A DNA stretch of 64,000 nt from Bacteroidota bacterium (GTDB lineage: Bacteria; Bacteroidota; Bacteroidia; Flavobacteriales_F; PHOS-HE28). Under the pieces are notes generated by a model. It was not told the origin of the DNA and did no database searches. It saw only the letters and a program-made list of their open reading frames with translations. Positions within the stretch are counted from its first letter, which is position 1. Each line of letters begins with the position of its first letter. This document shows, piece by piece, positions 1-64,000 of this stretch. The stretch spans positions 1 through 64,000 of the forward strand of contig JACTMO010000084.1 of NCBI GenBank assembly GCA_014584605.1. The letters run 5' to 3'. The translations under genes were made by a program, and so were the position numbers.

Positions 1-384
1 GGAGGGTCGCTTCTTCATGCGCCAAAGAGATCGATCACGCTTCAGCTTGTCAAGATCTCAGCCGCAGGAGTTGTCAACAGGTTCTTCGAACCACCCATAG
101 GTGCTGCCGAGGTGCTTGGTTACCGGGTGTTCACCTTCGGCTTGCCCATGGAACGGGCACGCTTTGCCGCGGCTGGCTTGTGCATCGGGTGTATCACGTC
201 TTGGACCAGGCGCGAGCGGAGGCGGTCCATCACTTCGTTGCGCACTTCAGCAGTCAGGGAGCCCTTCAGGGAGGGTTTTGGCGAAAGGAATCCCGGTTTT
301 TCCATCAGGAATGTTTGAGCGGTTTAGGGAAGGCCAAGTGCAATTTTCCAGAAGGATGCCCAATAGTCGACGGAGTTCCGTTAG
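1..384. other. Gene-poor left edge
   Basis: Apart from one doubtful short ORF on the minus strand (120-305), I see no recognisable gene or RNA here. It is the region downstream of the RAYT-like transposase, and the sequence is cut by the window edge, so a gene entering from the left could be missed. Confidence 0.4.
120..305 (-). CDS. Doubtful small hypothetical protein (61 aa)
   Basis: A 61-residue reading frame, rich in Lys and Arg, with codon third positions that look GC-biased like the neighbours. It has no domain I recognise, no signal peptide and no membrane segment. It lies beyond the 3' end of the RAYT-like transposase gene on the same strand. It could be a real small basic protein, a fragment of an older gene, or chance. 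I keep it only because the codon pattern is not obviously random. Confidence 0.22.
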   Translation of the reverse strand: MEKPGFLSPKPSLKGSLTAEVRNEVMDRLRSRLVQDVIHPMHKPAAAKRARSMGKPKVNTR

Positions 385-945
385 TTACCGCCAATTCACC
401 GGGTTCTCCGCAATGTATTGCACAATGCGCGCGTATTCGCCACCCTGTCGACGGATGATCCGTTCATGGTAGCCCAACTGCCAGATGCTGCCGGAGGTTC
501 GTCGCATGGCAGCGTTTATGCGTTTGGTCGTCACCGATTTGAACGCGGCGATGATGGCACCCAGTGAACCAGGTGGCGGGCCTTTGGGTCTGGCACGCAG
601 GCTATTGAACGCACCTGCAGTGTCGATCCCCAGGGTCGACCGCTGGGGTGCCGGGCCTGTTGGTGGATCCAATACGAGGATGGCATGCAGATGGTCCGGC
701 ATGATCTGTAGTTGGTCCAGACGGGTTCCGGGATGGTGTTCCGGTATCGCGTTCCAGCGGTCCTGTACGATCAAGCCGGCATCGTTCAGTTCCATCTTGG
801 CCGTCGAGCCGGAGCCTATGATCCGCCCGAAGATCTCGCCCCGTCGATATGCGCAAATGGTCACGAAGTAGGCGCCCCGCGTGTAGTCGCGGCCGGGCAG
901 GCGGGGGTGTTTGTGGAAGGTGCGGGCCATGGGCTCGTATTCCAT
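385..945 (-). CDS. REP-associated tyrosine transposase-like protein (Y1 / IS200-like HUH)
   Basis: A 186-residue Y1-transposase (HUH endonuclease) family protein of the RAYT type. Visible marks are the metal-binding His-x-His in PDHLHAIL in the first half, a C-terminal helix segment YHERIIRRQGGEYARIVQYI that supplies candidate catalytic tyrosines, and the closing YIAENPVNW typical of this family. RAYTs are single-copy, usually non-self-mobile relatives of IS200/IS605 transposases that act on hairpin REP sequences. The start could be the first Met or the Met six residues later (MARTF). A short hairpin lies just upstream (962-980), but I see no clear REP array. The family call is firm; activity is unknown. 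Confidence 0.85.
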   Translation of the reverse strand: MEYEPMARTFHKHPRLPGRDYTRGAYFVTICAYRRGEIFGRIIGSGSTAKMELNDAGLIVQDRWNAIPEHHPGTRLDQLQIMPDHLHAILVLDPPTGPAPQRSTLGIDTAGAFNSLRARPKGPPPGSLGAIIAAFKSVTTKRINAAMRRTSGSIWQLGYHERIIRRQGGEYARIVQYIAENPVNWR

Positions 946-961
946 GGTGAAGGTAGCGTTG

Positions 962-980
962 GTCGACCCATGGGGTCGAC
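962..980. repeat. Short inverted repeat upstream of the RAYT-like gene
   Basis: An 8-bp inverted repeat GTCGACCC/GGGTCGAC with a 3-nt loop sits between the transposase start and the mutase gene end. RAYT genes are often flanked by REP hairpins, so it is a candidate recognition hairpin. It is short and could also be chance or a terminator stem. Confidence 0.35.
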
Positions 981-1010
981 GGTACAGGTGCGATCCTGAA
1001 GCGTCAGTGA

Positions 1011-4259
<3,249 letters not shown>

Positions 4260-4405
4260 GGATCGGTCACCCCCGCATGGGCGAAGGTGCTGCCGCGAAG
4301 TTCGTGCATGGCGCAGGCCCGTGGAAGGGCGGCCACCCGGTGTTTGAGGCGGGTCACCCGCGGGCGGGCGACGGCGGATTACCTTGCGGCCCCAATCGTG
4401 AAATC

Positions 4406-4879
4406 ATGCAGATCGCCAAGCACTCCGTGGTCTCCTTCCACTATACCCTGAACGACCCGGATGGTGTGCTGCTGGACACCAGCGCGGGCCGCGAGGTCTT
4501 TGCGTACCTGCATGGCGCCGGTCACATCGTCCCCGGGCTCGAGGAGCAGATGGAGGGCCGTACCAAAGGCGATACCATGGAGGTGGTGGTCCAACCGGAA
4601 AAGGGCTACGGCGAACTGGATGAGAGCCTGCTGCAGCGGGTGCCCAAGGACCGTTTCGGCGACCAGGCCGTGGAGGCCGGCATGCAGTTCCAAACACCGG
4701 ACAACCGGGTGTGGAGCGTGGTGGAGGTGAACCATGGCGACGTGGTGCTGAACGGGAACCATCCGCTGGCGGGCGTGACGCTGCACTTCAAGGTGGAGAT
4801 CACCGATGTGCGGGAGGCCACGGCCGACGAGATCGCGCACGGGCATGTGCATGGACCGGGCGGCCATCACCACCACTGA
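4406..4879 (+). CDS. SlyD-like FKBP-type peptidyl-prolyl isomerase
   Basis: Cytoplasmic peptidyl-prolyl cis-trans isomerase and folding chaperone of 157 residues. The N-terminal FKBP half carries YTLNDPDGVLLDTS and GLEEQMEGRTKGD. It is split by an insert-in-flap domain (about 70-125) as in SlyD, and the FKBP fold resumes with HPLAGVTLHFKVEI. The last dozen residues are His-rich (HGHVHGPGGHHHH), a metal-binding tail also typical of SlyD. The chosen start, MQIAKHSVVSFHY, matches the family's N-terminus; an upstream in-frame Met would add an unrelated leader. It is divergent from the mutase gene. Confidence 0.93.
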   Translation: MQIAKHSVVSFHYTLNDPDGVLLDTSAGREVFAYLHGAGHIVPGLEEQMEGRTKGDTMEVVVQPEKGYGELDESLLQRVPKDRFGDQAVEAGMQFQTPDNRVWSVVEVNHGDVVLNGNHPLAGVTLHFKVEITDVREATADEIAHGHVHGPGGHHHH

Positions 4880-4988
4880 GCCGGCCTGAAGGCCGCGGCA
4901 GGGCTGCGGTCGGGTCGATGCGTGCGCGGGAGTGTACGGACCTGCGCGACGGGGTCTCTCCGGGCCTTGGGCCGGTGGCCCCGCCCGG

Positions 4989-5294
4989 TCACTGCTCCGG
5001 CACCAGCACGAAGATCTCCTCGTTGTCGCGCTTCATCAGGTAGCGCTCCCGGGCGAACTTCTCCAGCAGTTGCTTGTCGCTGGTGAGCTGGTGCAGGTGT
5101 TGCCGGGTGACGCCGATCTGTTCCTGGTACCAGGTCTGTTCGCGCTTCATGTGCGCCAGTTGTCGGCGCAGCTTGAAGGTGGTCCACAGGTCGTACTCGT
5201 CAAAAAAGGCGATCCAGGCGAACAGCACCAGGACCGCGACACCATAGCGGTTGCGGAGCTGGGCGGGCACGAAGCGGAGGGCGCGGACCTTCAC
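4989..5294 (-). CDS. Septum formation initiator family protein (FtsB/DivIC-like)
   Basis: A 101-residue bitopic protein with a short basic cytoplasmic N-terminus, one membrane span at about residues 18-34 (GVAVLVLFAWIAFFDEY), then a coiled coil rich in Gln, Arg, Leu and Lys up to about 85. It ends in the family signature ARERYLMKRDNEEIFVL. Proteins of this family form a divisome complex with FtsL and FtsQ. It is followed downstream by the SlyD-like gene on the opposite strand. Family call is secure; the FtsB versus DivIC name is only convention. Confidence 0.9.
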   Translation of the reverse strand: MKVRALRFVPAQLRNRYGVAVLVLFAWIAFFDEYDLWTTFKLRRQLAHMKREQTWYQEQIGVTRQHLHQLTSDKQLLEKFARERYLMKRDNEEIFVLVPEQ

Positions 5295-5373
5295 ACGGCG
5301 AAGGTGGCGGCAGGACGGGGCGGGCGCAGGACCTGTACGCGGTGCACGATCAACGATCGATCGTGCAAAACCA

Positions 5374-7002
5374 TCAACCCATGAAGGGGTAACGGTGGTC
5401 GGTGGGCGGCACGAAGTTCTCCTTGATGGTGCGGGCGTTCACCCAGCGCAGCAGGTTGAGGTAGCTGCCGGCCTTGTCGTTGGTGCCGCTGCCGCGCGCG
5501 CCGCCGAAGGGCTGCTGGCCCACCACCGCGCCCGTGGGCTTGTCGTTGATGTAGAAGTTGCCCGCGGCATGGCGCAGGGCCGTCGTGGCTTCCACGATGG
5601 CCGCACGGTCGCTGCTGAACACCGCGCCGGTGAGGGCGTAGGGACTGGTGGAATCGACCATCTTCAAGGTCTTCGACCAGTCCTTCGCGGGGTAGACATG
5701 GACCGTGAGCACCGGTCCGAAGATCTCCTCGCACATGGTGAGGCTCCGCGGGTCCTTGGTGACGGCGACGGTGGGTTCGATGAACCAGCCCACGCTCTTG
5801 TCGTACTTGCCCCCGGCGATGATGCTGATGTTCTTCCGGTCCTTCCGCAGGCTGTCGATGTATGCGGCGATCTTGTCGAAGGCTTTCTCGTCGATGACGG
5901 CGTTGATGAAGTTCTTCGGGTCGCGCGGGCTGCCCATCTTGAAGCTCTCCAGGTCGGCCAGGAGCTCCTTCTTCACCGCAGGCCACAGGTTGTCGGGGAT
6001 GTAGGCCCGGCTGGCGGCGCTGCATTTCTGCCCCTGGAACTCGAAGGCACCCCGGCTCAGTGCGGTGGCCACCTCCACCGGGTCGGCGCTGGGGTGCGCG
6101 ATCACGAAGTCCTTGCCGCCGGTTTCGCCCACGATGCGCGGGTAGCTGCGGTAGGTGCGGATGTTGGCGCCGATGGTGGCCCAGATGGTCTGGAACACGC
6201 CGGTGCTGCCGGTGAAGTGGATGCCGGCGAAGTCGGGGTGGGCGAAGATCACCTCCCCGGCGTCCTTGCCGCTGACGTGCATGAGGTTGATGACGCCTCC
6301 GGGAAGGCCTGCGGCGCGGAAGATGTCCATGAGCACCTGCGCGCTGTACACCTGGCTGTCCGCGCATTTCCACACCACGGTGTTGCCCATGAGGGCCGGG
6401 CTGGCCGGCAGGTTGCCGGCGATGCTGGTGAAGTTGAAGGGGGTGAGCGCGAAGACAAAACCTTCCAGCGGACGGTACTCCACGCGGTTCCACGTGCCGG
6501 CCGGGCTGTACGGCTGGTCGCGGTAGATCTGCTGCATGTAGTGCACGTTGAACCGCAGGAAGTCGGCGAACTCACAGGCCGCGTCGATCTCGGCCTGGAA
6601 CATGTTCTTGCTCTGCGCCAGCATGCTGGCGGCGTTGATGGCGGCACGCCACGGGCCGCTCACCAGGTCGGCCGCCTTCAGGAAGATGGCCGCGCGGTCC
6701 TCCCAGCGCATCGCCTCCCAGTCCCGCCTGGCCTTCAGGGCGGCGGCGATGGCCTGTTTGACGTGCCCCTTGTCGCCGTGGTGGCTGTAGCCCAGGATGT
6801 GCTTGTGCTGGTGCGGGGGGCGCACCGCACGGCGGTCCTTGGTCTCCACGGGCTTTCCGCCGATCCACATGGGCAGCTCGCGCCGCTCCTTCATCATGCG
6901 GTCGTACGTGGCCAGGAGCTGTTCGCGCTCCCGGGTGCCCGGGGCGTAGGAGAGCACCGGTTCGTTGAGCGGGGCGGGGCTGTGGAAGATGGCGTCGGTC
7001 AT
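5374..7002 (-). CDS. pruA: L-glutamate gamma-semialdehyde (delta-1-pyrroline-5-carboxylate) dehydrogenase
   Basis: NAD-dependent oxidation of glutamate semialdehyde to glutamate, the second step of proline breakdown. The 542-residue protein is an aldehyde dehydrogenase of the Bacteroidota/eukaryote PruA type. It carries TPFNFTSIAGNLPASPALMGN, the glutamate motif VGETGGKD, the catalytic cysteine in FQGQKCSAASR, and C-terminal FGGARGSGTNDK. I chose the Met of MTDAIFHSPAPLNEP because the family begins in this way; an earlier in-frame Met at 7032 would add ten unrelated residues. No proline dehydrogenase gene is adjacent. Confidence 0.95.
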   Translation of the reverse strand: MTDAIFHSPAPLNEPVLSYAPGTREREQLLATYDRMMKERRELPMWIGGKPVETKDRRAVRPPHQHKHILGYSHHGDKGHVKQAIAAALKARRDWEAMRWEDRAAIFLKAADLVSGPWRAAINAASMLAQSKNMFQAEIDAACEFADFLRFNVHYMQQIYRDQPYSPAGTWNRVEYRPLEGFVFALTPFNFTSIAGNLPASPALMGNTVVWKCADSQVYSAQVLMDIFRAAGLPGGVINLMHVSGKDAGEVIFAHPDFAGIHFTGSTGVFQTIWATIGANIRTYRSYPRIVGETGGKDFVIAHPSADPVEVATALSRGAFEFQGQKCSAASRAYIPDNLWPAVKKELLADLESFKMGSPRDPKNFINAVIDEKAFDKIAAYIDSLRKDRKNISIIAGGKYDKSVGWFIEPTVAVTKDPRSLTMCEEIFGPVLTVHVYPAKDWSKTLKMVDSTSPYALTGAVFSSDRAAIVEATTALRHAAGNFYINDKPTGAVVGQQPFGGARGSGTNDKAGSYLNLLRWVNARTIKENFVPPTDHRYPFMG

Positions 7003-7063
7003 GGCTCGGTTCGGGGCGACGAAGATACCCACCCTGCGGCGGACCGTCGCTGCCGTCCGGGGC

Positions 7064-7699
7064 TCAGACCAGGTCGTCGAAGCGGAAGATGTCGTCCACG
7101 GGCGACCCGGCGGCGATGTCGCAGATGGGCTTCACGATGCCGTCGCTCAATCGGTATACCCAACCGTGCAGATGCGGCCCGCCCCGCTGCTTCCACGCCC
7201 GCTGGATGATGCTGGTCTTCAACAGGTCGAAGACCTGTTCCTGCACGTTGAGCTCCACCATGCGGTCCAGACGGGCCTGCTCAGTGGGCTGCGCGTCCAC
7301 ATCGCTCCGATGGAGGCGGTACACATCCTTGATGTTCCGGAGCCACTTGTTGATGAGGCCGTAGTCCTGGTGCGTCATGGCCGCATGCACCCCGCCGCAG
7401 CCGTAGTGGCCGCACACGATCACGTGCTTCACCTGAAGGATGTCCACGGCGTACTGCAGTACGCTCAGCAGGTTCAGGTCGGTATGCACCACCATGTTGG
7501 CGATGTTGCGATGCACGAAGATCTCGCCCGGCTGGGTGCCGGTGATCTCGTTGGCGGGCACGCGGCTGTCGCTGCAGCCGATCCAGAGGAACTCCGGACG
7601 CTGGAGCTTCTCCAGCCGTTCAAAGAAGGCGGGGTCGCGGGCGACCGTGTCCTCGGCCCAGGCTCTGTTGTTGAGCAGGAGCTTCTTGTAGCTTTCCAT
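7064..7699 (-). CDS. Beta-class carbonic anhydrase
   Basis: Zinc enzyme interconverting CO2 and bicarbonate; 211 residues. Zinc ligands of a type I beta enzyme are all present: Cys42 and the Asp44/Arg46 dyad in CSDSRVP, His98 and Cys101 in CGHYGCGG. The start MESYKKLLLNNR matches the family; a longer frame would overlap the upstream gene. It lies 10 bp downstream of the SulP transporter gene on the same strand, so the two are probably one transcript for bicarbonate uptake and conversion. Confidence 0.95.
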   Translation of the reverse strand: MESYKKLLLNNRAWAEDTVARDPAFFERLEKLQRPEFLWIGCSDSRVPANEITGTQPGEIFVHRNIANMVVHTDLNLLSVLQYAVDILQVKHVIVCGHYGCGGVHAAMTHQDYGLINKWLRNIKDVYRLHRSDVDAQPTEQARLDRMVELNVQEQVFDLLKTSIIQRAWKQRGGPHLHGWVYRLSDGIVKPICDIAAGSPVDDIFRFDDLV

Positions 7700-7709
7700 G
7701 CGTACGGTT

Positions 7710-9287
7710 TCAGGGGTTGGCCACGGCCAGCATCGTAGGGGTTTCCTCGATCTCTGCACCGGGACGTCCAGGCAGGTTCATCAACTGCAAGCGGATGTGA
7801 CGTTCGGCACAGGTGGCGGCGAGATCGTCGATGATCTCGAGGACGTCGGGGTCCAGGTCCATGGAGCGCTTGCCGTCGATCACCACGCGGGCACCATCGG
7901 GGATGCCGCTCAAGGTACGCTTGATCCCCGCTTTGTTCAGGAAGGTCACGTCCTCGCTGAGCTCGATGTAGATGGGCATGCCCGGTTTGTAGCGCGTGGG
8001 GTCGTAGTGGAAGGGCACCTTGTAGTTCTTCCACAGGATATGGATGAAGGCCATGGCCAGGCCCAGGGCCACACCCCGCAGCAGGTCGTTGGTGACGGCC
8101 ATGAAGGCTACCGTGGCGATGAAGGGCAGGAACTGGGGCAGCCCCTGTGCCCACATCGCCTTGAACAGCGACGGCTTGGCCAGCTTCCAGCCCACCAGCA
8201 GCAGGATCGCCGCCAGGCTGGCCAGCGGCACCATGCGCAGCAGGCCGGCGATGGTGAACACCGCCACCAGCAGCCACAGTCCGTGGAGCATCGCAGCGAG
8301 TTTGGTGCGGCCCCCGCTCTGGACATTGGCCGAACTGCGCACGATGACCTGGGTGACGGGCAGGCCGCCGAGCAGGCCGCTGACGATGTTGCCCGCGCCC
8401 TGGGCGAAGAGCTCGCGGTTGGCCGGGGTGTTCCGCTTATGCGGGTCCAGCTTGTCCGAGGCCTCCACGCACAGCAGCGTTTCGATGCTGGCCACCACCG
8501 CGATGGTGAAGGCCACCTTCCAGAAGGCTCCGCTGCCCATGGCGGTGAAGGAGGGCAGGAGGTAGGACCCCGGGTCGCGCAGGTCGGGCAGCGACACGTA
8601 GTGACCGGGACCGATGGCCAGGGCGGGGACCTCGGCGAAGCCCAGGGCCATCAGCACACCCAGCACCACCGCCAGCAAGGGGCCGGGGATGTAGCGCAGC
8701 CAGGGGTGTCTTTGCACCGCGGGCCGGTCCCAGGCCAGCATCAACAGCAGGCAGGCCACGGTGATCAGTACCGCACCCCAGGCGGGGTCGCCGACGGCAT
8801 GCAGCAGCTCCTGGAAGGTGTTCATGTGGTTGGGCTGCTCGAAGCTCTGGTCCCCCATGTGGTCGAGGTCGTCGCCCATGGCGTGCGGAAGCTGCTTGAA
8901 CACGATGATGATGCCGATGCCGGCGAGCATGCCTTTGATCACCGAGCTGGGGAAGTAGTACGCGATGACGCCGGCCCGCAGGAAGCCCAGCGCCACCTGG
9001 ACCACCCCGGCCATCACCACGGCGCCCAGCAGGGCTTCGAAGCCGCCCAGCTCGGCGATGCCGGTGGCCACAATGGCCGTGAGGCCGGCCGCCGGACCGG
9101 AAACGCCCAGCGCCGACCCGCTGGCGGCGCCCACGAGCAGGCCACCGACCACCCCGGCGATCAGACCGGATACCGGTGGCGCCCCGCAGGCGACGGCGAT
9201 GCCCAGGCACAACGGCAGGGCGACGAGAAAGACCACCAGCGAGGCCGGCAGGTCGTTACGGACATGACGCAGGAGGGATCCTCCCAT
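7710..9287 (-). CDS. SulP-family inorganic anion transporter (likely bicarbonate)
   Basis: Inner-membrane anion transporter of 525 residues. The N-terminal part has many membrane spans, with GVSGPAAGLTAIVATGIAELGG among the early helices. The C-terminal cytoplasmic STAS domain (about 420-510) is visible as LSEDVTFLNKAGIKRTL and GARVVIDGKRSMDLDPDVLE. Substrate is inferred from context: a beta-carbonic anhydrase follows after 10 bp, and SulP proteins linked to carbonic anhydrase commonly carry bicarbonate. Sulfate or another anion is possible. The start MGGSLLRHVRNDL is chosen over an upstream Met that gives a poor leader. Confidence 0.93.
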   Translation of the reverse strand: MGGSLLRHVRNDLPASLVVFLVALPLCLGIAVACGAPPVSGLIAGVVGGLLVGAASGSALGVSGPAAGLTAIVATGIAELGGFEALLGAVVMAGVVQVALGFLRAGVIAYYFPSSVIKGMLAGIGIIIVFKQLPHAMGDDLDHMGDQSFEQPNHMNTFQELLHAVGDPAWGAVLITVACLLLMLAWDRPAVQRHPWLRYIPGPLLAVVLGVLMALGFAEVPALAIGPGHYVSLPDLRDPGSYLLPSFTAMGSGAFWKVAFTIAVVASIETLLCVEASDKLDPHKRNTPANRELFAQGAGNIVSGLLGGLPVTQVIVRSSANVQSGGRTKLAAMLHGLWLLVAVFTIAGLLRMVPLASLAAILLLVGWKLAKPSLFKAMWAQGLPQFLPFIATVAFMAVTNDLLRGVALGLAMAFIHILWKNYKVPFHYDPTRYKPGMPIYIELSEDVTFLNKAGIKRTLSGIPDGARVVIDGKRSMDLDPDVLEIIDDLAATCAERHIRLQLMNLPGRPGAEIEETPTMLAVANP

Positions 9288-9373
9288 GGAAGAAAAGGTT
9301 TGGGGTCGAACAGGGAACAAAAACACCGGTCCCGCCGGGGGGGGGCGGGTGCGGCACCCGTGGCGCCGAAGGT

Positions 9374-9667
9374 TCAGCCCTGTTCGGGCGGCGGCACGTG
9401 GATGCGCCGGATGCCTTCCGGAAGGCGGCCCGCATCGTGGCAGCCCAGCCGGGCCACCAGGCGCCCGCCCGGGTGGACGGCCGCACCGCTGGTGGGCAGG
9501 GCCACCGCCCCCGCATGGCCCACCTCCTCCTCGGCGGCGGGCAGCTGCCCACTATCCATGTGCATGGCGGCCAACAGCCGGTCCGCCGCCTGGATCGATG
9601 CCGGCAAGGCCACCAGCGCCACCGCCATCAGGAGCGGTACTGCGGTGCGGAGGATCGTGCGGAGCAT
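9374..9667 (-). CDS. Small secreted hypothetical protein (97 aa)
   Basis: The first 27 residues form a clear signal peptide (MLRTILRTAVPLLMAVALVA, cleaved near SIQA-AD), followed by about 70 residues with Gly, His, Pro and Arg but no recognised domain. A good TACTTTTG box on the same strand at 9688-9695 lies 20 bp upstream of the start, which supports it as a real gene. It precedes the SulP-carbonic anhydrase pair by about 90 bp. Function unknown. Confidence 0.55.
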   Translation of the reverse strand: MLRTILRTAVPLLMAVALVALPASIQAADRLLAAMHMDSGQLPAAEEEVGHAGAVALPTSGAAVHPGGRLVARLGCHDAGRLPEGIRRIHVPPPEQG

Positions 9668-9687
9668 GCCGTGCAGCGGGTGGGCCG

Positions 9688-9695
9688 CAAAAGTA
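9688..9695 (-). promoter_or_regulatory. -7 promoter box TACTTTTG
   Basis: Exact match to the Bacteroidota -7 consensus TAnnTTTG on the minus strand, 20 bp before the start of the small secreted protein at 9667. I see no convincing -33 TTTG partner. Confidence 0.5.
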
Positions 9696-9714
9696 TGGGT
9701 TCGAAGCCGGAAGC

Positions 9715-10101
9715 TCAGTTGGCCAGGAACGGATAGCCCAGGATGAACTCGGGAATGTCCACCTCGAAGCTTTCGCCGCTCTCCTGATCCCGCATCACGT
9801 AAGCCCCCAGCATCCGGCCCAGACCGCTCCGCAGGTCGCACTGGCTGCTGTAGGTGAAATGGCCGCCCGGCGCCAGCACCGGGGTTTCGCCCACCACGCC
9901 CGGGCCCTCCACCACCCGCCTCGGTGCCAGGCTGTCCCAGATCACCCAGCGGCGCCGCAACAGCCGCACGGTGTGGCGACCCTCGTTGGCGATGGTGATC
10001 CGGTAGGTGAAGATGTAGCGGTCCTGCTTGGCATCGCTCAGCTCCTCGGCGAAGCGGACCTTCACGCTGACGCGGATCCCTTTGGTGACCGTGGTGGGCA
10101 T
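9715..10101 (-). CDS. apaG: ApaG family protein
   Basis: A 128-residue single-domain protein of the ApaG (DUF525) immunoglobulin-like fold. Visible motifs are the N-terminal IRVSVKVRF, YIFTYRITIANEG, RRWVIWD, VVGETPVLAPGGHFTYSSQC and the closing GSGESFEVDIPEF-like segment. In enterobacteria apaG is linked with Co2+/Mg2+ efflux phenotypes and sits near apaH and ksgA; neither neighbour is present here. The start MPTTVTKGIRV matches the family; an upstream Met would add 14 poorly conserved residues. Confidence 0.92.
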   Translation of the reverse strand: MPTTVTKGIRVSVKVRFAEELSDAKQDRYIFTYRITIANEGRHTVRLLRRRWVIWDSLAPRRVVEGPGVVGETPVLAPGGHFTYSSQCDLRSGLGRMLGAYVMRDQESGESFEVDIPEFILGYPFLAN

Positions 10102-10169
10102 CTGGGTGCAAGAATAACGCGCACAAGGCAGCCTCCGTTGCATGTCCGGGGATCGGGTAGCTTGGCCAC

Positions 10170-11201
10170 ATGATCCCCCGTTCCTTCCTGCTCGGCCCGA
10201 TGCTCAGCGCGCCGCTCCTCCTCAGCGCCCAGTACAACAGCCCGGAGAGCGTGGAATACGACCCCACGGGCGACCGCTACTTCGTGAGCAACCTGGGCGA
10301 TGGCACCATCCAACAGCAGGACCAGGCCGGTACCGTCACCCCCTTTGCCAGCGTCAGCCCCGACCCCTATGGGCTGGAGATCCTGGGGGATACGCTGTAC
10401 GCCTGCAGCGGAGGGCGGGTGAAGGGCTTCCTGCTGAGCAATGGCACGCAGGTCCTCGACCTGAACACGGGCGCGGGTTTCCTGAACGGGATCGCCACGG
10501 ACGGACACTTCCTGTACGTCACCGATTTCAGCGGGCAGCAGATCTTCCGCGTGGAGCCTTCCACCGCCAGCGTCACCACCTGGGTGGCGGGCACGGGCGG
10601 CACACCGAACGGCATCGTGTACGAACCCGTGTTCGACGTGCTGCTGGTGGCCTACTGGGGCCCCGGGGCCATCGTGCGGGGCTATGACCGGTCCACTGCG
10701 GCCATCATGGGGAACGTCAGCACGGGCGTGGGCAACATCGATGGGATCACGATCGAGTGCCACGGCCTGGTGCTGATCTCCTCCTGGAGCCCGGACCGGA
10801 TCACACGGTTCGAATGGGGCGTCATGTCCCCGCAGTTCGAAGACCTCCAGGTGCCGGCGCTGAGCCAGCCGGCCGACATCGACTTCGACACCGTGCACGA
10901 CCGGATCTGCATTCCCAGCGGGGGCAACGACCAGGTGGTGCTGTTCGACCTCGCCGACTGCGCCACTGCCGCGCCCGGGTCCTCACCAACCGCAGCTTTC
11001 TCGGTGTCCCTCACCGCGGACGGCCATGCCCTGCGGCTCCAGGGTCTGCCGCCGGACGCGCCCGCGTACCGCCTGCTGGATGTCACCGGCAGGTTGCTCC
11101 GCACAGGCCGCCCGCAAGCCACCGTCGACCTGCCGGCCTGCACGGGTGTGGTCCTCGTTCAGGTCGACGGCTTCGGGGTGCGCCGCCTCATCGTGCCGTG
11201 A
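10170..11201 (+). CDS. Secreted beta-propeller protein with T9SS type A sorting domain
   Basis: 343 residues: signal peptide (about 1-20, ending LLLSAQ), then an SMP-30/NHL-like propeller with repeats of the type YFVSNLGDGTI, YVTDFSGQQIFRVE and GIVYEPVFDVLLVAYW. A C-terminal domain of about 65 residues follows (YRLLDVTGRLLRTGR to the basic end RRLIVP), the pattern of type A T9SS cargo signals. It is likely exported to the cell surface. Ligand or enzymatic role is unknown; lactonase-type catalytic residues could not be assigned. It converges with the T9SS plug protein gene. Confidence 0.75.
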   Translation: MIPRSFLLGPMLSAPLLLSAQYNSPESVEYDPTGDRYFVSNLGDGTIQQQDQAGTVTPFASVSPDPYGLEILGDTLYACSGGRVKGFLLSNGTQVLDLNTGAGFLNGIATDGHFLYVTDFSGQQIFRVEPSTASVTTWVAGTGGTPNGIVYEPVFDVLLVAYWGPGAIVRGYDRSTAAIMGNVSTGVGNIDGITIECHGLVLISSWSPDRITRFEWGVMSPQFEDLQVPALSQPADIDFDTVHDRICIPSGGNDQVVLFDLADCATAAPGSSPTAAFSVSLTADGHALRLQGLPPDAPAYRLLDVTGRLLRTGRPQATVDLPACTGVVLVQVDGFGVRRLIVP

Positions 11202-11204
11202 GGT

Positions 11205-12527
11205 TCAGCCCCGGCGGCTGTTCACGAAGCGCGCGCCCACCAGACGGTCGCAGCGTTGCTGATGGTCGCGCAGATAGACCAGCACCAGGTAGTCGTTCTC
11301 GGTCTCGAAGTGGCTGCCCTCCAGGCGGGTGAGGTCCGGCAGCTGCGCTCCATGCGGCAGCCAGGCGAACAGGTAGTCGTAGAAACCCTGCTTGAGCGGA
11401 GCCACCAGCATGTAGCGTTTGCGCTCCGGCACGTACTGCATGCGGTACGCTTTGCGGCACTCGAAGTCGCAGAAGCCGCCCACCACGTACACGTCACCTC
11501 CTTCCAGCGGCGCTTCCATCGGAAGGCTGAACACCACGTTCACGTAGTCGGCCCCGGTGGGGTCGCCGTCCACGTCGTCGTTGCGCAGCAGGAAGCGCCC
11601 GTTGATGTCGGGCTGCTCCAGGTACACGCGGATATGCCGGGCGGGGTCGTCGGCCAGCACGGCCTCCATCAGCTCGGGCCCGGTTCGTATGGCCGCCACC
11701 CGCAGCGATGGGAAACGGAGGTCCTTCAGCTCGAAGTTGCGGAACTCGTTGCCCCCCATGAAGCTGGCTTGCGACGGGTGGTCGTAGATCAGCTCGTCGT
11801 TGCGGATGAAACGCGGGGCAAGCCCGGTGCGCACATCGTTCCAGTTCAGGTTCTGCAGCACGGCCACCTTGATGTCGCCGAAGGGGTCGATCACCGTCAG
11901 GTCGTTGGTGCGCACCGTGAGGTCCACCTGCTGGGCCATGTCGCGCACCTGCACGTCGCGGCTGGCCATCACCCGCGCATCGATGGCCACGACCTTCTCC
12001 ACCACCAGGAAGCGGCGGGTGAGCAGCACCTCCGCCTCGTCGCCGCTGTGGAACACCTTTAGGATGTAGTTGCCCGACCGCGTGGGTCGCATCATGGCGT
12101 TGGGCACCTGCACGCTGTAGTGGAAGAAGGGCTGCAACGTTTTGAAGCTCATCCGGGGCGCCGGCATCATGTCCATGAACGCCCCTTCGAGGTACTGTCC
12201 TTTGGCCAGGTCGCTGGGTGTCCAGTCCGCGTTGCAGTGCTCGATGGTGTAGGACAGGTCGAGCGTGGTGGTGCGCAGGTCGTCGAACCGCAGCTCGACG
12301 GACGCGTCGGTGCCCAGTTCGATCAGCGGTGCCGCCAGTTCGAACCCGGTCTTGAAGCACTGCACCGAGCGGATCAGGGGGTCGAAGACCTCGTCCTTGT
12401 ACTGGACGGTGCGCGGGTTGTAGTACTCCGGAGGCGAAGCCTCGGCGTACGGTCGGGCCGAACCACAGGCCAGGGGCAGCAGCACCAAGAGGACCTGGGC
12501 GGCGCGCACACGACCATATCGCTTCAT
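11205..12527 (-). CDS. Type IX secretion system plug protein (DUF5103)
   Basis: 440-residue exported protein of the DUF5103 family, whose characterised member closes the periplasmic side of the SprA translocon in T9SS. Evidence: N-terminal secretion signal MKRYGRVRAAQVLLVLLPLA followed by Cys (possible lipoprotein), then YYNPRTVQYKDEVFDPLIRS, LSYTIEHCNADWTPSDLAKG, GNYILKVF and LTVRTNDLTVIDPFGDIKV along the chain, the usual order for this family. The start at MKRYGR is chosen because upstream residues do not look like a signal peptide. A cargo gene with a T9SS signal lies next to it on the other strand. Confidence 0.88.
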   Translation of the reverse strand: MKRYGRVRAAQVLLVLLPLACGSARPYAEASPPEYYNPRTVQYKDEVFDPLIRSVQCFKTGFELAAPLIELGTDASVELRFDDLRTTTLDLSYTIEHCNADWTPSDLAKGQYLEGAFMDMMPAPRMSFKTLQPFFHYSVQVPNAMMRPTRSGNYILKVFHSGDEAEVLLTRRFLVVEKVVAIDARVMASRDVQVRDMAQQVDLTVRTNDLTVIDPFGDIKVAVLQNLNWNDVRTGLAPRFIRNDELIYDHPSQASFMGGNEFRNFELKDLRFPSLRVAAIRTGPELMEAVLADDPARHIRVYLEQPDINGRFLLRNDDVDGDPTGADYVNVVFSLPMEAPLEGGDVYVVGGFCDFECRKAYRMQYVPERKRYMLVAPLKQGFYDYLFAWLPHGAQLPDLTRLEGSHFETENDYLVLVYLRDHQQRCDRLVGARFVNSRRG

Positions 12528-12884
12528 CGAAGGGGAAAAGAGGGCGTTCCGACCCTGTGGTCCACGGCCGCGAAAAGTACCTACATTTAAGTTCAAACCC
12601 CTCCTGCCCGTGTTGCGTCGGCCATGCCAGGGCTTGGCCCCGTGCCTGATCCGTTGCGCCGCAGCCGCGAAGGCGCCGGTTCGGCGCGTGTCCCTTGCAC
12701 ACAGGATGGAAGCAGGCCGTGCTCGGTGTGGCGGTGGACCGTTCCTTGGCTTGCCGCGGCCGGTCGGTCACGGCAAGGAGCTGCTATCGGATCGAGCTCG
12801 ATGACGGTTCCCGGGTCCAGGGGGAACGAATCGGGGTGGAGGAAGACGTGCGCCGTGCACGAACGGAGACTCTCGGTATGGTAG

Positions 12885-12919
12885 CCGTTCCGCTGCACCA
12901 TGTGGTGCATACGGAACGG
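12885..12919. repeat. Imperfect inverted repeat (35-bp hairpin)
   Basis: Arms CCGTTCCG-C-TGCACCA and TGGTGCA-TA-CGGAACGG are separated by two bases, giving 15 paired positions with a small internal bulge. It lies in a stretch without genes and has no T-run, so a simple terminator is unlikely. Possible operator, recombination site or RNA hairpin. Confidence 0.6.
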
Positions 12920-13175
12920 TTGAGTGGGCCTGTTGCGGGGGCATCGGGTCCGACAACAGCTCCTGACGCCCGTTCGTTGCGTCTGGCCGCGCATGGACAA
13001 CGCCTGGACAGCCTCCACCGATGCCATGACGGGCCCGCGACTGCTACACCCTGGCCCCTTCTGCATGGCGCGTTCGAGAAGCTGAGGACGACCACTGGAA
13101 CTCCTGGCTGGTCGTCCGGTCCGTGCAGGCCCGGCCTTTCACCGGTCGGCTCGTCCGCCCGCTGCGCGGGCTGCG

Positions 13176-13194
13176 TTGGCGGAGAGGGAGGGAT
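13176..13194. repeat. 19-bp direct copy of the tRNA-Ser 3' end region
   Basis: The 19 bases TTGGCGGAGAGGGAGGGAT occur identically here and at 13326-13344, where they cover the acceptor 3' strand and part of the T-stem of tRNA-Ser plus four flanking bases. Both copies are preceded by a GC-rich hairpin (around 13158-13170 and 13306-13321). It could be a tRNA duplication remnant or an old att-type repeat. Confidence 0.65.
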
Positions 13195-13329
13195 GGCTGC
13201 GCATTCCGTTGGGGTAGGCTTCAAGCCGCGCCCGCTTCGCGTCCGCGTGTGTTCGTTCCGTCCGCTCGGCCGATCGCGATCGCCTCGCTGCCGAGAACGA
13301 ACACGCCCCGCTTTCGCGGGGTGGCTTGG

Positions 13330-13416
13330 CGGAGAGGGAGGGATTCGAACCCCCGGTACCCCGAAGGGCACACCTGTTTTCGAGACAGGCCCGATCGACC
13401 ACTCTGGCACCTCTCC
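13330..13416 (-). tRNA. tRNA-Ser(CGA)
   Basis: Read on the minus strand: acceptor GGAGAGG pairs with CCTCTCC, discriminator G at 13330. The anticodon arm CCTGT-CTCGAAA-ACAGG gives anticodon CGA. A long variable arm (TGTGCCCTTCGGGGTACC) marks the class II tRNA, and the T-arm is GGGGG-TTCGAAT-CCCTC. At 87 nt the length fits tRNA-Ser. CCA is not encoded in full. A hairpin CCCCGC-GAAA-GCGGGG follows and may end transcription. Confidence 0.93.
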
Positions 13417-13517
13417 GAACGGGGCCGCGAAGATAGCGGTTCGTGGGACCGGCCGGTCGCACCGTTGGGATCACACGTTCGATCACGATCGTGGGCCGAC
13501 CTTCCTGGAGGGGTGGC

Positions 13518-13525
13518 TACCTTCG
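13518..13525 (+). promoter_or_regulatory. -7 promoter box TACCTTCG
   Basis: TAnnTTCG box 29 bp upstream of the start of the first cytochrome-like lipoprotein (13555), the probable promoter of the cluster that follows. Confidence 0.45.
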
Positions 13526-13554
13526 TGACCCTTTTTCCCAGAACGGAAGTGGCG

Positions 13555-14283
13555 ATGCGCACGGTGTTCGGAACAGCACGGGTAACGGCCGCAGGAGCAC
13601 GCTCGCACCTCGTAACGGGCTGCTGTGCCGCAGGCCTTGCCCTGTTGGCCATGCTGCCCGGCTGCAAGCATGAGCCGCCCGTGGCGCCGCACGTTGAAGA
13701 GGTTGAGGGGGCATGCGACCCCGACGTGGTCTATTTCCAACAACAGGTGCTGCCCTTGCTCATCAGCAACTGCGCCGTGCCCGGATGCCACGATCAGGCC
13801 ACCGGCGACAACGACGGGATCCAGATCACCGACTTCGGCAGCCTCATGGCCAGCGGCACGGTGCAGGACGGCGACCTCATGGAGTCCCTCACCGAGACCG
13901 ACCCCGACAAGGTGATGCCGCCACCGAGTCAGCCCGGGCTCACAGCGCAGCAGATCGCACTGATCCAGACCTGGATCAACCAGGGGGCGCAGGACAACAG
14001 CTGTGCGGCGACCTGCGATACTTCCACGGTGACCTATGCGGGCACCATCGCACCGCTGGTGCAACAGCGTTGTGGCGGCTGCCATGGGGGAAGCAACCCG
14101 CAGGGCGGGCTCAACTTTGGCACGCACGCGGTCCTGAGCACGCTGGCCCTGAACGGCAGCCTGGCGGCCTCGGTGACGCACGATCCGCAGGGCATCCCCA
14201 TGCCGCCCTTCGGCCCCATGCTGCCCCAGTGCGAGATCGACAAGTTCCTCATCTGGATCCAGGACGGAGCACCGAACAACTGA
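13555..14283 (+). CDS. Lipoprotein with two cytochrome c-like motifs
   Basis: 242-residue envelope lipoprotein: N-terminal signal with lipobox LPGC (lipid cysteine 37), then two similar halves, each with a haem-like motif. The first is spaced C-x4-CH (Cys73, Cys78, His79 in NCAVPGCH). The second is classical C-x2-CH (RCGGCHGG at about residue 165). Candidate Met axial ligands are in VMPPP and IPMPPFGPM. The layout resembles planctomycete-type cytochrome c domains. Whether the CX4CH site binds haem is uncertain. The stop overlaps the next gene's start by one base (TGATG), so translation is probably coupled. Confidence 0.75.
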   Translation: MRTVFGTARVTAAGARSHLVTGCCAAGLALLAMLPGCKHEPPVAPHVEEVEGACDPDVVYFQQQVLPLLISNCAVPGCHDQATGDNDGIQITDFGSLMASGTVQDGDLMESLTETDPDKVMPPPSQPGLTAQQIALIQTWINQGAQDNSCAATCDTSTVTYAGTIAPLVQQRCGGCHGGSNPQGGLNFGTHAVLSTLALNGSLAASVTHDPQGIPMPPFGPMLPQCEIDKFLIWIQDGAPNN

Positions 14284-14633
14284 TGCGCACCCCACTGACC
14301 GCCCTGCTGGCCGTGATCCTGAGCGGCTGCTACTACGACGTGGAAGAAGAGCTGTACCCGGGCGGGTTCTGCGACACGGCCACGACCACCTATTCCGGGA
14401 TGGTGGCGCCCCTGGTCCAGGGGAATTGCGCGATCCCGGGCTGCCATGTGGCCGGAGCGCAATCGCCCGACCTCGGCACCTATGCCGGGGTGAAGGCCGC
14501 CGCCGATGCGGGCCTGCTGGTGGCCCTTGCCGTGCAGGGAAACCCCATGCCCATGCCGCCCAGCGGCCTGTTGTCGGCCTGCGACCGCCAACGGATAGAG
14601 GCTTGGGTGAACGCCGGTGCCCCGAACAACTGA
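14283..14633 (+). CDS. Small lipoprotein with cytochrome c-like CX4CH motif
   Basis: 116 residues with lipobox LSGC (lipid cysteine 16), one NCAIPGCH motif (Cys49, Cys54, His55) and a downstream MPMPPSG segment like the Met-ligand loop of the preceding protein. It looks like a single-domain paralogue of that protein: both have V-APLVQ-type sequence before the motif and end in GAPNN. It is coupled to the upstream gene by a one-base stop-start overlap. Probable role is periplasmic or outer-membrane electron transfer or haem/metal binding; not proven. Confidence 0.75.
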   Translation: MRTPLTALLAVILSGCYYDVEEELYPGGFCDTATTTYSGMVAPLVQGNCAIPGCHVAGAQSPDLGTYAGVKAAADAGLLVALAVQGNPMPMPPSGLLSACDRQRIEAWVNAGAPNN

Positions 14634-14640
14634 ACCGACC

Positions 14641-15051
14641 ATGAAACGCATCGTGATCCTCATCGCCCTTGTGGCCATCGCTGGCGCCGCCTGGTATGCC
14701 TGGTATGAATACGACCGGGTGGCCGAACACACCAGCGAGCTGGATGCCGTCGAGACCATCGACGCCGCAGCCCTGCTGAAGGCCTACACCGACGACGAGA
14801 ACGCCGCCAACGCACGCTTCAACGGCAAAGTGCTGCTGGTGACCGGCACCGTTCGGGAGGTGAAGGCGCCGGAGAACGGCCTGGTGGACGTGGTGCTGGA
14901 GACCGGCGACCCCCTGGCGGGCGTGGTGTGCCAGTTCGCACAGGCCGATGTGCCCGCGACGCTGACCACCGGCACCCAGGCGCGCATCAAAGGCGTCGCC
15001 ACCGGCCTGCTGATGGATGTGGTCCTTCAGCGTTGCGCCGCCGTGGAATGA
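14641..15051 (+). CDS. OB-fold (tRNA_anti-like) envelope protein
   Basis: 136 residues. A single N-terminal hydrophobic stretch (IVILIALVAIAGAAWYAWY) acts as membrane anchor or uncleaved signal. It is followed by a five-strand OB-like region: ALLKAYTDDENAANARFNGK, LLVTGTVREVK, VDVVLETGD, VVCQFAQ, IKGVATGLLMDVVLQRC. This matches the tRNA_anti-like family common in Bacteroidota. Seven bases separate it from the preceding cytochrome-like gene. Ligand unknown; nucleic-acid binding is unlikely outside the cytoplasm. Confidence 0.75.
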   Translation: MKRIVILIALVAIAGAAWYAWYEYDRVAEHTSELDAVETIDAAALLKAYTDDENAANARFNGKVLLVTGTVREVKAPENGLVDVVLETGDPLAGVVCQFAQADVPATLTTGTQARIKGVATGLLMDVVLQRCAAVE

Positions 15052-15083
15052 AGCTTGCAACGTAACCGCTCAGCCCCCTGACC

Positions 15084-15635
15084 ATGAACCGCCCCCTGTC
15101 CCTCGTCGCCGCGCTCCTCCTCACCACCGCCGCCAGCGCCCAGGAGCGCTACGCCACCCGCACCGGCCACATCAGCTTCCAGAGCGAAACACCGCTGGAG
15201 CGGATCGAAGCGCACAACCACAAGGCCACCAGTGTGCTCGACGCCAGCACCATGGCCTTCGAGATGGCCGTGCTGATGAAAGGCTTCGAGTTCGAGAAGG
15301 CCCTGATGCAGGAGCACTTCAACGAGAACTACGTCGAGAGTGACAAATACCCCAAGGCCACCTTCAAGGGCAAGGTGTCGGGTATCACTGCCGAGGACCT
15401 GAAACAGGTGGGGAGCAAGGAAGTGACCGTGGAGGGCGAACTGACCATGCACGGCGTGACCAAGCCGGTGAAGGCCACCGGCACCATGGGCCTGGAGGCC
15501 GGGGGCACCATCCGGGCCAGGGGGAGCTTCATCATCAAGCCCGAGGACTACAACATCACCATCCCGGGCATGGTGCGCGACAACATCGCCAAGGAGATCG
15601 CCGTCACCGTGCAGGTGGACCTGGCCCGTCTGTAA
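15084..15635 (+). CDS. YceI family periplasmic lipid-binding-type protein
   Basis: 183 residues with a signal peptide (cleaved near ASA-QE) and the YceI lipocalin-like barrel: TGHISFQSETPLERIEAHNH near the start, SDKYPKATFKG, VTVEGELTMHGVTKPV and the end FIIKPEDYNITIPGMVRDNIAKEIAVTV. The family binds isoprenoid-type lipids in several bacteria; the ligand here is unknown. It follows the cytochrome-like genes in the same direction, which suggests a shared redox or quinone-related role, an inference from context only. Confidence 0.92.
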   Translation: MNRPLSLVAALLLTTAASAQERYATRTGHISFQSETPLERIEAHNHKATSVLDASTMAFEMAVLMKGFEFEKALMQEHFNENYVESDKYPKATFKGKVSGITAEDLKQVGSKEVTVEGELTMHGVTKPVKATGTMGLEAGGTIRARGSFIIKPEDYNITIPGMVRDNIAKEIAVTVQVDLARL

Positions 15636-15700
15636 CGCGGGCCCGGAAGCACTTTCCGGCCCACGGCCTTTCCTTTGACCTGCCACCCAAACCTGCACGC

Positions 15701-16645
15701 ATGCGCCGTACCCTGCCCGCCCTGTTGTTCATCGCTGCGCTGGGCCCGCTCCAGGCCCAGGACGACCTGCTCGACCTGCTGGGCGAGGAGGAGCCCGTGA
15801 AGGAATTCGCCGCGGCCAGCTTCAAGACCACCCGGGTGATCAACGCCCACAGCCTGGAGAACACGGCGCACGGGGTGATGGACGTGAAGATCGGCCACCG
15901 CTTCGGCTTCCTGAGCGAGGGCATCAGTGAGATGTTCGGACTGGACCTGGCCACCGTCCGTCTCGGCGTGGAGTACGGCATCACCGACCGGCTGATGGTC
16001 GGCTTCGGGCGCAGCGGCTACCAGAAGACCCTGGACGGCTATGCCAAGTACAAGGTCCTGCGCCAGTGCAGCGAGGGCTGCCGCATGCCCATCAGCCTGC
16101 TGGTGGTGGCGGACATGAGCGCGAACATGTTGGAGAAGGAGAAGACCGAATGGTACGCACCCGGCCAGGAGGACTACTATACCCACCGATTGGGCTATGC
16201 CTTCCAGCTGATCGTGGGCCGCAAGTTCAACGATGCGTTGAGCCTGCAGGTGATGCCCGGCCTGGTGCACCGTAACCTGGTGACCACCGCGGACCAGGCG
16301 CACGACGTGCTGAACGTGGGTGCCGCCGGCCGGGTGAAGCTGGCCAAACGCCTCGCCCTGAACGCCGAGTACATCTATCTGCTCCCGGGACAGGCCCGGG
16401 CCCTGGCCATGGAGGCCGATCGGGTGAACGACCCCAACCCGGGTTACAAGAACTCCCTGTCCATCGGCTTCGACATCGAGACGGGCGGCCACATCTTCCA
16501 ACTGCACTTCACGAACTCCACGGCCATGTTCGAACGGGGTTTCATCACCGAGACCACGGGCGACTGGCTGGACGGCGACATCCACTTCGGTTTCAACATC
16601 AGCCGGGTGTTCACCCTCTACCGGCCGAAGCCCGGGAAGGTCTGA
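15701..16645 (+). CDS. DUF5777-family outer-membrane beta-barrel protein
   Basis: 314 residues with a signal peptide (ends LQAQ) followed by DDLLDLLGEEEPVKEF and alternating amphipathic strands (ATVRLGVEYGITDRLMVGFG, LALNAEYIYLLPG, SLSIGFDIETGGHIFQLHFT) as in a small outer-membrane barrel. The pattern INAHSLENTAHGVMDVKIGHRFG near the N-terminus is characteristic of the DUF5777 family. In Bacteroidota this family often follows YceI and cytochrome-like genes, as here, so the five genes from 13555 probably act together at the envelope. Confidence 0.82.
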   Translation: MRRTLPALLFIAALGPLQAQDDLLDLLGEEEPVKEFAAASFKTTRVINAHSLENTAHGVMDVKIGHRFGFLSEGISEMFGLDLATVRLGVEYGITDRLMVGFGRSGYQKTLDGYAKYKVLRQCSEGCRMPISLLVVADMSANMLEKEKTEWYAPGQEDYYTHRLGYAFQLIVGRKFNDALSLQVMPGLVHRNLVTTADQAHDVLNVGAAGRVKLAKRLALNAEYIYLLPGQARALAMEADRVNDPNPGYKNSLSIGFDIETGGHIFQLHFTNSTAMFERGFITETTGDWLDGDIHFGFNISRVFTLYRPKPGKV

Positions 16646-16647
16646 GC

Positions 16648-17766
16648 TCAGGCCGCACCGGGCCGTTGTGCGCGGAGGCCCTGCACCTGCAGGAATTCGG
16701 CGAGGTTGTCGGGTTCCAGCACGCCAACCACGGTGCCGCCGTCCACCACCGGCAGCATGGGCGCCCGGTTCAGCACCAGGAGCTGAAGGGCTTCCTGGGC
16801 GCCTGCACCGGGCGCAGCGGCCCGTACCGGTGTGGGAGGAACATCGCGCAGGGGGAGCTCGTCGCGCCGGGCCCGCAAGGCCTCCATCAACTGCCGACGG
16901 GTCACCACGCCCAAGGGCTTTCCGCCTTCCACCACCAACAGGTCCTGATCGCCCCCGGCCAGCAGCTCGTCCACCGCACGCCCCACGGTGGCCTCGCCGG
17001 GCAGGGCCCAGTAGCGGGTGCGCATCACCTGGGCCACGGTGATGCCGCGCAACGCGGTCTGCTGGATCACCGACCGGGCCTCGGCCCCGGCGGCGAACCA
17101 GATGAAGACCCCGATCAGGGCGAGCATCGGTTCGCCGAAGGAGAGGCCCCCGATCCCGAACAGCACCGCCAGCACCCGGCCGATGCCCGCTGCGATGCGC
17201 GTGGCCTGCACCCGGGGCAGCCGCAGGCCCAGCAAGGCCCGCAGGATCCGGCCGCCGTCCATGGGGAAGGCCGGCAGCAGGTTGAACAGGAACAGACCCA
17301 GGTTGGCGGAGAACAGGAAGGCCAGCAGGCCGGGCAGCAACGCGGACCCGTGCCGCGGGTCCAGCACGTCCAGGCTGCCGAAGAGCAGCCATTGGAGCGT
17401 TCCGGCGAGCACGGCGAGCACCAGGTTGACCAGGGGGCCGGCGACGGTGATCCAGAACTCCTGCGCCGGTTCCTCGGGCATGCGCTCCAGGCTGGCCACC
17501 CCACCGATGGGCAGCAGGGTGATGTCGCGCGTGCGCACGCCGTAGCGGAGGGCCGTGAGCGCGTGCCCGTACTCGTGCAGCACCACGCAGGCGAACACGA
17601 GGGCCACGTAGGCCAGTTGCAGCAACACCTCCTGCACGGCGGCGCCGGAGGCGGCCGTGGTGACGGCCACGTAACCCACCAGCAACAGAAAGGTCCAGTG
17701 CACATGCACGCCGATCCCCTTGAAGCTGAGGATGCGCAGCGAGCCGCCCAAGCTGGGGCCGGACAT
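16648..17766 (-). CDS. Site-2 protease family metallopeptidase (M50) with CBS pair
   Basis: 372-residue membrane protease. Zinc site: VVLHEYGHALT (HExxH, about residue 65) and NLLPAFPMDGGRIL (second metal-site motif, about residue 170), within about six membrane spans. The C-terminal cytoplasmic part (about 245-365) is a CBS-domain pair (VAQVMRTRYWAL to LLVVEGGKPLGVVTRRQLMEAL, then PMLPVVDGGTVVGVLEPDNL), which usually senses adenyl nucleotides. The start at 17766 overlaps the stop of the upstream stress-protein gene by one base (TGATG), indicating translational coupling. Substrate unknown. Confidence 0.93.
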   Translation of the reverse strand: MSGPSLGGSLRILSFKGIGVHVHWTFLLLVGYVAVTTAASGAAVQEVLLQLAYVALVFACVVLHEYGHALTALRYGVRTRDITLLPIGGVASLERMPEEPAQEFWITVAGPLVNLVLAVLAGTLQWLLFGSLDVLDPRHGSALLPGLLAFLFSANLGLFLFNLLPAFPMDGGRILRALLGLRLPRVQATRIAAGIGRVLAVLFGIGGLSFGEPMLALIGVFIWFAAGAEARSVIQQTALRGITVAQVMRTRYWALPGEATVGRAVDELLAGGDQDLLVVEGGKPLGVVTRRQLMEALRARRDELPLRDVPPTPVRAAAPGAGAQEALQLLVLNRAPMLPVVDGGTVVGVLEPDNLAEFLQVQGLRAQRPGAA

Positions 17767-18587
17767 CAGCGCCGCAGGTCTTGTTCCAGCGCCAGCAGGG
17801 GCACCTGGGCATGCATGGCCATGTGCGCGGTGGTGCTGCGGTGGAACAGGTCGCTCCACAGGGTGCGGTGGCGGTGGGTCAGCACCAGGAGGTCGGCCTC
17901 CAGCTGGTCCACCAGGTCGTTGAGCGCGGTCACCAGGTTCTCCTCCGAGAGGTAGTGCACGGAGCGCGGCACGGCCCCGAGCCGGTCGTCCAGCGGGGAG
18001 GGCGGCAGGGTGGAGGCGTCCATCCCTTCGGGCACCCCGCGCACGATGGTCAGTTCGGCGCGGTGCCAGCGGGCCACGTTGAGCAGCGGTGCCACGGTGT
18101 CGGCCTCGATGGGCTTTCCATCATCGGCCACCACGATGCGGCGTGGGTCGCGGTAGGTGGCGCGGGCAGGCACCGTCAGCACCGGGGCCTTGGAACTGCG
18201 GATGACGTCGGCGGCATTGGTGCCCAGCAGGGTTTCCTGGAGGCCGGAGGCCCCCTGGGTGCCCATGGCCACCAGGTCGATGCCGAGCTCGCCCACCAGG
18301 CGGTCCACCACGCTGGGCAGTTCACCGTGCTCCACCCGACGCTCCACCACCGCCCCACCCAGGTCCACGGCCTGGCGGAGCCTTTGTTCGAAGCGTGCGA
18401 GGCCGTCGTGGGCCGCTTCCACCGCAGCCACGTCCAGCGACAGGTCGGTCGCCGGGTTGAAAGGAGGGATGAGGATGGTGTGCAGCAGGGTGAAGTGCCC
18501 CTGCTCGGTGCCCATCAGCCGGATGCCGTACACGGCTGCATGGAGCGCGCTGTCGCTCAGGTCCGTGGGCAGCAGCAGCCTGGCCAT
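17766..18587 (-). CDS. Tandem universal stress protein (UspA family)
   Basis: 273 residues holding two Usp folds. The first is complete, beginning LLLPTDLSDSA and ending with the ATP-binding pattern MGTQGASGLQETLLGTNA plus SKAPVLTVPA. The second half (about 145-273) is degenerate, with RRIVVADDGKPIE and LLVLTHRHRTLWSDLFHRSTT in place of the canonical glycine motif. It sits 4 bp after a small membrane protein gene and is translationally coupled to the M50 protease. Likely a cytoplasmic nucleotide-binding stress factor. Confidence 0.9.
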   Translation of the reverse strand: MARLLLPTDLSDSALHAAVYGIRLMGTEQGHFTLLHTILIPPFNPATDLSLDVAAVEAAHDGLARFEQRLRQAVDLGGAVVERRVEHGELPSVVDRLVGELGIDLVAMGTQGASGLQETLLGTNAADVIRSSKAPVLTVPARATYRDPRRIVVADDGKPIEADTVAPLLNVARWHRAELTIVRGVPEGMDASTLPPSPLDDRLGAVPRSVHYLSEENLVTALNDLVDQLEADLLVLTHRHRTLWSDLFHRSTTAHMAMHAQVPLLALEQDLRR

Positions 18588-18591
18588 GCGG

Positions 18592-18792
18592 TCAATGCCC
18601 CTGGCCTTCGGAAGCCTTGGACCCCGAGGAATCCACCAGCCAGTAGCCCAGGAAGACCAGGACGACCATGGCGAGGAAGCTCAGCAGGCCCAAGGTGTTG
18701 CCCACGCCCTCGGTGTCCAGGATCGAAGGGCGGAAGGGAATGGCGAAGGCCAGCAGCCAGCAGAGGATACCGAGGAGTTTCTTGGTGTTCAT
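18592..18792 (-). CDS. Small membrane protein (66 aa), hypothetical
   Basis: Two hydrophobic segments (LLGILCWLLAFAIPF at residues 6-20 and TLGLLSFLAMVVLVFLGYWL at about 33-52) and a short polar tail. No known family recognised. It lies in a six-gene leftward run, 50 bp after the response-regulator gene and 4 bp before the stress-protein gene; the spacing supports a real gene. It could be a small regulator or partner of the membrane protease. Confidence 0.65.
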   Translation of the reverse strand: MNTKKLLGILCWLLAFAIPFRPSILDTEGVGNTLGLLSFLAMVVLVFLGYWLVDSSGSKASEGQGH

Positions 18793-18842
18793 GCGTTCCG
18801 ACGGGTCTGGCACAAAGTAAAGGCTTCCCGGCGTGTGTGCGC

Positions 18843-19904
18843 TCAGCCTCCGGCCAGGCGTTCCAGGCCCTTGAGGTCGCGCAGCTGGATGTCGCGGCCG
18901 GCGCTTTCGATCAGGCCGTCGTGCTTGAGCTCGGTCAGGGTGCGGATCAGCGATTCGGTCGCCGTGCCCACGATGGAGGCGAGGTCCTCACGGCTGATGC
19001 GCACGCCGATGCCGGCGTCCTTTTCCTGGCCGAAGCGCTCGTGCAGGCGGAGCAGGGCCTGGGCCACGCGCTGGCGCACCGAGGCATAGGCCATCTCCAG
19101 CAGGCGGGCCTCCTTGTCCTTCACGTCCCGCGTCAGCAGGCGGATGAACCGGATGCTCACATCGCGGTCGCGGTAGAGCAGGGCGAGCAGGTCCTCGCGG
19201 GGAATGATGGCCACCTCGGAGTCCTCCAGGGCCTCGGCGGTCTCCGAGGAGCGGCCGCCCTCGAGCACGCCCATGTACCCCATGAAGTCGCCCGGGCCGT
19301 ACAGCCCGGTGACCAGCTCCTTCCCGTCCTTGTTCATGCGGAAGGTGCGCAGCTTGCCCTTGTGCACGAAATGGACGGCACGCAGTTCGTCGCCCTCATA
19401 GAAGAGGACCTCCTTGCGCGGCACGGCCCGCAGCTTGCGGTCGCGGCTGATGTCCTTGAGGGCGTCCACACCGCGGGCCTGGTCCATGAAGCGTTCCAGC
19501 CCCTCCAGGCTGTGGTCGAAGCCCTTGCGGAACAGGTCGCTGCGCCGCAGCCGGCCCTCGATGGCGTTGAGCAGCTCGCTCTCGTCGAACGGCTTGGTGA
19601 GGTAGTCGTCGGCGCCGAGCTCCATGCCTTTGCGTACCTCCGAGCGTTCGGCCTTGGCCGTCAGGAAGATGAAGGGCACCTCGGCGGTGGCCGGGTCGCG
19701 GCCCAGCAGGTGTAGCACCCCATAGCCGTCGAGCTCGGGCATCATGATGTCGCACAGCACCAGATCGGGCTGTGCCTTGCGGGCCATCTCCACGCCCCGT
19801 CGGCCGTTCTCGGCCTTCAGCACGCGGTAATTGGCCAGCTCCAGGATCTCGGCGGTGTTCTCGCGCACGTCGGCGTCGTCCTCAATGAGCAGGATGGTCT
19901 TCAT
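18843..19904 (-). CDS. Response regulator with Crp/Fnr-type cNMP-binding and HTH output
   Basis: 353-residue transcription regulator. An N-terminal receiver (1-120) has acidic residues 8-10, phospho-acceptor Asp52 in LCDIMMPELDG, Thr82 and Lys104. The middle part (about 150-265) is a cNMP-binding-type barrel (ELRAVHFVHKGKLRTFRMNK, LYGPGDFMGYMGVL). The C-terminal winged helix has the Crp HTH signature SREDLASIVGTATESLIRTL. No Fnr-type iron-sulfur cysteines are seen. The ATG overlaps the stop of the upstream histidine kinase gene by 4 bases, so the two are almost certainly a cognate pair. Candidate targets include the stress genes directly downstream. Confidence 0.93.
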   Translation of the reverse strand: MKTILLIEDDADVRENTAEILELANYRVLKAENGRRGVEMARKAQPDLVLCDIMMPELDGYGVLHLLGRDPATAEVPFIFLTAKAERSEVRKGMELGADDYLTKPFDESELLNAIEGRLRRSDLFRKGFDHSLEGLERFMDQARGVDALKDISRDRKLRAVPRKEVLFYEGDELRAVHFVHKGKLRTFRMNKDGKELVTGLYGPGDFMGYMGVLEGGRSSETAEALEDSEVAIIPREDLLALLYRDRDVSIRFIRLLTRDVKDKEARLLEMAYASVRQRVAQALLRLHERFGQEKDAGIGVRISREDLASIVGTATESLIRTLTELKHDGLIESAGRDIQLRDLKGLERLAGG

Positions 19905-21097
19905 GGGGTGGCCCTCGCGGGCAGGCTTATGGTGAAGGTGGTGCCCTCGCCCAGGCGGCTGGTGAAGCCGACGGTGCCGCCCATGAGGTCGAGGTAACGG
20001 CGCACGATGTTAAGGCCCAGACCGGTTCCCTGGATGGTGACGGCGTTGCCTGCCCGGAAGAACCGCTCGAACATGTGGGGCTGGTCCTCCTCGGGAATGC
20101 CGATGCCGCGGTCGGCCACCTCGATCGTGGCCTTTCCTTCCTGGATCGCGGTGCGCAGCGCGATGGGCCGGTCCTCCGGGGAGTATTTCATGGCGTTGGT
20201 GAGCAGGTTCCGCAGCACGTTGGCGATCATGCGCGGGTCCTGTTTCATGCGGCGCTCGGTGCCGGCATGGTCAAAACGGATCTCCTGGCCGGGCTTGGCC
20301 AGGTCGCGCAGTTCCTCGAGCACTTCGATACACAGGTCCACCAGGTCGAATTCCGCAGGAATGCACTGCACCTGGTCCAGCTCGAGCTTTTCCAGGCTCA
20401 GCAGGTCGTCCAGCATCACGGTGAGCTCGCGGACCTTGCTGCGCACCTTGACCACATGCCGCTCGATGTTCGCGCGGTGCGGCCCGTCGTTGTACCGCCC
20501 GATCAGGTCCACCGAGCTGAGGATGGTGCTCAACGGGGTGCGGAACTCGTGGCTGGCCATGCTCACGAAGCGCGACTTCAGGGCGTTGAGCTCCTTCTCC
20601 TTCTCGAGGGCCTCGCGCAGGTTGCGTTCGGCGGCCATCACCTCGGCGGTGCGCTGTTCCACCCGTTGCTCCAGATCGTCGTTCATCCGGCGCAGCTCGG
20701 CTTCCGCAGCGTGGCGTTTGGTGATGTCGGTGAGCAGGCCCATGACGTACATCTCCCCGTTAAGGGTGAAATGGTTCAGGCTCACCTCCACCGGGAAGGT
20801 GCTGCCGTCCTTGCGCTGCCCCTGTAGGTCGAGGCCGATGCCCATGGGCCGTTTGGCAGGGCGGGCCTCATAGCCGGCCCGGTGGCGCTGGTGCGCCCCT
20901 CGGTCCGAGAGGGGCACCAGCAGCTCTATGGACTTGCCGATCAGCTCGTTCGAGCCATAGCCGAAGAGTTCCTCCATGCGCGGGTTCACCAGCAGGATCG
21001 TCCCCCGCGCGCCCACCACCACCAAGCCCTCGGCCGCTGACTGGAACAGCAGCTCGCAGATGTGGGCCACATCGTTCTCGGCGATGGACGGGTGCAT
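19901..21097 (-). CDS. PAS-domain sensor histidine kinase
   Basis: 398 residues. A PAS sensor (about 8-130: LLFQSAAEGLVVVGARGTIL, MEELFGYGSNELIGKSIELL, with a PAC end LLTDITKRHAAEAELRR) leads through a coiled coil (about 135-172) to a HisKA domain with His183 in SMASHEFRTPLST. The HATPase domain carries the N box (NVLRNLLTNAMKYS), DRGIGIP and GTGLGLNIVRRYL. No membrane span is present, so it is cytoplasmic. An earlier Met at 21142 would start 1 bp after the upstream stop, but its leader is not PAS-like. Signal unknown; the upstream thiol-dioxygenase-like gene hints at redox or sulfur. Confidence 0.93.
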   Translation of the reverse strand: MHPSIAENDVAHICELLFQSAAEGLVVVGARGTILLVNPRMEELFGYGSNELIGKSIELLVPLSDRGAHQRHRAGYEARPAKRPMGIGLDLQGQRKDGSTFPVEVSLNHFTLNGEMYVMGLLTDITKRHAAEAELRRMNDDLEQRVEQRTAEVMAAERNLREALEKEKELNALKSRFVSMASHEFRTPLSTILSSVDLIGRYNDGPHRANIERHVVKVRSKVRELTVMLDDLLSLEKLELDQVQCIPAEFDLVDLCIEVLEELRDLAKPGQEIRFDHAGTERRMKQDPRMIANVLRNLLTNAMKYSPEDRPIALRTAIQEGKATIEVADRGIGIPEEDQPHMFERFFRAGNAVTIQGTGLGLNIVRRYLDLMGGTVGFTSRLGEGTTFTISLPARATP

Positions 21098-21143
21098 GGG
21101 CAGGCGAAGACGGCCACAAGGTAGCCCGTGCTGCGCGTCCATC

Positions 21144-21668
21144 TCACCGCTTGCTCGCCGGGGGCACCGGCCGGAGACGCCCGTTGCCGCTCCTGCTGTC
21201 GTACACGTTCCAACTGCGCAGGGGGCGGGCGTAGATGTGCAGGCTCATGCTGCGCATGGGCAGGGGGTTGGTGAACCGGTGGAGGCTGGCCCCTTTGGGC
21301 AGGTGGCTCAGGTCCTCCACCGTGAGCCGTCGCTCCTCTGTGCACACCAACAGGCCGTCCTCGTCCAGCCGGTATCGCTCCTCCGCCAGCTCGCCGCGGA
21401 CCGGACGCACCCAGCCCTCCTCGGCGCCGTAGTCGTGGATGCTGGTGCCCTGCCCGGGCTCGAAACAGATGAGCATGAGCTCCATGTCCGTTGTGCGCAG
21501 CAGGCAGTTGCGGGTATAGTGCCGGTTGTTCCAGGTGGCCTTGCCGGCCAGCTCCTCGGCGGGCACCTCGGCCGATCGGAGCACACGCTCATAAGCCGAA
21601 CGCGACCGGGCCTTGCGCAACGCGGCCAGCAGTCCAGGTAGGGTGCGGATGCCGGGCTGCATGAGCAT
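21144..21668 (-). CDS. Cysteine dioxygenase-family cupin with an altered iron ligand
   Basis: 174 residues matching the cysteine dioxygenase family over the whole length: ATWNNRHYTRNCLLRT, ELMLICFEPGQGTSIHDY, LHRFTNPLPMRSMSLHIYARPL. In characterised enzymes iron is held by three histidines. Here the first (His78) and third (His130) are present and the active-site Tyr (Tyr146) is kept, but the residue aligned with the second histidine is Tyr80 (SIHDY instead of SIHDH). It may have altered metal chemistry, be a sensor, or be inactive. It heads the run that continues with the PAS kinase and Crp-type regulator. Confidence 0.85.
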   Translation of the reverse strand: MLMQPGIRTLPGLLAALRKARSRSAYERVLRSAEVPAEELAGKATWNNRHYTRNCLLRTTDMELMLICFEPGQGTSIHDYGAEEGWVRPVRGELAEERYRLDEDGLLVCTEERRLTVEDLSHLPKGASLHRFTNPLPMRSMSLHIYARPLRSWNVYDSRSGNGRLRPVPPASKR

Positions 21669-21803
21669 GGAACGGTTCTTGGCGCGAACCTACCGGGTGC
21701 CCGGGTCGGCGCGCATGACGTAGGTCAGTCCCCCCTGCGGATGGGTGATGGTCAATCCCGGATCGGCATGTTATTCGCAACTTGCGGTCCACAAACACGA
21801 ACC

Positions 21804-22400
21804 ATGATGAGAACCCTCGCACTCCTGCTGGTGGCCGGTATCACCCTCCCGCTGTCGGCCCAAAAGATGAAAATGGTCTCCGGATCGTTCGATGCCCTGA
21901 AGGGCGAAAAGACCGTGGACCTGCGGTTCACCTACGAGAACATGAAGGTGGGCAAGCACGCCGAGGCCGACTACCTGGCCAAGAAGGTGAAGGAGTACAA
22001 CGAGAAGGAGGCCGGCAAGGGCGACAACTTCGCCAAGAGCTGGGTGGCCGACCGCGTGGCGCGCTTCGAGCCCAAGTTCGAGGAGCTGTTCAATGACGAG
22101 GGCCCGGTGAGCGGGTCACGCGACAACGCCGAGGCCAAGTACAGCTTCGTGGTCAACACCGACTTCACCGAGCCGGGCTACAACATCGGGGTGAGCAAGA
22201 TGCCCGCCAGCATCAACGCCACCATCAAGCTGGTGGAGAAGGCAAGCGGCAGCGAGCTGGGTGCCATGACGGTGGTGGGGGTGCCGGGCTCGCAGTTCGG
22301 CGGCTACGACTTCGACACCGGCACGCGTCTGGCCGAATCGTATGCAAAACTGGGCAAGGAGCTGCGCAAGTGGCTTGCCAAGAAGGTGTACGGCAAGTAG
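21804..22400 (+). CDS. Secreted hypothetical protein (198 aa)
   Basis: A signal peptide (MMRTLALLLVAGITLPLSAQ) is followed by an acidic and lysine-rich soluble domain: DLRFTYENMKVGKHAEADYL, RFEPKFEELFNDEGP, TDFTEPGYNIGVSKMPASIN and a closing segment YDFDTGTRLAESYAKLGKELRKWLAKKVYGK (positions about 168-198). I do not recognise the family. It ends before a perfect 14-bp stem that separates it from the convergent gene. Probably periplasmic. Confidence 0.75.
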   Translation: MMRTLALLLVAGITLPLSAQKMKMVSGSFDALKGEKTVDLRFTYENMKVGKHAEADYLAKKVKEYNEKEAGKGDNFAKSWVADRVARFEPKFEELFNDEGPVSGSRDNAEAKYSFVVNTDFTEPGYNIGVSKMPASINATIKLVEKASGSELGAMTVVGVPGSQFGGYDFDTGTRLAESYAKLGKELRKWLAKKVYGK

Positions 22401-22419
22401 GTCATCGGCTTCTATGTAA

Positions 22420-22450
22420 CGGAACAGGCGGCCCCGGGCCGCCTGTTCCG
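22420..22450. terminator. Bidirectional hairpin between convergent genes
   Basis: Perfect 14-bp inverted repeat CGGAACAGGCGGCC / GGCCGCCTGTTCCG with a 3-nt loop, placed between the convergent ends of the secreted protein at 22400 and the coiled-coil protein at 22471. There is no long T-run, but position and symmetry fit a shared terminator. Confidence 0.7.
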
Positions 22451-22470
22451 TTCCCGGGCTGCGGCCGGGC

Positions 22471-22872
22471 TCACATCCACTTGGCCAGCCAGTGGTGGAA
22501 CTCGTCCTTCAGCTCGCGATACAGCTTCTCGAAGGTCTCCATCCGGTCGCGCAGCGCCACGTGGTCCTTGAACAGGCGGTGCTCGATGGCCACCGGATGC
22601 TCCTTGCTCTCCTTTTCCAGGAAGTTCTCGTGGCCCTTGATGTCGTGGCGCAGCTCGTCGATCACCTCGCGCTCGCGGATGTACTGGTTCTGGAAGTGCT
22701 CCACCTGGGCCAGCACCTCGGCGGCCGTGTTGCGGGACACGACCTCCTCGAGCCTCCGCTCGAAGATGCCGATCTCATCCTTGTAGAACCGGAGCCGGTT
22801 GAGCCACACCTGATGGTCGAAGTGCAGGTCGCCGATGTGTTTATGGGTCTGTGCTTGGGTGGCGGTGGTCAT
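22471..22872 (-). CDS. Coiled-coil hypothetical protein (133 aa)
   Basis: A highly charged, all-helical protein: HIGDLHFDHQVWLNRLRFYK, RRLEEVVSRNTAAEVLAQVE, FQNQYIREREVIDELRHDIK and DRMETFEKLYRELKDEFHHW. No signal peptide, membrane span or catalytic motif. Proteins of this look are common in Bacteroidota without an assigned role. It lies downstream of citrate synthase on the same strand, beyond that gene's terminator. Confidence 0.72.
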   Translation of the reverse strand: MTTATQAQTHKHIGDLHFDHQVWLNRLRFYKDEIGIFERRLEEVVSRNTAAEVLAQVEHFQNQYIREREVIDELRHDIKGHENFLEKESKEHPVAIEHRLFKDHVALRDRMETFEKLYRELKDEFHHWLAKWM

Positions 22873-22917
22873 GTCGGTTGGGGGCTTTGGGGGCTGAAGG
22901 TCGCATCTGCCGACCGT

Positions 22918-22948
22918 AAAACAAAGCCCCGGCGTCCGGGCCGGGGCT
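22918..22948 (-). terminator. Intrinsic terminator after citrate synthase
   Basis: On the minus strand, just past the end of the citrate synthase gene, AGCCCCGG / CCGGGGCT forms an 8-bp stem with an 8-nt loop, followed by TTTGTTTTAC. Confidence 0.75.
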
Positions 22949-22971
22949 GAGGCAGGTCATGGCAGAAGGCC

Positions 22972-24261
22972 TTAGCCGCGGTCCTTCAAGGCCACATAAT
23001 CGCGTTTGGTGACGCCGGTGTAGATCTGGCGGGGCCGTCCGATGGGCTCCTTGTTCTCCACCATCTCCTTCCATTGGGCGATCCAGCCGGGCAGCCGCCC
23101 CATGGCGAACATCACGGTGAACATGCGCGTGGGGATGCCGATGGCGCGGTAAATGATGCCGCTGTAGAAATCCACGTTGGGGTAGAGCTTGCGGCTCACG
23201 AAGTAGTCGTCCTTGAGGGCGATCTCCTCCAGCTGCTTGGCGATCTCCAGCACGGGGTCCGAGATGCCCAGCTTCAGCAGCACATCGTCACAGGCCTTCT
23301 TGATGATCCGGGCCCGCGGGTCGAAGTTCTTGTACACCCGGTGGCCGAAGCCGAAGAGCCGGAAGGGGTCGTTCTTGTCCTTGGCCTTGTTCACCCACTT
23401 GTGGATGTCGCCCCCATCGTTGCGGATGGTCTCGAGCATCTCGATCACCTCCTGGTTGGCGCCGCCGTGCAGTGGGCCCCAAAGCGCCGCAATGCCGGCG
23501 CTGACCGCGCTGTACAGGTTGGCCTGGCTGCTGCCCACCATGCGAACGGTGCTGGCGCTGCAGTTCTGCTCGTGGTCGGCGTGCAGGATCAGCAGCTTGT
23601 TCAACGCATCGCTCACCACGGGGTCCACCCGGTACTCCTCGGTGGGCAGGCCGAACATCATGTACAGGAAGTTGTCCACGTAACCGAGCTTGTTGCTCGG
23701 GTACATGTACGGATGGCCCAGGTTGTTCTTGTAGCTGATGGCCGCGAGCGTGGGCATCTTGGCGATGAGGCGGAAGATGGTGCGCTCACGGTCCTTCATG
23801 GGCCGGTGGGGGTCCTGGCTCTTGGGGTAGAAGGTGCTCAAGGAGTTCACCATCGCGCTGAGGATCCCCATGGGGTGCGCGTTGTTGGGGAAGAACTCGA
23901 AGAACCGCTTCAAGTCCTCATGCACCAGCGAGTGATAGCGGATGTTGCCCTGGAATTCCTCCATCTGCCGCTTGTTGGGCAGGTCCCCGTTCAGCAGGAG
24001 GTAGGCCACCTCCAGGAAGCTGCTCTTCTCGGCCAGCTGCTCGATGGGATAGCCCCGGTAGTGCAGGATGCCCTCCTCACCGTCCAGGAAGGTGATGGCA
24101 CTGGTGGTGGCCCCGGTGTTCTTGTACCCCAGGTCCAGGGTGATGTACCCGCTTTCCTCGCGCAGCTTGCTGATGTCGATCGCCTTCTCGCCCTCCGAAC
24201 CCACGATCACCGGCAGTTCGTAGGTCTTTCCCTCCAGAATGATCTTCGCTTTCTCGCTCAT
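22972..24261 (-). CDS. gltA: Citrate synthase
   Basis: Condenses acetyl-CoA and oxaloacetate to citrate, the entry step of the TCA cycle. 429 residues, the length of the type II hexameric bacterial enzymes. An N-terminal beta domain comes first (KIILEGKTYELPVIVGSEGE), then the active-site histidines in LHADHEQNCSAS and WGPLHGGANQEV, GFGHRVYKNFDPRA, and the catalytic Asp in PNVDFYSGI. The start MSEKAKIILEGKTY matches the family; an upstream in-frame extension from 24408 would cross the promoter box at 24310. Confidence 0.97.
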   Translation of the reverse strand: MSEKAKIILEGKTYELPVIVGSEGEKAIDISKLREESGYITLDLGYKNTGATTSAITFLDGEEGILHYRGYPIEQLAEKSSFLEVAYLLLNGDLPNKRQMEEFQGNIRYHSLVHEDLKRFFEFFPNNAHPMGILSAMVNSLSTFYPKSQDPHRPMKDRERTIFRLIAKMPTLAAISYKNNLGHPYMYPSNKLGYVDNFLYMMFGLPTEEYRVDPVVSDALNKLLILHADHEQNCSASTVRMVGSSQANLYSAVSAGIAALWGPLHGGANQEVIEMLETIRNDGGDIHKWVNKAKDKNDPFRLFGFGHRVYKNFDPRARIIKKACDDVLLKLGISDPVLEIAKQLEEIALKDDYFVSRKLYPNVDFYSGIIYRAIGIPTRMFTVMFAMGRLPGWIAQWKEMVENKEPIGRPRQIYTGVTKRDYVALKDRG

Positions 24262-24309
24262 GGCCTGCGCGTGGTCGGTGGTGCTGTGGGGTTTCCGGTT
24301 GAACGGGCG

Positions 24310-24317
24310 CAAAGGTA
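24310..24317 (-). promoter_or_regulatory. -7 promoter box TACCTTTG of citrate synthase
   Basis: Exact TAnnTTTG match on the minus strand, 48 bp upstream of the gltA start. It supports the shorter protein start and a leader of about 40 bases. A -33 element is not clear. Confidence 0.55.
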
Positions 24318-24370
24318 ACATCCATGCGGTCCCTCCTTCCGGATCGAACGCGCCGGTGTACGCGATCAGG

Positions 24371-24406
24371 GGGGAAAAGATGCGGGGCGCCCCCTGGACG
24401 CCCCGC
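24371..24406 (-). terminator. Intrinsic terminator after the LTxxQ-type secreted protein
   Basis: On the minus strand, GCGGGGCG / CGCCCCGC forms an 8-bp stem (24382-24389 with 24399-24406) followed by ATCTTTTCCC, about 20 bp beyond the stop of the gene at 24428. Confidence 0.7.
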
Positions 24407-24427
24407 ACCTTCCGTCCCGAAGGCCGG

Positions 24428-24829
24428 TCATTCCGGATGCTCCGGCCGCTCGCGGGCCGGCCGGTCCTGGCGTTTCTCGGCCTGCTTGCGCCGCTGCTCC
24501 AGCAGCCGTTCGTACTGCTGCGGGGTCAGCACGGCCTTGAGGTCCTCATCGTACGCGGCCCGCAGCTCCTGCCGTTTGGCGTCGCGCGTGGCCTTGTCCT
24601 CCGCACGGGCCTGCTCGACGGCCTGGGCGAACTTGAGGTTGACGGCCTGCACCTGCGCCACCTGGTCCTCGGTGAGCTGCAGGGTGGTGCGCATGTGCTC
24701 GGTGCGGCGCTGGGCGCGGGTGGCCGCATCCTCGGGGGCGCGTTCGCGCACGGGGCTACGGTCCTGGGCGTTCAGGGGCGAGGCGGCCAGCAACAAGGCC
24801 GACAAGGGGATGAAGAGGGTGCGGATCAT
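24428..24829 (-). CDS. Small secreted LTxxQ-type (Spy/CpxP-like) protein
   Basis: 133 residues: signal peptide (cleaved near LNA-QD), then a helical, Arg/Glu/Gln-rich domain. Two LTxxQ-type motifs are visible: TLQLTEDQVAQVQAVNLKF and AVLTPQQYERLLEQRRKQAE. Such proteins act as periplasmic chaperones or stress sensors in enterobacteria; in Bacteroidota they are mostly uncharacterised. It has its own terminator downstream and follows the succinate-semialdehyde dehydrogenase gene. Confidence 0.8.
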   Translation of the reverse strand: MIRTLFIPLSALLLAASPLNAQDRSPVRERAPEDAATRAQRRTEHMRTTLQLTEDQVAQVQAVNLKFAQAVEQARAEDKATRDAKRQELRAAYDEDLKAVLTPQQYERLLEQRRKQAEKRQDRPARERPEHPE

Positions 24830-24883
24830 GGTCGTTCGGGTTCGGGTATAGGACGTACGCGCCTGGGAAAGGTTCAACCGGCC

Positions 24884-26329
24884 TCAGCGCAGGTCGGCCA
24901 CCGCAATGTACTTCCGTTCCAGGAACGGTTCGAGGGCGTGCGGTCCGCCTTCCCGCCCAAGGCCGCTCTCCTTCACCCCGCCGAAAGGCGCGGCGGCCGT
25001 GCTGATGAGCCCGGTGTTGACACCGATCATGCCCGCCTCCAGCGCCTCGCTCACCCGCCAGCTGCGCGCCAGGTCCCGGGTGAACAGGTAGGCCGCCAGA
25101 CCATGGGTGGTGGCGTTGGCCACGGCCACGGCCTCCTCCTCCCGCCCGAACCGCATCACGGGCAGCACCGGGCCGAAGATCTCCTCCCGCATGCACGCCA
25201 TCTCCGGCGTGGCGTCCAGCAGGACCGTGGGGGGCATGAAGCGGCCATGGAGCGGGGCCTCGGAACCGCCCACCACCGCCCGCGCACCCCGCGTCCGCGC
25301 ATCCTCCAGGATGCGCATGACCTTGGCCGCTGCACGGTCGTCGATCAAGGGGCCCAGCTGCACCCCCGGCTCCAGGCCGTGCCCCATCCGCAGGGCGGCG
25401 ACCCGGTCCGCCAGGGCGCGGAGGAAGGCGTCGGCGATGCCGTGTTGCACCAGCACCCGGTTGGTGCACACGCAGGTCTGCCCCGCATTGCGGAACCTGC
25501 TGGCCACCACAGCCTCAGCGGCGGCCACGGGGTCGGCGTCGTCGAACACCAGTGCGGGCGCGTTGCCGCCCAGCTCAAGGCTCACGTGCTTCACCGTGCC
25601 GGCGGCTTGTGCCATCAGCAGCTTACCCACGGCCGTGCTTCCCGTGAAGGAGAGCATGCGCACCCGGGGGTCGGTGCTGAGCACCGTACCCACCCTGGCA
25701 GGATCGCGGGTCGGGACCACATTGAGCACACCGGGAGGCAGGCCACAGCCTTCGGCCGACCTGGCCAGCGCGAGGGCCGTGAGCGGGGTGAGCTCGCTGG
25801 GCTTGAGCACCACCGTACAACCGGCCGCCAGGGCCGGTGCCACCTTGCGGGTGACCATGCTGAGCGGGAAGTTCCACGGCGTGATGGCGGCCACCACCCC
25901 CACGGGCTGTTGCAGGACGAGCAGCCTCCGGTCCGCCTGTTCCGTGGGGATCACCGCGCCCAGCGTGCGTGGCGCCTCCTCGGCACACCATTGCAGGAAG
26001 GAGGCGCCGTAGCGCACCTCGGCCCGTGCCTCGGCCAGGGGCTTGCCGCTCTCTCGCGTCATCCCTTCCGCCAGGGCCTGCCCCTCCCGCAGAATGGCCT
26101 CGTGCCACCCCATCAGCATGGCCGACCGCTCCCGCGCGGTCAGCGCGGCCCAGGACCGCTGGGCCTCGTGCGCTGCGGCGACGGCATCGTTGGCATCGCG
26201 ATCGTCGCAGTCGGGGCAGCTGCCCACCTCGCTGCCGTCCCCGGGGTCGAGCACGGTGAACCGCCTGCCGGCCCGCGCAGCGCGCCACGCTCCGGCGATG
26301 AAGGCTTCGGCGTGGATCGGTGTGTTCAT
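24884..26329 (-). CDS. gabD: NAD(P)-dependent succinate-semialdehyde dehydrogenase-like enzyme
   Basis: 481-residue aldehyde dehydrogenase of the GabD type: PWNFPLSMVTRKVAPALAAG near residue 150, VLKPSELTPLTAL, the NAD-binding FTGSTAVGKLL, the glutamate motif SLELGGNAP, and the catalytic cysteine in NAGQTCVCTNR, which also has the second cysteine common in GabD. The C-terminal end FGGVKESGLGREGG is typical. It probably oxidises succinate semialdehyde to succinate, feeding the TCA cycle next to gltA. Closely related aldehydes (glutarate semialdehyde) cannot be excluded. Confidence 0.88.
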   Translation of the reverse strand: MNTPIHAEAFIAGAWRAARAGRRFTVLDPGDGSEVGSCPDCDDRDANDAVAAAHEAQRSWAALTARERSAMLMGWHEAILREGQALAEGMTRESGKPLAEARAEVRYGASFLQWCAEEAPRTLGAVIPTEQADRRLLVLQQPVGVVAAITPWNFPLSMVTRKVAPALAAGCTVVLKPSELTPLTALALARSAEGCGLPPGVLNVVPTRDPARVGTVLSTDPRVRMLSFTGSTAVGKLLMAQAAGTVKHVSLELGGNAPALVFDDADPVAAAEAVVASRFRNAGQTCVCTNRVLVQHGIADAFLRALADRVAALRMGHGLEPGVQLGPLIDDRAAAKVMRILEDARTRGARAVVGGSEAPLHGRFMPPTVLLDATPEMACMREEIFGPVLPVMRFGREEEAVAVANATTHGLAAYLFTRDLARSWRVSEALEAGMIGVNTGLISTAAAPFGGVKESGLGREGGPHALEPFLERKYIAVADLR

Positions 26330-26680
26330 GGCATGGGCCGGTTATTGGATCGGGGGGTGTGCTGGCGGGCGGCCGGTCCGTGGCAGGCGGAGCGAGGGTC
26401 TCCCGTGGTCGGCCACATCGTCGAACGCTGGCGTGCCGCGATGCCCGCGTCCGTGGACCCGGAGGTCCACCAAGGTCGGCAGTACCGCAGCGACCTGCAC
26501 CGCTCTCCACGGCGGGGGAGCGGACCGTTCCATGCGCCATGATCAGCGTTCTGCATGGTGCTGCAAAGGAACTGGAAGCGATCAGCGGCGCAACCGGTCG
26601 CGAAACCGCGCCAGGACGATCAGCGGCGCGTCGGCAGGAACGGCGCCCCGGCCGGTCGGCTCGCGCCGCATCTTTGTTCC
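26330..26680. other. 350-bp intergenic region
   Basis: Between two divergent genes. I see no RNA gene, terminator or credible coding region. A CATCTTTG sequence at 26669-26676, one base off the TAnnTTTG box, lies 4 bp before the start of the gene at 26681 and may be its promoter, giving an almost leaderless transcript. Confidence 0.4.
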
Positions 26681-27781
26681 ATGCGCGAACCGTTCATCAC
26701 GCTGCTCCTGGCCGCGGGGCCCTTCGTTGCGAGCGCGGCCACGTACACCGTGCCGCCGCAAGGCGTCGCTGCGTTCTTTGCCGCGCTGCCCGAGGACGCC
26801 ACGCTGGTGCGCTTCGACGGGGCTGCGGAGTACCGGTGCTCTTCGGACATCGTGCTTCCGGCGCGCCCCCTTTTGATCATCGATGGTGCCGGCGCCACAC
26901 TGCAGCTCGGACCCGATTCCAAGGGCTTCACCTGCGCGGTCGTTGACCAAAGGGCTGCGGTGGCACGGCTTACCTCACGCTATGTCATCCGCGATTTCGC
27001 GCTGATCGAGGGTGGGGTGAAGGCCATCGACCTGCAGGCCACGCTGGGCAGCGAGCTGCGCAACCTCAAGTGCGTGCGGCAGACCGGGACGGCGGTGGAC
27101 CTGCGCTTCTGCCTGATGGCCCGCCTGGAACATGTCTTCGTGACCAACCCGGCCGGCCGTGGGATCGTGGTACGGCAGGGCGACTGGCCGGGGGCCACCG
27201 CGTTCAACAGCCAGAGCAACAGCACCGTGCTGGAGCAATGCCGCGTGTACTGTGCCTCCACCACCACCGAGGCGTTCGCCGTGCTGAACAGCGGCGGGGT
27301 GCGCATCACCGATTGCGTGAGCGAGGGTGCCCCCTGCGACCATGACCTGTTCCTTTCGGCCGTCACCGATGGCGATGAAGCCTCTGTTGCGGGCAACACG
27401 GTGGTGAAGTCCTTCACCCTGGCCAACTTCCACGTGGAGCACGCCGCCCGCGTCGCCTCCATTCATGTCAACATGCCGAGCAAGGCCAGTGTCACGCTCA
27501 GCAATGTGTACTGGAACGGCCCCCAGAAGGCACCGGTGATCCGGTACATGATGGGCCAGCTGAACCTGGCGGACATCGGGTGGTGGCACGAGAGTTTCCG
27601 GATCGTCACCCGGCTGAGCGCACCGCGCATCACGGTGCAACGCTGCCACAGCCTGCTGAACGTGGGGGAGAAGGGCGGCCGCAGCGACCGGCAGGCCGGT
27701 GTGCTGCATCTGGACACCACGCTCGTGGGCAGTACGCAATTGAAGCTGAACTACGTGGTGGTGCGGGACCGGGCGATGTGA
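26681..27781 (+). CDS. Secreted right-handed beta-helix-like protein
   Basis: 366 residues with a signal peptide (cleaved near SAA-TY). The body reads like a parallel beta-helix (pectate-lyase fold) with short repeated turns: LLIIDGAGATLQLG, YVIRDFALIEGGVKAIDL, NLKCVRQTGTAVDLRF, LEHVFVTNPAGRGIVV, NSTVLEQCRVYC, NSGGVRITDCVSEG, ITVQRCHSLLNVG. No catalytic Asp cluster of polysaccharide lyases could be assigned, and no T9SS signal is visible at the C-terminus. It may bind or process a polysaccharide. Start chosen at the Met that begins the signal peptide. Confidence 0.75.
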   Translation: MREPFITLLLAAGPFVASAATYTVPPQGVAAFFAALPEDATLVRFDGAAEYRCSSDIVLPARPLLIIDGAGATLQLGPDSKGFTCAVVDQRAAVARLTSRYVIRDFALIEGGVKAIDLQATLGSELRNLKCVRQTGTAVDLRFCLMARLEHVFVTNPAGRGIVVRQGDWPGATAFNSQSNSTVLEQCRVYCASTTTEAFAVLNSGGVRITDCVSEGAPCDHDLFLSAVTDGDEASVAGNTVVKSFTLANFHVEHAARVASIHVNMPSKASVTLSNVYWNGPQKAPVIRYMMGQLNLADIGWWHESFRIVTRLSAPRITVQRCHSLLNVGEKGGRSDRQAGVLHLDTTLVGSTQLKLNYVVVRDRAM

Positions 27782-28040
27782 GGTCGCGACACCTTACGCG
27801 TTCATGTGGCCCCCAGGGCCTGGCGAGCCCTTGCGCCGGCCTTCAGCACCAGTTGGACCATGGAGGCCACCACACGAGGGGATGACGCACGGGATATGCG
27901 ATGTCCGTGCCCCCGGTCATCCAGCGGTGGCCGACGCCGACCCGTGACCACGCCGTTCCTCCAACCAGGGCACCGCTCGTGGCAGGGATCCAGGTCCGAC
28001 CGCGCCGCAGCCCGTAGATTGCGGTTCATTCCCAGGCAAC

Positions 28041-28385
28041 ATGCTCATGCCATCGGTTCTCCTGCGCTGGGCCTCCCGCGGGGCTGCGTTCCTGCTGGTG
28101 GCCTTTCTCGGCCTCTTTGCAGCGGATACCTTCAGCGGACCGGGCGATGGCTTCGAACGGGTGCGCGACGCGGCGATGCATCTGTTGCCGGCGCTGGCCT
28201 GCCTGCTGATCGTGGTGGTGGCCTGGCGCAAGGCCTGGATCGGTGCCCTGGCTTTTGCCGTGCTGGCGGGCATCTACGCCCTCTGGGCATCCGACCGGCC
28301 GGACTGGGTGCTCGCGATCAGCGGTCCCCTGGCCTTGGTGGCCCTGTTGTATGCCCTGGCCTGGTGGAAGCGCGCGAAAGCGTGA
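28041..28385 (+). CDS. Four-helix membrane protein (DUF7670-like), hypothetical
   Basis: 114 residues with four hydrophobic stretches (about 8-28, 48-62, 66-83, 90-106) separated by short basic or polar loops, including ERVRDAAMHLLPAL and a WRKAW turn. It resembles small uncharacterised integral membrane proteins of Bacteroidota. The start is the first Met or the Met two codons later. Its stop codon directly abuts the stop codon of the convergent HD-domain gene (TGATCA). Confidence 0.65.
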   Translation: MLMPSVLLRWASRGAAFLLVAFLGLFAADTFSGPGDGFERVRDAAMHLLPALACLLIVVVAWRKAWIGALAFAVLAGIYALWASDRPDWVLAISGPLALVALLYALAWWKRAKA

Positions 28386-28973
28386 TCACGGGTTCTCCTC
28401 GAGCCAGCGCTTGATCTGGGCAAGATGGCGCTGCTTCACCGGTTCGCGTTCCCTGCGGCTCTGCTCGGTGAAATAGGTGTGCGCCTCCAGGAAGCGCACC
28501 TGCAGTTCGTTCCACTGCCGTTCGGTGCTGAGAACGCCGTAGTTGCGCAGCTCCCAGAATAGCGTGGTGCCGATGCGGAAGAAGTCCGAGCGCCCCAGGT
28601 AGTCCAGGTCCGCATCGCAGAGCAGCATGCCCAGTTCATCCTGGGGCTGCTGGGGGATCTTGGTGGCCATCACCATGGCACACACCCGTTCGATCTGTTC
28701 CGGGCTGTACCCGAAACGGGGTAGCGCTTCGCGCGCCAGGGCACAGCCCGCCTCCTCGTGCGCATGGTCCTGCACAAGGAAGCCCGAATCGTGGTACAGC
28801 GCCGCCGTCCGCAGCAGGTCCAGGTCCTCGCCCTGCACCTCGGCCTGTGCCGCGTTGGCCACCACCGACCGGTACACGTCCAGGGTATGGCTGAAGTTGT
28901 GGTAGGTGCGCTCCTTGGGCAGTCCGTGACGCAGTCGCGACAGGATGTACAGTTCGGCACCCGGCTGGTCCAT
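28386..28973 (-). CDS. HD-domain protein (predicted metal-dependent phosphohydrolase)
   Basis: 195 residues with HD-superfamily metal ligands: His in TYHNFSHTLDV, the HD pair in AALYHDSGFL, and Asp in LLCDADLDYLG. HD proteins of this size hydrolyse phosphomonoesters or nucleotides; the substrate is unknown. The start MDQPGAELYIL is chosen over an upstream Met whose leader is charged and unlike the family. A TACCTTG sequence about 7 bp upstream (minus strand, 28980-28986) could be the promoter box. Confidence 0.85.
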   Translation of the reverse strand: MDQPGAELYILSRLRHGLPKERTYHNFSHTLDVYRSVVANAAQAEVQGEDLDLLRTAALYHDSGFLVQDHAHEEAGCALAREALPRFGYSPEQIERVCAMVMATKIPQQPQDELGMLLCDADLDYLGRSDFFRIGTTLFWELRNYGVLSTERQWNELQVRFLEAHTYFTEQSRREREPVKQRHLAQIKRWLEENP

Positions 28974-29202
28974 CGCGGGCAAGGTATCAGGACCCGGCGA
29001 TCTGGACCTGCGCTCCGTTGTTTTCAGCTCATTTTTCACAGTTGCCGGGAAATGCGGTTCCGGGCGGGTCCCGGGAACGATCGCTTCCCGCAGTACCGGG
29101 TGGATCGGACGAGCGCCGATCGATCCCGTGCAGGCACCGGATGCCTCAAGGGTCCGGGCTGGCCTGGAGGGTGTGAAGGCGCGTGCGAGGGCTGCTCCGG
29201 GA

Positions 29203-31662
29203 TCACTCCCTCACCAGCTCCAGCACCTTTTCCACGATGTCCTCGATGCTGGGTTTGCTGAAGTAGTCGCCGTCGCTGCCGTAGGCCGGGCGGTGGGCCT
29301 TTGCGGTGAGGGTGGCGGGGGCCGCGTCGAGCCAGCGGTAGCCGCCCTGCACCTCCAGGACCTCGCGCAGGATGTATGCACTGGCGCCGCCGGGCACATC
29401 CTCGTCCACCACGAGCAGGCGGCTGGTCTTCTTCAGGCTCTCCAGGCAAAGCCCCGTGCGGTCGAAGGGGAGCAGGGTGCGCGCGTCGATGAGCTCCGCA
29501 CGGATGCCGAGACCGGCCAGGATGTCGCAGGCCTTGGCGCACAGGGTGAAGGTGCTGCCGTAGCTCACCAGGGTGAGGTCGGTGCCTTCGCGCACCAACT
29601 CGGCGATGCCGATGGGCACGGTGAACTCGCCGAGGTTGGCGGGCAGGCGCTCCTTGCTGCGGTAGCCGTTGAGGCACTCGATCACCAGGGCGGCATCGTC
29701 GGCCTGCAGCAGGGTGTTGTACATGCCTGCGGCCTGCTGCATGTTGCGCGGCACGCACACCACCACGCCGCGCACGCTGTTGATGATCATGCCCATGGGG
29801 CTGCCGCTGTGCCACACCCCTTCCAGGCGGTGGCCGCGCGTACGCACGATCAGTGGGCATTTCTGGCCGCCCCTGGTGCGCCAGTGCACGGTGGCCAGGT
29901 CGTCGCTCATGCCCTGCAGGCAGTACAGCAGGTAGTCCAGGTATTGGATCTCCGCCACGGGGCGCAGGCCGCGCAGCGCCATGCCGATGCCCTGGCCCAG
30001 GATGGTGGCTTCGCGGATGCCCGTGTCGGCCACGCGCAACTCGCCGAAGCGGGCCTGCATGCCCTCCATGCCCTGGTTGACGTCGCCGATCTTGCCGGTG
30101 TCCTCCCCGAAGGTGAGCAGCCGCGGTTCGCGCTCGAACAGTGCGGCGAAGTTGTCGCGGATGATGATGCGGCCGTCGATCATCTCGTCGGTCGCGTATT
30201 CCACCGGCACCTCGGGCACGTAAAGGCAGCTCTTCCCGCTCTGGCTGTACAGGTGCGAACCGTAGCGGTCGCCGTTCACTTCCATCGCGCGGGAGATCCA
30301 GTCGGCGAGCGGTCGTTTCGCGATGGGGTCCGCCGTGGTGGCCAGCAGCAACGCTTGACGCGCAGCGCTCACGACCTCCTTGCGACCGGGGCTCAGCTCC
30401 GAGCGTAGTGCGGTGGCCAGGGCGGTGATGGTGTCGGCCGTGCCGGATCCCTCCGGGTAGCGCGCCCCCGCCAGCGCTTCGATCATGAACGCGACATCGC
30501 CCAGTTCGGCTTTGATCTCGTCCTGGAACGCCTTCCAGGCGGCCTTCTGCGCGGCACGGGCCTCGGCCTTCGCACGCGCCTCGATGGCATCCAGCTCCCC
30601 GGCCGTGGCGAGCACTTCACCGCCGGGACGGAAGCCCAGGATCCACTCCCTGAACTTCACGTTGCAGTCGTACACCTTGTACCACTCCAGCAACGGGATC
30701 TCCTGCAGCGGGGTGCCGTCCTTGTCCCGCACCCAATCGGTGACGTTGCTCTTGTAGCGTTCGTGGCTGCCGCTGGTGCTGTGGCCCTGGGGCTGCGTCA
30801 CCTCCTCCACGTGGATCAGGCAGGGCACATGCTCGGCCCGGCACAGGGCGATGGCCTTCTCGTAGGTCTTGTTCAGGTGGGCATAGTCCCAGCCCTTGGT
30901 GCGATAGATGCGCAGGCCGTTGCCTTCCTGCTCCTTCTCGAAGCCGGCAAGGGCCTTGCTGATGCTGGCCTTGGTGGTCTGGTGCGCCTTGCTGACGCTG
31001 ATGCCCCATCCGTCGTCCCACACGCTCATGGCCAGGGGGACCTGCAGCACGCAGGCGGCGTTCATCGTCTCCCAGAAATGGCCTTCGCTGGTGCTGGCGT
31101 CGCCGATGGTGCCGAAGGCGACCTCGTTGCCCTGGTCGGTGAGGTGGGTGAGCGCGTGCAGCGCAGGGTCGTTGCGGAACACCTTGCTGGCCTGTGCCAG
31201 GCCCAGCAGGCGCGGCATCTGCCCGGCGGTGGGGCTGATGTCCGGACTGCTGTTCGGCTGCGCCATCAGGTCCTTCCATTCCCCGTTCTCATCCAGGCTG
31301 CGCGTGGCGAAGTGGCCGTTCATGCTGCGGCCGGCGCTGCTGGGGTCGGCGTGCACATCGGCGTGGGCGTACAGCTGTGCGAACCACTGCTGGACGGTGA
31401 GCTCACCGATGGCGAACATGAAGGTCATGTCGCGGTAGTAGCCGCTGCGCCAGTCGCCGTTGCGGAACTGCTTGGCCATGCACACCTGCGCCAGCTCCTT
31501 GCCGTCGCCGAAGATGCCGAACTTGGCCTTGCCGCCCAGCACTTCCTTGCGGCCGATGAGGCTGGCCTCGCGACTGGTGACGCACAGTTCGTAGTCGCGC
31601 AGGATCTCCTGCTTCACCTCCTCCAGGGTCAGTTCTTCGGTCAGATCGGTCTTGCGGGCCAT
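29203..31662 (-). CDS. 2-oxoacid dehydrogenase E1 component, fused alpha and beta subunits
   Basis: Thiamine-diphosphate-dependent decarboxylase of a pyruvate- or branched-chain-type dehydrogenase complex. The 819 residues join E1-alpha (about 1-400) to E1-beta (about 490-819: FGEDTGKIGDVNQGMEGMQ, FDRTGLCLESLKKTSRLLVV). The ThDP motif GDG...NN appears as GDASTSEGHFWETMN ending WDDGWGIS, a variant I associate with the fused E1 proteins of Bacteroidota. Also present are GYYRDMTFMFAIG and QPQGHSTSGSHERYKS. E2 and E3 are not nearby. A TACCTTCG box lies 18 bp upstream. Substrate (pyruvate or branched-chain 2-oxoacids) is not decided by the sequence. Confidence 0.93.
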   Translation of the reverse strand: MARKTDLTEELTLEEVKQEILRDYELCVTSREASLIGRKEVLGGKAKFGIFGDGKELAQVCMAKQFRNGDWRSGYYRDMTFMFAIGELTVQQWFAQLYAHADVHADPSSAGRSMNGHFATRSLDENGEWKDLMAQPNSSPDISPTAGQMPRLLGLAQASKVFRNDPALHALTHLTDQGNEVAFGTIGDASTSEGHFWETMNAACVLQVPLAMSVWDDGWGISVSKAHQTTKASISKALAGFEKEQEGNGLRIYRTKGWDYAHLNKTYEKAIALCRAEHVPCLIHVEEVTQPQGHSTSGSHERYKSNVTDWVRDKDGTPLQEIPLLEWYKVYDCNVKFREWILGFRPGGEVLATAGELDAIEARAKAEARAAQKAAWKAFQDEIKAELGDVAFMIEALAGARYPEGSGTADTITALATALRSELSPGRKEVVSAARQALLLATTADPIAKRPLADWISRAMEVNGDRYGSHLYSQSGKSCLYVPEVPVEYATDEMIDGRIIIRDNFAALFEREPRLLTFGEDTGKIGDVNQGMEGMQARFGELRVADTGIREATILGQGIGMALRGLRPVAEIQYLDYLLYCLQGMSDDLATVHWRTRGGQKCPLIVRTRGHRLEGVWHSGSPMGMIINSVRGVVVCVPRNMQQAAGMYNTLLQADDAALVIECLNGYRSKERLPANLGEFTVPIGIAELVREGTDLTLVSYGSTFTLCAKACDILAGLGIRAELIDARTLLPFDRTGLCLESLKKTSRLLVVDEDVPGGASAYILREVLEVQGGYRWLDAAPATLTAKAHRPAYGSDGDYFSKPSIEDIVEKVLELVRE

Positions 31663-31680
31663 CGGTCGCGGTCTTCCGCG

Positions 31681-31688
31681 CGAAGGTA
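31681..31688 (-). promoter_or_regulatory. -7 promoter box TACCTTCG of the fused E1 gene
   Basis: TAnnTTCG box on the minus strand, 18 bp before the ATG at 31662, in the divergent intergenic region shared with the secreted protease. Confidence 0.5.
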
Positions 31689-31843
31689 TGCCCTGCGGCG
31701 CGTGCGGGGGGCGGGACCGGAAGGTGCGGCATACACTGGCCGGGGCGATATCCCGGCTCCGGCGCCCGCGCGGGGCCCCTGGTCGGATCGGCCACCGCGC
31801 ACCGGGCCGTGCGATGGAACCTTCGCGGCCCATCGACCTTCCC

Positions 31844-33913
31844 ATGCACCGATCCCTGACCGTCGTTCTCGGTCTGTCCGTCGCCCTTGCCCATGGCCAG
31901 GTGCCGCAAGGCGGGTCTCCGTTCCAGTGGGGACAGCGCGCCCGGGCGGGCACGCTGCCCACTTTCGCGCCGAACGGCCCGTTGGACGAGGAACGCCACG
32001 CGGAGACCGCCGGGCTCGCCTTCCGCTACGGCACCCAGCGCTGGCTTCAGGCCGATCTGATCACCGAGGGCCTGTGGGACAGCCTGCCGGGAGGCCTGCT
32101 GCGCGGCCGCATCCGGTTGCACAGCCCGGGCGCCGCCATGCTCGCCGTGCAGTTCGAGCGGTTCGACCTGCCCGAGGGCGCCCTGCTCTTCGTGATCGAC
32201 GAGGCGCGCGCCCGCTACCTCGGTGGGTTCGGGGAGGCCAACGAGCTGCCCGACGGCAGCTTCGCCACGGCCCTCCTGCCCGGCGAGGCCGTGGTGCTCG
32301 AATTGCAGGTGCCGACCGGACAACGCGCCGACTGCACCGTGCGCATAGGCAGTGTCACGCACGCCTTCCGCGATCCCTTCGCCCAGGCCGAGGCCGGCAC
32401 CACCAAGGACTATGATCCCGGCTATCAGAGCGCCGCCTGCCACATCAATGTGAACTGCCCGGAAGGGACCAACTGGCAGACCGTGAAGCGCGCCACGGCC
32501 ATGTTCCTCCGGCCCGATGGGAACGGTTGCACCGGCACCCTGGTGAACAATACCGCCAACAACGGAACGCCCTATTTTCTGCTGGCCAACCATTGCTACC
32601 AGCCCAACACCAGCGGCTGGGTCTTCTACTTCAACTACGAGTCCACGGGCTGCTCGGGCAGCACCGGCCCCACCAGCCAGACGATCACCGGATGCACCTT
32701 GAAGGCCAGCGACTACTACGACGATCTCGCCCTGGTGCAGCTCAGCAGCGCTCCGCCGGCCAGCTACCAGCCCTACTACGCGGGCTGGGACCGCAGCGGC
32801 GCCACGCCCACGCGCACCGTCACCATCGAGCATCCGCTCAACGATGTGAAGAAGATCGCCTTCGACGACCACGCCCCCACGAGCTACAGCAGCGGCGGTA
32901 CCGCCTTCTGGCGGATGTACTGGGACAGCGGCATCGTGCAGAGCGGTTCGAGCGGTTCACCCTTGTACGACCAGAACAAGCGGTTGGTGGGGCATGTGGT
33001 GAGCGGCGCCCAGACCTGCACGAACGCGGCCAGCACGCCCAGCGGTGCGGTGAAGCTCGTCAGCAGTTTCGAAGGCAGCGCGGCCAGCAACCGGTTGCGC
33101 GACTGGCTGGACCCCGCGAACAACACCACGGTGCTCGATGGGTACGATCCGTACGCAGGACCGGTCCAGCCCGTCCGGGTGAAGCTGAAGGTGATGCTGG
33201 AAGGGGCATACGAGAGCAGCACCGGCCTGATGCGGGGCGCCCTGCGCAGCACCGGCCTGGTGCCGTTGACGGAGCCATATACCGCGCTGGGCTTCGACGT
33301 GGTGAACGGCAGCGGCGGTGAGGCCACCACCAGTGCGGTGCTGGCCACCAGCGGAAGCACTTCGGTGGTGGACTGGGTGCGTGTGGAGCTGCGCGACAGG
33401 ACGGACGGCGGGTTGACGGTGGCGGTGCGCCATGCGCTGTTGCTGCGCAACGGCAGTGTGGTGGACGTGGACGGCACGAGCGATGTGTCCTTCGATGTGC
33501 CTCCGGACAACTACCATGTCGCGGTACGGCACCGCAACCATCTCGGGGCCATGCTGGCCACACCCCAGGCGCTCAGCGGCACCGCGGCGCTGAAGGACCT
33601 GACCCTGGCGTCCACCGCGCTGTACGGGGGCTCGGCCGCCACCAAGCCGGTGAACGGGGTGCGCTGCCTGTATGCCGGGGATGCCGACCTGAGCGGCCAC
33701 GTGAAGTACAGCGGCGCGGGCAACGACCGCGACCCCATCCTGCAGATGGTCGGTGGCCAGGTGCCCACGCATGCCGTCAACGGCTACCACCTCGAGGACC
33801 TGAACCTGGACGGCGTGGTTCGCTACGCGGGCAGCTCCAACGACCGGGACCTGATCCTGAACAACATCGGTGGCACGGTGCCTTCCTCCGTGCTGCTGGG
33901 GCTGTTGCCGTGA
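31844..33913 (+). CDS. Secreted lysyl-endopeptidase-like serine protease with C-terminal repeat module
   Basis: 689 residues. Signal peptide 1-18; a propeptide-like region to about 190; then a chymotrypsin-fold protease of the lysyl endopeptidase (Achromobacter protease I) type: CTGTLVNNTANNGTPYFLLA with His250, YYDDLALVQL with Asp294, and GSSGSPLYD with Ser370. Residues about 443-689 are a separate module with PLTEPYT and VVDWVRVELRDR, and two repeats of the form GD-dLsG-VKYsG-gNDRDpIL-iGG-VP. A very similar module forms most of the protein at 49974-50921. It probably mediates surface attachment or binding. No classical T9SS type A tail is present, so the module may act as the sorting signal. 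Confidence 0.9.
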   Translation: MHRSLTVVLGLSVALAHGQVPQGGSPFQWGQRARAGTLPTFAPNGPLDEERHAETAGLAFRYGTQRWLQADLITEGLWDSLPGGLLRGRIRLHSPGAAMLAVQFERFDLPEGALLFVIDEARARYLGGFGEANELPDGSFATALLPGEAVVLELQVPTGQRADCTVRIGSVTHAFRDPFAQAEAGTTKDYDPGYQSAACHINVNCPEGTNWQTVKRATAMFLRPDGNGCTGTLVNNTANNGTPYFLLANHCYQPNTSGWVFYFNYESTGCSGSTGPTSQTITGCTLKASDYYDDLALVQLSSAPPASYQPYYAGWDRSGATPTRTVTIEHPLNDVKKIAFDDHAPTSYSSGGTAFWRMYWDSGIVQSGSSGSPLYDQNKRLVGHVVSGAQTCTNAASTPSGAVKLVSSFEGSAASNRLRDWLDPANNTTVLDGYDPYAGPVQPVRVKLKVMLEGAYESSTGLMRGALRSTGLVPLTEPYTALGFDVVNGSGGEATTSAVLATSGSTSVVDWVRVELRDRTDGGLTVAVRHALLLRNGSVVDVDGTSDVSFDVPPDNYHVAVRHRNHLGAMLATPQALSGTAALKDLTLASTALYGGSAATKPVNGVRCLYAGDADLSGHVKYSGAGNDRDPILQMVGGQVPTHAVNGYHLEDLNLDGVVRYAGSSNDRDLILNNIGGTVPSSVLLGLLP

Positions 33914-33920
33914 GCGTGGT

Positions 33921-34334
33921 TCAGTCCACGAAGCGGGAGGCCAGGTCAGGACCGGGCCGCAGGCAGGCTTCCGCGCGGCCGAACCAGCGGTAGCGCTTGC
34001 GGGCCACGAGGTCGTACACCGCATCGCGCAACGAACGGGGCACCGCCATGAACATGAAGAGCAGGGGCCAGGCACCGTCGAGGTCGCGGGCAAGCCAGAG
34101 CGCCGCGTCGCTGCGGATGAGGATGCGGCCACGCCGCACGTAGATCAGGGTGCCGGGGTCCCGGGTGTCCAGGCCCTGTTCCACCAGCAGGCGTTGCCCG
34201 GTGGGGCCCTGCAGGGCGGCGAAGTGGACGCGGCCCCTTCGGTCGCGCGGGGCCACGAAGCGCACCATGCCGGTGCAGAGCTTGCACACCCCGTCGAACA
34301 ACAACAGGCGGTCCGGCCAGGGCCCTGCGGTCAT
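33921..34334 (-). CDS. DCC-family (DUF393) thiol-disulfide oxidoreductase-like protein
   Basis: 137 residues with the family hallmark near the N-terminus, LLLFDGVCKLCTGMVRFV (DxxCxxC). The body is of DUF393 type (AALQGPTGQRLLVEQGLD, YVRRGRILIRSDAALWLARD, YDLVARKRYRWFGR). The CxxC pair suggests redox activity but no reaction is established. The ATG lies inside the end of the agmatinase-family gene (4-base overlap), so the two are co-translated. Start at MTAGPWPDR chosen for that coupling and for closeness to the motif. Confidence 0.88.
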   Translation of the reverse strand: MTAGPWPDRLLLFDGVCKLCTGMVRFVAPRDRRGRVHFAALQGPTGQRLLVEQGLDTRDPGTLIYVRRGRILIRSDAALWLARDLDGAWPLLFMFMAVPRSLRDAVYDLVARKRYRWFGRAEACLRPGPDLASRFVD

Positions 34335-35380
34335 GCGCGCGGCTTGGCGAGCACGCCGCAGAGGTGCCACAGCAGGCGCGCGCCGACGTTGGCGTCCCAC
34401 TCATCGCGGCCGGGTGTCACTTCCACCAGGTCGAAGCCGATGAGGGTGCGGCCGCTGGCCACCAGGCGGCTCAGCAGGTAGGTGGCCTCCTCGAAGGCCA
34501 GGCCGCCGGGCACGGGCGTACCGGTGTTGGGGCAGAGCGCCGGGTCGAGCCCGTCGATGTCGAAGCTCACGTGGACCTTGTCCGGCAGCGCGCCGATGAT
34601 GGCGTCGCACTGTTCGCGCCAGGTGATGCCTTCATATTGCTGGCGACGGATGTCCGCCGAGCGCACCACCTTCACCCGGCCGCGCTGGCCCATGAAAGCC
34701 TGGTCCTCCTCGGCGCAGAAGTCGCGGATGCCCACCTGCACCAGGGTGTCCACCTGGGGCAGTTCCAGCGTGTTGTGCATGATGCTGGCGTGGCTGTAGG
34801 TGAAGCCTTCGTAGGCGTGGCGCAGGTCCATGTGCGCATCGATGTGCAGGATGCCGAAGCGCTTGTGGCGTTGGGCCAGGGCGCGGTGGAAGCCCAGCGG
34901 GGTGCTGTGGTCGCCGCCCACCAGGCCCACGAGCTTGCCGGCGTCGAGCCATTCCCCCGTGCGCGCCTCCACCCACTCGTTCATCACCGCGCACTCGGCG
35001 TTCACCAGTTCCAGGGCCCTCCTGGCCGCGGCGCGCTCCTTTCCGGAGCCGCCCTCGGTGAGTATCGCGATCACCTTGCCGGCCTCCTTGCGCAAGGCCT
35101 TGCTCTGTTGCAGCAGGGCTTTCGGCAGCTCGTCCATGGCGATACCGCGCTTCCAGAGCTCGGGGAACTCGGGGTGGAAGAGGTCCACCTGGAAGCTGGC
35201 GTCGAAGATGGCCCGGGGGCCGTGGGCGGTACCGCCGCCGTAGCTGGTGGTCACCTCCCAGGGCACGGGTACCAGCACGATGTCCGCCTCTTCACAGGTG
35301 AAGGGAAGGCCATAGATCTGGGCGTTGGCGTCGCCGGGGGTGTTGGGATCGAAGGCTTTGGTCTTGGCAGCTTTGCTCAT
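34331..35380 (-). CDS. Agmatinase/arginase-family ureohydrolase
   Basis: 349-residue cytoplasmic ureohydrolase with the dinuclear Mn site motifs GGDHSTPLGF, DAHMDLRHAYEG and SFDIDGLDPALCPNTGTPVPGG. It hydrolyses a guanidino or formimino compound, releasing urea or formamide; agmatine, guanidinobutyrate and formiminoglutamate are possible substrates. The genome also carries hutH (43207), but this gene is distant from it. The start MSKAAKTKAFDPNTP is chosen because residues upstream are not family-like. The 3' end overlaps the DCC gene. Confidence 0.88.
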   Translation of the reverse strand: MSKAAKTKAFDPNTPGDANAQIYGLPFTCEEADIVLVPVPWEVTTSYGGGTAHGPRAIFDASFQVDLFHPEFPELWKRGIAMDELPKALLQQSKALRKEAGKVIAILTEGGSGKERAAARRALELVNAECAVMNEWVEARTGEWLDAGKLVGLVGGDHSTPLGFHRALAQRHKRFGILHIDAHMDLRHAYEGFTYSHASIMHNTLELPQVDTLVQVGIRDFCAEEDQAFMGQRGRVKVVRSADIRRQQYEGITWREQCDAIIGALPDKVHVSFDIDGLDPALCPNTGTPVPGGLAFEEATYLLSRLVASGRTLIGFDLVEVTPGRDEWDANVGARLLWHLCGVLAKPRA

Positions 35381-35486
35381 GGGTGGGGTCCGGCGCGGGC
35401 ATGGGCCTGCGACGCCGCGAAGGTCGGTGATCGGGTGCGCCGCTGGATGCCCGGGAACGCGTGTCGCCATTCGGAAGTTCGTATCC

Positions 35487-35609
35487 TATCTCCACCCCAC
35501 TTTTTCCTTTCCGCCTTGCTGCCGCGTTGGACCACTTCCCTGCAGCGCCCGCTGCGCCGCGCGTGTTCCACCTTGTATGAAGACGAAAATGGGGCGGATC
35601 CTCAGTTCC
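35487..35609. repeat. Palindromic dispersed repeat, copy A
   Basis: About 120 bp closely matching copy B at 61679-61790. Shared blocks include CTGCCGCGTTGGA, AGCGCCCGCT, TGTTCC-CCTTG-ATGAAGACGAAA and GGGGC-GAT-CTCAGTT-type ends. The element is an imperfect palindrome: the left arm (ATCTCC-CCCC...CTGCCGCGTTGGA) is roughly the reverse complement of the right arm, around a central AGCGCCCGCT hairpin. It encodes no protein. Looks like a MITE-type or REP-type element. Confidence 0.75.
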
Positions 35610-35655
35610 TCAGCCGGTGAGGAAGACGCGGTCGATCCCAGCACCAGACAGGGCA

Positions 35656-35719
35656 GTGAAGAAGTGAGGTGGTGAGGATGGCCGCGGCTTTCAGCTCCCT
35701 TCCATCCTCACCTCTTCAC
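35656..35719. repeat. Inverted repeat of degenerate octamers
   Basis: The right arm CCATCCTCACCTCTTCAC (35702-35719) is the complement of most of the left arm (35656-35681), which has one extra octamer. The left arm reads as TGAAGAAG, TGAGGTGG, TGAGGATG in tandem. It lies next to palindromic copy A. Confidence 0.55.
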
Positions 35720-35854
35720 CGGAACAGGTGGGACCTTCGTTGCCGCTTCAGCGACCCACTCAGGGGACAGCATACCAGCCGCCCCGTCCTCACTGGGAGA
35801 ACGGGGCGGTCCCGCACCGGGTGGCATCCCCTCGTCGCCGCCGGTGTCCGGGGT

Positions 35855-37609
35855 TCAGGTCAGCCGGAAGATGGCCGTGAGCAGGTCGGGCGCGCTGTAC
35901 GTGCGCTTGGCGGCGGGGCTGGGCGCCGGGGGGGCGGGATCCGATGCCGGACCTGGATCCGGCGCCGGGGTGGGGGGCGGAGCGGGTAGGTCATCGGGTA
36001 TCTGGTCCGGGGTGACGCTGCCGCTCAGGCCGCCGGAGGTCATCGTCCAGGTGCGCCCCACCATGTCCTCGTCCCAGGTGTTGGTCACGTTGTCCACATC
36101 GTCCAGCATGAAACCGATGCCGCTGTCGAAATGCACCGCCCGGCCGACGGGCACCTGTACTTCGAAGCGCACGTGCTGGGCGCGCAGCTTGTCCGTTCTG
36201 GGCATGGACACCCAGGGGGAGAGCAGCAACAGCGAATCGTGCTGCACGTGGGTGAAGCCGGTATGGCTGGCGCGCGCCAGGGCCATCTTTCCGGTGCGGC
36301 CATTGGCCCGGCGTTCCACCACCAGATGGAAGAGGCTGTCCGGGCTGGGGGTGACGTCCAGTTCGGCCCAGGCCCCGTGGATGCTGTCCGCCGTGGTCAT
36401 CAGCCCCTCCATGTCCCATTGCACCCGGCCGTCGTCGTATTCCACCTTCCAGTCCTTGCCAAGGCCGCGCATGTCGCCCACGCCCAGGTGGAGGGTCTGC
36501 CCGGTGGGCTGCACCAGCACCACCTCCTCGCGCAGCTTTTGCCGGTGCGTGAAGTCGTTGCCCAGGCGCAGCCCCGTGATGAACACCACCAGCAAGGCCA
36601 CAAGCCACAGGGTGCCGAGCGCCCATCCCAGCCACTGCGGTGCACGCAGGCCGGTGAGCAGGCGCAGGCCGCCGATGAACAGCCCCAGGGCCGGGATCAG
36701 CAGCAGCAGCAGGGCGCACAGGATGCCCCAGAAGGCAAGGGTGTGGCTTTCGAAGACCACGCCGCTGAGCTCGTAAAGCCCCACATTTCCCAGGCCGCTG
36801 AAGCGATCCAGGGTGATGCCGCCGCCCACCAGGACACCCACCAGGGTGAGGGTGAGCAGGATGCCCAGGACCAGGGTGAACGCGCCGACCACCTTGGAAG
36901 CGGCCCCGGCGGCGCTGTGTGCGAACTGCCGGGCCCCATGGCGTACGTGCTGCCCATAGGCGGCCCCGGCGCCACGCCCCCACTTGCGCCCAAGGGCATC
37001 GGCCTCCTGCGCCATGCGCTCGGCCCCCCGCTTGAAGCGGTCGGCCCCTTCCTCAAAGCTGCGTTTCAGGTTGTCCACCGTCACCGGCTCGCCCTGCATC
37101 CGCAGCCGATCGGCGGCAGAGGAGGCCTGGGGGATCAGGATCCACAGGATGATGTAGATGAGGATGGGCGAGCCCACGCCGAAGATCACCAACAGGATGA
37201 ACGCGATGCGCATCCACAGCGGGTCGGTGCCGATGTAGGCGGCCAGACCGCCGAACACGCCGCCCACCCAGCAGTCCTCGGGGTCGCGGAACAGGCGGCG
37301 CCGTTCATCGTGCGGCGGGGGAGGAGACGTGGTGCTCTCGCCATCGGCCACGTCGGCATAGTCCTCCGGCCGACCCATCACCGCGATCACATGGTCCACG
37401 TCGGCGATGCCCACCACCTGCCGGCCTTGCAGCCGTTCCTGAAAGAGCTCGGCGATCCGGGCCTCGATGTCGGCCATGATCTCATCCCGGCCTTCGCTCC
37501 CGCTGAAGCGCGAACGGATCGTGCCGAGGTAACGATGCAGCTTTTCGTAGGCGTCCTCCTCGATATGGAACACCGTGCCGCTGATGTTGGCTGTGAGGGT
37601 CTTTTTCAT
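35855..37609 (-). CDS. PspC-domain membrane protein
   Basis: 584 residues. The N-terminal 90 residues (MKKTLTANISGTVFHIEEDA, EIMADIEARIAELF) form the cytoplasmic domain often found before PspC in Bacteroidota. PspC itself follows (RRRLFRDPEDCWVGGVFGGL, AAYIGTDPLWMRIAFILLVI, YIILWILIPQA). Three to four more membrane spans lie at about 235-340, and the C-terminal domain (about 350-560) is beta-rich. The tail is Pro/Asp/Ala-rich. PspC proteins sense or respond to envelope stress. Its ATG overlaps the stop of the PadR repressor gene by 4 bases, a conserved pairing in the phylum. Confidence 0.9.
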   Translation of the reverse strand: MKKTLTANISGTVFHIEEDAYEKLHRYLGTIRSRFSGSEGRDEIMADIEARIAELFQERLQGRQVVGIADVDHVIAVMGRPEDYADVADGESTTSPPPPHDERRRLFRDPEDCWVGGVFGGLAAYIGTDPLWMRIAFILLVIFGVGSPILIYIILWILIPQASSAADRLRMQGEPVTVDNLKRSFEEGADRFKRGAERMAQEADALGRKWGRGAGAAYGQHVRHGARQFAHSAAGAASKVVGAFTLVLGILLTLTLVGVLVGGGITLDRFSGLGNVGLYELSGVVFESHTLAFWGILCALLLLLIPALGLFIGGLRLLTGLRAPQWLGWALGTLWLVALLVVFITGLRLGNDFTHRQKLREEVVLVQPTGQTLHLGVGDMRGLGKDWKVEYDDGRVQWDMEGLMTTADSIHGAWAELDVTPSPDSLFHLVVERRANGRTGKMALARASHTGFTHVQHDSLLLLSPWVSMPRTDKLRAQHVRFEVQVPVGRAVHFDSGIGFMLDDVDNVTNTWDEDMVGRTWTMTSGGLSGSVTPDQIPDDLPAPPPTPAPDPGPASDPAPPAPSPAAKRTYSAPDLLTAIFRLT

Positions 37610-37941
37610 CGCGCGTTGCGTCGGGTCATCTTTTTCACCGCCTGGGCCAGGTCGTCCCAGGTCTCATCCAGTTCATTCAGGAACTGCTGCCCCACCGGGG
37701 TCAGCTTGTAGTACTTGCGCGGAGGGCCGCTGCGGCTCTCCTCCCAGCGATAGGTCAGGAATCCGGCATCCTTCAGCCGCGTCAGCAGGGGGTACAGCGT
37801 ACCCTCCACCACGATCAGCTTCGCGTCCTTAAGCTTGGCGATGATGTCCGGCGGATAAAGCTCCTCCTGCGACAGCACCGACAGGATGCAGTACTCCAGC
37901 ACCCCTTTCCGCATCTGCGCCTTGGTGTTCTCGACGTTCAT
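37606..37941 (-). CDS. PadR-family transcriptional repressor
   Basis: 111-residue winged-helix DNA-binding protein: MRKGVLEYCILSVLSQEELY, PPDIIAKLKDAKLIVVEGTL, YPLLTRLKDAGFLTYRWEES, then SGPPRKYYKLTPVGQQFL and a dimerisation helix. PadR repressors typically control their own operon and release DNA on binding a ligand. It precedes and overlaps the PspC gene, so it probably regulates envelope-stress functions. The start MNVENTKAQMRK is preferred; an upstream Met ten residues earlier would lie closer to the promoter at 37969-38000. Confidence 0.93.
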   Translation of the reverse strand: MNVENTKAQMRKGVLEYCILSVLSQEELYPPDIIAKLKDAKLIVVEGTLYPLLTRLKDAGFLTYRWEESRSGPPRKYYKLTPVGQQFLNELDETWDDLAQAVKKMTRRNAR

Positions 37942-37968
37942 CCGGGTTGTGACTGGTACTTGACGATG

Positions 37969-38000
37969 CAAACATATATGCCTTGATTAGTACTATGCAA
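37969..38000 (-). promoter_or_regulatory. Promoter of the PadR-PspC operon
   Basis: On the minus strand a -7 box TATGTTTG (exact TAnnTTTG, 37969-37976) is preceded, 21 bp upstream, by a TTG at 37998-38000 as a -33 element. The spacer contains the palindrome TAGTACTA (37987-37994), a possible PadR operator half-site pair. This is the most complete Bacteroidota promoter in the window and is AT-rich against its surroundings. Confidence 0.6.
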
Positions 38001-38085
38001 GACAAAGTACCTTTTTGTGATGAACGGCAGCCACGGACCGATGGATGGTGCAGGCGCCCCCATGGCCCCGCCCGGCGCCTTCGGC

Positions 38086-38093
38086 TACTTTTG
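38086..38093 (+). promoter_or_regulatory. -7 promoter box TACTTTTG
   Basis: Exact TAnnTTTG match 21 bp before the ATG at 38115 of the GT39-like membrane protein gene. A GTG in frame follows only 3 bp after the box (38097), so a nearly leaderless start there is an alternative. Confidence 0.5.
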
Positions 38094-38114
38094 GCCGTGT
38101 CCCGTCCGCAGCGC

Positions 38115-39848
38115 ATGGTCCTCCTGGCCGTCCTCCTCCTTCTGCTGCTGGCCGCGCTGGCCTGGTTGCTGTCGCGGCTGGAGTTCGCGCCGGTGAAGAC
38201 CTATCTGGACGGGCTGGCGCCGGACGGCAGGGTGGAGACCTATGCGCCGGCCTTCCATGCGCGGGTGCGGGGCAACCTGCGGGCCCTGGCGGTGGCGTGC
38301 GCGGCGGCGGCGGGACTGCTGCTGGCCGGGTGGAGGCTGCTGTCCCGGTCGCTGCCGCGCACGGCGGACCGGAACGCGGGCCTGTGGACGGAGCTGCGGC
38401 GCGCCCTGGTGAAGCTCCACAAGCGCACCTCGCGCACGCACAAACTGTTCGTGGCCGGCATCATCGCCGTAGGCGCCGTGCTGCGCATCGTGCAGCTGCA
38501 GGCCCCCATCATCTACGACGAGGCCTTCACCTACGTGTACTACGCCGTGCGCCCGCTGGCGGTGGTGGTCTCGGACTACAGCTACCCCAACAACCAGGTG
38601 CTGCACACCCTGCTGGTGAAGCTGAGCACCGCCGTCCTCGGGGTGCATCTCTGGAGCCTGCGCCTGCCGGCGTTGCTGGCCGGGATCCTGGCCATGCCCC
38701 TGGCCTACCTCTTCGTACGCGCCCACTTCAACCGCTACATCGCCTTGCTGATGCTGACCTTCGTGGCCTCCAGCGGCGCCTTGATCGAGTACAGCGCCCT
38801 GGGCAGGGGCTACAGCATCGTCTGGTGCATGCTGCTGCTGGGATGGATCGCCGGGCGGCATTTCGCCAAGACCAATGCGCTGGGCAGCGCCCTGGTGGTG
38901 GCGGTGGTGAACGCGCTGGGCATGTGGACGGTGACCACCATGCTGTACGCGGCGGTCGCCTGCTACCTGTGGCTGCTCATGCACCTGGTCCTGAGCTACG
39001 ACACCACCCTGGCCAAGCGGTTGAAACGGCTGGCCATGTCCTTCGGGGTGTTCGTGGTGCTCACCGCCGCACTTTACATGCCGGTGATCGTGGTCCACGG
39101 CCTGGGCCAGCTCTTCCACCACCCCACCATGGGCGACAACAGCTGGGAGGTGTTCTCGGCCACGCACCAGGACCGCGCCTTCGACCTCTACGCCTATTTC
39201 AACGACACGGCGGCCACCTGGATCAGTCTGTTGGGCATGGCGGGCCTCGTCTATGCGGCGTACATCAGTTCCAAGTTCCGCCTGCTGCTGGTGGCCACCG
39301 TGCTCGGTGCGGTGCCCATCGTGATCGCGCAGCGCCTGGTGGCCCCGCCTCGGGTGTGGACCTACACGCTCTTCGTGCTCCACCTCAGCTCGGCCATCGC
39401 CCTGTTCTACCTGCTGAAGCTGGTGCAGGAAACGATGGTGCCCACCCTGAGCAAGCGCCTGCGCACCAGCGTCACCGCCGTGGTGGTGCTCCTCGGGCTC
39501 TCGTACACCGGCATGCGGGGCATCCACGACCGCATCGAACGATTCCCGGAGGCCGCCATGGCCACCGAGCACTTCCGCGGCGCACTCGGCCCGTCCGACC
39601 GGGTGATGGTCGAGTTCCCCTGGGAGGCGCCCGTGGAGTTCCATTTCATGGACCGCGGCATCCCCATCGAGGCGCTGTACCGCACCCCGGGCCCCGGTGC
39701 TGCGGTCTTTGTGCTGGTGAGCCCCGCCCGCGAACAGACCCTGGACGGGGTGCTGTTGCACCACCGCTTCCGCACCGACCAGCTCCGGGAACCCACCAAG
39801 GTGAAGGACTGGAGGCGGCTGGAGATCTGGCGTGCCACTTTGCGGTGA
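38115..39848 (+). CDS. GT39/GT-C-like polytopic membrane glycosyltransferase
   Basis: 577 residues with a dozen or so membrane helices. A periplasmic loop carries an acidic motif IIYDEAFTYVYYA, matching the catalytic Asp-Glu of GT-C enzymes that use polyprenyl-phosphate sugars, followed by YSYPNNQVLHTLL. A soluble C-terminal region (about 495-577) ends the chain. Likely role: transfer of a lipid-linked sugar to an envelope acceptor; donor and acceptor unknown. Start ambiguous: ATG 38115 is used here; GTG 38097 or a Met at 37983 are longer options, but the latter lies upstream of the promoter box. Confidence 0.75.
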   Translation: MVLLAVLLLLLLAALAWLLSRLEFAPVKTYLDGLAPDGRVETYAPAFHARVRGNLRALAVACAAAAGLLLAGWRLLSRSLPRTADRNAGLWTELRRALVKLHKRTSRTHKLFVAGIIAVGAVLRIVQLQAPIIYDEAFTYVYYAVRPLAVVVSDYSYPNNQVLHTLLVKLSTAVLGVHLWSLRLPALLAGILAMPLAYLFVRAHFNRYIALLMLTFVASSGALIEYSALGRGYSIVWCMLLLGWIAGRHFAKTNALGSALVVAVVNALGMWTVTTMLYAAVACYLWLLMHLVLSYDTTLAKRLKRLAMSFGVFVVLTAALYMPVIVVHGLGQLFHHPTMGDNSWEVFSATHQDRAFDLYAYFNDTAATWISLLGMAGLVYAAYISSKFRLLLVATVLGAVPIVIAQRLVAPPRVWTYTLFVLHLSSAIALFYLLKLVQETMVPTLSKRLRTSVTAVVVLLGLSYTGMRGIHDRIERFPEAAMATEHFRGALGPSDRVMVEFPWEAPVEFHFMDRGIPIEALYRTPGPGAAVFVLVSPAREQTLDGVLLHHRFRTDQLREPTKVKDWRRLEIWRATLR

Positions 39849-39944
39849 GCTAAGGCCGCCGAACGAAAGCCCCGAAACCCGACCTTTGCGGCCCCGTTGC
39901 CGCCACCGGTCCGCAGCGGCGCTCAACCGACAACACCAGCGCAC

Positions 39945-41639
39945 ATGGCAGAAGAAGGCCGCCAGATCATCTTCAACATGGTGAAGGTGGGCAAGACGCT
40001 CCCTTCCGGCAAGAAGATCCTCAACGACATCTACCTCGGCTTCTACTACGGGGCCAAGATCGGCGTGCTCGGCCTCAACGGCTCGGGCAAATCGACCCTC
40101 ATGCGCATCATCGCCGGCAAGGAGAAGAGCTATGAGGGCGATGTGCACCTCAGCCCCGGCTACTCCATCGGCCACCTGGAACAGGAGCCCGAGCTTGATG
40201 AGAGCAAGACCGTGATCGAGATCGTGCGCGAGGGGGTGAAGCCCATCATGGACCTGCTCGCCGAGTACGAGGAGGTGAACAACAAGTTCGCCGACGAGGA
40301 GGTGCTGAACGACCCGGACAAGATGGAAAAGCTCATCGCCCGGCAGGCCGCCCTGCAGGACCGGATCGAGGTGAGCGACGCCTGGAACATCGACCAGAAG
40401 CTGGAGGTGGCCATGGACGCCCTGCGCTGCCCGGACGGCGAAACATCCATCAAGGTGCTCAGCGGTGGGGAACGCCGCCGGGTGGCCCTCTGCCGCCTGC
40501 TGCTGCAGAACCCCGACATCCTGTTGCTGGACGAACCCACCAACCACCTGGATGCCGAGAGCGTGGCCTGGCTGGAGCTCCACCTGCAGCAGTACAAGGG
40601 CACGGTGATCGCCATCACCCACGACCGTTACTTCCTGGACAACGTGGCCGGCTGGATCCTGGAACTGGACCGCGGCGAGGGCATCCCCTTCAAGGGCAAC
40701 TACACCAGCTGGCTGGAGCAGAAGACGGCTCGCCTGGCCCAGGAGGAGAAGCAGGAAAGCAAGCGCCATCGCGTGCTGAAGCAGGAGCTCGAATGGGTGC
40801 GCAGCAACCCCAGCGCCCGCCGCACCAAGAACAAGGCCCGCCTGGCCAACTACGAGAAGCTGCAGGGCGAGAGCGTGAAAGAGAAGGAGGCCAAGCTGGA
40901 GATCTTCATCCCCAACGGACCGCGCCTGGGCGACAAGGTGATCGAGTTCAAGAACGTCAGCAAGGGCTTCGGCGACCGCCTGCTGATCGACAACCTCAGC
41001 TTTGCCCTGCCGCCCGCGGGCATCGTCGGCATCATCGGGCCCAACGGCGCGGGCAAGACCACCCTCTTCCGCATGGTCATGGGCGCCGAGAAACCCGACA
41101 GCGGCACCATCTCCATCGGGGATACCGTGCAGATCGCCTACGTGGACCAGAGCCACAAGGACCTGTTGGCCGAGCGAACGGTGTACGAAGTGATCAGCGG
41201 GGGCCTGGAGAACATCACCTTCGGCAATGTGGTGATGAACACCCGCGCCTACCTCAGCCGCTTCAACTTCAGCGGCACCGACCAGAATAAGAAGGTGGGC
41301 GTGCTCAGCGGCGGTGAGCGCAACCGCCTGCACCTGGCCATGACCGTGAAGCAGAGCAGCAACGTGCTCCTGCTGGACGAACCCACCAACGACCTCGATG
41401 TGAACACGCTGCGCGCCCTGGAGGAAGCCATCCAGGACTACAGCGGCTGCGCGGTGATCATCAGCCACGACCGCTGGTTCATGGACCGCGTGTGCACCCA
41501 CATCCTGGCCTTTGAGGGCGACAGCCAGGTGTACTGGTTCGAAGGCGGCTTCACCGACTACGAGGAGAACCGCAAGAAGCGCCTCGGTGGCGACATCGTG
41601 CCGCACCGCATCAAGTACCGGAAGCTGGTGCGGGGCTGA
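39945..41639 (+). CDS. ettA: Energy-dependent translational throttle protein EttA (ABC-F)
   Basis: 564-residue soluble ABC-F ATPase that binds the ribosomal E site and gates initial elongation according to energy state. There are two ABC domains. The first has Walker A GLNGSGKST, signature LSGGERRR and Walker B ILLLDEPTNHLD. The second has Walker A GPNGAGKTT, signature LSGGERNR and VLLLDEPTNDLD. The linker between them is charged (EEKQESKRHRVLKQELEWVR, SNPSARRTKNKARLANYEKL), as expected for the P-site tRNA interaction motif. N-terminus MAEEGRQIIFNMVKVGK is typical of EttA. A terminator follows at 41660. Confidence 0.96.
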   Translation: MAEEGRQIIFNMVKVGKTLPSGKKILNDIYLGFYYGAKIGVLGLNGSGKSTLMRIIAGKEKSYEGDVHLSPGYSIGHLEQEPELDESKTVIEIVREGVKPIMDLLAEYEEVNNKFADEEVLNDPDKMEKLIARQAALQDRIEVSDAWNIDQKLEVAMDALRCPDGETSIKVLSGGERRRVALCRLLLQNPDILLLDEPTNHLDAESVAWLELHLQQYKGTVIAITHDRYFLDNVAGWILELDRGEGIPFKGNYTSWLEQKTARLAQEEKQESKRHRVLKQELEWVRSNPSARRTKNKARLANYEKLQGESVKEKEAKLEIFIPNGPRLGDKVIEFKNVSKGFGDRLLIDNLSFALPPAGIVGIIGPNGAGKTTLFRMVMGAEKPDSGTISIGDTVQIAYVDQSHKDLLAERTVYEVISGGLENITFGNVVMNTRAYLSRFNFSGTDQNKKVGVLSGGERNRLHLAMTVKQSSNVLLLDEPTNDLDVNTLRALEEAIQDYSGCAVIISHDRWFMDRVCTHILAFEGDSQVYWFEGGFTDYEENRKKRLGGDIVPHRIKYRKLVRG

Positions 41640-41659
41640 ACGCCCCATGCCGCCGATCG

Positions 41660-41682
41660 AAAGCCCGGCAACACCGGGCTTT
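41660..41682 (+). terminator. Intrinsic terminator after ettA
   Basis: Nine-bp stem AAAGCCCGG / CCGGGCTTT with a 5-nt loop (CAACA), followed by CTCATTCG, 20 bp beyond the ettA stop. Confidence 0.8.
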
Positions 41683-41862
41683 CTCATTCGTCCACGTCCG
41701 CTGAGCGGACCGCCGGACCGGTATATCCCTGCGCGATCCTGGCTTGAGGCCGACGCGGCAGGCTGCTACCCTTGTGCTGCGAAGCGTCCTCCCTGTGGAG
41801 GACATTCTGGTGGGTGGACCGTCCTTGGGCTCAGCCTGGGCGGTCCACTGCCGTTGGGGCGG

Positions 41863-41870
41863 TACTTTCG
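41863..41870 (+). promoter_or_regulatory. -7 promoter box TACTTTCG of hisS
   Basis: TAnnTTCG box ending 9 bp before the hisS ATG at 41880, so the transcript is predicted to have a very short leader. It marks the start of the hisS-hutH-hydrolase transcript. Confidence 0.5.
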
Positions 41871-41879
41871 CCGGCGCCC

Positions 41880-43226
41880 ATGGCCACCAAGCCCTCCATC
41901 CCCAAAGGCACCCGCGACTTCGGTCCGCCGGAGATGCTGCGCCGCAAATACATCTTCAGCACCATCGAACAGGTCTTCCGGATGTACGGCTTCCTGCCGC
42001 TGGAGACCCCGGCCATGGAGCACCTGGAGACCCTGACGGGCAAGTACGGCGAGGAGGGGGACCGGTTGATCTTCAAGGTGCTCAAGCGGGGTGCCGAGCT
42101 GGATCGCGCCCTGGAGGACCGCAGCAAGGGCCTGGCCGATGAAGCCTTGCGCTACGACCTCACCGTGCCCTTTGCGCGCTATGTGGTGCAGCACCAGCAG
42201 GAACTCACCTTCCCCTTCAAGCGTTACCAGGTCCAGCCCGTGTGGCGCGCCGACCGGCCGCAGAAAGGCCGCTACCGCGAGTTCTACCAGTGCGATGCGG
42301 ACGTGATCGGCAGCAATAGCCTGCTGAACGAGGTGGAACTGGTGCAGCTGCTCGATGAGGTCTTCACCCGGCTCGGCCTGCCGGTGGCGATCAAGCTCAA
42401 CAACCGCAAGGTGCTCAGCGGGATCGCCGAGGTGAGCGGCCAGCCGGACAAGGTGGTGGACATCGTCACCGCGATCGACAAGCTCGACAAGATCGGACGC
42501 GAGAAGGTGGAGGAGGAGATGCGCGCGAAGGGGGTGCGCGATGCGGCCATCGCCGGGATCGCCCCGCTGTTCGAGCTGAAGGGGACCTGGAAGGAGCAAC
42601 GTCCGCAGCTGGAGCAATGGCTGGCCGCAAGCGCGGTCGCGCAGGAGGGCTTGAAGGAGCTCTCGTTCGTGTTCGACACGGTGGGCGCCTTGAAGAGCGC
42701 GGTCCTGGAGTTCGATCCCACGCTGGCCCGCGGCCTGGACTACTACACCGGCGCCATCTTCGAGGTGAAGGCCACGGAAGGGACCCTGCAGAGCAGCATC
42801 AGCGGCGGTGGACGCTACGACGACCTCACCGGCGTCTTCGGGCTGAAGGGCATGAGCGGCGTGGGCATCAGCTTCGGTGCCGACCGCATCCACGACGTGC
42901 TGCTCGAAACGAACAAGTTCCCCGCGGAGCTGGGCGGCAACATGAGATTGCTCTTCGCCAACTTCGGCGAGGCCGAGGCCCTGCACTGCCTGAAGCTGCT
43001 GCGCGCGGTGCGCGACGCGGGCATCGCCGCCGAGCTCTACCCGGACAAGGCCAGGATGGCCAAGCAGTTCAAGTACGCCGACGACAAGGGCATCCCCTTC
43101 GTGGCCATCCTCGGCGAGAACGAACTGAAGCAGGGGACCATCACCTTGAAGCACATGAAGAGCGGCGAACAGCAGGCCGTGAACGCGAACGTCAACGACA
43201 TCCTCGATGCCATCCAGCACGCATAA
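41880..43226 (+). CDS. hisS: Histidyl-tRNA synthetase
   Basis: 448-residue class II aminoacyl-tRNA synthetase. Visible motifs: N-terminal IPKGTRDFGPPEMLRRKYIF, motif 2 region RYQVQPVWRADRPQKGRYRE then FYQCDADVIG, the histidine-binding GLDYYTGAIFE, and motif 3 GGGRYDDL followed by GVGISFGADR. A C-terminal anticodon-binding domain (about 350-448) follows. The last 20 bases overlap the hutH start, so the histidine-degrading enzyme is co-translated with the histidine-charging enzyme. Confidence 0.97.
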   Translation: MATKPSIPKGTRDFGPPEMLRRKYIFSTIEQVFRMYGFLPLETPAMEHLETLTGKYGEEGDRLIFKVLKRGAELDRALEDRSKGLADEALRYDLTVPFARYVVQHQQELTFPFKRYQVQPVWRADRPQKGRYREFYQCDADVIGSNSLLNEVELVQLLDEVFTRLGLPVAIKLNNRKVLSGIAEVSGQPDKVVDIVTAIDKLDKIGREKVEEEMRAKGVRDAAIAGIAPLFELKGTWKEQRPQLEQWLAASAVAQEGLKELSFVFDTVGALKSAVLEFDPTLARGLDYYTGAIFEVKATEGTLQSSISGGGRYDDLTGVFGLKGMSGVGISFGADRIHDVLLETNKFPAELGGNMRLLFANFGEAEALHCLKLLRAVRDAGIAAELYPDKARMAKQFKYADDKGIPFVAILGENELKQGTITLKHMKSGEQQAVNANVNDILDAIQHA

Positions 43227-44739
43227 GGCCAGCACCGGCACGCACCCCATCGGCACCGTGGGCATCAAGCTCGAGGAGCTGGATGTGATCGTCTCGCAGC
43301 GCCGCCCCATCGCCCTGGCGAAGGATGCCTTGGCGGCCGTGAAGCGCAGCCACGCCTACCTCCGCGACCGGCTCCGGAAGAGCGACGCCCCGATCTACGG
43401 GGTGAACACCGGCTTTGGATCGCTCCACGACCGTTCCATCGCCCGGAAGGACCTGGCGCAGTTGCAGCGCAACCTGGTGATGAGCCATGCGTGCGGCAGT
43501 GGTGACCCGGTGCCGGCCGACATCGTGCGCGCCATGCTCGTGCTCAAGGTGCAGAACATGGCCTTCGGGCACAGTGCGGTGGCGCTCACCACGGTGCAGC
43601 GGCTCATCGACATGCACAACGCCGACGTGCTGCCCGTGGTGTACGAGCGCGGCTCGCTCGGCGCCTCGGGCGACCTGGCCCCGCTGGCACACCTCTGCCT
43701 GCCCCTGCTGGGCCTGGGCGAGGTGCTTTGGAAGGGACGGCGCATGGCTTCGGCCACGGCCTTGAAGGCGCTCGGTTGGAAGCCCCTGGAGCTCGGCCCG
43801 AAGGAAGGGCTCGCGCTGCTGAACGGCACCCAGTTCATGAACGGCTATGCCGCGCTGCTCACCTTGAAGATGGCACGCCTGGCCGACCTCGCCGACCTGA
43901 TCGCCGCGATGAGCCTCGACGCCTTCGACGGACGCATGGAGCCCTTCCACCCGTCGGTGCATGCCGTGCGCCCGCATCCGGGTCAGGCCGTGGTGGCGGC
44001 CCGCATGCGGCGTTTGCTGGAGGGAAGCGGGCTGGCGGGGCGCCGCAAGCACCACGTCCAGGACCCGTACTCCTTCCGCTGCATCCCCCAGGTGCACGGC
44101 GCCAGCCGCGATGCGCTGGCTTACGTGGAGCGGGTGGTGGAGCGCGAGCTCGAGGCGGTGACGGACAACCCCACCGTGTTCGACGATGAGGACCTGATCG
44201 TGAGCGCGGGCAACTTCCACGGCCAGCCGCTGGCCCTCGCGCTCGACTTCCTCGCCATCGCCGCGGCCGAACTGGGCAGCATCAGCGAACGGCGCCTCTA
44301 CAAGCTCATCAGCGGCCAGCGCGGCCTGCCGGCCTTCCTTGTGGCCGAACCCGGCCTGAACAGCGGCTTCATGATCCCGCAATACACCGCGGCCTCCCTG
44401 GTGAGCGCCAACAAGCAACGCGCGATGCCCAACAGCGTGGACAGCATCGACAGCAGCAACGGGCAGGAGGACCACGTGAGCATGGGCGCCGCTGCGGCCA
44501 TCAAGGCCTGGGACGTGGTGCAGGACGTGGAACGGATCCTCGCCATCGAACTGTTCGCAGCTGCACAGGCGCTGGAATTCCGGCGGCCCGCCCGCAGTTC
44601 CGGCCCGGTGGAGTCCCTGCTGGCCGCCTTCCGCAAGCAGGTGCCCTTCCTGAAGGTGGACGGCGTGATGCATAAGCACATGGAGGCCGCGCTGGCCTTC
44701 GTGCGCAGCGGCGCGGCGGACCGATGGACGTCCATCTGA
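43207..44739 (+). CDS. hutH: Histidine ammonia-lyase
   Basis: Removes ammonia from L-histidine to give urocanate. 510 residues with the MIO prosthetic group precursor Ala153-Ser154-Gly155 in GSLGASGDLAPLAH, the catalytic Tyr in YGVNTGFG, and Ser93-His94 in NLVMSHACG. The Ser-His pair and Glu in GQEDHVSMG favour histidine over phenylalanine or tyrosine as substrate. The start overlaps hisS by 20 bases and the end overlaps a hydrolase gene by 16 bases. hutU, hutI and hutG are not adjacent, although an agmatinase-family enzyme lies at 34331. Confidence 0.93.
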   Translation: MPSSTHKASTGTHPIGTVGIKLEELDVIVSQRRPIALAKDALAAVKRSHAYLRDRLRKSDAPIYGVNTGFGSLHDRSIARKDLAQLQRNLVMSHACGSGDPVPADIVRAMLVLKVQNMAFGHSAVALTTVQRLIDMHNADVLPVVYERGSLGASGDLAPLAHLCLPLLGLGEVLWKGRRMASATALKALGWKPLELGPKEGLALLNGTQFMNGYAALLTLKMARLADLADLIAAMSLDAFDGRMEPFHPSVHAVRPHPGQAVVAARMRRLLEGSGLAGRRKHHVQDPYSFRCIPQVHGASRDALAYVERVVERELEAVTDNPTVFDDEDLIVSAGNFHGQPLALALDFLAIAAAELGSISERRLYKLISGQRGLPAFLVAEPGLNSGFMIPQYTAASLVSANKQRAMPNSVDSIDSSNGQEDHVSMGAAAAIKAWDVVQDVERILAIELFAAAQALEFRRPARSSGPVESLLAAFRKQVPFLKVDGVMHKHMEAALAFVRSGAADRWTSI

Positions 44740-45395
44740 TCCCCGGCCTCGGCACCGACCACCGGCTGTTCGGCCGGATCGAGCTGCCGGGTCATCGCAT
44801 GATCGCCCGGGACTGGCCGACGATGCCCCACGGCAGCACCCTGGCCGACTATGCCTCCACACTGGCCGCCACGGTGGACCGTGAACGGCTGCACGCCCTG
44901 GTGGGCGTCAGCATGGGCGGTATGGTGGTGCAGGAAATGGCCGCCCTCACCGGCCCGGCACGCGTGGTGATCATCTCCAGCTGGAAGGGACCGCACGAAA
45001 TGCCGGCCTCGATCAGGATGCTCCGCGGCATCCACCCGGAGCGGTTGGTCTCCCGTGCCCTCGTGCAGCGCATCAAGCCCTTCGTGCGCTGGCAGATGGG
45101 GGCGACCGCTCCTGGCGACATCGCGCTGCTGGACGCCTGGCTCGACATGCCCGACATCGAGCGGCTCCGGGTGCAGGTGGATGCCGTGCTGCGCTGGAAC
45201 GGCCCGGCCGTACCGGTGGAGGGTCTGGTGCACCTGCATGGCGACCGCGACCGCCTGATGCCGCTGGGGCCCATCCGTGGCGCTGTGGTGGTGAAGGGCG
45301 GCGGGCACCTCATGGTCCACACCCTGGCGCCCACGATCTCGGCCCTCGTGCAACGCGCCCTGGCCGGTGAGGCGCTCAGTTCCGACCCAGCTTGA
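44724..45395 (+). CDS. Alpha/beta-hydrolase
   Basis: 223 residues; small alpha/beta-hydrolase with nucleophile elbow GVSMGGMVVQE (Ser of G-x-S-x-G), oxyanion-region HLIPGLGTDHRLF near the N-terminus, acid in LHGDRDRLMP, and base in KGGGHLMVH. Cytoplasmic (no signal peptide). It overlaps hutH by 16 bases, so the two are co-translated, which suggests an activity linked to histidine or urocanate metabolism or simply compact packing. Substrate unknown. Its 3' end overlaps the convergent TonB-like gene by 20 bases. Confidence 0.85.
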   Translation: MDVHLIPGLGTDHRLFGRIELPGHRMIARDWPTMPHGSTLADYASTLAATVDRERLHALVGVSMGGMVVQEMAALTGPARVVIISSWKGPHEMPASIRMLRGIHPERLVSRALVQRIKPFVRWQMGATAPGDIALLDAWLDMPDIERLRVQVDAVLRWNGPAVPVEGLVHLHGDRDRLMPLGPIRGAVVVKGGGHLMVHTLAPTISALVQRALAGEALSSDPA

Positions 45396-46245
45396 AATTG
45401 ATCGGCAGTACGTAGAAGACGGATACGGCCCTGCCTCCGTGCCGCCCGGGCTTCCACCTGGGCATGCGCTTCACCACCCGCACGGCCTCGGCATCGAGCG
45501 AGCGGCTCACCCCGCTGATCACGCGCACCTCGCCCACGCGGCCCTCCTCGTCCACCACAAAACCCACCAGCACACGCCCTTCACGCCTGGCCGAGCGGTC
45601 GATCTCGGGGTAGTCCACCCACCGGCCCAGGTCGCGGTACAAGGCGTCCATGCCACCGGGGTATTCCGGCACCTCCTCCACGGCCATCATGCCCATCGGC
45701 CCGGTGGTGCCGGTGCCGCCATCCGTTCCGCCGCTTCCGTCGCCGCCGGTGGGGCCGGCCTTCGCGGTGCTGTCCGCAGGGGCGGCCGTTGTGCCCGTGC
45801 CGTTGGATGCGGTGGTGCTGCTGTCCACGGGCGCGGCGGTGGTGCTGTCCACGGCGATCGGCACGAAGCCCTGGCCCTGGCTGCGCGGGGCTTTGGCGCT
45901 GTTGCGCTGTGCCTGGGGCGGAGGAGCGGTGGGTTTGGTGGCCTGCGCCGCGAACTTTTCCAGTTCCACGATGATGCCGGTCTGCCGGGGTGCGGCCACA
46001 CCGGGACCGGGTGGAGCGAAGAGCCGGGGCAGCCCCAGGATCAGCCCCACGAGGGCGATCGTGGCGAGCAGGGCGATGGCCATCACCCGCTGGTGGTCGC
46101 ACCGCAGCCGGTAGGCGCCGTACGCGCGGTTCCGGCCGGCGAAGACCAGGTCGTTCCGGGCGGACGAGAGCACGTTGCTCCATCCGTTACCGTGGAGCAG
46201 CAGGGCCGGAACAGCGATGAGGACGAGGAGCAGCAGGAGCCACAT
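45376..46245 (-). CDS. TonB-family energy transducer
   Basis: 289 residues. Two N-terminal hydrophobic segments (MWLLLLLVLIAVPALLLHGN; and AIALLATIALVGLILGLPRL at about 56-75) flank a segment with GRNRAYGAYRLR, typical of Bacteroidota TonB proteins. A Pro/Ala/Thr/Gly-rich spacer (about 80-190) follows, and then the TonB C-terminal domain (EYPGGMDALYRDLGRWVDYP, RVLVGFVVDEEGRVGEVRVI, AVRVVKRMPRWKPGRHGGRA). It transfers proton-motive energy to outer-membrane TonB-dependent receptors; the partner receptor and ExbB/ExbD are not in this window. Start chosen at MWLLLL to begin at the first membrane span. Confidence 0.9.
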   Translation of the reverse strand: MWLLLLLVLIAVPALLLHGNGWSNVLSSARNDLVFAGRNRAYGAYRLRCDHQRVMAIALLATIALVGLILGLPRLFAPPGPGVAAPRQTGIIVELEKFAAQATKPTAPPPQAQRNSAKAPRSQGQGFVPIAVDSTTAAPVDSSTTASNGTGTTAAPADSTAKAGPTGGDGSGGTDGGTGTTGPMGMMAVEEVPEYPGGMDALYRDLGRWVDYPEIDRSARREGRVLVGFVVDEEGRVGEVRVISGVSRSLDAEAVRVVKRMPRWKPGRHGGRAVSVFYVLPINFKLGRN

Positions 46246-46355
46246 GGTGCAGGGGTTTGCAGGGGGAACGATGCCCGTTCGCCCCACCGTACACGCGGAC
46301 CGGCCGATCCGTTCGATCGATATACCGGTCCGGACGCCCTTCGCATCTTCGCCGC

Positions 46356-47093
46356 ATGGAAGACCTCTTCACCGTAGGTGCGCTCATCAGCCTCCTCACC
46401 CTCACCATCCTGGAGGTGGTGCTGGGCATCGACAACGTCATCTTCGTGAGCATCATCCTGGGGCGCATGCCGGAGGGGAAGCGGCTCCTCGGTCGCCGCA
46501 TCTGGATGGTCGGGGGCATCCTGTTGCGCACGGCGCTGCTGCTGGGCATAGGCTGGCTGGTCCACAACGGCGAACGGGCCCTCTTCTCGGTGGCGGGCTA
46601 TCCGTTCAACCTGCGCAACTGCATCATGTTCTTCGGCGGGCTCTTCCTGCTTTACAAGGCGGTGAAGGAGATCCACCACAAACTGGAGGGGGAGGACCAC
46701 ACCGAAGGCACCAAGGCCAAGTCCGCATCGTTCGGTACGCTGATGGCCCAGATCCTGGTGGTGGACGCGGTGTTCTCCTTCGACAGCATCGTCACGGCCA
46801 TCGGGCTGGCCCGGCATGTGGAGATCATGATCGCCGCCGTGGTGATCGCGATGTTCGTGATGTTCTTCTTCGCCGACGGCATCAGCGGCTTCATCGAGAA
46901 GCATCCCTCCCTGAAGATGCTGGCCCTGTCCTTCCTGGTGCTGGTGGGCTTCATGCTCTTCTTTGAAGGGCTGGAGCCCGTGCATCACAGCGAGATCCCC
47001 AAGGGCTACGCCTACGTGGCCATGGCCTTCAGCTTCACGGTGGAGCTGCTGAACATGCGCTACCACAAGCGGGTGGTGCGCCTGAACAAGTAG
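46356..47093 (+). CDS. TerC-family integral membrane protein
   Basis: 245 residues with about seven membrane helices and the acidic family motifs TILEVVLGIDNVIFVSIILG near the start and VVDAVFSFDSIVTAIGLARH in the middle. TerC proteins are linked to tellurite resistance in some bacteria and to manganese export (metalation of secreted proteins) in others. The N-terminal start MEDLFTVGALI fits the family. It stands alone between the TonB gene and the DUF4159 gene. The physiological ion here is uncertain. Confidence 0.92.
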   Translation: MEDLFTVGALISLLTLTILEVVLGIDNVIFVSIILGRMPEGKRLLGRRIWMVGGILLRTALLLGIGWLVHNGERALFSVAGYPFNLRNCIMFFGGLFLLYKAVKEIHHKLEGEDHTEGTKAKSASFGTLMAQILVVDAVFSFDSIVTAIGLARHVEIMIAAVVIAMFVMFFFADGISGFIEKHPSLKMLALSFLVLVGFMLFFEGLEPVHHSEIPKGYAYVAMAFSFTVELLNMRYHKRVVRLNK

Positions 47094-47171
47094 GAGCGGG
47101 AGGAGCGTGCGGCCCGCCGTGGTGGCTCATGGACCGTGCCTGCACCCCATGACGCTCGCCGCGGACGGCGG

Positions 47172-47834
47172 TCATGGGGTGCCCGCGAACACGTACCGCA
47201 CGATGTTGGCGCCCATCTGAAGGGCCTTGGTCCGCACCGCCTCGCTGTCGCCGTGCACATCGGGGTCCTCCCAGCCGTCGCCCAGGTCGCATTCCAGGTC
47301 GTAGAAGCAGACGAGCCGACCCTCGCGGATGAGGCCATACCCGCGCGGCGGTTTGCCGTCGTGCTCGTGGATCTTCGGCAGCCCGGAGGCGAAGTCGTAC
47401 TGCTGGTGGTAGATGGGATGCGCGAAGGGCAGCTCCACGAAATCAAGCTCCGGGAAGACGCGCTTCATCATGGGCCGTATGTACGGGTCCATGCCGTAGT
47501 TGTCGCTGATGTGCAGGAAGCCGCCACCGATGAGGTAGTTGCGCAGGTTCTCGGCCTCCGCCGGGCTGAACACCACGTTGCCATGGCCGGTCATGTGCAC
47601 CAGCGGATGGTTGAAGAGGTCGCTGGACCCGACCTCCACGGTGGGCACGTCGGGGTCCATGCGCGTGCCGAGGTTGCTGTTGCAGAACCGGACCAGGTTG
47701 GGCAGGCTCGTGGGGTTGGCATACCAGTCGCCGCCGCCGTTGTACTTGAGCAGGGCGATGGAGTAGGTGCTCTGGGCCAGGGCCCCTTGCAGGGTGAGGC
47801 CCAACAGCAGGGGCAGCAGGGACCGCGGCATCAT
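47172..47834 (-). CDS. DUF4159-domain secreted protein
   Basis: 220 residues: signal peptide (ends GALAQ) followed by a DUF4159 domain: IALLKYNGGGDWYANPTSLP, DLFNHPLVHMTGHGNVVFSP, AEAENLRNYLIGGGFLHISD, PFAHPIYHQQYDFASGLPKI, GRLVCFYDLECDLGDGWED. The fold resembles the glutamine-amidotransferase-like domain of BatA-type proteins. In Bacteroidota these genes accompany Bat/aerotolerance-like clusters; here the neighbour is rsmE, 9 bp upstream. Function unknown. Confidence 0.88.
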   Translation of the reverse strand: MMPRSLLPLLLGLTLQGALAQSTYSIALLKYNGGGDWYANPTSLPNLVRFCNSNLGTRMDPDVPTVEVGSSDLFNHPLVHMTGHGNVVFSPAEAENLRNYLIGGGFLHISDNYGMDPYIRPMMKRVFPELDFVELPFAHPIYHQQYDFASGLPKIHEHDGKPPRGYGLIREGRLVCFYDLECDLGDGWEDPDVHGDSEAVRTKALQMGANIVRYVFAGTP

Positions 47835-47843
47835 GGGCGCAAG

Positions 47844-48542
47844 TTACCGCCGTTGGCGCGCCAGGCTCATCCAGGTGCAGGCCGCCAGGGCGGCCGTTTC
47901 CGTGCGCAACCGGGCTTCGCCAAGCCCCGCCGTGCGGAAGCCGGCGTCGTGCAGCAGCTGGAGTTCCTCGTCCGTCCAGTCCCCCTCGGGCCCCACCAGC
48001 ACCAGGGCATCCTGTGCCGGGTCGTACAGGTCCATCAGCGGGGCCGCACCGGAGGCGTGGGCCACGAAGCGCTGGGCCGGCACGGGGCCCGCGATCAGGT
48101 CGGTGAGCGCGGTCAACGGGTCGATCCGGGGCAGCCAGGCGCGGCGGCTCTGCTTCATGGCGCTCACGGCCACGCGCAGCAGCCGCTCATGGCGCAGGTG
48201 CCCGCGTTCCGTGCGGGCGGTGGCCAGCGGGGTGATGCGCTCCACGCCCACTTCCACGGCCTTCTCCACGAACCACTCGAAGCGCTCGGCCTGCTTGGTG
48301 GGCGCCACGGCCAGGTGCAGGGCCGTACGCGGGCCGGGAAGCACCCGCCGGTCGCTGATCACCACCTGCACCTCCTGCCGTCCGGTGAGGCGCAGCACCC
48401 CCAGGGCCTCCATCCCCGCTCCGTCCACCAGTTCCACCCGGTCGCCATCGCGCAGGCGCAGCACGCGCAAGGCGTGGGCCGCCTCCTCCTCGGGCAGGTG
48501 GACCTCGGGGGCTTGCAGACCGGTGCAGTGGAAGCGGTGCAT
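47844..48542 (-). CDS. rsmE: 16S rRNA (uracil-1498-N3)-methyltransferase
   Basis: Methylates U1498 of 16S rRNA using S-adenosylmethionine. 232 residues, the normal size. An N-terminal PUA-like domain (MHRFHCTGLQAPEVHLPEEE, AAHALRVLRLRDGDRVELVD) precedes the SPOUT knot (LVLVGPEGDWTDEELQLLHD, GFRTAGLGEARLRTETAALA). Family residues GPEGD and LRTETA are intact. The ATG shares a base with the stop of the upstream membrane-protein gene (TGATG), so the two are coupled. Confidence 0.96.
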   Translation of the reverse strand: MHRFHCTGLQAPEVHLPEEEAAHALRVLRLRDGDRVELVDGAGMEALGVLRLTGRQEVQVVISDRRVLPGPRTALHLAVAPTKQAERFEWFVEKAVEVGVERITPLATARTERGHLRHERLLRVAVSAMKQSRRAWLPRIDPLTALTDLIAGPVPAQRFVAHASGAAPLMDLYDPAQDALVLVGPEGDWTDEELQLLHDAGFRTAGLGEARLRTETAALAACTWMSLARQRR

Positions 48543-49975
48543 CAGGGAAGGGGCCTTGGCGTTCTTTCGCGCCACCAAAGAACGAGCAGAGCGGCAGGGA
48601 GCACGATCGCGAAGAGGGCGGAGGAGGCCGCGGGAGAGAGGCCGAGCTCCACCGGCCATTGCATCCCGGTCCATGCACCCGCTGCGACCTTGGGAAGGAC
48701 TTCGTCGCGCAGGGGCTGAAGGTTCCCCGTCGGGAGCGCGTAACCGATCGTGCTCTTCGCGAGAAAAGCGCAGGCGAGGCCGGCCACGGACAGAACGATC
48801 GTGATGCGCGCAAGCGTCCTTCGAGCGGAAAGCGCAGGGAGCAGACGCACGAAGGGTAGCACGAAAGCGGCGGTCAGGTAGCGCGGGCCGTAGGACCAGC
48901 CGCCCCACCAGGTCGCGTGTGTGAAAAAAGCCAGAACGAGCACGACGGCGGGGAGGATATAGGGGTCGTGGACCCAGGACCGCATCGCCGGGATCCGCCT
49001 TCGGCCGAATGCCAATGGGAAGAGGACGAGCAATGCCGGTGCGTAATGGAACAACCCCCGGTACGCGCTGAAGGTGAGCCCCCAGAAGGCCTCCGGTTGC
49101 CAGGTGCCGAACCCGTAGCGCTGGTGCATGGCCCCATAGTTCACGGCGAACGCGTTCGGGAAGACCAATGGATCCCCCGTGACCAGGGCGTTGTGCACCA
49201 GGACCAGGACGGCCGCTGGCGTCAGGCCCAGCGCGAAACGCAGCATCGCCGAAGGGCGGGCGATGAGCTGTGCCGTCCAGACGATGGCGAAAAGGGCCAG
49301 CGCCGACTCGCAGGCGATGGCCGCCCCCGCCCATAGCCCCGCTGTGCCGGGTCTGCGCGCCTCAAGGCCCCGGGCGGCGAGCAGGGCGAACAACGCTCCG
49401 GGAAGGTGGTTGTAGAAGCTGCCGCTGTACACGAACAGGAAGGAGCCGAGGAAGGGCAGGGTGGACAGCAGCGCAGGCGAGAACCCGCCCTCCACCCGTC
49501 CGGACCGCTGCCAGCACAGGGTGATGATCAGCGCGAGCGACAGGCTGCCGCAGAGGAAGCCGCCGAGCTGCAACAGGCCATCGCTGAAGTAGCCGTGCTC
49601 ACCGGGCTGCACGAGCCCCGTCACTTTGCCGAGCCACCACAACGGGGCCACCACCAGCGTCGGGAGCGGCGCTTTGTCCGAGTAGTACCGGCCGTCGATC
49701 ACGGCCTTGTCCCCGGTGAGCTCATGGTGTGCGGTGATCTCCAGCGAGCCGTGCTCCACCAGCGCCGCCACGGCCAATGCGCGGCTCATGGTGTTGTCGT
49801 TGTGCCCCCGGTCCAGATGCCAGCTGCAGAGCAGCAACATCAACAACAGGACCTGGGCGGTGCGCAAGGCGGTGGGATGGTCCCGCAAGATGCGAAAGGG
49901 GAAGGAGAGCGTTTCGGTGGACGGGTTGTCCAGATCTGGAAAAACGTTAGCTTTCTCCCTACAAACGAATGACAT
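48542..49975 (-). CDS. Polytopic membrane protein, possibly GT-C-type
   Basis: 477 residues with about eleven hydrophobic helices (for example LLLMLLLCSW, FLCGSLSLALIITLCW, LRFALGLTPAAVLVLVH, ILPAVVLVLAFFTHATWWGG). An early periplasmic-type loop holds DRGHNDNTMSRALAVAALVE and YYSDKAPLPTLVVAPLWWLG. This layout resembles uncharacterised glycosyltransferase-like membrane proteins. The listed start overlaps the ATG of the divergent secreted protein at 49974, so a later start (for example a TTG near residue 30) is plausible. It is coupled to rsmE. Confidence 0.72.
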   Translation of the reverse strand: MSFVCREKANVFPDLDNPSTETLSFPFRILRDHPTALRTAQVLLLMLLLCSWHLDRGHNDNTMSRALAVAALVEHGSLEITAHHELTGDKAVIDGRYYSDKAPLPTLVVAPLWWLGKVTGLVQPGEHGYFSDGLLQLGGFLCGSLSLALIITLCWQRSGRVEGGFSPALLSTLPFLGSFLFVYSGSFYNHLPGALFALLAARGLEARRPGTAGLWAGAAIACESALALFAIVWTAQLIARPSAMLRFALGLTPAAVLVLVHNALVTGDPLVFPNAFAVNYGAMHQRYGFGTWQPEAFWGLTFSAYRGLFHYAPALLVLFPLAFGRRRIPAMRSWVHDPYILPAVVLVLAFFTHATWWGGWSYGPRYLTAAFVLPFVRLLPALSARRTLARITIVLSVAGLACAFLAKSTIGYALPTGNLQPLRDEVLPKVAAGAWTGMQWPVELGLSPAASSALFAIVLPAALLVLWWRERTPRPLP

Positions 49976-50921
49976 GCGGGGCCCTTACAGTTGTCTCTTC
50001 GGAGCACTCCTCGTGGTCGGCGTTCAAGCGCAATCCCTCAGGCCACAAGTGATCGCGGGTGGTGGGAGCACCTCCTCGCTGCCCAATGGCGGCACCTTGA
50101 AGTTCACCATCGCACAGCCGGTGATCGGACCGGTGGGATGGCCGAATACGGTGCTCACGCAGGGCTTTCATCAACCGGACCCGGAACGGGTGGGCGTACT
50201 GCCCAAAGTGTTCCTGGACGGTCCGTTGCAGTCCGGGTTGATGAGCGACAACTTGCGCACGCTGCCGAGCTTTCCGCTGACGGAGCCGTACACCGGCCTG
50301 GGTTATACGCACATCGGATCGGGCTTCGAGACCGTGAGCCCTTCCGTGCTCGGTGTCACCGGCAACAACGCCGTCGTCGATTGGGTCTTTCTGGAGCTGC
50401 GTGCGGCCGGCGACAATACCGTGGTAAAGGCCACCGCGGTCGCACTGCTGCAGCGCGATGGGGACGTGGTGGCCCCGGATGGGGTGAACCCCGTCTCGTT
50501 CGTGGCGGTCCCGGGCTTCTATCACCTGGTGGTACTGCACCGCAATCACCTCGCGATCATGTCGGCCAACAGCATCAGCCTGGGCCCACTGGCGGTGCCG
50601 GTCAACTTCACCAACGGCTCGGTGGCCACCTTCGGCGGTGCGGCCGCACAACGGCTCAACGGTGGTGTGCGTGCCATGTGGGCCGGGGATGTCACCGGTA
50701 ACGGCCAGGTGAAGTATGCCGGAGGGACCAACGATCGCGACCCTGTCCTCGTGGCCATCGGTGGTTCGGTACCCACGGCAACATCCTCGGGATACGCAGG
50801 TACGGATGTGAACCTCAATGGCGTGACCAAGTATGCCGGAACGCTTAACGACCGCGACGTGATCCTGACCACCGTTGGTGGCACGGTGCCCACCGCGACG
50901 CGGAGCACTTTCGTGCCCTGA
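49974..50921 (+). CDS. Secreted protein with NDRD-repeat C-terminal module
   Basis: 315 residues. A signal peptide ending VQAQ is followed by QVIAGGGSTSSLPNGGTLKF-type beta-rich sequence (about 20-70, the pattern that opens many T9SS cargos). The rest (about 75-315) is the same module as at the C-terminus of the protease at 31844: PLTEPYTGLGY, VVDWVFLELR, YHLVVLHRNHLAIMS, and two repeats GDVTGNGQVKYAGGTNDRDP and DVNLNGVTKYAGTLNDRDVI, each ending in GG-VPTAT. Repeats with spaced Asp/Asn are dockerin-like and may bind calcium. Function unknown; surface display likely. Confidence 0.82.
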   Translation: MRGPYSCLFGALLVVGVQAQSLRPQVIAGGGSTSSLPNGGTLKFTIAQPVIGPVGWPNTVLTQGFHQPDPERVGVLPKVFLDGPLQSGLMSDNLRTLPSFPLTEPYTGLGYTHIGSGFETVSPSVLGVTGNNAVVDWVFLELRAAGDNTVVKATAVALLQRDGDVVAPDGVNPVSFVAVPGFYHLVVLHRNHLAIMSANSISLGPLAVPVNFTNGSVATFGGAAAQRLNGGVRAMWAGDVTGNGQVKYAGGTNDRDPVLVAIGGSVPTATSSGYAGTDVNLNGVTKYAGTLNDRDVILTTVGGTVPTATRSTFVP

Positions 50922-50952
50922 ACGCTTGAACCCTCCTCCAATCCTCCAGATC

Positions 50953-52032
50953 ATGGACCTCCGTTCGATCCTCTTCGCCTGCTCACTGGCAGTGATCGGC
51001 GTACTTCCGGCGCAGCCGTTTACGCCTTACGGGACCTTCAGCTACCAGGCCGTGGTGCGCGATGCGCTTGGCAACGCCATCCCCGATCAGTTGGTCAACT
51101 TGCGCTTGGGCCTTGGTCCCTGCATCGGTGCGGTCACGTACTGGGAGACCCATCTGGTGACGACTGATGATATCGGGATGGTGAACCTGCGCGTCGGGGC
51201 GGGGACCGTGGAGCTGGGGACCTTCGAGGGCTATGAATGGACGAGCAATTGCCCGCATCGGCTCGAGGTGCAGATCGACCTCACCGGTGGAACCAACTTC
51301 ACACCAGTAGGCGCACCGAGCAGCATCAGTGCCGCGCCGTATGCGATCATCTCGCGCCATGCCCGGACCATGATGGACAGCGCCATGGTGGTGGTGATGC
51401 CTGGTGATCTGTACGTCCATCCGGACTATCAGTTCGGTGTCGGAGTGGCCAACCCGCTGAACAAGCTGGATGTGGAGGGTGCGGCAGTGATCGGTGCATC
51501 CTATGCAGGCACCCATACGGCACCGACCAACGGTCTTTTGGTGCAGGGCAGTGTGGGCATCGGCACCACCAGCCCGGGTGCCTACGGCCTGCTGGTGAAC
51601 GGCTCTGCCGCCAAGCCCGGTGGAGGCAGCTGGTCCAGCAGCTCGGACCTCCGGCTGAAGAAGAACGTCGCGACGCTCACCGGTTCGCTCCACACGCTTC
51701 TCGGCTTGCGCGGGGTGACCTTCGCTTACAAGGACCCCGCCGCCATCCACGAGCTGCCCGGTACGCGCATCGGCTTCATTGCCCAGGAGGTGGAGCAAGT
51801 GCTTCCGGACTGGGTGGAGGAGGTGGACGGCTACAAGCGGCTCACCATCCGCGGCTTCGAGGCGCTGACCGTGGAGGCCCTGCGCGAACTGCAGGCGGAG
51901 AACGCCGGCCTGCGCGCCGAAGTGGAGGCCCTCCGCGACCAACAGGCGCGTGTGCTTGGCGCTCTGGAGCGCGCCGAGGCGCGGCTCGAGGCCATCGAGC
52001 ATGGCACGGCTCCGGTGAAGGCCGAGCGCTGA
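50953..52032 (+). CDS. Tail-fibre-type protein with S74 (endosialidase chaperone) domain
   Basis: 359 residues: signal peptide (ends VLPAQP), then a beta-rich N-terminal domain (FSYQAVVRDALGNAIPDQLV, NLRLGLG, PSSISAAPYAIIS), a VGIGTTSPGAYGLLVNGSA spike-like repeat, and a C-terminal Peptidase_S74 domain (SSDLRLKKNVATLTGSLHTL, GTRIGFIAQEVEQVLPDWVE, VEALRELQAENAGLRAEVE coiled coil). S74 domains are intramolecular chaperones that trimerise and usually self-cleave. Catalytic Ser-Lys are consistent with the SSDLRLKKN motif. In Bacteroidota these proteins are secreted adhesin-like fibres rather than phage parts. It follows the NDRD-module gene by 31 bp. Confidence 0.85.
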   Translation: MDLRSILFACSLAVIGVLPAQPFTPYGTFSYQAVVRDALGNAIPDQLVNLRLGLGPCIGAVTYWETHLVTTDDIGMVNLRVGAGTVELGTFEGYEWTSNCPHRLEVQIDLTGGTNFTPVGAPSSISAAPYAIISRHARTMMDSAMVVVMPGDLYVHPDYQFGVGVANPLNKLDVEGAAVIGASYAGTHTAPTNGLLVQGSVGIGTTSPGAYGLLVNGSAAKPGGGSWSSSSDLRLKKNVATLTGSLHTLLGLRGVTFAYKDPAAIHELPGTRIGFIAQEVEQVLPDWVEEVDGYKRLTIRGFEALTVEALRELQAENAGLRAEVEALRDQQARVLGALERAEARLEAIEHGTAPVKAER

Positions 52033-52056
52033 TCGGACCTCATCTGGCACCTGGAT

Positions 52057-52078
52057 GGAGGCGGCTGCGGCCGCCTCC
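52057..52078. terminator. Hairpin between convergent genes
   Basis: Nine-bp stem GGAGGCGGC / GCCGCCTCC with a 4-nt loop, followed on the plus strand by GTTCATTTCC, between the convergent ends at 52032 and 52081. Confidence 0.65.
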
Positions 52079-52080
52079 GT

Positions 52081-53598
52081 TCATTTCCGGCGGAAGTCCA
52101 GCTTGTAGAAGTGGAAGTCAGGACTGTGCAGGTCCACCTTGAAGCCGCTCACCTTGTGGTCCGCGTCGAAGGTGAAGGTGATGTACCCCGGTTCCAGGAA
52201 CGGATCCGCATGCTGCCACTGGAAAGTGTCGTAGTGCCAGTGCGCCAGCGCCCCGGTCAACAGGTCCTTCGCCGGCTGGAAAGTGAGCTGCAGTGCGCCG
52301 TTCACCGCGGTGATGGTGGCCTCTCCGTAGATCTTGTCCGTGTACGTACCCACGAAGCCGCCGAGCGGGAGCGAGGGCTTGGTCTTGGCCACCCGCGCGC
52401 CGATCCGATCGGCCACGCGCTTGCTGTCGCGCTCCTTCCGTTTGGCGATCCGCGGCAGCATGTCGCCCACCGGGTCCGCCTTGCCCTCGCCCAGCCAGGC
52501 GTCGAGCAGCTTCTGCGTGGCGGCGAACACGCTGTAGCTCTCCCCGTTGCCCAGGGCGATCACCGCCAGGTCCTGGTCGGGCACCACGGCATGGTTCAGG
52601 ATGAAGCCGGGCATGCCCCCGCTGTGGGTGATCACCGCATGGCCATTGGACTCCTCCAGGAACCAGCCCAGCCCGGCACCTTCCGTGCCCATGGGCAGGT
52701 GGCTGCTGGTGATGGTGCGGTAGCTGGCCTCGCTCAGGAACGGCTTCCCGTTCACCTTGCCCTCATCGGCCCACATGGCGTCCCACTTCGCGAGGTCCGC
52801 CACACAGCTGTTCACCCCACAGGCGCCGTCGGCCCCGCGAAGCGGCTGGTAGGGCATGCTCTTCTGCGGGGCGGCGGGGTCCTGTCCCTTGCGCACGTGT
52901 GGCAGCGCCACGTCCGTGAAGCGCGCGAGATCGGCCGTCTCCACCACGGTGCGGGTCATGCCCAGCGGCCCGATGATCCGCGTGGTCAGGAAGGCGTCCC
53001 AGGTCATGCCGCTCACCGCCTCGATGAGCTGTGCGGCCGCGATGAACATCAGGTTGCTGTAACCGAACTCGTCGCGGAAGGGGTGCGTGAAGGGCTCGTG
53101 CGCATGGCGCTCCAGGATCTGGCGCTGGTCGTAGTCCGTCCCGTACCAGAGCAGGTCGCCATCGAAGGTGATCCATCCACTACGGTGGCACAGCAGGTCC
53201 TTCACCAGCATGTGCTCGGTGACATACGCATCCGGCGTCCTGAACCAGGGCAGATGCTTTACTACTGGATCGTTCCAGTCCACCTTGCCCTCGTCCACCA
53301 GCAGGCCCACGGCACAGGCGGTGAAGGCCTTGCTGATGCTGGCCAGGTAGAAGATGCTGTTGGGCGTCACCGGATCGGCCTTGGCCAGATCGAGCTTGCC
53401 GTAGCCCTTGCTCCACACCAGCTGCCCGTCCTTCACCACGCCCACGGCCAGGCCGGGCTGGTCGAATCGCGCCAGGGCATCGGCCATGTAGGCGTTCAGG
53501 GCGGCAAGGTCGGGCTGGGCGCTGGCCAGCAAGGTGCCCAGGGTGAACGGGGCGATCAGGCTCGCGTGAAGGGTCCGGCGTGTCAGGGTGAGGCGCAT
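52081..53598 (-). CDS. Beta-lactamase-fold serine hydrolase (class C / AmpH-like)
   Basis: 505 residues: signal peptide (ends LLASAQ), then a serine beta-lactamase/penicillin-binding fold. Motif 1 is SISKAF (S-x-x-K), motif 2 is GYSN (Y-x-N), and motif 3 is the HSGG (H-x-G) of the family rather than KTG. GMPGFILNHAVVPDQDLAVI follows. A C-terminal DUF3471-like beta domain occupies about 390-505 (GFVGTYTDKIYGEATITAVN). It may hydrolyse peptides, esters or beta-lactams in the periplasm. The start MRLTLTRRTLHASL is chosen for the signal peptide. Confidence 0.93.
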   Translation of the reverse strand: MRLTLTRRTLHASLIAPFTLGTLLASAQPDLAALNAYMADALARFDQPGLAVGVVKDGQLVWSKGYGKLDLAKADPVTPNSIFYLASISKAFTACAVGLLVDEGKVDWNDPVVKHLPWFRTPDAYVTEHMLVKDLLCHRSGWITFDGDLLWYGTDYDQRQILERHAHEPFTHPFRDEFGYSNLMFIAAAQLIEAVSGMTWDAFLTTRIIGPLGMTRTVVETADLARFTDVALPHVRKGQDPAAPQKSMPYQPLRGADGACGVNSCVADLAKWDAMWADEGKVNGKPFLSEASYRTITSSHLPMGTEGAGLGWFLEESNGHAVITHSGGMPGFILNHAVVPDQDLAVIALGNGESYSVFAATQKLLDAWLGEGKADPVGDMLPRIAKRKERDSKRVADRIGARVAKTKPSLPLGGFVGTYTDKIYGEATITAVNGALQLTFQPAKDLLTGALAHWHYDTFQWQHADPFLEPGYITFTFDADHKVSGFKVDLHSPDFHFYKLDFRRK

Positions 53599-53698
53599 CG
53601 CACAAGTGTACAGCATGACGGGTTCAACCGGCACGGAGAACAGCCAGGGAGGCAACCGACCCGTCCCCCTGCGTCCTTGGAGCAGATCACTGCACGCC

Positions 53699-55231
53699 AT
53701 GCGCCCAAGGCCCAACTTGTTCCGAGTCCCGTTCATCTTCGGCACCGTGTTCAGCCTGTGGGCCGCCCACGCCCAGGGACCCTTTTCCCTGAAGTACGCC
53801 GCTCCCTCCGGCCTGGGCTTCTCGGATATCCGGGCCGCCGCGAATGGCGACCTGCTCGTGAGCCCCGGTCGACTGGGCAGCGCCCAGCCACCTGTGCTGC
53901 GGCTCTCTTCCGACGGAACGGTGCTTTGGGCCCTTCGGTCCACCGACCCGCTGGCGCTGCGCGCAGCCCCGTTCGAGACCTCCACCGGCGACCTGGTCCT
54001 CAGCGGCCAGTGGGACAACGTCCTGGGCAGGGCTTGTCCCGCCTTCATCCGCATCAGCGGTGGCGGATCACCATTGGATGCGGTGTACCATCAGGTGGAT
54101 ACCCTGGACCTGGGTCCGCTTGCCGCGGTGCGCACCAGTTCCGGGGACCTGGCCGTGCTGGGCTATTCCGCGTCGCCCTCCACCTTCGCCGTGGTGCGCA
54201 CCGCGCCCGATGGGAGTGGTCCGCAGGGTCGGCTCTTCCCGCAGGCGAACGGAGGCGCGCTCTATGCCGGCCTTGCCCCCGGCATCGCGGACGACCTCGT
54301 CCTCTTCTTCGGCAGTTCCTCCACCAACTCGGTCATCTCCCGGCTGGCGGCGGATGGCACGGTGCTCTGGAGCGAGAGCCTGATCATCGATGGCAGCAAC
54401 AACAACCGCACGTACGAAGCCGTGGTGCTCCCGAGCGGCAACATCCTTCTCGCGATCGAGACCTTGTTCAACCCCACTGCCGGTGAGATGAGCTTGGTGA
54501 TGCTCGACCCCCAGGGTACGGTCCTCTGGTGCAGGCTGCTTGACCATCCCGTCCGCGACTTTGGCGAGGTCATGCTCACGCCGCTTCCGGGTGGCGACAT
54601 CCTCATCGAGGACATCCTCCTGGCCACGGTGCCCTACGACAACAGTGTCCTGCTGCGCATGACCGAGAACGGCGATGTGCTCTGGCAGGTGGCTCCGGAC
54701 CCCGCCCTGGCGGCGTTCACCGCCGTGGCGTTGGACGATGATCATCTTGTCCGCTGCGGCGCCAGCGCCCCGGACCGGTCCAGCGTGGAGCTCATCGACC
54801 TCACCGCGCTGCCGCCTCCGTGCGGGGAAGCGGACAGTCTGGGTGTGCTGACCGTCGTGGCGACCGCCAACCCCTTGGTGCACTCCTCCTCGGTGCCGCT
54901 CATCACCTCGGTGCCGTTCACGCCATCCTTCGATCCGCTCACCGTCACCGCCGCTCCGCTTTGCCTTTCCACCGGCAGCGCGGTGAGGGAGGGGAACGAC
55001 CAGGGCCTCGTGCTCTATCCGGTGCCGTCGGAAAGCGGTCTGGTCCATGTCAGTGGCGGTGCCCCGGGCGACCGCTGGACCTACCGCGTGATCTCGCTCA
55101 CCGGCCAGCTGCTGGCCCAAGGTGTGGCCGAGGCGTCCAGGCCGCTGGACCTTCGCGAACTGCCGCCCGGGGAGCATGTGCTGGAGCTCATCGGGCCCCG
55201 CACCGTTCATCGCACGCGGTTCACGCGTTGA
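53699..55231 (+). CDS. Secreted beta-propeller protein with T9SS type A sorting domain
   Basis: 510 residues. Signal peptide about 1-25 (ending AAHAQG), then repeated blades each ending in a tryptophan-bearing strand: LRLSSDGTVLWALR, SRLAADGTVLWSESL, VMLDPQGTVLWCRL, LRMTENGDVLWQVA. The C-terminal 70 residues (YPVPSESGLVHVSGG, YRVISLTGQLLAQG, LRELPPGEHVLEL, RFTR end) form a type A T9SS sorting domain. Probably a cell-surface or released protein of unknown function. Confidence 0.82.
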   Translation: MRPRPNLFRVPFIFGTVFSLWAAHAQGPFSLKYAAPSGLGFSDIRAAANGDLLVSPGRLGSAQPPVLRLSSDGTVLWALRSTDPLALRAAPFETSTGDLVLSGQWDNVLGRACPAFIRISGGGSPLDAVYHQVDTLDLGPLAAVRTSSGDLAVLGYSASPSTFAVVRTAPDGSGPQGRLFPQANGGALYAGLAPGIADDLVLFFGSSSTNSVISRLAADGTVLWSESLIIDGSNNNRTYEAVVLPSGNILLAIETLFNPTAGEMSLVMLDPQGTVLWCRLLDHPVRDFGEVMLTPLPGGDILIEDILLATVPYDNSVLLRMTENGDVLWQVAPDPALAAFTAVALDDDHLVRCGASAPDRSSVELIDLTALPPPCGEADSLGVLTVVATANPLVHSSSVPLITSVPFTPSFDPLTVTAAPLCLSTGSAVREGNDQGLVLYPVPSESGLVHVSGGAPGDRWTYRVISLTGQLLAQGVAEASRPLDLRELPPGEHVLELIGPRTVHRTRFTR

Positions 55232-55255
55232 CCGTCGCGTTCGCGGAAGTCGGCC

Positions 55256-55263
55256 TACCTTCG
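55256..55263 (+). promoter_or_regulatory. -7 promoter box TACCTTCG
   Basis: TAnnTTCG box 14 bp before the ATG at 55278 of the DVKA-repeat protein. A TTG at 55228-55230 could be the -33 element, although the 25-bp spacer is longer than usual. Confidence 0.5.
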
Positions 55264-55277
55264 GGAAAAGCCATCCC

Positions 55278-56291
55278 ATGCGCATCCTCCATGTGTTCTC
55301 CGCCTGGGCGCTCGTGCTGCCCCTCTGGATCCACGCGCAGACCGGCCCGATCATCTGGAACATCAAGGCCGTGCTGCCCAACGGGACCACGTTGGATGTG
55401 AAGGCCTTCGACCGATCAGGTCGCGTATTGGACGTGAAGGCCCTCGAAGAGGACGATACCCATGTGCTGGACGTCAAGGCCCTCGACGGCGGCTCCCTCC
55501 TTGCCGTCAAGGTGCTCGCCGCAGAGGAGGCGATGCGGCCCGTGAAGGCGATCACGGCGAAGGGCGACGTGTTGGACGTGAAGGCCATCGGGCCCGACGG
55601 TCGCCGCCTGGATGTGAAAGGCGTGGCCCGCGCAGGGCACCTGGTCCACATCAAGGCCATCGGCGAGGACCGTGCGCTCTTCGCCGTGAAAGCCATCGCA
55701 CCGGACGGCCGCATGCGTGACGTGAAGGGTCTGGAGCTTTCCGATGAGGAGGAGCGCGCGAACGGCGTGGCCATCGAGGCGCATGTGAAGGCCCTGCCGC
55801 ACCCCACCGATCACGACAACGATCCCGTGTGGAACGTGAAGTGCGTGCAACCGGATGGTCACCTGCTCGGCATCAAGGCCATCGATGCGGCCGGTACGCT
55901 CCATGACGTGAAGGCCCTGCTGGCCAATGGCGACGCCACCGTGCTCGATATCCGAGCCTTGGTGAACGGCCGGGAGGTGCCCTTGAAGGTCCTCGCCACG
56001 CAGGGATCGCCGATGCCGGTGAAGGCCGTGCTACCCGATGGCACCCTTCTGGATGTGAAGGCCGTGGCCTCCGATGGCACCCGCCTGCCGGTGAAGGCCG
56101 TACGCCGGCTCGGCAATGTGTTCGACATCAAGGCGCTGGCCCCGGACGGTCGTGAGATGGGCGTGAAGGCCGTATCGCCCCACGGTCTTTTCTACGACGT
56201 GAAAGGAGTGAAGCTGAACGCGGCCGACGTGGAGGGCACGGTGAACGGGGTGGCGTTCCGCGCCCACGTGAAGGCGCTTCCACAACCCTGA
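55278..56291 (+). CDS. Secreted protein of 24 DVKA-type repeats
   Basis: 337 residues: signal peptide (1-20, ends WIHAQ), then about 24 tandem units of mostly 11-13 residues with consensus DVKAi-pdGr-l (examples DVKAIGPDGRRL, PVKAVLPDGTLL, DVKALDGGSLL). The units fall into two blocks of twelve. Each block opens with a WN[IV]K unit (IIWNIKAVLPNG; PVWNVKCVQPDG) and closes with a long unit followed by AHVKALP. So the gene looks like a block duplication of about 160 residues. The short strand-turn unit predicts a beta-solenoid or propeller-like fold. No known enzyme motif; no T9SS tail. It sits among secreted-protein genes, upstream of the MacAB operon on the other strand. Confidence 0.88.
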   Translation: MRILHVFSAWALVLPLWIHAQTGPIIWNIKAVLPNGTTLDVKAFDRSGRVLDVKALEEDDTHVLDVKALDGGSLLAVKVLAAEEAMRPVKAITAKGDVLDVKAIGPDGRRLDVKGVARAGHLVHIKAIGEDRALFAVKAIAPDGRMRDVKGLELSDEEERANGVAIEAHVKALPHPTDHDNDPVWNVKCVQPDGHLLGIKAIDAAGTLHDVKALLANGDATVLDIRALVNGREVPLKVLATQGSPMPVKAVLPDGTLLDVKAVASDGTRLPVKAVRRLGNVFDIKALAPDGREMGVKAVSPHGLFYDVKGVKLNAADVEGTVNGVAFRAHVKALPQP

Positions 56292-56295
56292 ACGC

Positions 56296-57408
56296 TCAGT
56301 TCACCGTGACACCAGCGCCCTCCTTGTCCTCGATCTTGGCACCCTTCAGTTCGGTCTCGGGCGATACACCCTCGAGCACCTCGAGGTTGATGCCGTCGCT
56401 GAGGCCGGTGCGGATGTAGGTCTTCTTCCATTCCTCTCCGTTCCTGACCTGCACGAAGGCGCTGTCGCCCTTGTCGTTGAACTCCACGATGCTCTCGGGC
56501 ACGGTGAGCACGCTGTCCCGCCGTTCCAGCACGATGTCGGCGTTGGCGCTGTAACCGCTGCGCAGGCTCTGGCCGTCCTTGAGCTTCACGGCCGCGCGGA
56601 TCTCGAACTGGATGGCGCCGTTCTCCTCGACCCCCTTGGGTGCGATGTACTCCAGCTCGGCGTCCCACCGGGCGTTCTCGATGGCGCCCACGGTGAGCAC
56701 CACGGGCATGCCCAGCTTCACCTTGCCCACCTCGCTCTCGTCCACCTTGCCCTGGAAGATCAGGTCGTTCATGTCGGCGATGGCGGCGATGGTGGTGCCC
56801 TCGTTGAAGTTGTTGCGCTCGATCACGCTGTTGCCCTCCTTCACCGGTACGTCCAGCACCATGCCGTCGATGGTGCTGCGCACCACGGTGTTGCCGGCGC
56901 TGCTGCGGCTGATGCCGTCGCGCACCACCTGCAGGGCCTCCCGGGCCGCAGCCACCTCCTGGTCGGCGTTCTTCAGGGCGACGTCGAAGGTCTGCATCTC
57001 GGCGGCGCTGATCACGCCCTTGTCGGCCAGGGGCTTGTTGCGGTCGAAGTTGAGCCGTGCGTTCTGCTGGGCGATCTCCGCGTTGCCCACCCGGTTCTCG
57101 GCGTTGCTCAGGCTCAGCATGTCGGGCACGATCTTGATCTTGGCCAGCGGCTGGTCGCGCTTCACCTCATCGCCGGCCTCCACGTACAATTCGGCGATGA
57201 TCCCGCTCACCACGGGCTTGATCAGGATCTCCTTGCGCGGCACCATCTTGCCGTTGGCCACGGTCTTCTTCACCACGTTGTTGCGCGCGGGCTTCTCCAC
57301 CTTGAACTCGTCCGGGCGGCTGGCGCTCTTCTCGTAGAGGAAATACATGGTCCACACGAAGAGGACGGCCAGGCCGGCGAGAAGCAGGTACTTGAGGATC
57401 TTTTTCAT
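56296..57408 (-). CDS. MacA/HlyD-type periplasmic adaptor (membrane fusion protein)
   Basis: 370 residues: an N-terminal membrane anchor (MKKILKYLLLAGLAVLFVWT), first lipoyl half (VSGIIAELYVEAGDEVKRDQ), a helical hairpin (about 95-170), second lipoyl half (STIDGMVLDVPVKEGNSVIE), then a beta-barrel domain. It links inner-membrane MacB-type permeases to an outer-membrane channel. It closes the operon after two FtsX-type permeases and an ATPase. A start at 57444 would overlap the upstream stop by 4 bases (ATGA) and add 12 residues; the shorter start begins at the anchor. Confidence 0.92.
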   Translation of the reverse strand: MKKILKYLLLAGLAVLFVWTMYFLYEKSASRPDEFKVEKPARNNVVKKTVANGKMVPRKEILIKPVVSGIIAELYVEAGDEVKRDQPLAKIKIVPDMLSLSNAENRVGNAEIAQQNARLNFDRNKPLADKGVISAAEMQTFDVALKNADQEVAAAREALQVVRDGISRSSAGNTVVRSTIDGMVLDVPVKEGNSVIERNNFNEGTTIAAIADMNDLIFQGKVDESEVGKVKLGMPVVLTVGAIENARWDAELEYIAPKGVEENGAIQFEIRAAVKLKDGQSLRSGYSANADIVLERRDSVLTVPESIVEFNDKGDSAFVQVRNGEEWKKTYIRTGLSDGINLEVLEGVSPETELKGAKIEDKEGAGVTVN

Positions 57409-57440
57409 GGGTGCGCTGGGGTTCTGTCGGGTGTATGGGG

Positions 57441-58688
57441 TCATTCGGCGCGCAGGGCGTCCACGGCCTTGATGGCCAGGGCGCGCCGGGCGGGCAACAG
57501 CCCGGCGAACAGACCGCTGATGAGGAGCACGGCGAAGGCTACCAGCGCGACGAAGAGGTCCACGCCGGGATCCTTGAAGAAATCGGCCTCACCGGCCACC
57601 GCACGCACGGTCTCCAGCACGCCCACCCCCGCCAGCAGACCGAAATAGCCGGCGATGAGGGTGAGGGTGAGGGCCTCCTGCACGATCTGCCCCGTGATGT
57701 TGCGCGGCGTGGCGCCCAGGCTGCGGCGGATGCCGATCTCCTTGGTGCGCTCCTGGATGCTCACCAGCATGATGTTGCCGATGCCGATGGCGCCGGCCAG
57801 CAGCGTGCAGATGCCCACGAACCAGCTGAGCCCGCCGATGCCCAGGAAAAGGCCGTTCATCATGCCGTAGAACTCCTGCATGTTCCAGCTGCCGAAGGCG
57901 CTCTCGTCGGTGGGGTCCACCCGGTGCTTGCGCGCCATCAACTGCCGCACCTGGTGCTCCACCTGCCCCACGTCCACGCCGGGCTCGGCCACCAGCGTGA
58001 ACCAATGGACCTCGTTGAGGGCGTTGAAGGCCTTCTGGAAGGTGGTGAAGGGCACGTAGATCTTGGCGTCGGGATTGTCGCCCATCTCGGCGCTGCTCTT
58101 CTTCTTGCTCACCCCCACCACCTGGAAGTACACCCCGTTGATCTTGATGTACCTGCCGATGGGGTCCTCGGGTTTGAACAGCTGGTCCACCACGTCCTGC
58201 CCGATCACGGCCACCTTGCGCGCCTCGTTCAGGTCGGCGTGGTTCAGGAAGCGACCCCGTGGCAGGCGCACGGCCTCCACCAGCATCACCTCCGGTTCCG
58301 AGCCGTACACGCTGAAGGCGCCGATCTTGCTGCCGTAGCTCACGTTGTTGCCGCTGCGCCAGCCGCCCAGTTGCAGCTGGGGCGAGCACACGGCGATGCC
58401 CGGCACGTTCCTGCGGATGATGTCGATGTCCTCGTTGTCGAAGGTGAACCGGCGTCCCTTCTGGAATCCCGCGTACGGCTTGGTGGTGGGCATGGTCCAC
58501 AGGAAGCAGCTGTTGGTGGCGAAGCCCTCGAAGCCGCCCAGCACGGCGTTCTTCAGCCCGTTGCCCATGCCCAGCATCACCACCAGCATAAAGATGCCCC
58601 AGCCCACGCCGAACATGGTGAGGAAGCTGCGCAGCTTGTTCCTGCTCAGCGTGTTCCAGATCTCGCCCCAACGGTCGTTGTCGAACAT
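57441..58688 (-). CDS. MacB-type ABC transporter permease (second copy)
   Basis: 415 residues: one N-terminal membrane helix (LRSFLTMFGVGWGIFMLVVM), a large periplasmic core domain (MacB_PCD, about 45-270), and a C-terminal FtsX region with three helices around SIQERTKEIGIRRSLGATPR (coupling helix). It mechanically couples cytoplasmic ATP hydrolysis to periplasmic export. The start MFDNDRWGEIWNTL parallels MFDREKWAEVLDSI of the upstream permease, so the two form a heterodimer from a tandem duplication. The upstream gene's stop is 4 bp away. Confidence 0.93.
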   Translation of the reverse strand: MFDNDRWGEIWNTLSRNKLRSFLTMFGVGWGIFMLVVMLGMGNGLKNAVLGGFEGFATNSCFLWTMPTTKPYAGFQKGRRFTFDNEDIDIIRRNVPGIAVCSPQLQLGGWRSGNNVSYGSKIGAFSVYGSEPEVMLVEAVRLPRGRFLNHADLNEARKVAVIGQDVVDQLFKPEDPIGRYIKINGVYFQVVGVSKKKSSAEMGDNPDAKIYVPFTTFQKAFNALNEVHWFTLVAEPGVDVGQVEHQVRQLMARKHRVDPTDESAFGSWNMQEFYGMMNGLFLGIGGLSWFVGICTLLAGAIGIGNIMLVSIQERTKEIGIRRSLGATPRNITGQIVQEALTLTLIAGYFGLLAGVGVLETVRAVAGEADFFKDPGVDLFVALVAFAVLLISGLFAGLLPARRALAIKAVDALRAE

Positions 58689-58692
58689 GGCC

Positions 58693-59937
58693 TTACTCTT
58701 CGCGCAGGGCTTCGATGGGACGGATGGCAGCGGCCCGGCGGGCGGGGATGAACCCGGCCAGCGCACCGGCGATGATCAGGGCGATCAGGGCGGTGATGGC
58801 CACGTCGATGCGGATGGTGGGGTCGCGGAAGAACTCGCTGCCCGGCACCACGCTGGCGATGCCCTCCATGAGGAAGACGCCGAGCACCAGCCCGGCCCAG
58901 CCCGCCATGCCGGTGATGAAGACGGACTCGAGCAGCACCTGCCCCACGACGTTGGCCGGTGTGGCGCCCAACGCCTTGCGGATGCCGATCTCCCGTGTGC
59001 GCTCCTTCACCACGATCAGCATGATGTTGCTCACCCCCACGATGCCCGCGATCAGCGAACCGATGCCCACGAACCACAGGAAGGAGGTGATGCCCCCGAA
59101 GATGCTGGACATCGTGCCCACGTTCTCCACGTTGTTGTCCACCCACAGCGCACGCTCGTCGGTGGGGTCGAAGCCGTGCCGACGCGCCAGGGTGTGGATC
59201 GCCCGTTGCTCGGCCCGTTCGGCCCCGGCGATGCTGGCATCGGCGAAGCTGAAGGTGATGTCGTCCACGATGCCCTTGGCGTTGAACACTTTCTGCGCCG
59301 CGCTGAGCGGGATGTACACCGGGCTGCGCTCGCCCCGCTCCGGTCCCCCGGTCTCGTAGGCGTACAGCCCCACCACCTCGAAGGGGATCCCGTTCACGTT
59401 CACCCACTTGTGGAGAGGGTCCTCCGCCTTGAAAAGCTCCTTGCGGCAGTCCTCGGCGATGACGATCACCTTGCGGTCCTGCACCTGGTCCACTTCGTTG
59501 ATGAAGCGCCCCTGGAGGATGCGCTGGTGCTGCAAGTGCTGATGGGCGGGCTGGATGCCCCGGATGCTGTAGCTCCCGGAGTTCATGCCGTATTGCAGCT
59601 TGCTCTGGCCGCGCCACACGCTGTATTGGCCGCTGATGTGCTGGATGCCGGGGATGGCATGCTTCAGCGCCGTGATGTCGGCGTCCTCCAGCTCGATGGT
59701 CCGGTTGGGCGGCAGGCCCTTCCACGGCTTGCTGGTCTCGTTGCCCCAGATGCGGATGCTGTTGGTGGCCGTGTTGCGGAAGTTGTAGCTGAAGCCGTTG
59801 CGCAGGCCCGCGCCCGCGCCCAGCAGGATGATGAGCATGAAGATGCCCCAGAACACGGCGAAGCCGGTGAGCACCGCCCGGAGCTTGTTCTTGCCGATGC
59901 TGTCCAGCACCTCGGCCCACTTCTCCCTATCGAACAT
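58693..59937 (-). CDS. MacB-type ABC transporter permease (first copy)
   Basis: 414 residues: N-terminal helix (LRAVLTGFAVFWGIFMLIIL), MacB-type periplasmic core (about 45-270), then the FtsX region with the coupling motif VKERTREIGIRKALGATPAN and three C-terminal helices, ending FIPARRAAAIRPIEALREE. Paralogous to the following permease gene, 4 bp downstream. Its start overlaps the end of the ATPase gene by 11 bases, which fits co-translation. Confidence 0.93.
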   Translation of the reverse strand: MFDREKWAEVLDSIGKNKLRAVLTGFAVFWGIFMLIILLGAGAGLRNGFSYNFRNTATNSIRIWGNETSKPWKGLPPNRTIELEDADITALKHAIPGIQHISGQYSVWRGQSKLQYGMNSGSYSIRGIQPAHQHLQHQRILQGRFINEVDQVQDRKVIVIAEDCRKELFKAEDPLHKWVNVNGIPFEVVGLYAYETGGPERGERSPVYIPLSAAQKVFNAKGIVDDITFSFADASIAGAERAEQRAIHTLARRHGFDPTDERALWVDNNVENVGTMSSIFGGITSFLWFVGIGSLIAGIVGVSNIMLIVVKERTREIGIRKALGATPANVVGQVLLESVFITGMAGWAGLVLGVFLMEGIASVVPGSEFFRDPTIRIDVAITALIALIIAGALAGFIPARRAAAIRPIEALREE

Positions 59938-60670
59938 CGCCTTCGGGTTTGCGCACCACCCGCACCCCGTCCATGCTCGTGCTCAGGCTCGCCGGGTCCA
60001 GATGGGCGTTCTCGATCAGCCCGTCGCGCAGGTAGATCACCCGGTGGGTCGCCGCGGCCACATCGCGTTCGTGCGTCACGATCACCACCGTCTTGCCCAG
60101 CTCCCGGTTCACCTCGGTGAGCAGCGCCACCACCTCCTTGCTGGTCTTGCTGTCCAGGGCGCCCGTGGGCTCGTCGGCCAGGATGATCTTCGGGTCGCTG
60201 ATCAGGGCCCGGGCGATGGCCACCCGCTGCTTCTGCCCGCCGCTCAGCTCGTTGGGCATGTGGTGCGCCCATTCCCGCAGGCCCACCCGCTCCAGCATCG
60301 CCAGCGCCTGGTCGTTGCGCTGCCTGCGCCGCACACCCTGGTAGTACAACGGCAGCGCCACGTTCTCCATGGCGTTCTTGAAGGCGATCAGGTTGAAGCT
60401 CTGGAACACGAAGCCGATGTACTTGCTCCGCAGCAGCGCGTTCTCGGTCTCGCTCTGCCCGTTGATCGGCTGGCCGTCCAGCCGGTATTCGCCGGCGTCG
60501 TAGGTGTCCAGGATGCCGATGATGTTGAGCATGGTGCTCTTCCCCGAACCGGAGCTGCCCATGATGCTCACCAGCTCGCCCCCTTCGATCCGCAGGTCGA
60601 TGCCCTTCAGCACCGGCAGCAGGGTGGTCCCCGTGCGGTACGCCTTGTGAATGCCCTTCAGGGAGATCAT
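59927..60670 (-). CDS. ABC transporter ATP-binding protein (MacB/LolD type)
   Basis: 247-residue ATPase: Walker A GSSGSGKST, Q-loop FVFQSFNLIAF, signature ELSGGQKQRVAIARAL, Walker B IILADEPTGALD, switch His in VIVTHERD. The sequence IGILDTYDAGEYRLDG is typical of the MacB/LolD subfamily. It drives the two downstream MacB-type permeases. The start MISLKGIHKAYRTG follows a TACCTTCG box by 5 bp; a longer frame from 60784 lies upstream of that box and is not family-like. Confidence 0.95.
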   Translation of the reverse strand: MISLKGIHKAYRTGTTLLPVLKGIDLRIEGGELVSIMGSSGSGKSTMLNIIGILDTYDAGEYRLDGQPINGQSETENALLRSKYIGFVFQSFNLIAFKNAMENVALPLYYQGVRRRQRNDQALAMLERVGLREWAHHMPNELSGGQKQRVAIARALISDPKIILADEPTGALDSKTSKEVVALLTEVNRELGKTVVIVTHERDVAAATHRVIYLRDGLIENAHLDPASLSTSMDGVRVVRKPEGDVR

Positions 60671-60675
60671 CGGCC

Positions 60676-60683
60676 CGAAGGTA
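60676..60683 (-). promoter_or_regulatory. -7 promoter box TACCTTCG of the MacAB-type operon
   Basis: TAnnTTCG box on the minus strand ending 5 bp before the ATPase start (60670). Predicts a nearly leaderless transcript for the exporter operon. Confidence 0.5.
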
Positions 60684-60791
60684 TCGGAACGGCCTGCGCC
60701 CGCCGGGCGCGTTACACGAACGGTGCCGACCGGGGAGGAGCGGTGGGGTGTGCCGCTCTGGCACGCCGTTGGTGGGAGCCGCACACCGGCC

Positions 60792-60799
60792 TATTTTCG
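60792..60799 (+). promoter_or_regulatory. -7 promoter box TATTTTCG
   Basis: TAnnTTCG box 19 bp upstream of the secreted protein start at 60819. Confidence 0.5.
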
Positions 60800-60818
60800 C
60801 CGGACAGCTCCCTTACCC

Positions 60819-61631
60819 ATGAACCGAACGTCCCTCCTCACCATCTCCCTGCTCACCGCCTGCGTCCTCCAGGCCCAGAAGGTCGATCCGCGGCACACCA
60901 ACTTCTACCGTGTCCCCGCTCCGGTCGAGAACGACGTCGTCCGCATCGAGTTCAAGGACCCCGTGGCCCAGATGGCGATGTGCAAGGTGCGCGTGGAGCT
61001 CACCAACAAGACCACGGACATCCTGATCATCAAAGCCTCGGAGATCGTCTTCACCGTGGGCGGCGCCACCTACACGCCCAAGGACCGCGACTTCGTGATC
61101 CGTCCCAACGACCGCATCAACCGCACCCTGGAGATCACCGGGGGCAACATGCACCACGATGCCTTCAGCATCAAGTTCGGCGGGGCCAGCCGTTTGCCGC
61201 GCAGCGAGGGCAAGGTGAAGGTCCCCGACTTCGACGTGCCGCCCAGCAAGAACAGCTTCACCGTGGGCGGCTTCGAGGTGAACCTGGTGAACATGGACAA
61301 GGAGACCGCCAAGACGGCGCTCAAGTTCAAGGTGGTGTACCGGGGAAGCAAGGTGGCGCTGGTGGATCCCAGCCGCACCGCCCTGCGCATCGAGTCGGGA
61401 CAGGAATTCGCCAACGCCAGCAGCAAGAGCAAGGAGGTGATCCTGCAGCAGGGCGAGGACGATGCCTTCACCGTGTACGGCGAGATCCCCGGCAAGATCG
61501 TGGACATGCAGTTCGCCAACATGAAGCTGGTGTGGAACGATGCCTTCCGCGAGGTGACGCCCAAGCCGTTCAGCATCGGTACGGTGGAGTTCGCGGTCGA
61601 CCCCGGCCTCACCGAGGGGAAGAACCGTTGA
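60819..61631 (+). CDS. Secreted hypothetical protein (270 aa)
   Basis: Signal peptide (MNRTSLLTISLLTACVLQAQ), then a beta-rich soluble body: VDPRHTNFYRVPAPVENDVV, MCKVRVELTNKTTDILIIKA, KDRDFVIRPNDRINRTLEIT, NSFTVGGFEVNLVNMDKETA, EVILQQGEDDAFTVYGEIPG. The pattern of alternating strands with short charged turns suggests one or two Ig-like domains. I do not recognise the family. It is divergent from the MacAB-type operon. Confidence 0.75.
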   Translation: MNRTSLLTISLLTACVLQAQKVDPRHTNFYRVPAPVENDVVRIEFKDPVAQMAMCKVRVELTNKTTDILIIKASEIVFTVGGATYTPKDRDFVIRPNDRINRTLEITGGNMHHDAFSIKFGGASRLPRSEGKVKVPDFDVPPSKNSFTVGGFEVNLVNMDKETAKTALKFKVVYRGSKVALVDPSRTALRIESGQEFANASSKSKEVILQQGEDDAFTVYGEIPGKIVDMQFANMKLVWNDAFREVTPKPFSIGTVEFAVDPGLTEGKNR

Positions 61632-61651
61632 CGCGGACGACCACCACAGTA

Positions 61652-61813
61652 GTGTGGTGGCCCCTAAATTCATTAACCATCTCCGCCCCTCTTTCGCCTT
61701 CCTGCCGCGTTGGAACATTTCGCCGTAGCGCCCGCTACACCGTGCATGTTCCGCCTTGCATGAAGACGAAATAGGGGCAGATCTTCAGTTAACCAACTTA
61801 GGGGCCCCCACAC
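61652..61813. repeat. Palindromic dispersed repeat, copy B, with outer inverted repeats
   Basis: The core (61679-61790) matches copy A at 35487-35609. Here the palindrome extends outward: GTGTGGTGGCCCCTAAATT and the TTAACC next to it on the left are mirrored by GTTAACC and AACTTAGGGGCCCCCACAC on the right. The whole 160-bp unit is thus a nested imperfect palindrome with a central GTAGCGCCCGCTAC hairpin. No coding capacity. Looks like a MITE-type element or a large structured RNA. Confidence 0.75.
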
Positions 61814-61952
61814 TGGGAGCCGGCACGGACCTTGGCGATGCCTTCGTGATCCCTGCACCAAGGACGGCTGGACGGACGGAGCATCGGCCGGTCCGTGCTC
61901 CTACGGTCCAAGCTCCCATGGCCGTGAGGACGGGTCCCCGGGGGCTGCGGCT

Positions 61953-62066
61953 CTATGCGCTGGCGTTGTACGCCGTCATCATCAGCAGCAAGAGCCCCAG
62001 GGCCACGGCCAGGCAGACCCCTATCGCCAGGTCGAAGAAGCGTTCCACAAGCCGGCGGCGTTCCAT
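61953..62066 (-). CDS. Very small single-span membrane peptide, doubtful (37 aa)
   Basis: MERRRLVERFFDLAIGVCLA begins a 37-residue frame with a basic N-terminus and one membrane span (about 12-31) ending LLMMTAYNASA. The positive-inside arrangement is sensible for a real peptide, but there is no homology evidence. Confidence 0.35.
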   Translation of the reverse strand: MERRRLVERFFDLAIGVCLAVALGLLLLMMTAYNASA

Positions 62067-62587
62067 GGCCCTGCGGCACCGCCCCTCCCGGGTGCGGCAG
62101 CGACACGAAGCAGGGACCACGCCGGGCCTTTGCGCAAGCCCGGTCGATTGAACGGGCGGTGCACCGAGCGAACGGCAGGGGCACCACACTACAACATCAT
62201 ACCATTTCGCATTAAGGCGTAGGCTAAAGGTGCGAAGGGTTTTTTCGCTGGACGATACGACGTGGTCGTTGCAACGCCGAAGGCGTAGACCGCAGGGAGT
62301 GAAACTACCGAGGGCCGGTGCTACGGAACGATCACGACCTTAGTGCGAAGTAGTATCACTTTCTCGCGCTTCCACCGGCTCACCTCCACCTCGGGAGGGG
62401 TCCTCAGCACATGGCACGGACAGGTGCGGTTGCCTGCGTCATCGTCCACGATCGGCCCTGATCACCATCCGTTCGCTGCGCACGGACCGGACGAAATGCA
62501 TCCGTCCCCGGCGATGCACGGCAACTGCGCCGGGCCTCGTTCCATGCCGCCGACGGCCCATCCCGGGCCACCGGCCCCCCCCCAATG

Positions 62588-62613
62588 AAAAAGCCATCCG
62601 AAGATGGCTTTTT
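62588..62613 (-). terminator. Intrinsic terminator after tRNA-Asp
   Basis: Perfect 11-bp stem AAAAAGCCATC / GATGGCTTTTT with tetraloop CGAA; the minus-strand reading gives a stem with tetraloop TTCG followed by a T-run, directly downstream of the tRNA gene. Confidence 0.88.
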
Positions 62614-62617
62614 CCAG

Positions 62618-62691
<74 letters not shown>

Positions 62692-62767
62692 GACTGACCC
62701 CGCCTTTCGGCGAAGCGGGTGCAAATGTACAGCCCGGGGCCAAGTTTGCAAGGGCCTGCCGGAAAGC

Positions 62768-63691
62768 TCAGTACAGACGCGATCGTTTCGTGAGGAACTC
62801 CAGCAGCACCGGGCCGTATCCGGCGTTGATGTCGGCCTCCACCAGGTCGATCCGGTACTGTCCGCACCGCAGCTTCAGCCGGTGCCAGCGCTCGGCCACG
62901 GCCTGGCGGTAGCCCTCGCGCACCTCGGCGGCGTGCGCTTTCACCTGGGCACCGGTCTCCACGTCCACAAAAGTGTACGGCCGGTCCTTCAGGTCCAGTT
63001 CCAGCTCGCGCCGGCGGTCCACCACGTGGAACACGATGAGGTCGTGCTTGTTGAAGCGCAGGTGCTGCAAGGCATCGAAGACCTCGTCCTCGCGGCCCGC
63101 ATCCTCCAGCATGTCGCTCAGCACCACCACCAGGCTGCGGCGATGGGCCCTCCGGGCGATGTCGTGCAGGGCCTCCACCAGGCCCGTGCGATGGCCGCGG
63201 GCCGGTGCATCGGCTGCCAGCAGCCGTTCCAGGTGCCAGGTGAGGTGGCGCAGGTGCACGGCGTTGCTGCGGGCCTCCTCGGAGAGGTCCACGGCCTCCC
63301 GGAACACGGTGAGCCCCACGGCATCGCGCTGCTTGCGCAACAGCTGGATGAAGGCCGCAGCTGCATGCACGGCGAACTCCACCTTGTTGAACTCCTGCGC
63401 TTCGCCCCTGGCCGGGTAGTACATGGAGGAGGAGGCGTCGAGCACCAGCTGGCAGCGTAGGTTGGTCTCCTCCTCGTACCGCTTCACGAACAGCTTGTCC
63501 GTACGGGCGTACAGCTTCCAGTCCAGGTGGCGCGTGCTCTCCCCGCTGTTGTACGCCCGGTGCTCGGCGAACTCCACGCTGAAGCCGTGGAAGGGGCTCT
63601 TGTGCAGGCCGGCGAGGAAACCCTCCACCACCTGGCGTGCCTTGAACTCAAGGGCCGAAAGCGCCTGGATCTGCTGCTGGTCGATGGGCAT
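62768..63691 (-). CDS. DUF58-domain protein
   Basis: 307 residues. The DUF58 core lies at about 45-95 (FAEHRAYNSGESTRHLDWKL, LFVKRYEEETNLRCQLVLDA), with a vWA-type metal-site motif DASSSMYYP directly after it, and then SLVVVLSDMLEDAGREDEVF. Such proteins occur in MoxR ATPase/Bat clusters that act as chaperone-like systems for envelope or metal-enzyme assembly. The MoxR ATPase gene would be expected adjacent, but neighbours here are tRNA-Asp and thioredoxin. Starts at MPIDQQQIQAL. Confidence 0.9.
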   Translation of the reverse strand: MPIDQQQIQALSALEFKARQVVEGFLAGLHKSPFHGFSVEFAEHRAYNSGESTRHLDWKLYARTDKLFVKRYEEETNLRCQLVLDASSSMYYPARGEAQEFNKVEFAVHAAAAFIQLLRKQRDAVGLTVFREAVDLSEEARSNAVHLRHLTWHLERLLAADAPARGHRTGLVEALHDIARRAHRRSLVVVLSDMLEDAGREDEVFDALQHLRFNKHDLIVFHVVDRRRELELDLKDRPYTFVDVETGAQVKAHAAEVREGYRQAVAERWHRLKLRCGQYRIDLVEADINAGYGPVLLEFLTKRSRLY

Positions 63692-63921
63692 GGGGCGGTC
63701 GGGCTATTCCCTCGCGTGGTTCAGTCCGCCGTGGGGCAGGTGTCCGCGCGGCAAGCGCACAGCATGCTGCGCGTCGTGCGCGCACGGGCGCAGTGAGGCA
63801 ACAGGTCCGTGCAGGTCCTTCAGCCGGGTCATTCCCTGGGTCGCCTTCGCCCGCCCGTGAGCTGCGGTTCCGGAACCGCCGGCCCAAGGGTCGCGCCGTG
63901 CGGTCGCATGCGGCCCTGCGC

Positions 63922-64000
63922 TCAGGCCAGCTGCCCTTCGAGCTTCTGGGCCAGCGTGGTCTTGGGAACGGCGCCCACCGCACGGTCCACCACCTCGCCG
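63922..64000 (-). CDS. trxA: Thioredoxin, C-terminal end (cut by the window edge)
   Basis: Minus-strand frame reading GEVVDRAVGAVPKTTLAQKL and five further residues to a TGA at 63922-63924. This is the typical C-terminal helix region of thioredoxins (G-x-x-VG-x-xPK-x-x-L). The active-site CGPC part lies outside the window. Too short for certainty but the pattern is characteristic. Confidence 0.75.
   Translation of the reverse strand, partial: GEVVDRAVGAVPKTTLAQKLEGQLA

Follow-up and report, generated by a model that had tools for sequence, protein, structure and literature searches.

How does a protein fold, and what might it do, when almost its whole length is a single 12-residue unit repeated 24 times behind a signal peptide? 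We address these questions for one gene in a 64,000-nucleotide stretch of Bacteroidota DNA, the whole of which is referred to here as the window.

Repeat anatomy and family

The gene and its parts were delineated as follows:

55278..56291, plus strand: DUF7486 gene, 337 aa, two domains (open reading frame and translation; Pfam PF24307, E=1e-95, 317.8 bits, in two stretches)
55278..55340, plus strand: signal peptide, residues 1-21 (MRILHVFSAWALVLPLWIHA, followed by Q), Sec type, without a lipobox cysteine (sequence reading; low pLDDT over 1-21)
55350..55796, plus strand: block 1, a DUF7486 domain of 12 units of ~12 aa, WNIK...AHVKALP (profile positions 3-154 of 154; unit count; 12 strands in AlphaFold2)
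55827..56279, plus strand: block 2, a DUF7486 domain of 12 units, WNVK...AHVKALP (profile positions 4-154 of 154; unit count; 12 strands in AlphaFold2)

The reading frame starts with ATG, and the signal peptide that the preliminary description had placed before the repeats is borne out, ending at about residue 21 (WIHA/QTG). That description had also counted 24 units in two blocks of twelve, bordered by WN[IV]K and AHVKALP, and it was accurate almost to the residue. The motif [VIL][KR][ACGVT] occurs exactly 24 times in the 337 residues, twelve times per block, at positions 29, 41, 53, 66, 77, 89, 101, 113, 125, 137, 149 and 170 in block 1 (spacings 12,12,13,11,12,12,12,12,12,12,21) and 187, 199, 211, 225, 236, 248, 260, 272, 284, 296, 308 and 331 in block 2 (spacings 12,12,14,11,12,12,12,12,12,12,23). 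The blocks open with WNIK (residues 27-30) and WNVK (185-188), respectively, and both end in AHVKALP (168-174 and 329-335). The stricter motif [VIL]K[AGV] was observed 22 times; 2,000 shuffles gave 2.5 on average and never more than 8. Because the codons used for the V-K-A units vary (GTG/GTC/ATC/TTG with AAG/AAA) and the two blocks are 48% identical to one another, the sequence indicates that the repeat is old and no product of recent DNA slippage. On the minus strand, a 579-codon open frame (window 54068-55807) lies antisense to the gene and probably arises from high G+C and codon bias.

The preliminary description recognized no named family; a profile search supplies one, PF24307 (DUF7486), whose 154-position profile matches twice over nearly its whole length, far above the curated cut-off of 27 bits. 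With both blocks matching at full length and no difference found from the family, the profile identifies the protein as a two-domain member of PF24307. Pfam annotates DUF7486 as a family of unknown function, so the match leaves the protein unexplained. We found no literature naming "DUF7486" or "DVKA repeat", no corresponding NCBIfam family, and no significant PDB sequence with either the protein or a 12-row profile as query. Matches to PepSY_2, TonB_C and DUF6501 were rejected as sums of short repeat matches.

A domain of fixed size

Our comparison set comprised 75 domains, drawn from 48 proteins at related loci (about half of them two-block and half single-block) together with the two blocks of the window protein. 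All 75, from many genera, are 151-155 aa long and nearly always cover the whole profile. Proteins carry either one block, in which case they have about 175-234 aa, or two, with about 335-403 aa wherever the reading frame has a clear start, and among the 48 proteins and the window protein partial block counts occur at contig ends only. This constant length, with one or two blocks per protein, marks the block of twelve as an independent domain of fixed size. The preliminary description had named random variation in unit number as evidence that would count against its reading, and the comparison across genomes refutes such variation: every complete homologue has 12 units per block.

Two genomes (loci L118 3986-5301 and L119 6409-7730) contain paired adjacent single-block genes, one apparently encoding a lipoprotein and the other a protein with a Sec signal. 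Fusion of such neighbours is a plausible route to the two-block form. One genome (G134) encodes two diverged two-block paralogues (L039 and L040), 44% identical and ~36 kb apart. A domain tree places first and second blocks from the window's own genus in separate groups; between lineages, block 1 is no nearer to block 1 than to block 2, and the blocks may thus have been duplicated more than once.

The units themselves follow a strict rule. Lys occupies position 0 in 90% of 900 unit positions (97% in the two-block set), position -1 nearly always holds V, I or L, and A or G follows at +1 in all units but unit 5. In the block 1 numbering of the window protein, W27, H169, G151, K78 (100%), P76, D45, E158 and G163 are invariant or nearly so, and all of these other than K78 stand out beyond the repeat rule, a pattern that suggests specific sites or core positions.

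Predicted fold

A single block, modelled with AlphaFold2 from a 12-row alignment, gives the confident fold that the preliminary description had proposed to look for (pLDDT 90.5, pTM 0.87; five models agree at 89.5-90.5). The model has 12 main strands, one per unit, and no significant helix, just a 3-residue helical turn. The full-length model also has 12 strands per block, but with a pTM of 0.50 and five disagreeing models it was not used as a basis for the fold. The loops between the strands of block 1 measure 5,5,6,2,6,5,5,2,5,5,11 residues: the turn is tight, at two residues, after strands 4 and 8 alone, and the last loop, ahead of strand 12, is long. The longest strands of block 1 are 8 and 12; those of block 2 are 4, 8 and 12, and there the turn after strand 3 is short as well. 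In the model, the turn spacing of block 1 thus points to three groups of four strands.

The preliminary description had predicted a solenoid or closed propeller with two equal halves. The equal halves stand, since one block folds confidently alone and single-block homologues occur naturally; neither proposed architecture is supported. An open beta-solenoid or single-layer sheet of the OspA or MORN kind, in which closure would be irrelevant, could account for the regular 12-aa units, and OspA appears low in the full-protein Foldseek list and MORN proteins in the viral list. These matches are weak (E about 0.05-1), and unit numbers could vary in an open solenoid whereas every domain has exactly 12, so we regard such a structure as improbable. 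OAA/BOA agglutinins, like OspA, have repeated antiparallel strands and are among the weak Foldseek matches, but neither they nor OspA show significant similarity to DUF7486; their repeat units are larger (about 66 aa and hairpins, respectively). The blade of a beta-propeller consists of four antiparallel strands, and blades are arranged around an axis. Twelve single strands would make only three blades per block, the loop spacing is three-part, and propellers are just scattered weak matches, with none among the top structural ones. Together, the confident 12-strand fold of one block and the fixed unit count favour a closed domain over an open solenoid or WD-type propeller.

A beta-trefoil is such a closed domain, with 12 strands in three four-strand units that form a six-strand barrel and a triangular cap. 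Foldseek against PDB and BFVD returned no match at E<=0.001 for the DUF7486 models. A domain comparison with VIA-align, which covered Foldseek's top 1000 chains so that a family missing there is no evidence, gave a best Z of 4.2, and ~47 of the best 50 matches are beta-trefoils, as judged from their titles. Several unrelated trefoil families dominate this list: FGF1, Symfoil, ricin-B type lectins, IP3R/RyR, MIR and a clostridial toxin receptor-binding domain. It is therefore quite possible, if short of probable, that the DUF7486 domain is a true, divergent trefoil and a lectin-like module, for it shares with FGF, ricin-B lectins and IP3R/RyR the 12 strands in ~150 residues and the predicted 3 x 4 spacing of tight turns and long strands. 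Unlike those proteins, it bears the same 12-residue motif on every strand, and the trefoil alignments reach a Z of only 3-4 over 80-96 of 155 residues at 4-5 A. No three-fold internal repeat was detected in its sequence: at offset 4, units resemble each other no more than expected by chance (p=0.56), with offset 3 slightly raised (p=0.03). A three-fold sequence repeat is common in beta-trefoils, but not obligatory. No trefoil family is among the weak Pfam matches. Given the low Z and the missing three-fold signal between units, we take the structural matches as a hint of trefoil architecture and not as membership.

We consider it possible, with somewhat more doubt, that DUF7486 is a new closed beta fold in which twelve near-identical 12-residue single-strand units each present a near-invariant lysine. 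In that case a short peptide would have been amplified into a globular domain of fixed count, in contrast to known closed folds with their 3 x 40-residue or 6 x 40-residue repeats. The family is catalogued with no described function, and its predicted fold has no good PDB match; it is an uncommonly clear natural case for testing how a 12-residue peptide can be amplified into a closed domain of exact copy number. Since the domain is predicted to fold well, it is also a tractable target for a first PF24307 structure.

A protease-inhibitor function of the PepSY kind is very improbable. PepSY_2 (PF13670) scores above cut-off in several relatives (L012, L013, L014, L039, L040 and L049; up to E=8e-9), and its hairpin with a D-G turn resembles one pair of DUF7486 units. 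Many short matches to that same hairpin add up to this score, no single stretch passes alone, and the complete PepSY_2 domain with its helix is not found in DUF7486, whose model has only the 3-residue turn.

Export and proposed role

By eye and by a simple pattern, DUF7486 members of the window's own genus carry Sec signals and many Flavobacteriaceae-like members a lipobox cysteine; on this sequence evidence, the protein most likely acts outside the cytoplasm. Lipoprotein members begin CKEIE, CKEV, CEKT, CNDG or CKN. These starts only partly resemble the Capnocytophaga surface-export signal K-(D/E)2 (PMC5080379), and we make no claim of surface exposure.

Our best guess is that DUF7486 serves as an extracytoplasmic module for ligand binding or adhesion. 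More specifically, we tentatively propose an exported ligand-binding module of one or two rigid closed domains. Computation shows the anatomy, the family, the constant unit count, the independent folding of a single block, the signals for secretion and the accessory distribution, whereas the binding, the exact fold and the location beyond the inner membrane are inferred. We found no ligand, catalytic or sugar-binding motif, and no conserved genomic partner points to a substrate; many beta-trefoils bind ligands. The proposed mechanism would involve the following steps:

(i) The Sec signal peptide would direct the export of two tandem, closed, all-beta DUF7486 domains, each built of twelve consecutive 12-residue units with a strand and a turn apiece.

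(ii) Within a unit, V/I at position -1 and A/G at +1 flank the nearly invariant Lys at position 0, and a P/D-G turn leads into the next strand. By strand alternation, V and A would share one face, with K and D on the opposite one.

(iii) Twelve strands, in three groups of four with tight turns after strands 4 and 8, would close the domain.

(iv) The resulting rigid domain would offer a ligand-binding surface outside the cytoplasm, whose target might be a glycan, some other polymer of the envelope or surface, or another cell; two copies would permit two-site binding.

Polyanion binding through the lysines is not obvious, as the net charge of the DUF7486 core is near zero in the window's genus.

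The main rival to a ligand-binding module is a structural spacer or coat, a stiff beta module that would act by its bulk on the envelope, as a stalk or protective layer, with no specific ligand. Extreme regularity, the lack of a catalytic motif, the presence of one or two modules and export all suit such a part. Spacers usually vary beyond one or two modules and need no invariant W, H or G, whereas the unit number of DUF7486 is fixed, and we consider a spacer unlikely.

Distribution and genomic context

DUF7486 is present in 10 of the 45 genomes of the window's own genus and, within the same class, in 34/397 genomes and 25/237 genera of a Flavobacteriaceae-like family. It is rare in broad samples, where 4/395 genomes (class) and 2/395 (phylum) exceed the cut-off; 14 control genomes, plasmids and viral contigs yielded none. 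Single matches in two further genomes (G213 and G712) fall below the cut-off, the latter within a response-regulator-like frame.

Three genes of the window surround the DUF7486 gene:

52081..53604, minus strand: beta-lactamase-fold hydrolase (Beta-lactamase + DUF3471), the other flank of the locus
53588..55231, plus strand: upstream gene with propeller-like repeats and a C-terminal sorting-type tail (weak PQQ_2 match), 46 bp before the DUF7486 gene
56296..57444, minus strand: HlyD-type membrane fusion protein of a MacB-type ABC system, convergent, core to the genus (39/45 genomes)

The propeller-like gene accompanies DUF7486 in only some relatives (the window, L009 and L012), and L010 and L044 have no such gene between beta-lactamase and DUF7486; it is therefore no fixed partner. 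In the window's own genus DUF7486 usually lies between the beta-lactamase-like gene and a convergent HlyD/MacB/ATPase cluster, and in two genomes (L045 and L049) it is located elsewhere. In close relatives that lack it (L058, L059 and L061), the membrane fusion protein gene directly faces the beta-lactamase-like gene (compare window 52081-57444). With the same two flanks directly adjacent in relatives that lack it, DUF7486 behaves within the genus as an accessory single gene, inserted or lost with gene order otherwise intact. We rejected reasoning from an operon or a partner, the MacB system included, on account of these empty sites, of the disparity between 39/45 genomes with the membrane fusion protein and 10/45 with DUF7486, and of the lack of any conserved or widespread neighbour of DUF7486 across genera. 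Because neighbours differ between genera, no pathway can be read from them.

Farther upstream in the window, the C-terminus (window 50500-50900) of the protein encoded at 49707-50921 contains two similar motifs, GDVTGNGQVKYAGGTNDRDPVL and TDVNLNGVTKYAGTLNDRDVIL, like a calcium-type repeat tail; no Pfam family matches this protein, which has close relatives at the same place in L009 and L010. The adjoining region of this Flavobacteriales genome (window 50875-52032) encodes a protein that ends in a Peptidase_S74 (endosialidase chaperone) domain and is conserved beside the locus in L009 and L010.
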